A stretch of 38,816 bases of DNA from a bacterium HR37. GTDB lineage: Bacteria; Desulfobacterota_D; UBA1144; Nemesobacterales; CSP1-2. The position numbers and the translations under genes are program-made. Below, piece after piece: positions 1 through 38,816 of this stretch (positions are counted from its first letter, which is position 1; each line of letters starts with the position of its first letter). The DNA lies in assembly GCA_002898375.1 (NCBI GenBank), contig BEIN01000023.1, positions 1-38,816 on the forward strand, given 5' to 3'. The notes under the pieces were generated by a model. It saw only the letters and a program-made list of their open reading frames with translations, had not been told where the DNA came from and did not search any database.

Positions 1-660
1 GGAGGCGTATGTTGAGAACTTAAAGCCCTTTGTATGGTCAAATCTCTCTACCGCTCTCATCAAACCAACATTTCCCTCCTGAATTAGGTCAGAAAGTGGA
101 AGAGAACGACCCATATATCTTTTTGCTATGCTTACAACGAGCCTTAAATTCGCCTTTGCAAACCTGTCCTTTAACTCTTTTGCTTTATCTGAATAAACCT
201 TCATATAAGCATTCAGTCTGTCTATACGTCTAGAAATCTCTTCCAGTTTTCTTCTATTCTTTTCGCTTTTGTGACCATTCTTCTTAATAAGAGCCTGCTT
301 GGATTTCATAAGCTTATTAATTACCGCTTTTATCTCTCGCACCTTTGCTTCACATTTTTTTATCTTAGCCGAAACCTCTATCTCCTGTTTTGGTGTAAGA
401 AGGGGTTCAGCCGCCATGTCTTTAAAATAGGCATAAAGGAGCCTAAACTGCTCATCTGGAGTCCACTCCTCTTCTTCCCTAATCTCTCCCTGAGGCTCAC
501 CGAGATCAAAATCAAATCCTAATCCATCTGAATCAAACATTAAATCGTCTTCTTTTATAACACTAATCCCTGATGAATAGCCTCCCCCCTTATCTTGGAT
601 ATATTCCTCAAGCTCGTCCTCTGATGTTCCTCCTTCAAACTCCATGTACTTTATCTCCAT
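1..660 (-). CDS. Sigma-70 family RNA polymerase sigma factor (RpoD/SigA-like), C-terminal part outside window
   Basis: An open frame of 220 codons runs on the minus strand from ATG at 660 to the window edge without a stop. Residues 1-60 are acidic and there is no recognisable region 1.1. Region 1.2 lies around residues 62-100 (includes [12 protein letters not shown]). A Lys/Arg/Glu-rich, probably coiled-coil spacer follows at about 100-150. The end is a typical region 2 start with [34 protein letters not shown] and [10 protein letters not shown]. It therefore directs RNA polymerase to promoters. The region 2 wording differs from the usual housekeeping sequence, so it may be a second RpoD-like factor rather than the primary one. 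A GGGAAGGGACGG stretch precedes the start; an alternative ATG is at 645. It follows the small gene at 709-1104 by 48 nt with no convincing terminator, so co-transcription is likely. Confidence 0.9.
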
Positions 661-682
661 TGCCGTCCCTTCCCTCTCTTTG

Positions 683-703
683 GTTTTTGAAAAACACAAA
701 AAC
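683..703 (-). other. AT-rich hairpin between phasin-like gene and sigma factor gene
   Basis: A perfect 7-bp stem (GTTTTTG / CAAAAAC) with a 7-nt loop lies in the 48-nt gap. It is not followed by a U tract on either strand, so it does not look like a functional intrinsic terminator. Read-through into the sigma factor gene is expected. Confidence 0.35.
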
Positions 704-708
704 TGCTA

Positions 709-1104
709 TTAGAAAAACACTTTGAAACGATTAAGATATATACCAAAACAGCCAAAAGCTACCCTTGCATTTACCTGGTTAATACCCAACACCCCATTAA
801 GAACCCTACTTTCTATGGACTTTAACATCTCAACATAACCTTTCTGAAAGAGGAAAAGATCATCAACCCCATTGCTACAAAGTTCTGTAGCCTTAATTCC
901 AAAATCCAAAAGCCCTTTATAAAAATCCCTTATAGACTTTAGGTATCTCTTTTCCAAATAAAGCAAAAAATCCTTCTGACCCTCTAAAAACTCAATGCCT
1001 GCTCCCCAAAGTGGCAAAACAGACTCCCCCTCAATATCCCTTATTTGCCTGCTTTCCTCTTTTCCCCCACCTGGAATCCCTCTATTAGATACATCCTCAG
1101 CCAT
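709..1104 (-). CDS. Small phasin-like protein (putative PHA granule-associated)
   Basis: A 131-residue protein that I do not recognise by name. The N-terminal third is polar and Gly-rich. Residues 40-105 look helical and amphipathic. The segment VDDLFLFQKGYVEMLKS matches VDQVLKLQRDYVEYVKT of the phasin encoded at 16222-16626 in spacing and key residues (V, D, Q, K/R, YVE, K, S/T). Its promoter region is nearly identical to that of the phasin gene over 28 bases, including a dyad operator. Together these suggest a second phasin or PHA-linked protein. The C-terminal tail (from about residue 105, with Cys and many aromatics) is unlike phasins. The start ATG has GGAGG about 10 nt upstream. The family assignment is inference. 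Confidence 0.6.
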   Translation of the reverse strand: MAEDVSNRGIPGGGKEESRQIRDIEGESVLPLWGAGIEFLEGQKDFLLYLEKRYLKSIRDFYKGLLDFGIKATELCSNGVDDLFLFQKGYVEMLKSIESRVLNGVLGINQVNARVAFGCFGIYLNRFKVFF

Positions 1105-1147
1105 CTCTTCCGTTCCTCCAAAGAAATACCCAATATGGCACCAACAA

Positions 1148-1176
1148 ATATTAAGTTATGTATACATATTTGTCAA
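1148..1176 (-). promoter_or_regulatory. Sigma-70-type promoter of the phasin-like gene, with palindrome in the spacer
   Basis: Read on the minus strand: TTGACA (1171-1176), a 17-nt spacer, then TAATAT (1148-1153). The spacer contains a perfect 12-bp palindrome TATGTATACATA at 1157-1168, placed where a repressor could block polymerase. The expected transcript start is near 1141, giving a leader of about 36 nt. Confidence 0.65.
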
Positions 1177-1184
1177 GGTTTTTC

Positions 1185-1198
1185 TTCGCAGTTGCAAA
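1185..1198 (-). promoter_or_regulatory. Putative PHA-regulon operator, dyad TTYGCA-NN-TGCGAA
   Basis: A 14-bp imperfect dyad lies 8 nt upstream of the -35 box of the phasin-like gene. It reads TTTGCAACTGCGAA on the minus strand. The phasin promoter at 16136-16149 has the same element in the same position (TTCGCAAATGCGAA). A transcription factor shared by both genes is the simplest explanation. The regulator itself is not in this window. Confidence 0.6.
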
Positions 1199-1233
1199 CA
1201 CAATTTTAGCCATAATTTCCCCAGAATTTTAAC

Positions 1234-1260
1234 AAAAAAGCAACCAGAGCAGGCTTTTTT
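1234..1260. terminator. Bidirectional intrinsic terminator-like hairpin
   Basis: AAAAAAGC and GCTTTTTT form an 8-bp perfect stem around an 11-nt loop, giving a T6 tract on either strand. It lies 10 nt downstream of the stop codon of the SPOR-domain gene (minus), which it probably terminates. Only two GC pairs are present, so efficiency may be modest. Confidence 0.5.
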
Positions 1261-1269
1261 ACGCACTAG

Positions 1270-1893
1270 CTAATACCCACTGAACCTTAGCACAAAAGCC
1301 TCTTCCAACCCCTCTTCTTTCCGTAGGATCTGAGCAAGTGCAGTTGCTTCCTTAATCGTCTTAAATCTACCAACCCTTACCGTATTCCACTTACTACCCT
1401 CAACTGAATTGCTAAAGGTAATATAGGCATCGTACCCCCTTTCTTTTAGCCTGTCTATAAGCTTAAAGGCTCTTTCGATCTCATGATCCCTAAATGCACC
1501 AACCTGAACAGTATATAAAAAGCCAGATTCCGCAAAAACACCTTCTTGAACTGAACCCAACTGGGCAGATTCCCCCTCAAAAGAGGACCCGGGATTATCA
1601 ACCAGTGGTTTAGAAGAAATATCCTTTTCCCCAGGGGTTTCTGCCCTATTATTGGTAGCATGGACATTTATCTTAGTAGTAACCTCAGTCTCAGTAGAGC
1701 CTACGAATTCTTTACGCTCCTTACCCGTACCCCTGTGTTTACCCAACTTAACTCCAGAGTAACGAGTTACAATCTCTCCTCCAAGAAACACACCTACACA
1801 GAAAACAACAAGAAAGAAAAAAATCCTACGGAAGGAACGTTTCTTCCTGCTATCATCGGGTACCACAATAAGTCTTGGTTTCATCCTTACCAT
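1270..1893 (-). CDS. SPOR-domain membrane protein
   Basis: A 207-residue bitopic inner-membrane protein. A short basic N-terminus (RKKRSFRR) precedes one membrane segment at about residues 23-42, then a low-complexity polar periplasmic linker (about 45-125), then a C-terminal SPOR domain (about 127-205). The domain starts with YTVQVGAF and has the expected RVGRF strand near the middle. SPOR domains bind glycan strands stripped of stem peptides and bring proteins to the division septum. The role is therefore probably in septal peptidoglycan, as for FtsN/DedD, though the family is broad. A second in-frame ATG at 1884 is possible. It is divergent from trmFO across an 80-nt gap. Confidence 0.85.
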   Translation of the reverse strand: MVRMKPRLIVVPDDSRKKRSFRRIFFFLVVFCVGVFLGGEIVTRYSGVKLGKHRGTGKERKEFVGSTETEVTTKINVHATNNRAETPGEKDISSKPLVDNPGSSFEGESAQLGSVQEGVFAESGFLYTVQVGAFRDHEIERAFKLIDRLKERGYDAYITFSNSVEGSKWNTVRVGRFKTIKEATALAQILRKEEGLEEAFVLRFSGY

Positions 1894-1973
1894 ATAAAAT
1901 CACCCAATAACTATTATAAAATAGCCTTTACCTTTTATACAAAACCCTGTTCAGGTAGTATTTTTATTAGGTA

Positions 1974-3311
1974 ATGAAAGGGTCTGTTATAACGATAATA
2001 GGTGGAGGTCTTGCCGGATGTGAAGCAGCCCATCAGGTAACAAGATTTGGGCTTAGGGTAAAGCTGTTTGAAATGAGGCCCAAGAAACCAACACCAGCTC
2101 ATAAAACCCACTACCTAGGGGAGCTTGTTTGCAGTAACTCTCTTAAGTCAGACTCCTTGGAAAATGCCAGTGGAATACTAAAAGAGGAGATGCGAAGGCT
2201 AAGTTCCATAGTAATAGAAGCTGCAGATCAAAATAGGGTTCCAGCTGGTAAGGCACTAGCTGTTGACCGTGAAGGCTTTTCACGATATCTAACCAGTAAG
2301 ATAGAGAAAAATCCCCTTATAGAGATTGTAAGAGAGGAAGTACAAAGAATACCTGATCACCTAGATAGCCCCTTAATCATAGCTACAGGACCTCTAACCT
2401 CAGATCCCCTATCAGAGGATATTAAAAGATTGACAGGTTCATCACATCTTTACTTCTATGATGCTATATCTCCGATAGTAGATGCCGATACCATAGACTA
2501 TTCTAAGGTGTTTCGAGGCTCAAGATACGGAAGAGGGAAAGAAGAAGAAGGAGATTACATCAACTGCCCTTTAAATGAGGAAGAATACTACAGATTTGTA
2601 GAAGAACTAATAAAGGCAAAGAAGGTTGAAACAAAAGATTTTGAGAAGGCAATATACTTTGAGGGATGTCTCCCAATAGAGGTAATGGCAGAGAGGGGAA
2701 AAGACACACTGAGATTTGGTCCAATGAGACCGGTTGGGTTAGTTGATCCAAAGACAGGAAAAACACCTTTTGCGGTGGTTCAGTTAAGAATGGAAAATAA
2801 AGAAGGAACCATGTACAACATGGTAGGGTTTCAAACAAAGCTTACCTATCCAGAACAGAAAAGGGTATTTAGAATGATACCGGGCCTTGAGAACGCTGAA
2901 TTTATGAGATATGGGAGTGTACACAGGAACACATACATAAACTCCCCCAAGCTCCTCTATCCCACACTTCAATTCAGAAAGAACGAGCTGATTTTCTTTG
3001 CCGGACAAATAGTTGGGGTTGAAGGCTATGTAGAATCTGCAGCAATGGGTATAGTAGCAGGAATAAACGCGGCAAGAATTGCACTTGGACAAAAGCCCGT
3101 TGTTCCACCACCCGAGACTGCAATCGGTTCTCTAATACGATATATCACAGAGAGCCATACAAGTGATTTCCAACCCATGAATATAAACTTTGGTTTATTT
3201 CCGCCTCCTCCACACGGCATACCGAAATCCAGGAGCCGAAGCTTTATTGTAGAAAGAGCCCTAAGCAGCATAAAAGAATTTAAAACTCAATTGAAATACT
3301 ATTCAAATTAG
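1974..3311 (+). CDS. trmFO: Folate-dependent tRNA (uracil-5-)-methyltransferase TrmFO
   Basis: A 445-residue FAD enzyme that makes ribothymidine at position 54 of tRNA, using methylene-tetrahydrofolate as carbon donor and NAD(P)H as reductant. The FAD-binding Rossmann motif is at the N-terminus ([12 protein letters not shown], residues 8-19). The two conserved cysteines are visible in LGELVCSNS (Cys53) and [14 protein letters not shown] (Cys232). The [10 protein letters not shown] motif lies in the C-terminal FAD region. Length is normal for the family (about 440). It is the first gene of a plus-strand run with glyQ, glyS and ppdK, 52 nt upstream of glyQ. The Shine-Dalgarno sequence is weak (AGG a few bases before ATG). 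TrmFO is typical of Firmicutes, Cyanobacteria, Alphaproteobacteria and Deltaproteobacteria, and replaces SAM-dependent TrmA. Confidence 0.96.
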
Positions 3312-3363
3312 AATAAATAATGGTATTATTCTATATCTTCTTTAACAAGAATTAAGGGAAGTT

Positions 3364-4251
3364 ATGACTTTTCAGGATGTAATTCTAACACTTGAAAGAT
3401 TCTGGGCAAAGCAGGGTTGTATAATCCTACAACCCTACGACCTAGAGAAGGGAGCAGGAACCTTTCACCCGGCAACCTTTCTTAGATGTCTTGGACCGGA
3501 GCCATGGCGTGCAGCCTATGTAGAGCCTTCAAGAAGGCCTACCGATGGACGATACGGTGAGAACCCAAATAGACTTCAACACTACTACCAGTTCCAGGTT
3601 ATAATAAAGCCTTCTCTGGACAATATACAAGAAATTTACTTAGAAAGCCTCAAAGCCCTGGGGATAGACCCACAAGAACATGATATCAGATTTGTAGAAG
3701 ATGACTGGGAATCACCAACGCTAGGCGCCTGGGGGCTTGGATGGGAAGTTTGGTTAGATGGTATGGAGATCACCCAGTTTACCTACTTTCAGCAGGCAGG
3801 GGGATTTGACCTTAAGCCTGTTTCGGCTGAAATTACCTATGGAACAGAAAGGATAGCGATGTATCTTCAAGGAGTTGAAAACGTCTTTGAGCTTGAATGG
3901 ACAAAGGGAATAACATATGGGGAAATACACCACAGAACAGAAGTTGAGTTCTCAAAATACAATTTTGAAGAGTCAAATCCTGAAATGCTAAGAGACCTGT
4001 TTGAGAAATTTAAGGCTGAATGCGAAAGGTTGGTAGATAAAAAGCTCCCGCTCCCGGCCTATGATTACTGTTTAAAGTGCTCACACGTGTTCAATCTGCT
4101 AGATGCACGTGGAGCCATTGGGGTTACAGAAAGAGCCAACTACATAGGAAAGATAAGAACACTTGCAAAGATGTGTGCAGAGGCATATCTCAAGGAAAGA
4201 GAAGAGATGGGGTTTCCCCTTCTCAAAGAAAACCCATGGAGAAAGAGCTAA
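3364..4251 (+). CDS. glyQ: Glycyl-tRNA synthetase alpha subunit
   Basis: A 295-residue catalytic subunit of the bacterial alpha2-beta2 glycyl-tRNA synthetase, a class II enzyme that activates glycine and charges tRNA-Gly. The N-terminus [14 protein letters not shown], the segment [20 protein letters not shown] and [15 protein letters not shown] are characteristic and well conserved. Length matches the family (290-305). AAGGGAAG precedes the ATG. The 3' end overlaps the glyS start by 16 nt, so translation is coupled, fitting a fixed 1:1 complex. Confidence 0.98.
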
Positions 4252-6338
4252 TACTAGAGATAGGAACAGAAGAGATACCAGCAAGGTTTCTTGGAGAAGC
4301 AATAAGGAACCTTGGTTTGATTGCAGAACAAGAGCTAAGAAACGCTTCTCTTTCTTACAATACAATACACACCTATGGAACACCAAGGAGGCTTACTCTT
4401 AGAGTAACGGGTCTTTTGGAAAAGCAAAAAGACAGAATAGTAGAAATACTTGGCCCACCTAAAAGGATAGCTTTTGATGAAAATGGGGTTCCCACAAAAG
4501 CCGCACTTGGTTTTGCCAAATCCCAAGGGGTGGATGTAGAGGATCTGGTTATTGTAGAGCGTGAGAAGGGGGAAGTTGTAGCTGTAAGAAAAACAATAAG
4601 GGGGGAGAAAACAAAGGAACTTCTTAAAAAGCTAATTCCCCAGATAGTACTTTCCATCCCGTTTAAGAAATCGATGAGATGGGGAAACGTAGATATCTCT
4701 TTTGTAAGACCCATAAGATGGATTCTAGCGGTATACGATGGAAAAACCATTCCATTTGTTATAGGGGATGTTAAAAGCGGAGCAACCACAAGAGGGCACC
4801 GTTTCATGTCTGCCAAACCGTTTCGTATAAGAACATGGGAAGAATATGTAGACACCCTTGGAAAGAACTTTGTGGTGCTGGATCAAGATACAAGGAAAGA
4901 AACCATAAAGAAAGAGATAAACAAACTTGCAGAGAACATAAACGGTAAAGTTCAGGAAGACGAAGAGCTGCTTGATACAGTTACCCATCTTGTTGAGTTT
5001 CCCGTCGTACTTATGGGAAGCTTTAGCAGAGAATTTCTTGAGTTACCAAAAGAAGTGCTTATAAGTGTTATGAGAAACCATCAAAAGTACTTCCCTGTGT
5101 TTAGTGCAACTACAAATCCCCAAGGTTATGAACTCCTTCCGTACTTTATATTTGTATGTGGAACTCCTGTTAAAGACCCGCAAATTGTTATAAGTGGAAA
5201 CGAAAAAGTAATCAGGGCAAGATTTACAGATGCAAAGTTCTTCTTCGAAGAAGACACAAAAACCCCGCTTTCCAAAAAGATAGAGAAGCTAAAAGATATG
5301 GTATTTCTCTCCGATCTTGGCACCTACTACGATAAGACACAGAGACTAGAAAAACTTGTAACCTATATTGGGAAAACCCTTGGCCTTCAAGAAAATCAGT
5401 TAAAAGAGCTAGAAAGAGCCGCAGTTCTTTCGAAAGCAGATCTTGCTACTCAGATGGTGTTTGAATTCCCAGAGCTTCAGGGAATAATGGGTAAATACTA
5501 CGCACGTATCTCCGGGGAAACTGATCTGGTTGCAAAAGCCATTGAAGAACAGTACATGCCTACCTCCCGTGAAGGGAAATTACCAGAAACGTTAGCAGGA
5601 GCAATTCTTAGCATATCTGATAAAATCGATAATATCTCGGCATGCTTTATACTGGGTCTTACCCCAACAGGAACATCAGATCCATACGCGTTAAGACGTC
5701 AAGCAATTTCACTTATAAACATAGTTTTAAGCAAAGAACTAGACCTAGACCTTGAAAAGGTATTTCGCCATTCACTTGAGCTGATTACAAGTCAGTTTAA
5801 AAACAACGAATTAAGAGAAAGAATGGATGAGACCCTTAAATCAGTAATGGATTTTATAGCAGAAAGATTAAAAAACCTTCTTGTTTCTGAAGGATTCTCC
5901 CAAGATGTAGTTGACGCTGTAGTTGCCACTGGATTCAGCAACATAGTTGAATCCAAAAAGAAAATAGAGGCCTTAGAGGAGTTTAGAAGACTTCCTGAGT
6001 TTAACCCACTTGCAATTGCATTCAAACGTGTGGTAAATATAGTAAAAGGACAACCAAGAGGCAAGGTTGAAGAAACTCTTTTAGTTGAACCCACAGAGCA
6101 TCTACTTTATCAGGCCTTCTTAGAGGCAAAAAAGAGCATAGATGAGAAAATATCAGAAGGCAGGTATAAGGAGGCTCTTATTCAGATGAAAGCTCTTAAA
6201 GAACCAATAGATAGATACTTTGATGAGGTACTTGTAATGGATAAAGACAGTAGAATCCGGAAAAACAGATTATCAATGCTCTGGGAAATACGTGATCTCT
6301 TTTTTAAGATAGCAGACTTCTCAAAAATAAGTACATAA
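4236..6338 (+). CDS. glyS: Glycyl-tRNA synthetase beta subunit
   Basis: A 700-residue beta subunit that carries tRNA-recognition functions of the heterotetrameric glycyl-tRNA synthetase. I chose ATG 4236 because the protein then begins [18 protein letters not shown], the normal family N-terminus. The frame is open further upstream, but that stretch only mirrors glyQ in another frame. [25 protein letters not shown] and [15 protein letters not shown] are family blocks, and the C-terminus resembles the DALR anticodon-binding domain ([13 protein letters not shown] onward). Length is normal. The start lies inside the last codons of glyQ, and the gene is followed 23 nt later by ppdK. Confidence 0.97.
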
Positions 6339-6361
6339 CATAAAAAGGGAGAACTGTTACT

Positions 6362-9160
6362 ATGGCTACTGGGATCAAAAAACATAAGGAAAACAAAATT
6401 AAGGCCAAGAAAAAAGCAAAGAAATACGTTTATTTCTTTGGCAATGGAAAGGCCGATGGAACAGGAACAATGAAAGATCTACTCGGGGGGAAGGGGGCAG
6501 GATTGGCTGAGATGACAAGAATTGGCATTCCAGTTCCCCCGGGATTTACAATCTCAACCGAGGTTTGTCGGATATTCTATGAAAACAAAAGAAAGCTCCC
6601 AAGCACAATTGTTAGGGAAATAGATGAGAATCTGGCAAAACTGGAGAAGATAACCGGAAAGAAATTTGGGAGCACAAACGATCCCCTCCTTGTTTCGGTT
6701 CGCTCTGGAGCAAAGTTTTCAATGCCTGGTATGATGGATACAATCTTAAACCTCGGTCTTAACGATACCAGCGTTGAAGGACTTGCACTAAGCACCAACA
6801 ACCCCAGATTTGCCTGGGATGCCTACAGAAGATTTATTCAGATGTTTGGTGATGTCGTACTCAAAATCGATAAAGAAAAATTCGAACAGATCCTAGAAAA
6901 GGTAAAGAATAAGTATGGGGTCAAACAGGACATTGAACTTGGGGTAGAAGCTCTTAAAGAGGTTGTTTCAGAATACAAAAAGCTTGTTAAAGAGATAACG
7001 GGTAAGGAATTTCCACAGGACCCCAGAACTCAACTCTACATGGCAATAAACGCTGTATTTCTTTCTTGGAACAATCCAAGAGCTGTTTTTTACAGAAAGC
7101 AGTACGGAATCCCAGATGATCTTGGTACAGCAGTAAATGTTCAGACAATGGTTTTTGGAAATAAGGGAGAGAAATCAGGTACCGGAGTAGGATTTACAAG
7201 GGATCCGGCAACCGGAGAAAAAATCCTTTATGCAGAGTACCTTACAAACGCTCAAGGAGAGGATGTCGTAGCCGGCATAAGAACGCCCAAGCACATAGAA
7301 GAGCTTGCAAGAGAGATGCCAGAGGTATATAAGGAACTGGTTAAAACCGCAAAAATCCTTGAAAAACACTTTAGAGATATGCAGGACTTTGAGTTTACCA
7401 TAGAAGAGGGCAAGCTATACATACTTCAAACAAGAAACGGCAAGAGAACAGGAATAGCTTCAGGGAAAATTGCCTATGATATGGTAAAAGAACGTCTTAT
7501 CACAAAAGAGGAAGCCCTTCTCAGGGTAGAACCACAACACCTAGAGCAATTCCTCTTTCCGATCTTTGATCCAAACGAGAAGAAAAACTTTAAGCAAATT
7601 GCAAAGGGACTTGCAGCATCTCCAGGTGCCGCTGCCGGACAGGTTGTATTTGATGCAGAGACAGCAGTTAAATGGAGTAGGGAGGGAAAACGTGTAATCC
7701 TCGTTAGAAAAGAGACAAGCCCGGATGATATACACGGTATGGCAGCCTCTCAGGGAGTACTAACCGCAAGGGGAGGGCGAACAAGCCACGCTGCAGTTGT
7801 AGGCAGGCAGATGGGTAAGGTGTGCGTAGTCGGAGCCGAAGAAATAGTTGTAGATGAGGAATCAAGAAGCTTCAGTGTAGGTGATACCGTGGTGAAAGAG
7901 GGAGATTACATATCTATAGATGGTTTTGAAGGTAAAGTGTACCTTGGGGATATACCTGTTATCTCCTCAGAGGTCATACAGGTAATAGAGGGAAAACTTC
8001 GTCCGGAGGAATCTGAAAAATACAGAATCTTTTCCACCATACTCAAATGGGCAGATAAGGTAAGAAAGCTTGGGATAAGAACGAACGCCGATATACCAAA
8101 GGATGCGGAAATAGCCTTAAAGTTGGGAGCAGAGGGGATAGGGCTCTGCCGTACCGAACACATGTTCTTTGCAGAAGATAGGATACCTCTTATGCAGGGA
8201 ATGATTCTTGCAAGAACCCCCGCGGAAAGAGAAGAATTTCTTGACAAGCTTTTACCAATGCAAAAGGAGGATTTCAAGGGCCTTTTCCGTGCTATGAATG
8301 GATACCCGGTTACGATAAGACTTCTGGATCCTCCACTTCATGAGTTTTTACCCAAGCGTGAGGAACTCATGGTAGAAATAAAGGAGCTTGAACTAACAGG
8401 TGGTGACCCTAAAGTACTTGAGGAGAAGAGAAGACTTCTAGCAAGGGTTGAGGAACTTCACGAATTTAACCCCATGCTGGGATTCCGCGGGTGCAGACTT
8501 GGTATTCTCATGCCAGAGATCAGCAGAATGCAAACCCAGGCTATAATGGAGGCAGCGTGCGAGGTTTCTCAGGAAGGCATAAAGGTGATTCCGGAAATAA
8601 TGGTTCCACTTGTAGGTATGCTTACCGAAATAAAGGCTCAAAAAGATATAATCGTTGAGGTAGCCGAAGAGACAATCAGAAGATACGGAAAGCGCATAAG
8701 ATACCATGTTGGTACAATGATTGAGGTTCCAAGAGCAGCTATAACAGCAGATGAGATAGCCAGGGAAGCCGAATTTTTCTCTTTTGGTACAAACGATCTC
8801 ACCCAAACGGTTTTTGCGTTTTCCCGAGATGATGCTGGAAAGTTTATAAAACACTATATGGAGAAGAAAGTAACTCTAAACGGAAAAGAGGTAGAGATTC
8901 TGGATAAGGATCCGTTTTCCACCCTCGACGTAAAGGGAGTAGGAGAGGTAATAAGGATTGCCATTGATAAAGGAAGAGAAACAAGGCCCAACATAAAACT
9001 GGGGATATGCGGAGAACACGGTGGAGACCCTGATTCCATTGAATTCTGCCACAACTTAAAAATGGATTATGTAAGTTGTTCTCCCTACAGAGTACCGATT
9101 GCAAGGCTTGCTGCAGCTAGGGCAGCACTAAAGGAGAAGGAAAAAGAAAAAGCAACTTAG
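6362..9160 (+). CDS. ppdK: Pyruvate, phosphate dikinase
   Basis: A 932-residue enzyme interconverting pyruvate + ATP + Pi with PEP + AMP + PPi in central carbon metabolism. Domains in order: an N-terminal ATP-grasp nucleotide-binding domain (about 22-370), a swivelling phosphohistidine domain with GGRTSHAAVVGRQMG (His476 the phospho-carrier, Thr474 the usual regulatory site), and a C-terminal PEP/pyruvate TIM barrel with RTEHMFF, SFGTNDLTQ and GICGEHGGDP (Cys883, the general acid). Length is slightly above the usual 875-900. The first 21 residues are an unusual lysine-rich extension. AGGGAG lies about 10 nt before the ATG. The 3' end overlaps the convergent ymdB stop by 4 nt. Confidence 0.97.
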   Translation: MATGIKKHKENKIKAKKKAKKYVYFFGNGKADGTGTMKDLLGGKGAGLAEMTRIGIPVPPGFTISTEVCRIFYENKRKLPSTIVREIDENLAKLEKITGKKFGSTNDPLLVSVRSGAKFSMPGMMDTILNLGLNDTSVEGLALSTNNPRFAWDAYRRFIQMFGDVVLKIDKEKFEQILEKVKNKYGVKQDIELGVEALKEVVSEYKKLVKEITGKEFPQDPRTQLYMAINAVFLSWNNPRAVFYRKQYGIPDDLGTAVNVQTMVFGNKGEKSGTGVGFTRDPATGEKILYAEYLTNAQGEDVVAGIRTPKHIEELAREMPEVYKELVKTAKILEKHFRDMQDFEFTIEEGKLYILQTRNGKRTGIASGKIAYDMVKERLITKEEALLRVEPQHLEQFLFPIFDPNEKKNFKQIAKGLAASPGAAAGQVVFDAETAVKWSREGKRVILVRKETSPDDIHGMAASQGVLTARGGRTSHAAVVGRQMGKVCVVGAEEIVVDEESRSFSVGDTVVKEGDYISIDGFEGKVYLGDIPVISSEVIQVIEGKLRPEESEKYRIFSTILKWADKVRKLGIRTNADIPKDAEIALKLGAEGIGLCRTEHMFFAEDRIPLMQGMILARTPAEREEFLDKLLPMQKEDFKGLFRAMNGYPVTIRLLDPPLHEFLPKREELMVEIKELELTGGDPKVLEEKRRLLARVEELHEFNPMLGFRGCRLGILMPEISRMQTQAIMEAACEVSQEGIKVIPEIMVPLVGMLTEIKAQKDIIVEVAEETIRRYGKRIRYHVGTMIEVPRAAITADEIAREAEFFSFGTNDLTQTVFAFSRDDAGKFIKHYMEKKVTLNGKEVEILDKDPFSTLDVKGVGEVIRIAIDKGRETRPNIKLGICGEHGGDPDSIEFCHNLKMDYVSCSPYRVPIARLAAARAALKEKEKEKAT

Positions 9161-9969
9161 TGAGAGTCACCCAAAGGCACAGCTACTCTCCTAATTGCTA
9201 ATCCCTTTCCGCTATCGGGGTCTAAGTCTATTATAACCCCATGAAGCCAGATATCTTCTCTGGCAGGCTCAAATTTCTGAGGCATAAGGGTAAGGAACCT
9301 GGTTATAACCTTTTCCTTATTCATACCTATTACCGAATTCATAGGTCCTGTCATTCCTATATCCGTTATATAAGCAGTACCATTTGCAAGTATCCTTTCA
9401 TCTGCTGTTTGGACATGAGTGTGGGTTCCAACAACTGCGCTTACCTTACCATCAAGGTACCATCCCATAGCAATCTTTTCAGAAGTTGCCTCTGCATGAA
9501 AATCAACAATTACGATATTGGTTTGCTTACTTATCTGCTCCACAAGATCCGAAGCAGTAAAGAAAGGATGGTCATAAGAGTCCATAAAAAGATTGCCACA
9601 CAGGTTAATAACCCCTATCTTATATCCAAGCGCAGTCTCAAAAACACCGTATCCATTTCCCGGGGTAGACCTAGGAAAGTTTGCAGGGCGAAGAAGCCGT
9701 GGTTGATTCCCTATATAGGGAATGATTTCTTTCCTATCCCATATATGGTTTCCAGAGGTAAGCACATTAATACCACAGTTAAGGAGAAACTCAACAAGCT
9801 TTGGTGTAACCCCCTTTCCCCCAGCAGCATTCTCACAGTTTGCTATAACAAAGTCTACCTCATTTTCCCTAACCAGATTAGGTAAAAGAGAGGATACAGC
9901 TTTTCTACCGGCTTCGCCGAAAATATCACCTATAAACAAAATACGCAGCCTCTTGCTATACTCCACCAT
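9157..9969 (-). CDS. ymdB: YmdB-family metallophosphoesterase
   Basis: A 270-residue calcineurin-like phosphoesterase of the YmdB/TIGR00282 family; the Bacillus member hydrolyses 2',3'-cyclic nucleotides. Metal ligands are visible: Asp15 (FIGDIFGEAG), Glu46/Asn47 (NCENAAGGKG), Asn74-His75 (SGNHIWD), His158 (VDFHAEATSEK), and His183/His185 (GTHTHVQTAD). Length is standard. It lies just downstream of rny on the same strand, the common rny-ymdB pairing that links it to RNA turnover. No good Shine-Dalgarno sequence precedes the ATG. Its stop codon is interlocked with that of ppdK on the opposite strand. Confidence 0.95.
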   Translation of the reverse strand: MVEYSKRLRILFIGDIFGEAGRKAVSSLLPNLVRENEVDFVIANCENAAGGKGVTPKLVEFLLNCGINVLTSGNHIWDRKEIIPYIGNQPRLLRPANFPRSTPGNGYGVFETALGYKIGVINLCGNLFMDSYDHPFFTASDLVEQISKQTNIVIVDFHAEATSEKIAMGWYLDGKVSAVVGTHTHVQTADERILANGTAYITDIGMTGPMNSVIGMNKEKVITRFLTLMPQKFEPAREDIWLHGVIIDLDPDSGKGLAIRRVAVPLGDSH

Positions 9970-9984
9970 TTTAGTTTAAGAAAA

Positions 9985-10023
9985 GAAAAACACAAAAGAG
10001 CCAATCTGCAAACAACCCAGCTC
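9985..10023 (-). terminator. Weak terminator/attenuator-like hairpin between rny and ymdB
   Basis: On the minus strand a GAGCTGG...TTGGCTC stem (four Watson-Crick pairs plus wobble pairs) is followed by a U-rich run (TTTTGTGTTTTT). It lies in the 68-nt gap between rny and ymdB and could partly reduce read-through. The stem is weak and this call is tentative. Confidence 0.3.
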
Positions 10024-10037
10024 AAACCTTTAGCCGG

Positions 10038-11594
10038 CTAATTTGCATACGCTGTTGCCCTTACTTCCCTTATAACCGTAACCTTTATCTGTCCGGGATA
10101 AGCAACCTCTCTTTCTATCTTTTTTGCAATCTCATTGGATAGGAGAACTGCCTCTTCATCGTTTACCTTTGAACTCTCAACTATAACCCTTACCTCCCTT
10201 CCTGCCTGAATAGCATAGCACTTCTCAACTCCACGGAAAGAGCCTGCTATTCTCTCAATCTCCTCAATCCTTCTTACATAAGCCTCATATGTTTCTCTCC
10301 TTGCCCCAGGTCTTGCAGCTGATATAGCATCTGCAGCCTGAACAAGTATGGCCAAGATAGATTGAGGATTTGGATCATGGTACTTAGCCACGGCCTCTAC
10401 AACTTCTGGTGGCTCTCCGTACTTTCGTACAACCTCTTCACCTATCTCCACATGGGAGCCCTCAACCTCGTGATCAAGGGCCTTTCCTATATCGTGAAGC
10501 AAACCGGCTCTTCTTGCAAGCTTTGTATCAAGACCAAGTTCGGCAGCCATTATACCGCAGATAAAGGCAACCTCAAGTGAATGGCTCAAGATGTTTTGGG
10601 AATAGCTTGTTCTGTACTTGAGTTTACCCACAAGCTTTATAAGCTCGGGATGCATATTGTGAGCTCCTATATCAAATACAGCCTCTTCACCAGCCTTCTG
10701 TATCTCCTTTTCAATTTCGTTCTCGACCTCAGATACAACCTCCTCTATCCTTGCAGGATGTATCCTGCCATCAGCAATAAGCCTCTCAAGTGCGATTCTT
10801 GCAATCTCCCTTCTTATAGGATTAAGAGAGGATATAATCACAGTCTCAGGAGTATCATCGATTATGATATCAACACCAGTTCTTGCCTCAATAGCACGAA
10901 TATTTCTTCCCTCACGTCCTATTACCCTTCCCTTCATATCATCACTTGGAAGGTTTACTATGGATATGGTTTTTTCCGCCGTATATTGACCTGCATACCT
11001 CTGTATAGCAAGGGCAATTATATCCTTTGCCTTCTTTTCAGCAGTCTCGTAAAGTTCATCCTCTATCTGCTTCAGCCTCTTAGCAGCCTCATGTCTTGCC
11101 TCATTCTCTATCATGTTTACAAGCTCTCTTTTGGCAGCCTCCTGTGTCATACCCGCAATCTCCTCAATCTTTCTCTTTGCCTCCTCAATTATCGAGTCAA
11201 GCTCTTTTTGCTTCTCTTCAAGCGTTTTTTCTCTAATACCTATCTCCCTCTCCCTTCTGGAAAGCTCCGATTCCCTTCTTTCCAGAAGCTCATACTTTCT
11301 ATCAAGTGATTCCTCCCTATTCTGCAGTTTTCTCTCTATCTTTGCAAACTCCTTCTGTTTTTCACGTATATCACGTTCAATCTCGGCTTTGGCCTTCTCC
11401 ACAAGCTCCTTAGCCTTGAGTTCTCCTTCGATCCTTATTCTTTCAGCTTCCTTCTTTGCTGACTCAATTATTAGCTGGGCCTCTTTTTTCTTTGACCCAA
11501 TGTTTCTTTTCTCTAAAACAACTCTTAAAATGTAGTGTCCTAACCCTCCGGCAATAAAAGCTGAAACAGCAATTGCTATAAACCATGCGCTCAT
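10038..11594 (-). CDS. rny: Ribonuclease Y
   Basis: A 518-residue membrane-anchored endoribonuclease that initiates mRNA decay. One N-terminal membrane helix (about 4-26) precedes a very long Glu/Lys/Arg coiled coil (about 30-200). A KH RNA-binding domain starts at about 210 (DMKGRVIGREGRNIRAIE), and an HD metal-dependent nuclease domain carries LLHDIGKALDHE (His367-Asp368). Length is exactly typical. The start ATG has GGAGGAGG, which lies within the last codons of the upstream 5-FCL gene, so the two are tightly linked. The order zapB-zapA-5-FCL-rny-ymdB matches that in several Deltaproteobacteria. Confidence 0.97.
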   Translation of the reverse strand: MSAWFIAIAVSAFIAGGLGHYILRVVLEKRNIGSKKKEAQLIIESAKKEAERIRIEGELKAKELVEKAKAEIERDIREKQKEFAKIERKLQNREESLDRKYELLERRESELSRREREIGIREKTLEEKQKELDSIIEEAKRKIEEIAGMTQEAAKRELVNMIENEARHEAAKRLKQIEDELYETAEKKAKDIIALAIQRYAGQYTAEKTISIVNLPSDDMKGRVIGREGRNIRAIEARTGVDIIIDDTPETVIISSLNPIRREIARIALERLIADGRIHPARIEEVVSEVENEIEKEIQKAGEEAVFDIGAHNMHPELIKLVGKLKYRTSYSQNILSHSLEVAFICGIMAAELGLDTKLARRAGLLHDIGKALDHEVEGSHVEIGEEVVRKYGEPPEVVEAVAKYHDPNPQSILAILVQAADAISAARPGARRETYEAYVRRIEEIERIAGSFRGVEKCYAIQAGREVRVIVESSKVNDEEAVLLSNEIAKKIEREVAYPGQIKVTVIREVRATAYAN

Positions 11595-11595
11595 C

Positions 11596-12285
11596 TTAAC
11601 CTCCTCCTTGTGGACAAATTATACCCGACTCGGTAATTACCATACCAACTCGATGGTCAGATAGCCCTTCCGGGATAGAATCCAAAACTTGAAAACCATA
11701 TGCCAAGCCAACTCTTCTCTCCTTTAAGATCCTCCCGAGTATACGATCATAGTATCCTCCCCCATATCCTATCCTCCTCCCCTGGTAATCAAAAACAACT
11801 CCCGGTACAACCAGAACATCTAACCTCTCTATGGGAAGCTTACTAGAATGAGTACTTGGCTCAGGGATTCCAAACTTTCCTGGTCTAAGTTCGCAAAGGC
11901 TGTTGACTTTATGGAACTCAAGCTCAGAGTCCCTTACAAGTGGAAAGTATATCTCTTTCCCCTGACTCCTTGCCTCTTTAAATATACCCCTGGTTTCTAC
12001 TTCGTTCTTTACAGGATAGTAAAGGGCTATCCTTTTTGCTTCCTTAAATATCCTGAGTCTGGTAAGAAGCTCTGTAATTACCTGGCTGTACCTTGCTACC
12101 CTCTCCCGCTCCAGTTCTAATCTTTTCAGGATAAATATACGGCGTAAACGCTCTTTCTCATTAGAAACTTCAGAATCCTTCGAAGTGAAAAGACCTATAC
12201 CCTTACTGTTCCTCTTAGAACTGTTATAATCATCATTCAGATGGCTTTCCGTAAAGGTCCCCTTTTTCTCCGCTATTGTCTTCAC
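11596..12285 (-). CDS. 5-formyltetrahydrofolate cyclo-ligase
   Basis: Converts 5-formyl-THF to 5,10-methenyl-THF with ATP (MthfS/YgfA family). The recognisable domain is about 190 residues: KERLRRIFILKRLELER at its start, YYPVKNEVETR, then DVLVVPGVVFDYQGRRIGYG and GYYDRIL (the family's nucleotide/substrate loop). The start is uncertain. The frame continues upstream through zapA to an ATG at 12378, but there is no ATG, GTG or TTG between the zapA stop (12233) and the conserved domain. I chose GTG 12285, which overlaps zapA by 53 nt and gives 229 residues with about 35 extra N-terminal residues. A rare start codon nearer the domain is an alternative. The end of the gene contains the rny ribosome-binding site. 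Confidence 0.9.
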   Translation of the reverse strand: MKTIAEKKGTFTESHLNDDYNSSKRNSKGIGLFTSKDSEVSNEKERLRRIFILKRLELERERVARYSQVITELLTRLRIFKEAKRIALYYPVKNEVETRGIFKEARSQGKEIYFPLVRDSELEFHKVNSLCELRPGKFGIPEPSTHSSKLPIERLDVLVVPGVVFDYQGRRIGYGGGYYDRILGRILKERRVGLAYGFQVLDSIPEGLSDHRVGMVITESGIICPQGGG

Positions 12286-12598
12286 TTCGAGGATCAAAGT
12301 CTTCACATAACTCTGCCTTCTCAAGTATCTCAACCAACTTCCTAGTTCTTTCCTCAGCACGACTTCGAAACTCCTCAAACTCTCTTTTTAACCTCAAGTA
12401 ATCATCGGCTATCCTGAGTGTAGCTAGTAGAAAAGGACGAGGTATATCCATGGAAACCACCTGCTGAGAAGAAACCTCTTTTATCTTCTCTTCCAGATAC
12501 AACGCTATCTGATGCAGATACTCCTCATCCGCATCGGTTTTTATAAAATAGTCGTTGTTTAAAATGCTTATCTTAACCCGCTTCATATCAAGCTTCAT
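12233..12598 (-). CDS. zapA: Cell division protein ZapA
   Basis: A 121-residue ZapA, the small cytoplasmic protein that bundles FtsZ filaments at the division ring. The N-terminal ZapA domain begins KRVKISILNNDYFIKTDADEE with the characteristic YLHQIALYLEEKIKEV block. A C-terminal helical coiled coil follows (residues about 65-105, LRIADDYLRLKREFEEF). The length is normal with a short charged tail. The start overlaps the zapB-like stop in ATGA, indicating translational coupling. A closer start at the second Met (12586) would remove four residues and is possible. Confidence 0.93.
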   Translation of the reverse strand: MKLDMKRVKISILNNDYFIKTDADEEYLHQIALYLEEKIKEVSSQQVVSMDIPRPFLLATLRIADDYLRLKREFEEFRSRAEERTRKLVEILEKAELCEDFDPRSEDNSGEKGDLYGKPSE

Positions 12599-12804
12599 GC
12601 CTCTGTTCTACTTAGATACAACTCTATCTTCTCTATAACCTTCTCTATCTTCTGTCGGGCCTCTTCCCTTTCTTCTTCAAGCTTCTTTACTTTCTCACGA
12701 AGCATATTAACCTCTTTTAAAAGCTCCCTACACTCAGCCTCTAGCTTTGCTTTCTTTAGCAAAGTCTCCTTTATTCTGTTTTCAAGAATATCAATTATTT
12801 CCAT
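12595..12804 (-). CDS. zapB: ZapB-like coiled-coil cell division protein
   Basis: A 69-residue, almost purely coiled-coil protein (heptads from about residue 8 to 62, rich in Leu, Glu and Lys), similar in size and form to ZapB, which bridges ZapA to the nucleoid side of the Z ring. Identification rests mainly on position: it is immediately upstream of, and overlaps by 4 nt, zapA. Short coiled coils are hard to assign by sequence alone. It is divergent from prfA across 66 nt. Confidence 0.75.
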   Translation of the reverse strand: MEIIDILENRIKETLLKKAKLEAECRELLKEVNMLREKVKKLEEEREEARQKIEKVIEKIELYLSRTEA

Positions 12805-12870
12805 AATGTTACTAAAAGAAGTTTAATCTTATCTTGAATTTTTTGCAAGATATGTAAAGCTAATATAGAT

Positions 12871-13947
12871 ATGGTAAGCACTGGGATGTTAAAACGGCTT
12901 GATGAAGTAGAAAAAAGATACGAAGAAATAGAGAGGATTCTTAGCAATCCTCAAATAGGGGTGGAGGAAATTCACCTTTATTCAAAGGAGCGCGCTGACA
13001 TAGCCGATATAGTTGAAACATACAGGGAGTATAAAAGAACACTCGAAGAGATAGAGAAAAACAAACCCCTTCTTGAGGATAAGGAACTTGGCGAGCTTGC
13101 AAAAGAAGAAATCACCGCACTAGAGGCCAAGAAACTAAAACTTGAAGAAAGACTGCTCATATTACTTCTTCCCAAAGATCCAAACGACAGCAAAAACGTT
13201 TTTTTAGAAATACGTGCGGGAACCGGTGGAGAAGAAGCTGCTCTTTTTGCAGCAGACCTTTTTAGGATGTATTCCAGGTATGCAGAGAGAAATGGATGGA
13301 AGGTTGAGATAATGAGCCTAAATGAAACAGGGGTTGGAGGCTTTAAAGAAGTAATTGCTGCAATTGAGGGCAAAAACGTCTACAGTAAGCTTAAATACGA
13401 AGCCGGTGTACATAGGGTTCAGAGAATACCCATTACCGAGGCTGGAGGAAGAATACACACCTCTACAGCAACCGTAGCTGTTCTTGCAGAGCCAGATGAA
13501 GTTGATATCTCAATAGACGAGAAGGATCTTAAAATAGATACCTACAGGGCTTCAGGCCCTGGTGGTCAACACGTAAACAAGACAGATTCAGCCGTACGTA
13601 TCACACACATTCCCACTGGTATTGTAGTTCAATGTCAGGATGAAAGGTCACAACACAAAAACCGTGCAAAAGCTATGAGAATGCTCAGAGCAAGGCTATA
13701 CGAACTGGAAGAGCAAAAAAGACTGGCCGAGATATCAAATATGCGACGCAGCATGGTCGGTAGCGGGGAAAGAAGTGAAAAGATAAGAACATACAATTTC
13801 CCGCAAAATAGGGTTACTGACCACAGAATAGGTCTTACACTTCACAAGCTGGAAGAGATACTGGATGGAGATTTAGATGAGCTTATCCAGGCCCTGATCA
13901 CATATTATCAGACCGAAAGCCTCAAACAGCAAGCAATAGCTTCTTAA
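12871..13947 (+). CDS. prfA: Peptide chain release factor 1
   Basis: A 358-residue class I release factor for UAA/UAG stops. The peptidyl-tRNA hydrolysis motif GGQ is at residues 231-233 ([16 protein letters not shown]). The RF1-type stop-recognition tripeptide is PIT (187-189, in [19 protein letters not shown]), and [12 protein letters not shown] is also conserved. There is no RF2-type frameshift or SPF motif. ATG 12886, which gives [16 protein letters not shown], resembles the usual RF1 N-terminus better than ATG 12871. Neither has a clear Shine-Dalgarno sequence, and a TAATAT -10-like box lies only 4 nt before 12871. prmC, often downstream, is absent here. Confidence 0.96.
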
Positions 13948-14026
13948 ATCATTAAGGAAGAAGCCCTTTTTCGAGTATTTAAGCCAGAATATACCTATAT
14001 CATTCATTCTACATTAAAATATTAGC

Positions 14027-14845
14027 ATGGACCTGTACTGGATTATTGTACTCATCTATCTTATATCCTCCATCTTACATTGTAGCTACCTCTGGAGCCA
14101 GAGCTATCGTACTGCGTTATTAGGACTCTATATCTTTAAGGCAGGGGTTGCACTGCATTCCCTGATGCTAATACTTATCTATATAAAAGGAGAAACCATT
14201 GTGGGAGGTTTTGATAAATCTCTTTTCTTCTTCTCCTGGTTTATTTCCCTAGCCTACATTGCCTCCCATTCACGATTTAGAGCCGGTATACTTGGAGCCT
14301 TTGTGGTTCCCCTGGTGTTTCTTATGACACTGCCTTCCATAATACTTCCTAGGGGAATTATAGAACATGACCCATCCCTTAGAAATCCCTGGATACTTAC
14401 CCACATAGCCCTTATCTTCCTAGGGGAAGCGCTCTTTACAATTGCCTTTATTGCAGGAGTCTTGTACCTTTTCCAAGAGAAACAAATAAAGACAAAGAAG
14501 ATAGGAGCTTTTATAAAAAAATTCCCCTCCCTTACCACCCTAGATCGCATAAACCACATATGCCTTCTCATAGGGTTTCCCTTGCTTACCGCTGGACTTG
14601 CCGTAGGAGTGATCTCAGCAAAAGAGATATGGGGAAATCTCTGGAAGTGGGGACAAAAAGAGACATGGTCTCTTGTTACATGGTTCCTCTATGCCGCCCT
14701 GATACACGGAAGGCTTACCTCAGGCTGGAAAGGAAGAAAAGCCGCTATAGGAGCCGTTGTTGGATTTATAGCTTTTTTATTTACCTTTTTTGTGATCGGA
14801 TACCTTTCTCCTGGTCTACACAACTTCCTGTTAAGAAATCAGTAA
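14027..14845 (+). CDS. CcsA/HemX-family cytochrome c assembly membrane protein
   Basis: A 272-residue polytopic protein with about eight membrane segments. It belongs to the CcsA/CcmC/HemX group that handles haem at the membrane. The C-terminal part has the family's Trp-rich block: EIWGNLWKWGQKETWSLVTW followed by ALIHGR, near residues 200-225. Conserved histidines appear in VALHSLML and ILTHIALIF. It lacks the ResB/CcsB partner and the classic WGxxWxWD ending. In related organisms such genes often precede hemA; here it stands alone after prfA and converges, 8 nt apart, with the periplasmic protein gene. Haem export for cytochrome c maturation or a HemX-type role in haem synthesis control are both possible. 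Confidence 0.8.
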   Translation: MDLYWIIVLIYLISSILHCSYLWSQSYRTALLGLYIFKAGVALHSLMLILIYIKGETIVGGFDKSLFFFSWFISLAYIASHSRFRAGILGAFVVPLVFLMTLPSIILPRGIIEHDPSLRNPWILTHIALIFLGEALFTIAFIAGVLYLFQEKQIKTKKIGAFIKKFPSLTTLDRINHICLLIGFPLLTAGLAVGVISAKEIWGNLWKWGQKETWSLVTWFLYAALIHGRLTSGWKGRKAAIGAVVGFIAFLFTFFVIGYLSPGLHNFLLRNQ

Positions 14846-14853
14846 AAGACAAG

Positions 14854-16014
14854 CTACTTTATGCTTATAACCTGTCCGTTCTTTAGAGTAAGGATAAAAG
14901 GCCGAGGATAGATATATACTCCATCATCTGCTTTCCTTTCTACCTTAAACAAGAAATCTTCTCCCAGTGCAAGGAGTCTTTTGATTAAATCCTCTCTCCT
15001 GTGCAGTTGATTGGCCTCCACTATGTTTATAATCAACCTTACCCCCTCATAGATTTGATACTCCAGAGAACCCGGTTCCTCATCAAATAGGGTTTTAAAT
15101 CTGGAGACAAAGCTAAGCCATCTAAGGCTATCGGGAGAGAAGAAATCGGTAAAAACCACTTTAAGAACGATCCCATCTATTGCATCCCCTACACTATCTA
15201 TAAAACGCTTGCTATGCCAGGTACTGAGACCAAGAAAAAGGAAGCTCTCTGCTCTTATTTGCTCTTTAAGTTTGCTTATAATAGCTGCTGAACGTGTTGC
15301 CACATCGGGGATAAATAAAGCCTCGGGTTTTAATGTTTTTACCCACTCCAGTTCATAGGCGATATTTGAGAGATCCAAATCATATGAACCAGTATAAGTT
15401 ACACTACCTCCCTCTATCTTTACGGATTCAACAAATGCATCTTTAAGGTACTCCCCAATAGAGGTTCTGGGATAGAGAACCCCAAACGTCCTTACCTTAA
15501 CATCATGTACCGCATAGTGTGCAAGAGCTGAAGCCTGTTTTTCTACAGGGTATGAGAACCTTATTATATATGGGTTTTTAACTGATACCTCTTCGGATAG
15601 AGGAAAAATAATTGTTGGCACCTGGAGTGATTTAAGAGTCGTATCCAGCATAGATATATAACCGCTAGGAATTGGGCCAAAAACAACTAAAACCCCATCC
15701 TTTAGAACCATCTCCTCAAGTGCACCCTGCAGTTTAGTAACATTTCCTTCCCCAATATCACTAACAACAATACGGAAACCATCCGTATCAAATACATCGG
15801 TTGCTGTTAAGACTCCCCTTAGAGCCCTTTTACCTAAATCCGTATACCTTCCACTTAAAGGGAAAATACATCCAATTGTGCTTAGGCTGTTTTCCTTTGT
15901 ATAACTAGGTTTCAGCTCATCGTAGCCATGGGCACAAATTGAGAGGCAAAGAACTGCCGTAACAAGAGAGCCAAAAAACACAATAAGGTTAAGATAAGAA
16001 GCCCTACCCATCAT
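14854..16014 (-). CDS. Periplasmic type 1 binding-fold protein (LivK / penicillin-binding protein activator-like)
   Basis: About 386 residues from ATG 16014; the frame extends to a GTG at 16038, giving 394. An N-terminal hydrophobic signal segment is followed by a mature protein of the type 1 periplasmic-binding fold, with the family opening IGCIFPLSGRYTDLGKRALRG. VVFGPIPSGY, RFSYPVEKQASALAHYA and YEGVRLIINIV occupy typical positions. Such proteins either bind amino acids for ABC transporters or act like the LpoA activator of peptidoglycan synthases. No ABC transporter gene is nearby, which slightly favours the activator-like role; the ligand cannot be read from the sequence. No Shine-Dalgarno sequence is obvious at either start. 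Confidence 0.75.
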   Translation of the reverse strand: MMGRASYLNLIVFFGSLVTAVLCLSICAHGYDELKPSYTKENSLSTIGCIFPLSGRYTDLGKRALRGVLTATDVFDTDGFRIVVSDIGEGNVTKLQGALEEMVLKDGVLVVFGPIPSGYISMLDTTLKSLQVPTIIFPLSEEVSVKNPYIIRFSYPVEKQASALAHYAVHDVKVRTFGVLYPRTSIGEYLKDAFVESVKIEGGSVTYTGSYDLDLSNIAYELEWVKTLKPEALFIPDVATRSAAIISKLKEQIRAESFLFLGLSTWHSKRFIDSVGDAIDGIVLKVVFTDFFSPDSLRWLSFVSRFKTLFDEEPGSLEYQIYEGVRLIINIVEANQLHRREDLIKRLLALGEDFLFKVERKADDGVYIYPRPFILTLKNGQVISIK

Positions 16015-16067
16015 CACGTTTCTATCAATTATACCCACTAAAAAAGACAGCTAAATAACAGCAATAA

Positions 16068-16090
16068 TATTTTGCGTATGCCAATAAAAT
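16068..16090 (+). promoter_or_regulatory. Upstream partial copy of the PHA operator
   Basis: A 23-bp stretch resembles the 24-bp operator region at 16132-16155: both run TATTTT...TATGCC/AATGCG...AATAAAAT with one indel. Its core TTTGCG-TA-TGCCAA (16071-16084) keeps 9 of the 12 defined positions of the downstream dyad. The two copies are 64 bp apart (start to start), about six helical turns, as expected for cooperative binding or looping. Confidence 0.45.
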
Positions 16091-16135
16091 TTTACCGAGA
16101 TCCTCTTAATATCCTGTAAATATTTAAATTTTATT

Positions 16136-16149
16136 TTCGCAAATGCGAA
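16136..16149 (+). promoter_or_regulatory. Putative PHA-regulon operator, perfect dyad TTCGCA-AA-TGCGAA
   Basis: A perfect 6-bp inverted repeat with a 2-bp centre lies 9 nt upstream of the -35 box of the phasin promoter. Nearly the same element stands in the same position before the phasin-like gene at 709-1104. Many PHA producers control phasin genes through a repressor (PhaR/PhaQ types); whether one acts here is inference. Confidence 0.6.
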
Positions 16150-16158
16150 TAAAATACC

Positions 16159-16187
16159 TTGACAAAGTAACCTTTAAGCATTATATT
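16159..16187 (+). promoter_or_regulatory. Sigma-70-type promoter of the phasin/PHA operon
   Basis: TTGACA (16159-16164), 17-nt spacer, TATATT (16182-16187): a near-consensus promoter. The leader to ATG 16222 would be about 28 nt and contains GGAGG. This is one of the strongest promoters visible in the window, fitting the high abundance of phasins. Confidence 0.75.
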
Positions 16188-16221
16188 CTCTTGTACAACA
16201 CATTTTATAAGGAGGCCTGAA

Positions 16222-16626
16222 ATGGCAGAAAGAAAAAAAGAAGTAAGGATTGATGAGGTAAACGATTTAGTTAAGGAGGTAAACAGTTTGGTAAAGGAAA
16301 ACTATCTGTTGGGAATCGATGCAGCCCGTTCTCTTCTAGAGGAAAACACCAAGGTTTTAAATGCCCATGTTGACCAGGTGCTAAAGCTCCAAAGAGATTA
16401 CGTAGAATATGTAAAGACGAACCTTGAGAAATTTCCATTCCAGCCATCTAATCTCCAATTTGTAAATGGGAATCTGGAACAGTGGATCAATCTACAGAAA
16501 AGCTACATAAACACCGTAAGAAGCGTATCTGAAAAGGTTACAAGAAGCTGGGCTAACTTTAACCAGAAGCTTGTAGAGAGGTTTTTTGCATCAGTTGAGG
16601 AGAACTTAGAGCTATTTAAATCCTAA
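16222..16626 (+). CDS. Phasin-like PHA granule protein
   Basis: A 134-residue, mostly helical, soluble protein without membrane segments or Cys. It resembles phasins, the amphipathic proteins coating polyhydroxyalkanoate granules: repeated helical stretches with LLEENTKVLNAHVDQVLKLQRDYVEYVKT and a second LQKSYINTVRSVSEKV block. The assignment is supported by position, since PhaE-like and PhaC genes follow directly. GGAGG lies 8 nt before the ATG. A strong promoter with a dyad operator precedes it, and hairpins follow before the next gene, which could make it more abundant than the downstream enzymes. Confidence 0.75.
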   Translation: MAERKKEVRIDEVNDLVKEVNSLVKENYLLGIDAARSLLEENTKVLNAHVDQVLKLQRDYVEYVKTNLEKFPFQPSNLQFVNGNLEQWINLQKSYINTVRSVSEKVTRSWANFNQKLVERFFASVEENLELFKS

Positions 16627-16664
16627 CTTTCTGCATGTAAACTAGTAATATGGTTAACAAAAAG

Positions 16665-16696
16665 TATGCTTCTCAAACAGGATTTTGGGAAGCATA
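16665..16696 (+). other. 13-bp hairpin downstream of the phasin gene
   Basis: TATGCTTCTCAAA pairs with TTTGGGAAGCATA (one G-U wobble) around a 6-nt loop. There is no poly-U tail, so it is more likely an mRNA 3'-end stabiliser or processing site separating phasin from the PhaE-like genes than a strong terminator. Confidence 0.55.
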
Positions 16697-16718
16697 TTCT
16701 CTAACTACAATCAGGTAC

Positions 16719-16747
16719 AGGGAAGCTATAACTAAACTAGCTTCCTT
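16719..16747 (+). other. Second hairpin, just before the first PhaE-like gene
   Basis: AGGGAAGCTA pairs with TAGCTTCCTT (10 bp, one wobble) around a 9-nt loop. It ends a few bases before the GGAG ribosome-binding site of the gene at 16762. It shares GGGAAGC with the preceding hairpin. It could attenuate transcription or shield the leader. Confidence 0.5.
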
Positions 16748-16761
16748 TAAAGGAGAGTTAG

Positions 16762-17148
16762 ATGGGTGATAAAAAAAGAGAAGAACCAGATTACTTTAAC
16801 TACTTTAAAAGGGTCTATGAGCTCTGGGAGAAGTCCGCATCTCAAGCACTTGAGCTGTGGATAAAAAGCCCTCTTTTTAAAAACACAATGGAAAAAGCAC
16901 TTGAAAAGTCCACCGAGTTTAGAAACTACATTCAGGAGGTTATGGACAGGACTTTAAAATACAGATACTTTCCTATGAAAAATGATATAGATAAACTTGC
17001 AGAGTATCTAAGTTCTTTAGAGGAGAAGTTAAATAAGCTCGAAAGCAAGATAAACGAGCTTCAAAGTATACACGACTTGCCTCGGGATGAATCCAGCAGG
17101 AGTGGTAAAGTAAAATCAAAAGCCAGGAGGAAGAAACAAAATGGGTGA
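16762..17148 (+). CDS. PhaE-like PHA synthase subunit, copy 1
   Basis: A 128-residue helical protein. Residues 12-35 (YFKRVYELWEKSASQALELW, then KSPLF) and 40-80 (EKSTEFRNYIQEVMDRTLKY, then FPMKNDIDKL) match the corresponding parts of the next gene's product. A coiled coil (about 80-108) and a basic tail (KSKARRKKQNG) complete it. The pattern of LxLPTKxDID followed by a Leu coiled coil is that of PhaE/phasin C-termini. PhaE is the non-catalytic partner of class III PHA synthase but usually has about 350 residues, so this is a short form. It overlaps the next gene by 8 nt. The basic tail may bind DNA, as seen for some granule proteins; that is speculation. Confidence 0.75.
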   Translation: MGDKKREEPDYFNYFKRVYELWEKSASQALELWIKSPLFKNTMEKALEKSTEFRNYIQEVMDRTLKYRYFPMKNDIDKLAEYLSSLEEKLNKLESKINELQSIHDLPRDESSRSGKVKSKARRKKQNG

Positions 17149-17590
17149 AGAAAAGTTTAACTATGCCGAGTACTACAAGAAATTCTACGAAGCATGGGAA
17201 AAAACCATGTCTGAAGCAATAGAGATGTGGGCAAAAAGTCCGTTTTTAAGCACTAGAGAAGGTGGAGAAAAGGAATCCGAGTTTGATCCCGTAGCGTATT
17301 ATAAAAAGTTTTACTCTATATGGGAAAACTCCATGTCTGAAGTCCTGGATATGTGGCTTAAAAGCCCCTTTTTTGGTGCAAGCTTGGGTAAAGCCGTAGA
17401 GAAATCCTCTGAGTTCAAAAAGTATCTGGACGATGTCATGGAAAGAAGCCTCAAAAACCTTCACCTTCCCACAAAAAGCGACATAGACAGGATTCTAGCA
17501 TCTGTCAACAAGATTGAAGCCAAGATCAATGACTTATGGGATAAGCTAGAGGAATTGAAAGCCGAAAAAGAAAGTACCAGAGCTGAGTAA
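17141..17590 (+). CDS. phaE: PhaE-like PHA synthase subunit, copy 2, with internal duplication
   Basis: A 149-residue paralogue of the preceding protein. A 25-residue module occurs twice: residues 11-35 (YYKKFYEAWEKTMSEAIEMW, then AKSPF) and 53-77 (YYKKFYSIWENSMSEVLDMW, then LKSPF), 17 of 25 identical, offset by 42. The rest continues as in copy 1, EKSSEFKKYLDDVMERSLK, LPTKSDIDRI and a coiled coil to the end. It is probably the regulatory partner of PhaC encoded 34 nt downstream. It is much shorter than classical PhaE. The symbol is given on the basis of position and pattern, not full-length similarity. Confidence 0.75.
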   Translation: MGEEKFNYAEYYKKFYEAWEKTMSEAIEMWAKSPFLSTREGGEKESEFDPVAYYKKFYSIWENSMSEVLDMWLKSPFFGASLGKAVEKSSEFKKYLDDVMERSLKNLHLPTKSDIDRILASVNKIEAKINDLWDKLEELKAEKESTRAE

Positions 17591-17624
17591 TTACCCTTGA
17601 TACAGGAGGAGGTTATAAAATACG

Positions 17625-18698
17625 ATGTCACTTCAATTAAGCTATTTTGAGTCATTAATACGGGAAGCTGAAAAAGCAAAGCAAAAGTTTGAAAAGAGCC
17701 TTGAACTTGCTCTGCTAAATCCACCCGAGGTTAAAGTAGGAATAACCCCACATGAGGTGGTATTTACTGAGAACAAACTGAGACTCCTTCACTACCACCC
17801 TGTGGTAGAAAAACCCTATCCCGTCCCGCTTATTATGATATTTGCCCTCATAAACCGTCCCTACATACTGGATCTAAGACCCGGGAGAAGCGTGGTTGAG
17901 GTTCTTCTAAAAAAAGGTATAGACGTATACCTAATTGACTGGGGTGTACCAGGAGATGAGGATAGACACCTCAACCTTGATTACTATATAAACAGATACA
18001 TAAAAAAGGTGGTAAACAGGGTAAAGAGGCTCTCTGGCTCTCGTCAGGTAAGCATAATGGGCTACTGTATGGGTGGTACAATGTCAGCCATGTATACAGC
18101 ACTCTATCCTGAGGATGTAAAAAACCTTATTTTAATGACTGCGGGAATCGATTTTAAAGTTGATGGAATGTTAAATGTATGGGGAGATAAATCGAACTTT
18201 GACGTTGATAAGTTTGTAGATGCTTTTGGAAATGTTCCACCTGAATTCCTTCAAGTAGGGTTCCTTCTTATGAAGCCCATTCAGAACCTTGTTTCAAAAT
18301 ACGTTAGCTTTTACGAAAATATAGACAACGAGCAGTTCGTTGAAAACTTCCTTGCCATGGAAAAATGGATAAACGATAACATACCTGTGGCTGGAGAGGT
18401 TTTTAGAGAATTTGTCAAGTACTGCTACCAGGAAAATCTCCTAGTAGAAAACAAGCTTAGGATAAATGGAAAACTTGTAGATCTCAGGAAAATAACCTGT
18501 TCTGTTCTCAATTTAATAGCAGAACATGATCACCTTGTTCCACCTGCATCAAGTCTGGTTTTTACCGATCTGATATCAAGTAAAGACAAGGAGACAATAA
18601 TATACCCAACAGGTCATATTGGACTTGCAGTAAGCAGCAAATCCTTAAAAGACCTATGGCCAAGAGTTGGAGACTGGCTTATAGAAAGGTCAAAGTGA
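17625..18698 (+). CDS. phaC: Class III poly(3-hydroxyalkanoate) synthase PhaC
   Basis: A 357-residue alpha/beta-hydrolase-fold polymerase that links 3-hydroxyacyl-CoA into polyester. The nucleophile sits in the lipase-like box GYCMGG (Cys148). The other catalytic residues are Asp302 (LIAEHDHLVPP) and His331 (YPTGHIGLAVSS), matching the class III enzyme of Allochromatium almost residue for residue. Class III length (about 355) and the preceding PhaE-like genes agree. GGAGGAGG stands about 13 nt before ATG. It converges with the reductase gene at 18747, leaving a 48-nt AT-rich gap with no clear terminator. Confidence 0.97.
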   Translation: MSLQLSYFESLIREAEKAKQKFEKSLELALLNPPEVKVGITPHEVVFTENKLRLLHYHPVVEKPYPVPLIMIFALINRPYILDLRPGRSVVEVLLKKGIDVYLIDWGVPGDEDRHLNLDYYINRYIKKVVNRVKRLSGSRQVSIMGYCMGGTMSAMYTALYPEDVKNLILMTAGIDFKVDGMLNVWGDKSNFDVDKFVDAFGNVPPEFLQVGFLLMKPIQNLVSKYVSFYENIDNEQFVENFLAMEKWINDNIPVAGEVFREFVKYCYQENLLVENKLRINGKLVDLRKITCSVLNLIAEHDHLVPPASSLVFTDLISSKDKETIIYPTGHIGLAVSSKSLKDLWPRVGDWLIERSK

Positions 18699-18746
18699 AA
18701 ACCTGTTTTATTCGTATTAGTAAAAAACAAACCTGCTTGCGCTCTC

Positions 18747-19505
18747 TTACATATACTGCCCACCGTTTATTCTGAGTGTAACTCCTGTAATCCAACTTGC
18801 AGCAGGCGAGCAGAGATATAGGACAGATAGGGCAACTTCTTCTGGTGTGCCAAATCTCCCCAGAGGAATCTGGGCTTTTATCTGGTTTCTTATATCTTCT
18901 GGAACAGTACCAAGCATATCGGTTTCTATAAATCCGGGAGCTACCGCATTTACGCGAATGTTATGACTGGCCAACTCTCTTGCAAGGCTCTTTGTAAAAC
19001 CTATTATTCCTGCTTTCGTAGCGGCATAGTTTGTCTGTCCAATATTTCCCATCTCTCCTATAATTGAAGAAATAGAAATAATTACGCCACTGTTTTGAGC
19101 TATCATGTATTCAATAACTGCCTTGGTACAGTTGTATACGCTGTTAAGGTTAGTTTGAATAACCTCATTCCACTGTTCAGGTGTCATCCTACGAAGGGTT
19201 CTATCCCTGTTTACCCCTGCATTATTTACCAGGATATCTATCCTCCCAAAATGATTCATAATGGCCTTACCAAGATTTTGAGCCTGCTCGTATTTGCTAA
19301 CATCGGCTCGTACCGTAACACACTTTCTTCCCATGCTCTCTATTTGTCTTTTTACCTCATAGGCTGCCTGGTCATTTCTGGCATAGTTTAACATTATATC
19401 AGCCCCAGCCTCAGCTAAAGCAAGACAAATTGCTCTACCTATACCCCTTGAACCTCCGGTAACGAGTGCAACCTTCCCGCTAATATCGTATAGATCCTTT
19501 ATCAT
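18747..19505 (-). CDS. Acetoacetyl-CoA / 3-oxoacyl-ACP reductase (SDR family, PhaB/FabG)
   Basis: A 252-residue short-chain dehydrogenase. The NAD(P)H motif is GGSRGIG near the N-terminus, NNAG is present, and the Ser-Tyr-Lys triad is in SISSIIGEMGNIGQTNYAATK. It most likely reduces acetoacetyl-CoA to (R)-3-hydroxybutyryl-CoA for PhaC, given its place beside phaC. PhaB and FabG cannot be told apart by these motifs, so the symbol is left open. I chose ATG 19505 because GGGAGG lies 8 nt upstream; an in-frame TTG at 19520 overlaps that ribosome-binding site. No thiolase gene (phaA) is in the window. Confidence 0.92.
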   Translation of the reverse strand: MIKDLYDISGKVALVTGGSRGIGRAICLALAEAGADIMLNYARNDQAAYEVKRQIESMGRKCVTVRADVSKYEQAQNLGKAIMNHFGRIDILVNNAGVNRDRTLRRMTPEQWNEVIQTNLNSVYNCTKAVIEYMIAQNSGVIISISSIIGEMGNIGQTNYAATKAGIIGFTKSLARELASHNIRVNAVAPGFIETDMLGTVPEDIRNQIKAQIPLGRFGTPEEVALSVLYLCSPAASWITGVTLRINGGQYM

Positions 19506-19571
19506 TGTTATACCTCCCAAGAGAGTTTTTTAAATTTATTTAACGGATAGAATTATGATTTCTAACCCTTT

Positions 19572-19586
19572 AAATTTGTCAAATTT
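19572..19586 (-). promoter_or_regulatory. Dyad operator overlapping the -35 of the reductase promoter
   Basis: A perfect 15-bp dyad AAATTTG-T-CAAATTT contains, on the minus strand, the TTGACA of a promoter whose likely -10 is CATAAT after a 19-nt spacer. A repressor bound here would block the -35. It differs from the operator of the phasin genes, so the reductase is probably controlled separately. The 128-nt gap around it shows nothing else. Confidence 0.45.
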
Positions 19587-19648
19587 CAATGCACATATAA
19601 GGAAGCCCGGATTCAAAAAATTTACCGATTAAACCTCAGCTGAAAGAT

Positions 19649-19891
19649 TTAATCAGCATAGCTTAAGAAGCCTATACCCATACCCGAAGGAAGATCCGAA
19701 TTGATTGAAGATACCCACTTAACCTCACCCTCCATCTCCACTATTCTGCTTGGAGTAGAAAACATCTGATAGCCCTTAACTCCCATTCCACTTTCCGATA
19801 GTTTAAAAATATAACCCAAAGGATTAAGTCTCTTTCCGTACCTAACTTTTTTTCTTAAAGGAATCCTTTTTGAACACCGTTGTTCTTCCAA
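19649..19891 (-). CDS. Short PilZ-like domain protein
   Basis: An 80-residue protein that looks like a trimmed PilZ domain, the c-di-GMP receptor fold. The arginine motif is RIPLR (residues 9-13). The usual D/NxSxxG motif appears as KLSESG, lacking the acidic/amide first residue. The end GEVKWVSS...GMGIGFLS fits the last strands. PilZ domains usually have about 100 residues. The start is TTG 19891, with AAGGA about 11 nt before it and a good promoter upstream. c-di-GMP binding is doubtful given the motif change. Confidence 0.6.
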   Translation of the reverse strand: MEEQRCSKRIPLRKKVRYGKRLNPLGYIFKLSESGMGVKGYQMFSTPSRIVEMEGEVKWVSSINSDLPSGMGIGFLSYAD

Positions 19892-19954
19892 ATTGTTAAT
19901 ATTCCTTAAAAAGCGGATTTAAACTCCAGCAAACTGCAATCAATATGTGTTTCG

Positions 19955-19983
19955 ATTCTATCACACTAAGGGTTTCATTGCAA
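19955..19983 (-). promoter_or_regulatory. Promoter of the PilZ-like gene
   Basis: On the minus strand: TTGCAA (19978-19983), 17-nt spacer, TAGAAT (19955-19960). It gives a leader of about 57 nt to TTG 19891. It separates the PilZ-like gene transcriptionally from the DUF1232-trxB pair upstream. Confidence 0.5.
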
Positions 19984-19997
19984 CCAAAAATTTAACT

Positions 19998-20294
19998 TTA
20001 GCCCTTATTAAGGAGGTTCCTACTATACTCCAAATATACCTCTTTGGGAACCATAACCAAGGCAAGGCCTATTAATAATGGAACCACTACTACATCATCT
20101 ATATGACCTAGTACGGGTATAAAATCGGGAATCAAGTCAAATGGCAAAACTAAATAAGCCATAGCAAGCCAAAGCAACCACCTTGATATTCTGGGAATCC
20201 TATGGTCTTTATACAGAGCACGAAGGAATCCAACATTTTTCCTTAAAACCAAAAGCTTGCAAAATTTAAAAAAATCTTTCATAAGGTAATTCAA
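19998..20294 (-). CDS. DUF1232 (YkvA-like) membrane protein
   Basis: A 98-residue protein with the YkvA/DUF1232 signature [21 protein letters not shown] followed by a second hydrophobic segment (residues about 62-82). There are two membrane-associated helices; function is unknown for the family. The start is either TTG 20294, overlapping the trxB stop as TTGA and preceded by AGGA, or ATG 20282. The overlap with trxB implies co-transcription. Confidence 0.85.
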
Positions 20295-21244
20295 AGATGG
20301 TTTTCCTCAAGAAACCTCTCTGCATCCATTGCAGCCATACAACCAGAACCAGCAGCAGTTATAGCCTGACGGTACCTTCGGTCTTGAACATCTCCGGCTG
20401 CAAATACCCCTGGAACGCTTGTTTCACTAGTACTGCCCTTTGTAATTATGTATCCCATATCATCCATCTCAAGCTGACCCTCAAATAGCTTGGTATTTGG
20501 AGTATGACCAATAGCTATAAAAACTCCCTGACACTGTTTTTCTCTAACCTCACCGGTTTTTACATCCCTTATCTTTACCCCGGTTACCCCCCTTTCCTTA
20601 TCACCCAATATATCCTCGACAACCGAATTCCATATAAAATCAATCTTTTCGTTTTTAAAAGCCCTCTCCTGCATGATCTTTGATGCTCTTAACCTATCCC
20701 GTCGATGTATAACGGTTACTCTCCTTGCAAACTTTGTAAGGAATATAGCCTCTTCCATAGCGCTGTCTCCACCACCAACAACGACTACTTCTTTATCCTT
20801 AAAGAAGAAACCATCACAGGTAGCACAGGTAGAGACCCCATGTCCTAGCAATCTTCTCTCGGACTCAAGCCCCAAAAGCTTAGCCGATGCACCTGAGGCA
20901 ATTATCAAGGTATCAGCTTTTACAACGATCTCACCAGCAACTACTGTGAAGGGCCTTTTAGAGAGATCTACTGAGGTAACCTCTGCAAGCACGCACTTTG
21001 CCCCAAATCTCTGAGCCTGTTTCCTCATTGCATCCATCAATTCCGGTCCCATAACCCCATCAGGAAATCCGGGAAAGTTCTCAACAAGGGTCGTTAATGT
21101 AAGTTGACCACCCGGCTCCATACCCTCAAACACAATGGGTTCCAGATTTGCTCTTGCAGCATATATAGCTGCTGTAAGACCTGCTGGTCCTGAACCAATT
21201 ATCACAACCTTGTATCTGTCCTTTAAGTCTAGTGCTCTATTCAT
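20291..21244 (-). CDS. trxB: Thioredoxin reductase
   Basis: A 317-residue FAD/NADPH disulfide reductase that keeps thioredoxin reduced. N-terminal FAD motif [18 protein letters not shown]; redox-active CATC in [11 protein letters not shown] (near residue 140); NADPH motif [14 protein letters not shown]-terminal FAD motif [20 protein letters not shown]. Length is standard. AAGGAG abuts the ATG directly with no usual spacing, but no better start is available in frame. Upstream (minus) lie a TTGAAA/TAGTAT-like promoter and a 13-bp dyad GTATA-ACG-TATAC at about 21280-21292. It forms an overlapping pair with DUF1232. Confidence 0.97.
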
Positions 21245-21359
21245 CTCCTTAATATATCCCTGATAAAGTACTTGGTAAGTATACGTTATACTACACTGCA
21301 GAAAACCATTTTCAAGATAGAGTTTAAGATGCTATTTAATCACTGAAGGTTCAACTTAG

Positions 21360-22241
21360 TTACTTAAACCACCTACCTTCAAACAGATTAAAGAGCTCCG
21401 ATTGAGTTGAGAAAACACCGGTTGTTCTGGTATTCAAGGCTTTTCTATAAATCTCAAGCGTTCTTAGAAAAGAGTAAAAATCCGGGTCCTTACTATAGGC
21501 TTCTGCATAGATTCTTATAGATTTTGAATCCCCCTCTCCCTTCAATATCTCAGACGTTTTATAAGCCTCAGATATGATTATTTTGCTCTCCTTATCAGCC
21601 TCTGCTCGTATCCTTGTTGCTTCACTCTGCCCCTCTGATCTGTATTTTTTTGCCTGTCTTTCCCTTTCTGCAACCATCCTCTGAAAAACAGAGTTTTCAT
21701 TCTCCTTCGGTAAATCCGCACTCTTTATTCTAACGTCCTGAATCTCTATACCATATTCCCCTGCTTTCTCATTACATCTCTCAGTAACCCTTCTCATTAT
21801 TCCCTCTCTCTGCTGAGCAATTATCTCAATCTGATCATGACTGGCGGTCTCAACCCTTAGCTCTGAGTATATTATGTCATCAATTCTGGTTTGTGCTCCA
21901 TTTTCATCCCTTACAGTTCTAAGAAGTTGTACAGGGTCTACGATTCTCCACCTTGCATAGTTATCTAATATAAGGGTTTTCTTATCCCTTGTTATAATCT
22001 CTCTTGGTTGTGCATCATACTGAAGAAGCCTTTTCTCAAATTTAATTATGCTGTGATAGGGCCAAGGCAACTTAAAATGAAGCCCGGGATCCTTAACCGT
22101 TTTCAATGGATCAACCCCCCACTTTAAAACCACAGCCTGCTCAACCTCATCCACTATATAGAACGGATTAAAAACATAAACACCAACCAGCAAAACAATC
22201 AGAAACAAAACTAACTTTTTAGGTATCACTCTATTCCTCAC
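21360..22241 (-). CDS. hflC: SPFH-family membrane protease modulator HflC
   Basis: A 293-residue partner of HflK; the HflKC complex encircles and regulates the FtsH protease on the periplasmic face of the inner membrane. One N-terminal membrane helix (about 10-27) is followed by an SPFH/band-7 domain (VVLKWGVDPLKTVKDPGLHFKLPWP split around residues 37-60) and a helical C-terminus rich in Ala, Glu and Lys. The frame starts at GTG 22241, inside hflK. GTG 22229, with AGGA properly spaced before it, is an equally good start and would remove four residues. Confidence 0.94.
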   Translation of the reverse strand: MRNRVIPKKLVLFLIVLLVGVYVFNPFYIVDEVEQAVVLKWGVDPLKTVKDPGLHFKLPWPYHSIIKFEKRLLQYDAQPREIITRDKKTLILDNYARWRIVDPVQLLRTVRDENGAQTRIDDIIYSELRVETASHDQIEIIAQQREGIMRRVTERCNEKAGEYGIEIQDVRIKSADLPKENENSVFQRMVAERERQAKKYRSEGQSEATRIRAEADKESKIIISEAYKTSEILKGEGDSKSIRIYAEAYSKDPDFYSFLRTLEIYRKALNTRTTGVFSTQSELFNLFEGRWFK

Positions 22242-23253
22242 TTTCCTTCTCTCTTTCCAGAAGAAAGTTCATCAAATCCCCTCTTAAATTTATAATATTA
22301 AAAGAAGAACGACTCTTTGAATCCACAATAAACTTATCCATATTTAAGAAAACAGATTCCATGGTCTCAAGATAGAGTCTTTCCCTTGTAATCGTTTCAG
22401 CTTTTTTAGTTTCATCAAGTATCTTTATAAACCTTTGCGCTTCTCCTTGAGCCCTATTTATCTTTTCAACCTTATATGCCTCGGCTTCATTCAAAAGCTT
22501 TTTTGCTTCTCCCTTAGCTCTGGGAATAATCTCGTTTCTATAAGCTTCGGCCTGATTTATGAACCTATCCCTGTCCTCCTTGGCACTGGCAACGTCTTTA
22601 AAAGCTCCTATAACAGGTCTAGGAGGCTCAACATCCTGGAGTTGAACCGCAACTATATGTACCCCAGATTTGTAGCTATCGAGAATCCTCTGTAGCAACT
22701 CCCTGACTTCTTCTTGAACCTCAGCTTTTCCTATCGTCAACACATAATCTATCTCCTTATCTCCAACAACCTGTCTTTTGGCCGATTCAGCAGCATCCCT
22801 TATTACCATGTCGACATCCTTGACATTAAAGAGATAGTCCCTTGCATTCTTAATTCTATATTGCACTATAAACTCTGACTTAACGATATTTAGATCCCCA
22901 GTTAGCATTAAGGACTCGTGTGGAACCTCCCTGTAACTTGCAGGAGGCCCTGGATCTACAGTTCTAAAACCTATTTCGATTCTCTGAACCTTAGTCACCT
23001 TAGGTTTTTGGACAGCCTCTATTGGCCATGGGAACTTAAGATGAATACCAGGGTTTTCCGTTCTGCTGTATTTACCAAACCTCTTTACAACTCCCTGTTC
23101 ATCTGCATTTACTATATAGAAGCTTGAAAAAGCAATCCACAAAACAAGGATAACGCATAAAAGGAAAGAAGAGTTAATCTTTTTTAAGATACCTTCTAGC
23201 TTTTTACCACTTCCATCTACTGAACCCAGTTTTTTTCTAAAAAAGCTATTCAT
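22231..23253 (-). CDS. hflK: SPFH-family membrane protease modulator HflK
   Basis: A 340-residue HflK: a short cytoplasmic N-terminus, one membrane helix (about 31-51), a band-7 domain beginning GVVKRFGKYSRTENPGIHLK, then a long helical region (RDRFINQAEAYRNEIIPRAK and the following heptads). It lacks the Gly-rich N-terminal segment of the enterobacterial protein. AAAGG precedes the ATG. A minus-strand promoter with TTGACA at 23302-23307 and a TTAAAT-like -10 at about 23279-23284 would drive hflK-hflC, which overlap by 11 nt. Confidence 0.94.
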   Translation of the reverse strand: MNSFFRKKLGSVDGSGKKLEGILKKINSSFLLCVILVLWIAFSSFYIVNADEQGVVKRFGKYSRTENPGIHLKFPWPIEAVQKPKVTKVQRIEIGFRTVDPGPPASYREVPHESLMLTGDLNIVKSEFIVQYRIKNARDYLFNVKDVDMVIRDAAESAKRQVVGDKEIDYVLTIGKAEVQEEVRELLQRILDSYKSGVHIVAVQLQDVEPPRPVIGAFKDVASAKEDRDRFINQAEAYRNEIIPRAKGEAKKLLNEAEAYKVEKINRAQGEAQRFIKILDETKKAETITRERLYLETMESVFLNMDKFIVDSKSRSSFNIINLRGDLMNFLLEREKESEE

Positions 23254-23278
23254 TAAATACCTTTAACCTTTTAATAGC

Positions 23279-23307
23279 ATTTAATACTATATTTCCACTT
23301 ATGTCAA
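23279..23307 (-). promoter_or_regulatory. Putative hflK-hflC promoter
   Basis: On the minus strand: TTGACA (23302-23307), 17-nt spacer, TTAAAT (23279-23284; 4 of 6). The leader to ATG 23253 is short. The divergent ygfZ gene starts at 23379, so this promoter is intergenic only if that later ygfZ start is right, which its ribosome-binding site supports. Confidence 0.45.
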
Positions 23308-23378
23308 CTAAAGACACAGAATTCAACTTTTTTTTGCAATCCGTTAAGATTAATATATATACAAAACATGGAGGAAAT

Positions 23379-24476
23379 ATGAGAAAGACCCCACTATATG
23401 AATTTCATGCTCTTCAGGGAGCCACGTTTGATACATCCTCTGGATGGTTAATACCCAAAGACTATGGAAACACACTGGAGGAGTATGCTGCTGTAAGGGA
23501 CGGCATAGGGGTTTTTGACCTATCTCACCATGGAAAACTTCGCTTAACAGGTAAAGAGCATCTGAAATTCCTTCAGGGAATGCTAACAAACGATGTACTA
23601 AAACTCGAACCAGGTAAAGGGGTATATGCCTGCCTTCTAACAGCAAAAGGAAAGATGGTTACGGATATGAAAGTGTATCGTAATAGCGACTCAGTGCTTG
23701 TTGAGCTTGAAGCAGGACTCAATGAAAAGATAAAAGAATTGTTGTTAAGATTTAGACTATCATTTAAAGCAAGTATTGAAGATCTAACCGAAAGTGTTGC
23801 ACTCATATCAATTCAGGGGCCAAAGTCCAAAAAACTCCTTGAACTGATTCTCTCAGAACAGATCCCAGAGCTAAAGGAATACGAGTTCATAAAAAGAAAC
23901 CTAGATGGAACAGAGGTGTTAATAGCAAGGGTAAACCGTACTGGAGAAACCGGGTTTGATATATTTACCCCATCCGATACAGCCCCTAGAGTCTGGAACC
24001 TGCTACTTGACACCAAGAAACCTGATCTGAAACCAAGGCCGGTAGGCAAACAAGCTCTGGAAATGCTTAGAATAGAAGCCGGGATCCCGGTATACGGTAT
24101 AGATATGGATGAGAACACAATACCCATAGAAGCAGGGCTTTGGCACGCACTTAGCTTTGACAAGGGGTGTTATATAGGTCAAGAGGTTATTGCAAGAATC
24201 AGATGGAGAGGACATGTAAACCGACACCTGGTTGGATTTGAGATCGAAGCCCAGAACATCCCAAAGAGAGGGGATAGAGTGATTATAGATGAACGCGAGG
24301 TCGGATATATAACAAGCGCTACCTTTTCGCCTTTTCTGCAAAAGCCAGTTGCCATTGGATACATAAGGAGAGAGTTTAGAGAAGCTGGAACAAGAACGCT
24401 TATTAAGCTAGATAGCGGTGAGTTAATACCTGCCTCGGTAACAAGTCTGCCTTTTTTCTCAAGAAATCAAACCTAG
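23379..24476 (+). CDS. ygfZ: YgfZ/GcvT-like folate-binding protein
   Basis: A 365-residue member of the COG0354 family (bacterial YgfZ, mitochondrial CAF17/IBA57), a folate-dependent helper in assembly or repair of Fe-S enzymes. The hallmark KGCYIGQEVIAR is present near the C-terminal third, and FDLSHHGKLRLTGKEHLKFL opens the GcvT-like fold. Unlike glycine-cleavage GcvT it carries the KGCYxGQE motif, and no gcvH/gcvP is nearby. I chose ATG 23379 because GGAGG lies 7 nt before it and the protein then begins MRKTPLYEFH. The frame extends upstream to 23301, but that segment overlaps the hflK promoter. Confidence 0.92.
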   Translation: MRKTPLYEFHALQGATFDTSSGWLIPKDYGNTLEEYAAVRDGIGVFDLSHHGKLRLTGKEHLKFLQGMLTNDVLKLEPGKGVYACLLTAKGKMVTDMKVYRNSDSVLVELEAGLNEKIKELLLRFRLSFKASIEDLTESVALISIQGPKSKKLLELILSEQIPELKEYEFIKRNLDGTEVLIARVNRTGETGFDIFTPSDTAPRVWNLLLDTKKPDLKPRPVGKQALEMLRIEAGIPVYGIDMDENTIPIEAGLWHALSFDKGCYIGQEVIARIRWRGHVNRHLVGFEIEAQNIPKRGDRVIIDEREVGYITSATFSPFLQKPVAIGYIRREFREAGTRTLIKLDSGELIPASVTSLPFFSRNQT

Positions 24477-24582
24477 AGCACCTTAGCCTTTCTTGATTTT
24501 ATATGCACCTAATTTATAGTATCCCTCATAAATCCCATAGCATGACAAATAAAGAAAGAGTTTGGGAAGGGAGGAAAAAAAA

Positions 24583-25617
24583 ATGCTATTTGATTCAATA
24601 ATGGGGCTATTTTCAAACGATCTGGCCGTAGATCTGGGAACAGCAAACACCCTGGTTTTTGTAAAAGGGAAAGGGATAGTGGCAAATGAACCATCGGTTG
24701 TAGCAGTACAGGAAGATTCAAGAGGAGCAAAGAAGATCCTTGCAGTGGGCAAAGAGGCAAAGGAAATGGTAGGGCGTACCCCAGGTACCATCAAGGCCAT
24801 TCGTCCACTCAAGGAAGGAGCTATAGCGGATTTTGAAGTTGCGCAAAAAATGCTTGAATACTTCATAAGAAAAACCCATAACAACCGAAAAAGCTTTGTA
24901 AGACCACGTATTATCGTATCCGTACCAATAGGGATCACAGAAGTAGAAAAAAGGGCCGTAAAGGAATCAGCAGAAGCAGCAGGAGCCAGGGAAGTCTATC
25001 TTATCGAAGAAACAATGGCTGCAGCACTTGGAGCAGGACTACCTGTAACCGAACCAATAGGGAATATGGTTGTAGATATAGGAGGGGGAACAACCGGGGT
25101 AGCCGTAATATCCCTTGCGGGCATAGTGGTAAGCAAGTCAGTAAGGGTTGGAGGAGACAAGATGGATGAAGCAATAATACAGTACATAAAAAGCGCTTAC
25201 AGTATGCTTATAGGAGAGAGGACCGCTGAAGAGGTTAAAATAAAACTCGGAAAGGTATTTGGGGACGGAGATATAGGAACAATGAAGGTAAAGGGAAGGG
25301 ATCTAAGAGCAGGGGTACCCAAGATAATAGAGATAACCTCAGAGGAGGTAAGAGAGGCTCTGGTAGAACCAATAAATGTAATAATAGAAGCTATAAAACA
25401 GACCTTAGAGAGAACACCACCTGAACTTGCAGCAGACCTTGTAGATAACGGTATAGTGCTTACAGGAGGTGGAGCCCTTTTAAACGGACTCGACAGGTTG
25501 ATAATGGAAGAAACCGGTCTTCCTGTACGCGTTGCAGAAGACCCATTAACATGTGTTGTGCTTGGATCGGGAAAGGCCCTAGATGAACTGGATATACTAA
25601 AGGAAGTAAGCATGTAA
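24583..25617 (+). CDS. mreB: Rod shape-determining protein MreB
   Basis: A 344-residue bacterial actin that guides lateral peptidoglycan synthesis. Actin-type phosphate and nucleotide motifs: [35 protein letters not shown] and [14 protein letters not shown]. The N-terminus [15 protein letters not shown] is amphipathic and suits membrane attachment. The start ATG 24583 follows GGGAGG at proper spacing; an in-frame TTG at 24562 lies upstream of that site. A weak promoter-like pair (TTGATT, 18 nt, TAGTAT) is in the 106-nt gap before it. First gene of a compact mreB-mreC-mreD-mrdA-rodA operon. Confidence 0.98.
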
Positions 25618-25647
25618 TGTAGTTTCTTACCAAAGATATTAGTAACT

Positions 25648-26475
25648 ATGAACGTTATAAAACGCCATCCTATAGTGGTAACACTGGTTCTTTTCTTTTT
25701 TGCAATTCAGATTTTTCCCCTAAGCTTTGAAGGAAAGAACAAAACGACTTCTCTTGCTAGATTTGTGCTAACCTTATCCTACTATCCTCAGAAGATAGTG
25801 TATAAAGTCACAGAAGGGATAACATACCTATGGAGTAACTATATAGACCTTGTAAAAGCCAAAGAGGAAAACAAGAAACTAAAACTCCTTGTAAAGAAAC
25901 TAAGAAATGAGAGATTCCAGCTCTGGGAGGTAAAGTTACAGAACGAAAGGCTGAAAAGGCTCTTGGAGTTTAAGGAAACTATCCCCTACAAAACCCTTAC
26001 ATCAAACGTAATTGCAGGAAGCCCTTCACTACTTAGGTCCCAGACTGTAATCATAGATAGAGGGGAAAAAGACGGTATAATGGAAGGGATGCCAGTAGTA
26101 AACCAGGATGGTATAGTTGGAAGGGTTTTTCTAGTGGGAAAGAAAAGTGCAGAGGTTCTCCTGATAACTGACCCCATAAGTGCTGTAGATGCTTATATAC
26201 ACAGAACAAGAGCCAGAGGCATAGTTAAGGGAACAGGCAACGGATGTGTAATGGAATACATAGAAAATGAATCCGATGTAAGCACAGGAGATAAAGTGGT
26301 TACCTCAGGTAAAGATGGATTCTTCCCAAAGGGGGTTACGATAGGAACCGTTATAGATGTTGAGATAAAAAGCGGATTGATAAAGGCCTATATAGATCCA
26401 GACGCTGACCTAAATTCCCTTGAGGAAGTTCTTGTAATACTTAAAACACCCGAAAACACTGTTTTTAATGAGTAA
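25648..26475 (+). CDS. mreC: Rod shape-determining protein MreC
   Basis: A 275-residue bitopic protein of the elongation complex. N-terminal membrane helix (about 9-26), coiled coil (about 67-110, KAKEENKKLKLLVKKLRNER), then the periplasmic beta domain starting TSNVIAGSPSLLRSQTVIID with the family motifs GDKVVTSG and FPKGVTIGTV. It bridges MreB/MreD to PBP2. Length is normal. No clear Shine-Dalgarno sequence is seen; it follows mreB by 30 nt and overlaps mreD by 8 nt. Confidence 0.96.
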   Translation: MNVIKRHPIVVTLVLFFFAIQIFPLSFEGKNKTTSLARFVLTLSYYPQKIVYKVTEGITYLWSNYIDLVKAKEENKKLKLLVKKLRNERFQLWEVKLQNERLKRLLEFKETIPYKTLTSNVIAGSPSLLRSQTVIIDRGEKDGIMEGMPVVNQDGIVGRVFLVGKKSAEVLLITDPISAVDAYIHRTRARGIVKGTGNGCVMEYIENESDVSTGDKVVTSGKDGFFPKGVTIGTVIDVEIKSGLIKAYIDPDADLNSLEEVLVILKTPENTVFNE

Positions 26476-26962
26476 ATCACTGATATTTGCACTGATATAC
26501 ATCCTAATCTCTTTTGCCCTGATAATCCTCCAATCCACCCTTTTGGTCCCCAGAAGACTTGGGGCTTTAAGTCCTGATTTTAACCTTATAATGATACTAT
26601 TTCCTGCTATTTATCAAGGCATCAGAGGAGGGACTGCACTTGCTCTTACAAATTGTTATATAATGGATGTTATGTCTGGAAATACAATTGGGGTTTACAT
26701 CCTCTCCAGAATGGGTGTGTTTGTTATAATACATAGGATATCAAACAGCGTATACTATAGAAACTCTATTATACAGGCCCTCCTTCTCTTTACCGGTACA
26801 CTTGCCTCATGGGGATTTATATATACCGTAATACTTATGGAAACAGAGTTTGATTTTCAAGTATCTCTGGGGAAAGTAATTGTACAAGGAATATCCAACT
26901 CAACGGTTGGACTCCTTATATTTCAGTTGCTAGATAAAATAAATGAAAGAGTACAGAGGTAG
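26468..26962 (+). CDS. mreD: Rod shape-determining protein MreD
   Basis: A 164-residue integral membrane protein with about five hydrophobic helices, typical of MreD. Family-like features include SPDFNLIMILFPAIYQGIRGG and YIMDVMSGNTIGVYILSRM. Sequence conservation in this family is low, so identification leans on position between mreC and mrdA, both of which it overlaps (8 and 20 nt). Confidence 0.92.
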   Translation: MSKSLIFALIYILISFALIILQSTLLVPRRLGALSPDFNLIMILFPAIYQGIRGGTALALTNCYIMDVMSGNTIGVYILSRMGVFVIIHRISNSVYYRNSIIQALLLFTGTLASWGFIYTVILMETEFDFQVSLGKVIVQGISNSTVGLLIFQLLDKINERVQR

Positions 26963-28739
26963 ATTCTTAATAGCAACAATTGTTGTAGTTCAGGCTTTTT
27001 TCATACTAATTGCCCGGATGTGGTATCTCCAGATTTTAAGAGGAGAAGAATTTGAGAGGTTCTCCTTAAATAACCGAATTCGTCTGGTAAGAATACCAGC
27101 ACCTCGTGGAAGAATCTTTGATAGAAAGGGTAGAGAGTTGGTAGTAAACAGAGCTTCATTTGACGTATACGTAACACCAAGTGAGGTAAAAAACATAGAG
27201 CAATTAAGTACAAGTCTCTCAAACGTATTGGGAATAAATAAGGATGAGATTAAAGATAAGATAAAAAAGGCCTCAGTTGAGAGCAGATTTAAACCAGCTC
27301 TTATTGCTAGGGATATAAACCGCAACCAACTTGCTTTCCTGGAGGCAAGAAAAAGCTCTCTTCAGGGCTTAAGTATTGAGGTAAACCATGTAAGGAAATA
27401 TCCATACGGGAAACTCGGAGCATCCTTCCTTGGATACGTAGGAAAAGCAAGTCAGAAAGAGCTCAAGCTATATACAGACATAACAAGCAACAACATAGTT
27501 GGGAAAAGCGGAATAGAAAGAGCATTTGATAGTTACCTCAGAGGAGAAGATGGGTTTATACAAAAGGTAACAGATGCACTTGGAAGAGAGGTAAAAAACA
27601 ACCTGTTTGGCAAAGAATCTATAGCAAGAAACAGCGTTCCAGGAGCAGATATAGTTCTTTCAATTGACCTTGATATCCAGAAAGCCGCAGAAGAAGCCCT
27701 AGGAGACAGAGCAGGAGCAGTTGTGGTAGTAGACGTGCGAACTGGAGATGTACTTGCACTTGTAAGCCATCCAACGTTTAATCCCGCTGATTTCACAAAT
27801 GGGATAGACCCTCTAAAGTGGAAAGAGCTTGTAAACGACCCCTATCACCCCCTTCTAAATAGGGCCACACAGGGTATCTATGCTCCGGGTTCTGTTTTCA
27901 AGATAGTTACTGCAGCTGCAGGTATGCAGGAAGGGGTAATTACCCAGACCACATCATTTTACTGCCCAGGAAGATACAAGCTGGGGCGAAGAACGTTTAA
28001 ATGCTGGAAAACACAGGGGCATGGATGGGTAAATCTGGAGAAAGCAATAGTAGAATCCTGTGATGTGTACTTCTACTACGTTGCTGAGAGACTGGGAATA
28101 GATAGACTTGCACCTTACATAAAGGAGTTTGCACTTGGAGTAAAAACGGGAATCGATATTGAAGAAACATCTGGAATAGCTCCAAGTGAAGAGTGGAAAT
28201 TAAAGCTATTTAAAAAACCGTGGTATCAGGGGGAAACAACGGTAACTGCTATAGGGCAGGGATATTTAAGCGTAACGCCGCTACAGGTAGCAGTAATGAC
28301 GGCTGCTGTTGCAAACGGTGGAACGATTTTAAAACCGCAACTGGTTAAAAGGATTCTCTCCCCTGAAGGGGAATCCATAGTTGAGTATCAACCTATAAAA
28401 AGAGCCTATCTCCCGGTTTCAGACAAAGTGCTAAACACAATAAAAGAGGCACTTAAAGGGGTTGTAAATAACCCTAATGGAACGGGACGTAGCGCAAAAT
28501 CAGATAAGGTAGCAATAGCGGGGAAAACCGGTACCGCCCAGGTTATATCTCTTGGAAAAGGCACCCATGAAAGACACCAAGATCACGCTTGGTTTACCGC
28601 TTATGCCCCTGCAGAAGCACCAGAAATCGCAGTAACGGTGCTTGTAGAACACGGAGGAAAGGGAGGAGCCGTTGCTGCACCCATAGCAAAAGAGATAATT
28701 GAGGCATATATAAGGTTAAAGGAAGGGGGAAATGTCTGA
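26943..28739 (+). CDS. mrdA: Penicillin-binding protein 2 (transpeptidase of the elongasome)
   Basis: A 598-residue class B PBP. N-terminal membrane anchor (about 8-28), dimerisation domain starting RIPAPRGRIFDRKGRELVVN, then a transpeptidase domain with the three active-site motifs: SVFK (Ser317 nucleophile), SCD (Ser372) and KTGTAQ (Lys528). It crosslinks peptidoglycan during side-wall growth together with RodA, encoded 2 nt downstream. Length fits PBP2. The start lies within mreD. Confidence 0.97.
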   Translation: MKEYRGRFLIATIVVVQAFFILIARMWYLQILRGEEFERFSLNNRIRLVRIPAPRGRIFDRKGRELVVNRASFDVYVTPSEVKNIEQLSTSLSNVLGINKDEIKDKIKKASVESRFKPALIARDINRNQLAFLEARKSSLQGLSIEVNHVRKYPYGKLGASFLGYVGKASQKELKLYTDITSNNIVGKSGIERAFDSYLRGEDGFIQKVTDALGREVKNNLFGKESIARNSVPGADIVLSIDLDIQKAAEEALGDRAGAVVVVDVRTGDVLALVSHPTFNPADFTNGIDPLKWKELVNDPYHPLLNRATQGIYAPGSVFKIVTAAAGMQEGVITQTTSFYCPGRYKLGRRTFKCWKTQGHGWVNLEKAIVESCDVYFYYVAERLGIDRLAPYIKEFALGVKTGIDIEETSGIAPSEEWKLKLFKKPWYQGETTVTAIGQGYLSVTPLQVAVMTAAVANGGTILKPQLVKRILSPEGESIVEYQPIKRAYLPVSDKVLNTIKEALKGVVNNPNGTGRSAKSDKVAIAGKTGTAQVISLGKGTHERHQDHAWFTAYAPAEAPEIAVTVLVEHGGKGGAVAAPIAKEIIEAYIRLKEGGNV

Positions 28740-28741
28740 AT

Positions 28742-29869
28742 ATGATGCTCGATAGGAGACTTATCAAGAACTTCCCATATATTCCATTCCTTATTACCCT
28801 CTCCATCTGTACAATTGGGCTTGTAAACCTCTACAGCGCATGCTATCCAAATGAACTAATCGTGTTTAAAAAGCAGGTTATGTGGGTAGCCATAGGGACC
28901 ATTGGTATGATAGTAATGTCCTCTATAGACTACAAAATCATAAAGAGATACACCACCCATATATATCTGGTTTCAACCTTAATGCTTATCCTGGTACTTA
29001 TTTTGGGAAAAGAAATTTCTGGTTCAAAAAGCTGGCTTTCACTTGGCAGGTTAAGCCTACAGCCTTCTGAGTTTGCCAAGCTTTCCGTTATACTGGTTAT
29101 TGCAAGATTCTATGAATACGGTTTCCAAAAAGAACCATATGGTCTTTCTGACCTTGTAAAACCCTTTATATTTATAGCCATTCCCGCATCTCTTATAATG
29201 CTTCAGCCAGACCTAGGTACCGTACTTATGATTCTTGCCATAGCCGGAAGCATGATCTTATTTATGGGGATAAGGACAAAATCACTTGTTATACTTGCCC
29301 TGTTTCTTTTGGGGCTTCCCTACCCGAGCTGGAAATTCTTTCTTAAAGACTACCAAAAAGAGAGAATAAAGACCTTTCTTAATCCCTATCATGACCCACT
29401 TGGAGCAGGATACAACTCCATTCAATCGCAGATAGCAGTTGGTTCCGGAAAACTCTGGGGGAAATCTTTTAAGAAAGGCTCCCAGACACAGCTAAGGTTT
29501 ATACCTGCGCAGAAAACCGATTTCCTCTTCTCAGTGCTTGCAGAAGAATGGGGATTTATAGGAGGGTTCTTTACACTTCTTCTGTACTTTCTGATCATAA
29601 TGTGGATTTTAGATACCTCCAGTCGTGCAAAGGATATATTCTCTTCATTGGTATCGCTTGGCATAGCTTCTATGTTTTTCTGGCACACTTTTATCAATGT
29701 GGGTATGGTAATAGGCATACTGCCTGTCATGGGAATTCCACTGCTGCTTTTTAGCTATGGAGGTTCTTCATTAATCACATCCATGCTTGGCATAGGCCTT
29801 GTTCTCGGGATAAGAATGAGAAAACTCCCTGTATTAAATGAAGAGATGGAGATAAAGTGCATATCCTAA
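28742..29869 (+). CDS. rodA: SEDS peptidoglycan glycosyltransferase RodA
   Basis: A 375-residue polytopic SEDS protein that polymerises lipid II with PBP2. About ten membrane segments. Conserved blocks include GSKSWLSLGRLSLQPSEFAK, LIMLQPDLGTVLM, GYNSIQSQIAVGSGKLWGK, QKTDFLFSVLAEEWGF and SYGGSSLITSMLGIGL, of which the QPDLGT and WGF regions are SEDS hallmarks. It is the last gene of the shape operon. Its stop codon interlocks (CTAA) with that of the convergent P1 peptidase gene, so no terminator lies between them. Confidence 0.97.
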   Translation: MMLDRRLIKNFPYIPFLITLSICTIGLVNLYSACYPNELIVFKKQVMWVAIGTIGMIVMSSIDYKIIKRYTTHIYLVSTLMLILVLILGKEISGSKSWLSLGRLSLQPSEFAKLSVILVIARFYEYGFQKEPYGLSDLVKPFIFIAIPASLIMLQPDLGTVLMILAIAGSMILFMGIRTKSLVILALFLLGLPYPSWKFFLKDYQKERIKTFLNPYHDPLGAGYNSIQSQIAVGSGKLWGKSFKKGSQTQLRFIPAQKTDFLFSVLAEEWGFIGGFFTLLLYFLIIMWILDTSSRAKDIFSSLVSLGIASMFFWHTFINVGMVIGILPVMGIPLLLFSYGGSSLITSMLGIGLVLGIRMRKLPVLNEEMEIKCIS

Positions 29870-30846
29870 AGGTATCCTTTAATATCCGACCAGCTTGGGA
29901 TTCCCCCCAAACCCCTTGCTTTTTTCACTGCTCTAACTATAGCCTCTGAAACAAGCTCCGCAGCAACCACACCGATTACATTTGGATCCCCTGAAAGCTC
30001 TCCACATGAAACAGCAAACACCAGATCCCCGTCTGCAACCGTATGGGCAGGCAATATAACCCTTGCAATGCCCGTTTGGCCCATTTTTGAAACCCTCTTA
30101 AGCTCTGATCTGTTTAGTTTTGCATTTGTGCATATAACGGCAAGAGTGGTGTTTTGAAAAGATTCTACCTGCCACTTAACCCCCTGCTTTAACAGATTTA
30201 CAGATCCAAGAAAATCCCTTCCGCCAGAAGAATCCCTAACACCTGCTATAATCCTACCACTTTCCGGATCAACCACATCTCCAAAAGCATTTACAACAAC
30301 AAGTACCCCCACAACTACCCCATCACTTAAGGTGTAGCTTGCACTTCCAACACCTCCTTTGGTTGCGTTTTTTATCCCGAGAAGCTTACCTACAGTTGCT
30401 CCGGTTCCAACACCCACACTACCTTCCTCAAACCCTAAAGTCGATGCACCAAGACAGGCTCTGTAACCCATATCAGAATCTGGTCTTCTCTTTCCGTTAC
30501 CAATTCCAAGATCAAATATAACGGCAGTTGGCACCGAGGGAACAACCATACCATAACCAACCTTAAGTCCTATACCCCTTTCTTCCAGATAACGCATAAC
30601 ACCCCCGGCAGCATCCAACCCATAAGCACTACCTCCGGTAAGCAGGATCCCGTTTATACTTCCGTATGAGTGAGAAGAGAAAAGAGGATCGAGTTGTCTG
30701 GTACTTGTTCCTCCTCCTCTTAAATCAACAACCCCTACTGCACTGTTTTCAAAAAGTATGACTGTACACCCTGTAATGTCCTCATAGTTAGAGACATGCC
30801 CTACCCTGACTCCCGGAACATCTGTAAGCAATCCCATATCTATCAT
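29866..30846 (-). CDS. P1-family (S58/DmpA-like) self-processing aminopeptidase/amidase
   Basis: A 326-residue N-terminal-nucleophile hydrolase of the P1/DmpA/NylC superfamily. These proteins cut themselves into two chains, freeing a Ser or Thr nucleophile. Here the expected site is QN-TTLAVICTNAKL, between Asn232 and Thr233, as in the Asn/Thr type (NylC). Other family features: LTDVPGVRVGHVS at the N-terminus, VVDLRGGGTSTR, LLTGGSAYGLDAAGGV and LPAHTVADGDLVFAVS. No signal peptide, so cytoplasmic. The substrate cannot be told. It is divergent from the cox operon across 150 nt, and its stop interlocks with rodA. Confidence 0.92.
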   Translation of the reverse strand: MIDMGLLTDVPGVRVGHVSNYEDITGCTVILFENSAVGVVDLRGGGTSTRQLDPLFSSHSYGSINGILLTGGSAYGLDAAGGVMRYLEERGIGLKVGYGMVVPSVPTAVIFDLGIGNGKRRPDSDMGYRACLGASTLGFEEGSVGVGTGATVGKLLGIKNATKGGVGSASYTLSDGVVVGVLVVVNAFGDVVDPESGRIIAGVRDSSGGRDFLGSVNLLKQGVKWQVESFQNTTLAVICTNAKLNRSELKRVSKMGQTGIARVILPAHTVADGDLVFAVSCGELSGDPNVIGVVAAELVSEAIVRAVKKARGLGGIPSWSDIKGYL

Positions 30847-30858
30847 TATAAACCAAAC

Positions 30859-30887
30859 TTGACATAACCAAATAATCTGCTTACAAT
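30859..30887 (+). promoter_or_regulatory. Sigma-70-type promoter of the cytochrome oxidase operon
   Basis: TTGACA (30859-30864), 17-nt spacer, TACAAT (30882-30887; 5 of 6). The transcript would start near 30894, leaving a leader of about 100 nt before the SCO gene. That leader contains a 7-codon open frame (30971-30994) ending 2 nt before the SCO start. Confidence 0.7.
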
Positions 30888-30970
30888 CTAAACGTTTTTC
30901 TTTAAAAGATTATCTCAGCTAGAATACCAAATCCTTTAACAGCGGGGTTTATTGGGTAAATTATTATTAA

Positions 30971-30994
30971 ATGAGTAAAAGGGGCAGGTTTTAA
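30971..30994 (+). other. Possible leader mini-ORF before the SCO gene
   Basis: ATG AGT AAA AGG GGC AGG TTT TAA encodes MSKRGRF and stops 2 nt before the SCO start codon. Its AAAAGGGGCAGG also contains the only Shine-Dalgarno-like sequence for the SCO gene. It may be chance, or a translational-coupling leader. Confidence 0.25.
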
Positions 30995-30996
30995 CG

Positions 30997-31818
30997 ATGC
31001 TGGGTTTAGTATCTTTTTTAAGGACCTTGATATGGATTTTGGTCTTAACCCTACTTATCCACTCTCCTGTAAGCCATGCTATATCCAACATAGAAGACCT
31101 AAAAGGGGTTGGGGTTGAAGAGAAACTTGGGAGCTATATCCCACTTAACCTTGTTTTCCACGATGAGAACGGAAAGGAAATAGAGCTTAAAGAATTCTTT
31201 GGTGACGGAAAGCCTGTAATTTTAACCCTTGTTTATTACCACTGCCCACGCGTATGCTCTTTCATACTGGATGGAGTACTTAGTGCCGTAAACAACCTCG
31301 ATTCACTCTACCCGGGAAAGGACTACAAGATATTAACCATTAGCTTTGACCCATCTGAAACACCCGAGATGGCAAGGGAAAAGGCCAGGAAATACATAAC
31401 AAAGGGTAGCAAGAAAAGCTGGTTTTTCCTTACGGGATCAGAAGAGAGCATAAAGGAACTGACCCGGGCAATAGGATTTAACTACAAGAAGGATGGAGAT
31501 GACTTTGCCCACCCCTCAGTTATAACCATTCTTTCTCCTGATGGAAAGGTATCTCGCTACCTTTACGGAGCCCAATATGAGCCAAATGACCTTAGGCTGG
31601 CCCTTCTTGAGGCAGCAGATGGTAAAATCGGTTCCTCCAAACTAATAAATAAGGTTTTACTGTTCTGTTATCAATTTGATCCTGTAGGTAAAAAATACGC
31701 CCTTCAGGCCCTAAATGTAGTAAAAGCTGGAGGGGTACTAACTCTTTTATTGGTGGGCATGCTTTTAACTTACCTGTGGAAAAGAGAGAAAAAAGACCCT
31801 AATAGCAATGGAGGTTAA
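30997..31818 (+). CDS. SCO1/SenC/PrrC-family copper chaperone for cytochrome oxidase
   Basis: A 273-residue thioredoxin-fold protein. An N-terminal signal/anchor (about 5-28) precedes the SCO domain. Copper ligands: Cys83 and Cys87 (YYHCPRVCSF) and His172 (DDFAHPSVI). A second hydrophobic segment near the C-terminus (about 245-262) would anchor the domain on the periplasmic face. It supplies or reduces the CuA site of subunit II, encoded 8 nt downstream. First gene of the oxidase operon. Confidence 0.93.
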   Translation: MLGLVSFLRTLIWILVLTLLIHSPVSHAISNIEDLKGVGVEEKLGSYIPLNLVFHDENGKEIELKEFFGDGKPVILTLVYYHCPRVCSFILDGVLSAVNNLDSLYPGKDYKILTISFDPSETPEMAREKARKYITKGSKKSWFFLTGSEESIKELTRAIGFNYKKDGDDFAHPSVITILSPDGKVSRYLYGAQYEPNDLRLALLEAADGKIGSSKLINKVLLFCYQFDPVGKKYALQALNVVKAGGVLTLLLVGMLLTYLWKREKKDPNSNGG

Positions 31819-31826
31819 AAGAGAGA

Positions 31827-32765
31827 ATGAATTGGCTTCCAGAAGAGGCATCTAACCTTGCCAGAAATGTAGATACAGTTATTTGGTTTGTAACCATAAT
31901 TTCACTTGTATTTTTCTTCCTTATAACAGTTGTCCTGGTCTTTTTTGCAATAAAGTACAGACGGAAAAGCGGTGAAGATGAAACACCCTACATAACGGGT
32001 AATCATTTCCTTGAAACACTTTGGACAATTGTTCCCTCAATTCTTGTTCTTGTGATTTTTGCCTATGGCTTTATAGTTTTCAAGCAAATGAGAACCCCTC
32101 CTCAAGAAGCACTTGAGATAAACGTTATAGGAAAGCAGTGGCTCTGGCAGTTTCAATACGATAATGGCAAAACCACAATAAACGAGCTATACGTCCAGCA
32201 GAACAGACCTGTAAAGCTTATAATGAGGTCTGAAGATGTGATACACAGCTTCTTTGTTCCCGCCTTTAGGGTAAAACAGGACCTTCTAAGTGGAATGTAC
32301 ACTTATCTCTGGTTTACCCCTACCAAAGTAGGGGTATTTGACCTCTACTGTGCTGAATACTGTGGAGCTGCTCACTCTAAAATGCTAGGTAAGGTAATAG
32401 TGATGAGCCCGGAGGCATATGAAAGATGGAGAAAGGGAGAGGAAAGAGAGGAACAAAAAGGGGTTGCATCCATTTCTCCGGTTCAGTTGGGAGAGCAGTT
32501 ATACCAGCAGCGGGGCTGCAACGCATGTCACACCATAGATGGAACACCCTCTGTAGGACCTAGCTGGAAAGGCCTTTTTGGTCATGAGGTAACCCTTCAG
32601 GATGGCACAAAAGTAACCGCAGATGAAAACTACATAAGGGAGTCCATACTAGAGCCCCAGGCAAAGCTGGTAAAAGGATATCAACCGGTTATGCCATCTT
32701 TTAAAGGTATTTTAACCGATGAGGAGATATCAGCTATAATTGCTTATATTAAAACCCTAAAATGA
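31827..32765 (+). CDS. coxB: Cytochrome c oxidase subunit II with fused cytochrome c domain (caa3-type)
   Basis: A 312-residue subunit II. Two membrane helices (about 16-42 and 64-86) precede the cupredoxin domain with the complete CuA site: His140, Cys175, Cys179, His183 and Met186 (DLYCAEYCGAAHSKM). After a charged linker, a C-terminal cytochrome c domain has haem motif CNACH (231-235) and a likely axial Met289 (QPVMPSFKG). This fused c domain defines a caa3 oxidase, taking electrons directly from a cytochrome c or the bc1-type branch. The N-terminus lacks a cleavable signal peptide. Confidence 0.97.
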   Translation: MNWLPEEASNLARNVDTVIWFVTIISLVFFFLITVVLVFFAIKYRRKSGEDETPYITGNHFLETLWTIVPSILVLVIFAYGFIVFKQMRTPPQEALEINVIGKQWLWQFQYDNGKTTINELYVQQNRPVKLIMRSEDVIHSFFVPAFRVKQDLLSGMYTYLWFTPTKVGVFDLYCAEYCGAAHSKMLGKVIVMSPEAYERWRKGEEREEQKGVASISPVQLGEQLYQQRGCNACHTIDGTPSVGPSWKGLFGHEVTLQDGTKVTADENYIRESILEPQAKLVKGYQPVMPSFKGILTDEEISAIIAYIKTLK

Positions 32766-32794
32766 AAGCTTTTTTAAGCTAGGAGGTGCTTGAT

Positions 32795-34408
32795 ATGGCA
32801 AACCACACGGTTGCTGAGACCATACATGTTCCGTACCTGGAGGAAAAGGGAATACTTTCATGGATTCTCTCTACCGACCACAAGCGAATAGGAATCATGT
32901 ATCTAGTATCCATATCTACCTTTTTCGTTCTTGCAGGCATTGCAGCACTTCTTGTAAGGCTTGAGTTGCTCTCACCTGGAAAGACAATAGTTGATGCACA
33001 CACATACAATGTGCTCTTTACGTTTCATGGCTCTGCGATGGTGTTTCTCTTTATAGTGCCGGGTATTGCTGCAAGCTTTGGTAACTTCCTTATTCCGCTT
33101 ATGATAGGTGCAAGGGATGTAGCGTTTCCAAGATTAAATCTTTTGAGCTACTGGCTATATCTTCTTGGGACAGTAATTATTCTGTTTTCTCTTCTAAAAC
33201 CAGCAGATACCGGATGGACGTTCTACACCCCTTATAGCATACAGACTGGAACTGATGTTATCCTCCTTACATTTGGTGTTTTCATACTTGGTTTTTCTTC
33301 TATCCTTACAGGGCTTAACTTTATAGTTACCGTCCACAAACTAAGGGCACCGGGAATGACATGGCATAGGCTTCCTCTCTTTATATGGTCTTCATACGCA
33401 ACTGCCATACTTCAGCTTCTTGCCACCCCTGTCCTTGGTATAACGCTTCTTCTTCTGATAGCAGAGAGGGTATTTGGGATTGGTTTTTTTGATCCCGCAA
33501 AGGGAGGAGACCCGATTTTATTTCAGAACTTCTTCTGGTTTTACTCCCATCCTGCTGTGTATATCATGATAATCCCTGCAATGGGGGTTATATCTGAGGT
33601 AATACCTGTTTTTGCAAGAAAGCCCATTTTCGGTTACAAGGCAATAGCCTACTCTAGTCTTGCAATAGCACTTATAAGTTTCCTTGTTTGGGCACACCAT
33701 ATGTTTGTAAGTGGGATGTCAGAGGTAGCTGCCACTGTTTTTTCCTTTCTTACCTTCCTTGTTGCAATACCAACTGCTATAAAGGTCTTTAACTGGCTTG
33801 CAACCCTTTATAAGGGTTCTATAGAGTTAAGGACACCCATGCTTTATGCCCTCTCTTTTATATTTCTGTTTACAATAGGTGGCCTAACAGGGGTTTTTCT
33901 TGGTACACTGGCTGCTGATGTTCACCTTCATGATACCTACTTTGTTGTAGCACATATGCACTACGTTATGATAGGTGGCACTGTTATGGGCTTTTTTGCT
34001 GCCCTTCATTTCTGGTACCCAAAGATGTTTGGGAAGATGTACAATGAGGCGGTAGCAAAGGTTGCCTGGTTCCTTGTGTTTGTAGGATTTAATGTTACCT
34101 TCTTCCCTCAGTTCATACTGGGTATGGAGGGTATGCCAAGGAGGTACGCAGACTACCCACCTCAGTTTCACACACTTCATGAGATATCAACTATTGGCTC
34201 ATGGATACTGGGTTTAGGGATACTGATTATGGCCTTAAACCTGCTGAGGAGCTTAACAAATGGGGAGAAAGCCCCAGATAACCCATTTAATTCCCTCTCG
34301 CTTGAATGGCAAATACCCTCTCCACCACCACATGAGAACTTTGAAAAGATACCCCATGTAACGGACTGGACATATGGATATGGAAAAAAGAACAACCAGG
34401 AGGGTTAA
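32795..34408 (+). CDS. coxA: Cytochrome c oxidase subunit I, A2-type haem-copper oxidase
   Basis: A 537-residue catalytic subunit with twelve membrane helices. Numbered from ATG 32795: haem a ligands His78 (TFHGSAMVF) and His389 (VAHMHYV), haem a3 ligand His387, and CuB ligands His252 (YSHPAVY) and His301/His302 (VWAHHMF), with the crosslinked Tyr256. The YSHP motif replaces GHPE, so the D-channel glutamate is missing and the protein is A2-type, as in the Thermus caa3 enzyme. I chose ATG 32795 because AGGAGG lies about 8 nt before it; the in-frame GTG at 32786 overlaps that site. Confidence 0.97.
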
Positions 34409-34414
34409 CTAACA

Positions 34415-35020
34415 ATGGAAGAGATAGGAATAGATGTACATGCTCACCACCACGTAGACCCGGTAGTAGAGTACAAGGCCTCAAAGCTTGGGATGTGGCT
34501 TTTCCTGGCAACTGAGCTTTTACTCTTTGGTGGGCTTTTTGCAGCCTATGCAATCTTTCGGGCAAAGTACCCTGAGATGTTCCATGAGGAACACAAAGAG
34601 CTTGATAGAACAATAGGGGCTATAAACACGGTTGTGCTTATATGCAGTAGTTTAACAATGGCTCTTGGTGTTGCTTCAATCCAGAGGGGAAAGAAAAAAC
34701 TTCTTTCCCTGTTTCTGCTTCTTACCATTCTTTTCGGTATCGTGTTTGGCATTAACAAGTACTTTGAATACGGCCATAAATTCGAACACCACATCTACCC
34801 AAGCACAAGCATATTCTTTGCCCTCTACTTTATGATGACGGGTCTTCACATGCTTCACGTTCTTGCAGGGGTTTTAGTACTAACTGCTTTACTTATTCTA
34901 TCTTTAAAAGGCAAGTTTTCAGAAAACTACTATACACCAATAGAGTTAGGGGGACTTTACTGGCACCTTGTTGACCTTATATGGATATACCTCTTTCCCT
35001 TACTCTATTTAATATCATAA
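34415..35020 (+). CDS. coxC: Cytochrome c oxidase subunit III
   Basis: A 201-residue subunit III of the short, five-helix type. Family features: KLGMWLFLATELLLFGGLFA at the first helix, FALYFMMTGLHMLHVLAG, and WHLVDLIWIYLFPLLYL at the end. It stabilises subunit I and proton uptake. AGGAGGG precedes the start. Between coxA and coxD with gaps of 6 and 12 nt. Confidence 0.96.
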   Translation: MEEIGIDVHAHHHVDPVVEYKASKLGMWLFLATELLLFGGLFAAYAIFRAKYPEMFHEEHKELDRTIGAINTVVLICSSLTMALGVASIQRGKKKLLSLFLLLTILFGIVFGINKYFEYGHKFEHHIYPSTSIFFALYFMMTGLHMLHVLAGVLVLTALLILSLKGKFSENYYTPIELGGLYWHLVDLIWIYLFPLLYLIS

Positions 35021-35032
35021 CGGAGGTTACAT

Positions 35033-35335
35033 ATGGAAACGAAAGCTCATATTGAGGAGCACCATGTAGGATATACAACCTACGTTCTTGTATGGCTTGC
35101 ACTTATGGTTCTTACGGGGATTACCGTATGGGTTTCATACCTTCACTTTGGGGTGTTCAACATAGTTGTTGCCTTACTAATCGCATCTATAAAGGCTTCT
35201 CTTGTGGCTCTTTACTTCATGCACCTTAAGTTTGAGGACAAAACCACATGGATATTTGTTCTATACCCCATAGTCCTTTTGGCACTGCTTATAGGGCTAA
35301 CCGCAGTTGATGTTTTCTTTAGGACCACACCCTAA
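35033..35335 (+). CDS. coxD: Cytochrome c oxidase subunit IV (prokaryotic, caa3-type)
   Basis: A 100-residue protein with three membrane helices; an N-terminal EEHHVGYTTYVLVWLALM and central SLVALYFMHLKFEDKT match bacterial small subunit IV, a structural subunit of caa3 oxidases. GGAGG lies 8 nt before ATG. Its stop TAA shares one base with the ctaA start (TAATG), so translation is coupled. Confidence 0.9.
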   Translation: METKAHIEEHHVGYTTYVLVWLALMVLTGITVWVSYLHFGVFNIVVALLIASIKASLVALYFMHLKFEDKTTWIFVLYPIVLLALLIGLTAVDVFFRTTP

Positions 35336-36168
35336 TGCTTGCTAAGGTAACAGTTTCTCTTTTTTTTATCCTGCTGGTTTGGGGAAACGTTGTTTCAGGG
35401 CTTGGAGCAGGACTTGCCTGCCCGGATTGGCCTTTGTGCCATGGCAAGCTTATCCCTCCTCTTAGATCAGATATCTTTATGGAATGGATGCATAGGAACA
35501 TCGGGCTTATAGCATCGATTTTTCTTCTTCTGCTATCTTACAGAAGATTTAAAAGCTACAGAGGGAAAGTAAAACTTATTCCAATCCTTACCGTGTTGCT
35601 TTTGCTAGCTCAGGTGGTGCTTGGGGGTCGTGTTGTACTCTCAGAGCTTCCGGTTGACCTTACAACAATCCACTTTGCAATAGCACTTATAATATTTTCC
35701 CTTGTGTTCTACATGGCTTTTTTCAGTGAGAATAAGGGCACTTTAAGGATGGATAGTCCCTTTTTCCTAATAGCTCTAATGGTCTTTATCCAGTCGGTCC
35801 TTGGGGCATACGTAAGACACTCAGGAGCAGGACTTGCCTGCCCTGATTGGCCTACGTGTCTTGGTTACTGGATTCCCCCAGAACTTTCAGGTTCTGTTCT
35901 CATCCATTTTATCCATAGAACACTTGGATATATTATATTTGCTCTTGCTTTGCTTTTCTTTGCGCTTTCTTTTTTAAAGGACAAAAATATCCGATTAAAA
36001 AGCTTTATTATCCTAGCCCTTGTTACCATTCAGATTTTAGTTGGTGTAGGTATCGTTCACTCGAAACTCTTTTTTCTTACAACAGCCTTTCATCTAGCAA
36101 TTGCCCTTACAATACTTTTGGTCTCACTTTATAGCTGGTTTCAAGAAGTAGAAAGAAGCAATGTATAA
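35335..36168 (+). CDS. ctaA: Haem A synthase (CtaA/COX15)
   Basis: A 277-residue membrane enzyme with about eight helices that oxidises the C8 methyl of haem O to give haem A. The protein is an internal tandem repeat: SGLGAGLACPDWPLCHGKL followed by WMHRNIG in the first half and HSGAGLACPDWPTCLGYW followed by FIHRTLGY in the second. Each half has a Cys pair and a His in the expected place. It is on the short side of the family (compact type without extra termini). It overlaps ctaB by 8 nt. Confidence 0.95.
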   Translation: MLAKVTVSLFFILLVWGNVVSGLGAGLACPDWPLCHGKLIPPLRSDIFMEWMHRNIGLIASIFLLLLSYRRFKSYRGKVKLIPILTVLLLLAQVVLGGRVVLSELPVDLTTIHFAIALIIFSLVFYMAFFSENKGTLRMDSPFFLIALMVFIQSVLGAYVRHSGAGLACPDWPTCLGYWIPPELSGSVLIHFIHRTLGYIIFALALLFFALSFLKDKNIRLKSFIILALVTIQILVGVGIVHSKLFFLTTAFHLAIALTILLVSLYSWFQEVERSNV

Positions 36169-37084
36169 TGTTAGTATGAACCTACAGAGAAAAGGTGCAG
36201 GGGTTAATATCTTTACCTCCACTCTTATTCTCCTTAAACCCGGGATAATACTGAGTGTGGGTTTTACCGGTTTTACAGGAATGGTACTTGCCAATAGGGG
36301 AATTCCATCTTTAGAGCTATTGCTTATAGGATTGACCTCTCTGCTATTAAGCGCAGCAGGGGCAGCAATACTAAACAATCTACTGGACAGACGTATAGAT
36401 ACCCACATGAACCGGCTAAGCAAACGTGTAGAGGCCCTACAGGTTGTTGGGGAAAAAACCGCTCTTACCCTTGCAATCATCTTTATACTAACGTCACTTT
36501 TTTTATCCTTTCGCTTTATTAACACTCTAAACGGAATACTTACATTGGTAGCTATATTAAGCTATACTGTACTCTACACACTCTACCTCAAACGTAGTTC
36601 TCCATATGGAACAATCATAGGAGGTCTACCGGGGGCTCTTCCGGTTCTAATAGGATACTCGGTTGTAAATCCAGGAATTGGAATCGACGGGATAATTCTT
36701 TTTCTCTTTATGATACTCTGGCAACCGCCCCATTTCTGGGCTATTGCCCAAAAATACAAGGATGATTACAAGAAAGCAGGTATCCCTGTTATGCCTGTTG
36801 TGCTTGGGACACGCTACACAAATATCTTTATGGTTCTCTACTCCATTTCTCTGCTTCCACTATCTCTTTCCTTATGGTTCTTTAAGTACTGCTCAAGTTA
36901 CTATGCAATTGCAGTAATCATATTTGGGGTTTACTTTGAATATGTAATGATCCAAAGTGCACTTACAAATTCAAACTATGGAAAGGCATTTGGGGTCTCT
37001 ATACTCTATATGCTTGCGGTTATGGCATCTCTGGTGATAGATATCTCCCTTCAAAATAGCATTTTTAAACTCTATGCCCTATAA
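36161..37084 (+). CDS. ctaB: Protohaem IX farnesyltransferase (haem O synthase)
   Basis: A 307-residue UbiA-family membrane prenyltransferase that adds a farnesyl group to protohaem to give haem O, the substrate of CtaA. The first Asp-rich motif is in NNLLDRRIDTHMNR and the second in KYKDDYKKAGIPVMPV. LWQPPHFWAIA is a CtaB hallmark. About eight to nine helices. With ctaA it completes haem A supply for the oxidase encoded upstream. Confidence 0.96.
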   Translation: MYNVSMNLQRKGAGVNIFTSTLILLKPGIILSVGFTGFTGMVLANRGIPSLELLLIGLTSLLLSAAGAAILNNLLDRRIDTHMNRLSKRVEALQVVGEKTALTLAIIFILTSLFLSFRFINTLNGILTLVAILSYTVLYTLYLKRSSPYGTIIGGLPGALPVLIGYSVVNPGIGIDGIILFLFMILWQPPHFWAIAQKYKDDYKKAGIPVMPVVLGTRYTNIFMVLYSISLLPLSLSLWFFKYCSSYYAIAVIIFGVYFEYVMIQSALTNSNYGKAFGVSILYMLAVMASLVIDISLQNSIFKLYAL

Positions 37085-37126
37085 TACTGATATAGCAATT
37101 ACATCTTAATATACGTAAAAGGAACC

Positions 37127-38434
37127 TTGTTAAGAAGCTGGCTTAATTTACTTGTTCCACCAGAAGTAGGAGCATGGTCGCTTCGCCGTGAGTTTATAGC
37201 TGGTGTAGTTAACTTTTTAACGGCAGGATACATAATAGTTGTTAACCCTTCTATCTTATCAGAAACCGGTATGTCCAAAACCGCTTTGGTGTCTGTAACA
37301 TGTTACAGCAGCGCTATAGGGTGCTTTTTAATGGCCCTCTGGCCACGAGTCCCAATTATTATGGCTCCCGGTATGGGCATAAACGCATTCTTTACATACA
37401 CTCTTTGTTTAAAAGAGGGTGTTCCATGGCAAACTGCGCTGGGAATTGTCTTTATCTCCGGTGTTCTATTTATAATAATTACAGCAGGAGGGCTTAGAGA
37501 ACGCATCCTATATGCCATTCCGACAAACCTTAGGCTTTCAATACCAGTTGGTATTGGTTTGTTCATCGCACTTATAGGGTTCCGTAATATGGGTCTTGTT
37601 GTCGAACACCCAATAACACTTGTAACACTGGGTCCACTTACCCCTACCCTTATACTAGCTCTACTTGGCCTTATAGCAGTTATAGTGATGGAGCAGCTAA
37701 GAATCCCCGGCAGTATCTTGGCTATAATTTTGCTTATTACCTTTATTGCACTGGGATTGGGATGGGTAAAAACCCCAAAAGACTGGGTTGGACTTCCCCC
37801 CCCAATATACCCAGTTGCGTTCAAACTGGATATTCTCTCTGCCTTAAAACCCCTTTACTGGGTTCCTATATTTGCCTTTCTCTACATAGCCCTATTTGAT
37901 AGCCTAGGAACACTTACCGCTATCTCATACCAAGCAGGTCTAAATGTAGGAGATAAAATCCCAAAACTTGGCAAAATGCTTATGGCCGATGCTATTGGAG
38001 CAACTACAGGGGCTATACTAGGGACCTCAACAGTTACAGCCTATATTGAATCGGGGGCCGGGGTAGCAGCAGGTGGACGAACAGGCTGGACTGCTTTCTT
38101 TACAGGTATCTTCTTTCTCCTAGCCTCATTTTTTTCCGGAACCATATCCATTATACCGCCATATGCAACTGCTGTAGCCCTTGTGGTAGTAGGTATATAT
38201 ATGATAAAGCATATAAAGGAGATAGATTTTACAAACTGGGAGGAGGGAGCACCAGCTTTCTTTACCATACTTCTTATGCCTTTTACCTACAGCATAGCAA
38301 CGGGTCTTTGTTTCGGAATACTAAGCTACGTAGCCATTCTTATAACAACGGGGAAGTGGCAAAAGATAACACCTATCCTTGCCTTTATAGGAATCCTCTC
38401 ACTTGTATACCTTATTATAAGCCCTACAGGGTAA
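37127..38434 (+). CDS. NCS2-family purine permease (AzgA/PbuG-like)
   Basis: A 435-residue transporter with about 12-14 helices. It belongs to the AzgA branch of nucleobase:cation symporters, which import adenine, guanine or hypoxanthine. Family blocks: TAGYIIVVNPSILSETGM, APGMGINAFFTYT, LFDSLGTLTAISYQAGL and STVTAYIESGAGVAAGGRTG. The start is TTG 37127, with AAAAGGA just before it and no ATG alternative upstream; length is normal. It follows ctaB by 42 nt but has no functional tie to the oxidase. Confidence 0.93.
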   Translation: MLRSWLNLLVPPEVGAWSLRREFIAGVVNFLTAGYIIVVNPSILSETGMSKTALVSVTCYSSAIGCFLMALWPRVPIIMAPGMGINAFFTYTLCLKEGVPWQTALGIVFISGVLFIIITAGGLRERILYAIPTNLRLSIPVGIGLFIALIGFRNMGLVVEHPITLVTLGPLTPTLILALLGLIAVIVMEQLRIPGSILAIILLITFIALGLGWVKTPKDWVGLPPPIYPVAFKLDILSALKPLYWVPIFAFLYIALFDSLGTLTAISYQAGLNVGDKIPKLGKMLMADAIGATTGAILGTSTVTAYIESGAGVAAGGRTGWTAFFTGIFFLLASFFSGTISIIPPYATAVALVVVGIYMIKHIKEIDFTNWEEGAPAFFTILLMPFTYSIATGLCFGILSYVAILITTGKWQKITPILAFIGILSLVYLIISPTG

Positions 38435-38449
38435 GTTTTTAAATTTTTT

Positions 38450-38478
38450 GGAAACTTTTTAACTTAAAAATCATCTAA
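38450..38478 (+). promoter_or_regulatory. ECF-type promoter candidate before the edge sigma factor gene
   Basis: GGAAACTT (38450-38457), 16-nt gap, TCTAA (38474-38478), similar to the GGAACTT/TCTAA-type promoters used by many ECF sigma factors. It lies about 45 nt before the ECF-like gene, so it may be an autoregulatory promoter. A GATAAT at 38483-38488 could instead be a sigma-70 -10 box. Confidence 0.4.
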
Positions 38479-38523
38479 TTGGGATAATGGTGGTGATTTA
38501 GGTTAAAAATCCCACAGAAACCA

Positions 38524-38816
38524 ATGGAGGAGACTTTGGGTGATCTTGGGTTCTTTAGAAAGTTGTTTAAGTCCCTTTCAACATCAGATACCAAATATAT
38601 CAAGGAAAAGCTTGAAGATGAACCTGATCAAAGGCTTATTGAAGCATTTATAAACGAGAGTAACGAGAGGGCATTTGAAGAGATAGTAAATAGATATGCG
38701 TGCAAAATCTATGGACTTGCCCTAAGGATAACCCGTAATCAGAGTGATGCTGAGGAGGTTGTTCAGGAGGTTTTTCTAACCCTTGTTAAGAAGCTTGATA
38801 CATTCAGAGGAGAGTC
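38524..38816 (+). CDS. ECF-like sigma-70 family sigma factor, N-terminal part only
   Basis: 97 codons from ATG 38524, cut by the window edge. After a variable N-terminus of about 35 residues comes an ECF-type region 2: RLIEAFINESNERAFEEIV, YGLALRITRNQSDAEEVVQE and VFLTLVKKLDTFRGES. Extracytoplasmic-function sigma factors answer envelope or metal signals, usually with a partner anti-sigma factor, which would lie beyond the window. A TTG at 38536, just behind GGAGGAG, is an alternative start. Confidence 0.88.
   Translation, partial: MEETLGDLGFFRKLFKSLSTSDTKYIKEKLEDEPDQRLIEAFINESNERAFEEIVNRYACKIYGLALRITRNQSDAEEVVQEVFLTLVKKLDTFRGE

Follow-up and report, generated by a model that had tools for sequence, protein, structure and literature searches.

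Two paralogous PhaE/PhaR-like proteins encoded beside a class III PHA synthase in Candidatus Dadabacteria

Introduction

Why would a class III PHA synthase gene be preceded by two genes for small, partner-like proteins? The question is raised by a locus on a 38,816-nt stretch of DNA (hereafter the window), which corresponds to contig C23 in a genome of 2.4 Mb. An earlier note, made from the letters of this stretch, had described two overlapping genes of 128 and 149 residues as PhaE-like, set them against a norm of one PhaE of about 350 residues, and proposed a synthase built from PhaC plus two non-identical small subunits, with evolution by module duplication. We refer to the two proteins as E1 and E2. 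The contribution of PhaE and PhaR to PhaC is poorly understood. In the open-licence PMC literature, we came across no account of a class III synthase with two partners and, for PhaE1/PhaE2 naming, no PHA paper among the matches listed. One survey names Dadabacteria among the phyla searched for PhaC (PMC8312272); the other matches to Dadabacteria and PHA in the same literature were surveys or passing mentions only.

Results

A PHA operon with two small genes upstream of phaC

In this Dadabacterium, a PHA-synthesis operon runs along the forward strand, with a phasin-like gene, E1, E2 and phaC in succession (Table 1). The E1 and E2 genes share 8 nt and have the sizes that the earlier note had given, and 34 nt separate the end of E2 from phaC, in a gene order common to 15 genomes. 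The synthase belongs to class III: it matches TIGR01836 at 2.7e-131 (437.7 bits, above the curated cut-off of 365.3), and contains a GYCMGG box (G-x-C-x-G-G) at residues 146–151 together with the complete Cys-Asp-His triad. Its closest named relatives, 73–83% identical, are Candidatus Dadabacteria MAGs. Shine-Dalgarno-like sequences precede the phasin-like gene, E1 (AAAGGAG), E2 (AGGAGG) and phaC, and homologues of the phasin-like gene sit 5′ of E1 in most genomes with an E1-E2 pair. As a consensus scan returned about as many sigma-70-like sites as in shuffled sequence (8 sites; shuffle mean 5.7, sd 2.4), we regard the promoter in Table 1 as suggestive only. The reductase on the opposite strand likely supplies monomer, and several relatives carry a related reductase 3′ of phaC in opposite orientation. 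Divergent from the operon lies a gene for a substrate-binding-protein-like product (14854–16038, reverse strand), the position of which is retained in many pair-bearing Dadabacteria.

Table 1. Features of the PHA locus, with positions in the window
Feature	Position	Strand	Evidence
Candidate operon promoter, TTGACA-17-TATATT, sigma-70-like	16159..16187	+	5′ of phasin gene; 11/12 consensus matches
Phasin-like gene, 134 aa	16222..16626	+	Phasin_2 PF09361, E = 4.9e-4, 20.7 bits (cut-off 24.9)
E1, PhaE/PhaR-like, 128 aa, one module, basic C-terminal tail	16762..17148	+	TIGR02132, TIGR01834; 15 E2-paired orthologues
Single E1 module, aa 14–38, YFKRVYELWEKSASQALELWIKSPL	16801..16875	+	E1 orthologue alignment; predicted helix 10–35
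Lys/Arg-rich C-terminal tail of E1, aa 105–128	17074..17145	+	Charge; no predicted secondary structure, low pLDDT
E2, PhaE/PhaR-like, 149 aa, module twice	17141..17590	+	TIGR02132, TIGR01834, PF09712
Module A of E2, aa 11–35	17171..17245	+	17/25 identical to module B; 0/1000 shuffles
Conserved PhaE/PhaR core of E2, ~aa 49–149	17285..17587	+	Dadabacterial core profile
Module B of E2, aa 53–77, first helix of conserved core	17297..17371	+	Alignment, shuffles
Class III PhaC, 357 aa, catalytic C148/D302/H331	17625..18698	+	TIGR01836 and motif positions
SDR reductase, FabG/acetoacetyl-CoA reductase type	18747..19520	-	TIGR01830 318.1 bits, over cut-off; TIGR01829 301.3 bits (cut-off 302.1)

E1 and E2 share the core of PhaE and PhaR

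Are E1 and E2 related to known PhaC partners? Against the PhaR model TIGR02132, E2 scores 3.9e-9 (36.7 bits) and E1 2.3e-6 (27.7 bits), both below the curated cut-off of 148.4. The PhaE model TIGR01834 is matched by E2 at 4.8e-7 (29.6 bits), with residues 44–142 aligned to model positions 224–322 of 324, and by E1 at 0.0036 (16.9 bits), again below the cut-off (154.95). Direct hmmscan additionally linked E2 to the PhaE family PF09712 at 5.8e-5 (22.9 bits, below the cut-off of 25.7), while PF09712 run against the genome to which the window belongs yielded 0 matches, as did its controls, and is thus uninformative. Weaker matches exist to phasin families: E2 to PF05597 (3.6e-4) and TIGR01837 (9.9e-4), and E1 to TIGR01837 (0.011), the PhaF-type phasin model, with 15.9 bits against a cut-off of 94.7. 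E2 adjoins a class III phaC as PhaE does, and both proteins score below the curated PhaE cut-off; of the marks of class IV PhaR, they lack both the curated score and the arrangement of one small subunit per phaC, there being two per locus.

What both proteins hold is the C-terminal core of PhaE/PhaR, about 95 aa long, at sub-cut-off scores. Conversely, a profile derived from the Dadabacterial cores and run on 54 phaC loci of other phyla picks the gene just 5′ of phaC in 36 of them, matching the C-terminal part of long PhaE, short archaeal PhaE and Bacillota PhaR-like proteins. With the family models recognizing E1 and E2 and the Dadabacterial profile recognizing outside partners, core homology is supported in both directions. 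At the level of sequence, this supports placing both proteins among the PhaE/PhaR-type partners of PhaC, and the PhaE-like label that E1 and E2 had received holds accordingly with respect to TIGR02132 and TIGR01834 for both and to PF09712 for E2.

Two partners per locus, in four Dadabacterial families

Short partners are common. The 54 phaC loci of other phyla, a sample comprising loci found by PhaC similarity only, contain one partner in 36 cases and none detectable by the Dadabacterial-core profile in 18; two partners were detected by that profile in 0 of 54. Partner length ranges from 134 to 531 aa, with single partners of 134–280 aa common; haloarchaeal PhaE measures ~20 kDa (PMC2939530) and PhaR of Bacillus cereus YB-4 18.5 kDa (PMC8878867). 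Since a short partner is thus ordinary, the baseline of a single ~350-residue PhaE was drawn too narrowly: the unusual feature here is the presence of two partners, not their shortness.

Homologues were sought in 61 genomes, mostly MAGs, and with E1 and PhaC as queries in 45; absence refers to searches at E <= 0.001, and completeness behind the absence calls is 83–97%. Finding the same gene pair in related genomes had been proposed as a check, and adjacent E1 and E2 genes, always 5′ of phaC, indeed occur in 15 Candidatus Dadabacteria genomes from 11 genera and 4 families. Eight of these pairs overlap by 4 nt, three by 1 nt, two by 8 nt and one by 17 nt, which suggests translational coupling; G037 is counted at 4 nt using the annotated-like start L011:1501, a longer mechanical ORF extending further 5′. 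Among all genomes searched, E2 occurs only together with E1 and phaC, and E1 also occurs alone.

Could the pair stem from one ancestral PhaE that a frameshift or an error in sequencing has divided? The two genes do overlap in different reading frames. However, the same two genes are intact, each with its own start site, in 15 genomes, and E1 plus E2 amount to the same core twice, not to two halves of one protein. A split gene is thereby ruled out, its residual probability being negligible. Of the synthase proposed at the outset, the pair of non-identical small proteins therefore stands as a conserved feature; the lone E1 genes described below argue against its simple reading as two synthase subunits. 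Breakage does affect phaC itself in two low-quality genomes (G009 and G035). Separately, L021:2449-4140 is an in-frame read-through of E2 into PhaC, with a linker containing stops and hydrophobic junk.

A repeated helix in E2 and a basic tail in E1

The module with its conserved tyrosine and tryptophan had been counted three times, twice in the second protein with 17 of 25 positions identical, and this count is confirmed. Aligned locally with the rest of the protein, the E2 N-terminus scores 119, whereas the shuffle maximum is 46 and 0 of 1000 shuffles equal the observed value; all 15 E2 homologues possess the repeat (scores 65–119, 0/1000 shuffles each). The E1 module is more distant, being 54% identical to A and 46% identical to B in a comparison of 24 aa. 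Taken together, the shuffle test in 15 E2 proteins and the distance of the E1 module indicate that the repeat is real, conserved and specific to E2. Identity between A and B is the same within genomes (0.53) as between them (0.54), giving no sign of ongoing concerted evolution. We dropped the view that module A is certainly Dadabacteria-specific, as a Y/W helix in the partners from Vampirovibrionales (L027) and Nitrosotalea aligns with it, if weakly (2–4 bits only).

How do the two proteins differ in shape and charge? The AlphaFold model of E1 (pLDDT 77, pTM 0.34) has helices at residues 10–35, 37–68 and 72–104 followed by a disordered tail, and that of E2 (pLDDT 67.5, pTM 0.30) has helices at 8–31, 50–73, 76–106 and 112–147; with confidence moderate to low, the arrangement of the helices in either model is not reliable. 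By these predictions, E2 has an extra N-terminal helix that E1 lacks. A fold search with the E1 model against the PDB gave no match at E <= 0.001, and a profile search of the PDB returned generic coiled coils only, with no solved relative found. The last 25 residues of E1 carry a net charge of +6 in the window and of +3 to +12 in 15 of 15 paired E1 proteins, as compared to -3 to +2 (near-neutral) in E2. This E1 tail is short, about 20–25 aa, being longer only in L010 of G007, and AAKP-type repeats are missing in most genomes.

An ancient duplication

In a tree built from the cores, one branch separates E1 from E2 in 95% of bootstrap trees, from which we take the duplication to be ancient; the E1-versus-E2 branch itself, calculated from few alignment columns, is weakly supported (68/43). 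The simplest account of the sequences would be a single whole-gene duplication that predates the separation of the Dadabacterial families, plus one copying of the first helix within E2. Module duplication, as initially proposed for the system as a whole, is thus confined to E2, E1 and E2 having apparently diverged through the older whole-gene event.

Closest among the outside relatives is the Vampirovibrionales partner L027, whose tail has a net charge of +8. As this protein combines a module-A-like helix with a basic tail, it is possible that an ancestor had both features, which E1 and E2 later divided between them. The partners from Bacillota (L054, L071 and L075) lie near the Dadabacterial proteins in the tree, with weak support. 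At L027:3514-4176, 5′ of the single partner, is a gene for a 220-aa protein that by eye resembles a PHA-accumulation regulator of the DNA-binding PhaR type.

E1 in a genus without phaC

In one genus (g13 of family f3), six of the seven searched genomes encode a single-module E1 (L112:9356-9721, L113:8963-9343, L114:8057-8416, L136:3078-3440, L137:2316-2681 and L138:3800-4162). Neither the PhaC search nor the PhaC_N profile detected a PhaC in this genus, and searches for E2 and for a phasin relative were equally negative; the substrate-binding-protein-like gene is gone along with phaC. On the unbroken contigs L112, L113 and L114, the order is prfA, ccsA, E1, enoyl-CoA hydratase, FKBP-like protein, E1 lying directly 5′ of the hydratase gene on the same strand. 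The corresponding order in PHA-positive relatives is prfA, ccsA, substrate-binding protein, phasin, E1, E2, phaC, reductase, enoyl-CoA hydratase. In the core tree, the g13 proteins are nested within the E1 clade of their own family (100/100).

Do these genes still serve a purpose? One might see in them recent remnants that are heading for loss and carry no pointer to an independent function: every other tested PHA gene has been lost from the genus, and E1 was not found in the seventh genome (G039, 83% complete). Yet the ORFs are intact in six species-level genomes, with a nearly invariant core, and dN is 0.06–0.17 while synonymous sites are saturated for most pairs, the three computable pairs giving dN/dS of 0.04, 0.08 and 0.12. 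Low dN at saturated synonymous sites indicates that E1 has been maintained without a synthase, and we rate decay as quite improbable. An intact, constrained E1 in the absence of phaC, E2 and phasin means that E1 cannot be a PHA-synthase subunit only; judged from these sequences, it probably has a PhaC-independent role. The neighbouring enoyl-CoA hydratase as a partner of E1 is a lead only.

Elsewhere, a lone divergent E1-like protein is encoded at L115:7449-7874, 5′ of Rieske and cytochrome b genes, in genome G005, in which no close class III PhaC was found.

Discussion

What, then, do two such proteins do beside one synthase? We lean, by a modest measure, towards E2 being a PhaE/PhaR-type activating subunit and E1 a diverged paralogue with a PhaC-independent role, possibly as an adaptor between granule and nucleoid. 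For E2, this is based on its better scores against the PhaR and PhaE models than those of E1, and on its occurrence only with E1 and phaC. On this view, a class III PhaC would have had one partner of the PhaE/PhaR type, which was duplicated before the families diverged; E2 would then have acquired an N-terminal duplicate of the W-containing helix, and most probably binds PhaC and activates it. E1, which would have kept one helix module and the core and carries a basic, apparently disordered tail, most probably acts beside E2 at the nascent granule via the shared core, a division that would amount to subfunctionalisation. Its tail may contact DNA or another polyanion, by analogy with PhaF and PhaM, which tether granules to the nucleoid, PhaF via a histone-like domain of positive charge (PMC5658603). 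As the tail is short and mostly lacks AAKP-type repeats, DNA binding is a guess.

Alternatively, both proteins may be obligate subunits of one PhaC-E1-E2 synthase, a heteromeric PhaE made of two chains. In line with this, E2 strictly co-occurs with E1 beside phaC, from overlapping genes in 15 genomes, and the two share the core of known partners; we nevertheless consider it rather unlikely, since E1 survives under purifying selection in a genus where phaC and E2 are missing, and since it scores clearly below E2 against the PhaE and PhaR models. Or might E1 and E2 coat the granule like phasins, with PhaC working alone or with an unknown partner? This would accommodate the weak matches to PF05597 and TIGR01837 as well as second phaC paralogues that lack nearby E genes in some relatives and are intact in G002. 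It is the less probable of these two alternatives, and improbable in our judgement: E2 matches the PhaR and PhaE models better, the E genes hold the partner position directly 5′ of phaC as in other phyla, and the operon already contains a distinct phasin-like gene 5′ of the pair.

Known systems offer both parallels to E1 and E2 and departures from them. Class IV PhaR of Bacillus (TIGR02132) resembles E1 and E2 in core homology, similar size and a gene 5′ of phaC; in the loci seen, however, it occurs once per locus, without a duplicated N-terminal helix or a paired paralogue. PhaE (PF09712, TIGR01834) shares with E2 the C-terminal match and the class III PhaC next door, but in the Dadabacterial proteins only the C-terminal ~95 aa are represented, at sub-cut-off scores, and two genes stand in for one. 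Short archaeal PhaE (~20 kDa in Haloferax, 188–193 aa in Nitrosotalea) is reminiscent of E2 in its short single core, whereas it comes from a single gene, is ~17–19% identical to E2 and has neither an E1-type basic tail nor a close A/B repeat. PhaF and PhaM, finally, resemble E1 in combining a granule-linked helical protein with a basic tail. This is a working analogy of function, not of membership: E1 possesses the basic C-terminal tail of such linkers but scores below the cut-off of TIGR01837, the model of the PhaF-type N-terminal domain, and fits the PhaR model better; compared with theirs, its tail is much reduced in length and mostly lacks AAKP repeats.

A broader proposal is that E1 is a PhaE/PhaR-family protein with a PHA-independent function that has become linked to the synthase in PHA-making relatives. 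We find this plausible, if somewhat short of probable. If true, the family of synthase partners would be a broader family of adaptors and not of enzyme subunits only. E1, with the helix lost and a basic tail gained, and E2, with the helix doubled, separate features that ordinary PhaE combines, so that each can be tested alone; the genus with lone E1 represents a natural deletion experiment, in which a family protein would be useful without a synthase. At 110–171 aa, E1 and E2 are small and hence suited to structural work.

Some relatives also encode a second class III PhaC, 73–76% identical, with no E1 or E2 nearby (L116:7972-9027 in G002, L117 ~4240-5310 in G006 and L118 ~8500-9200 in G001). 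E1 and E2 were found nowhere in the genome of G002. The second PhaC is intact in G002 (351 aa) and has an in-frame stop in G006 and G001; its gene adjoins pantothenate genes in G002 and G006.
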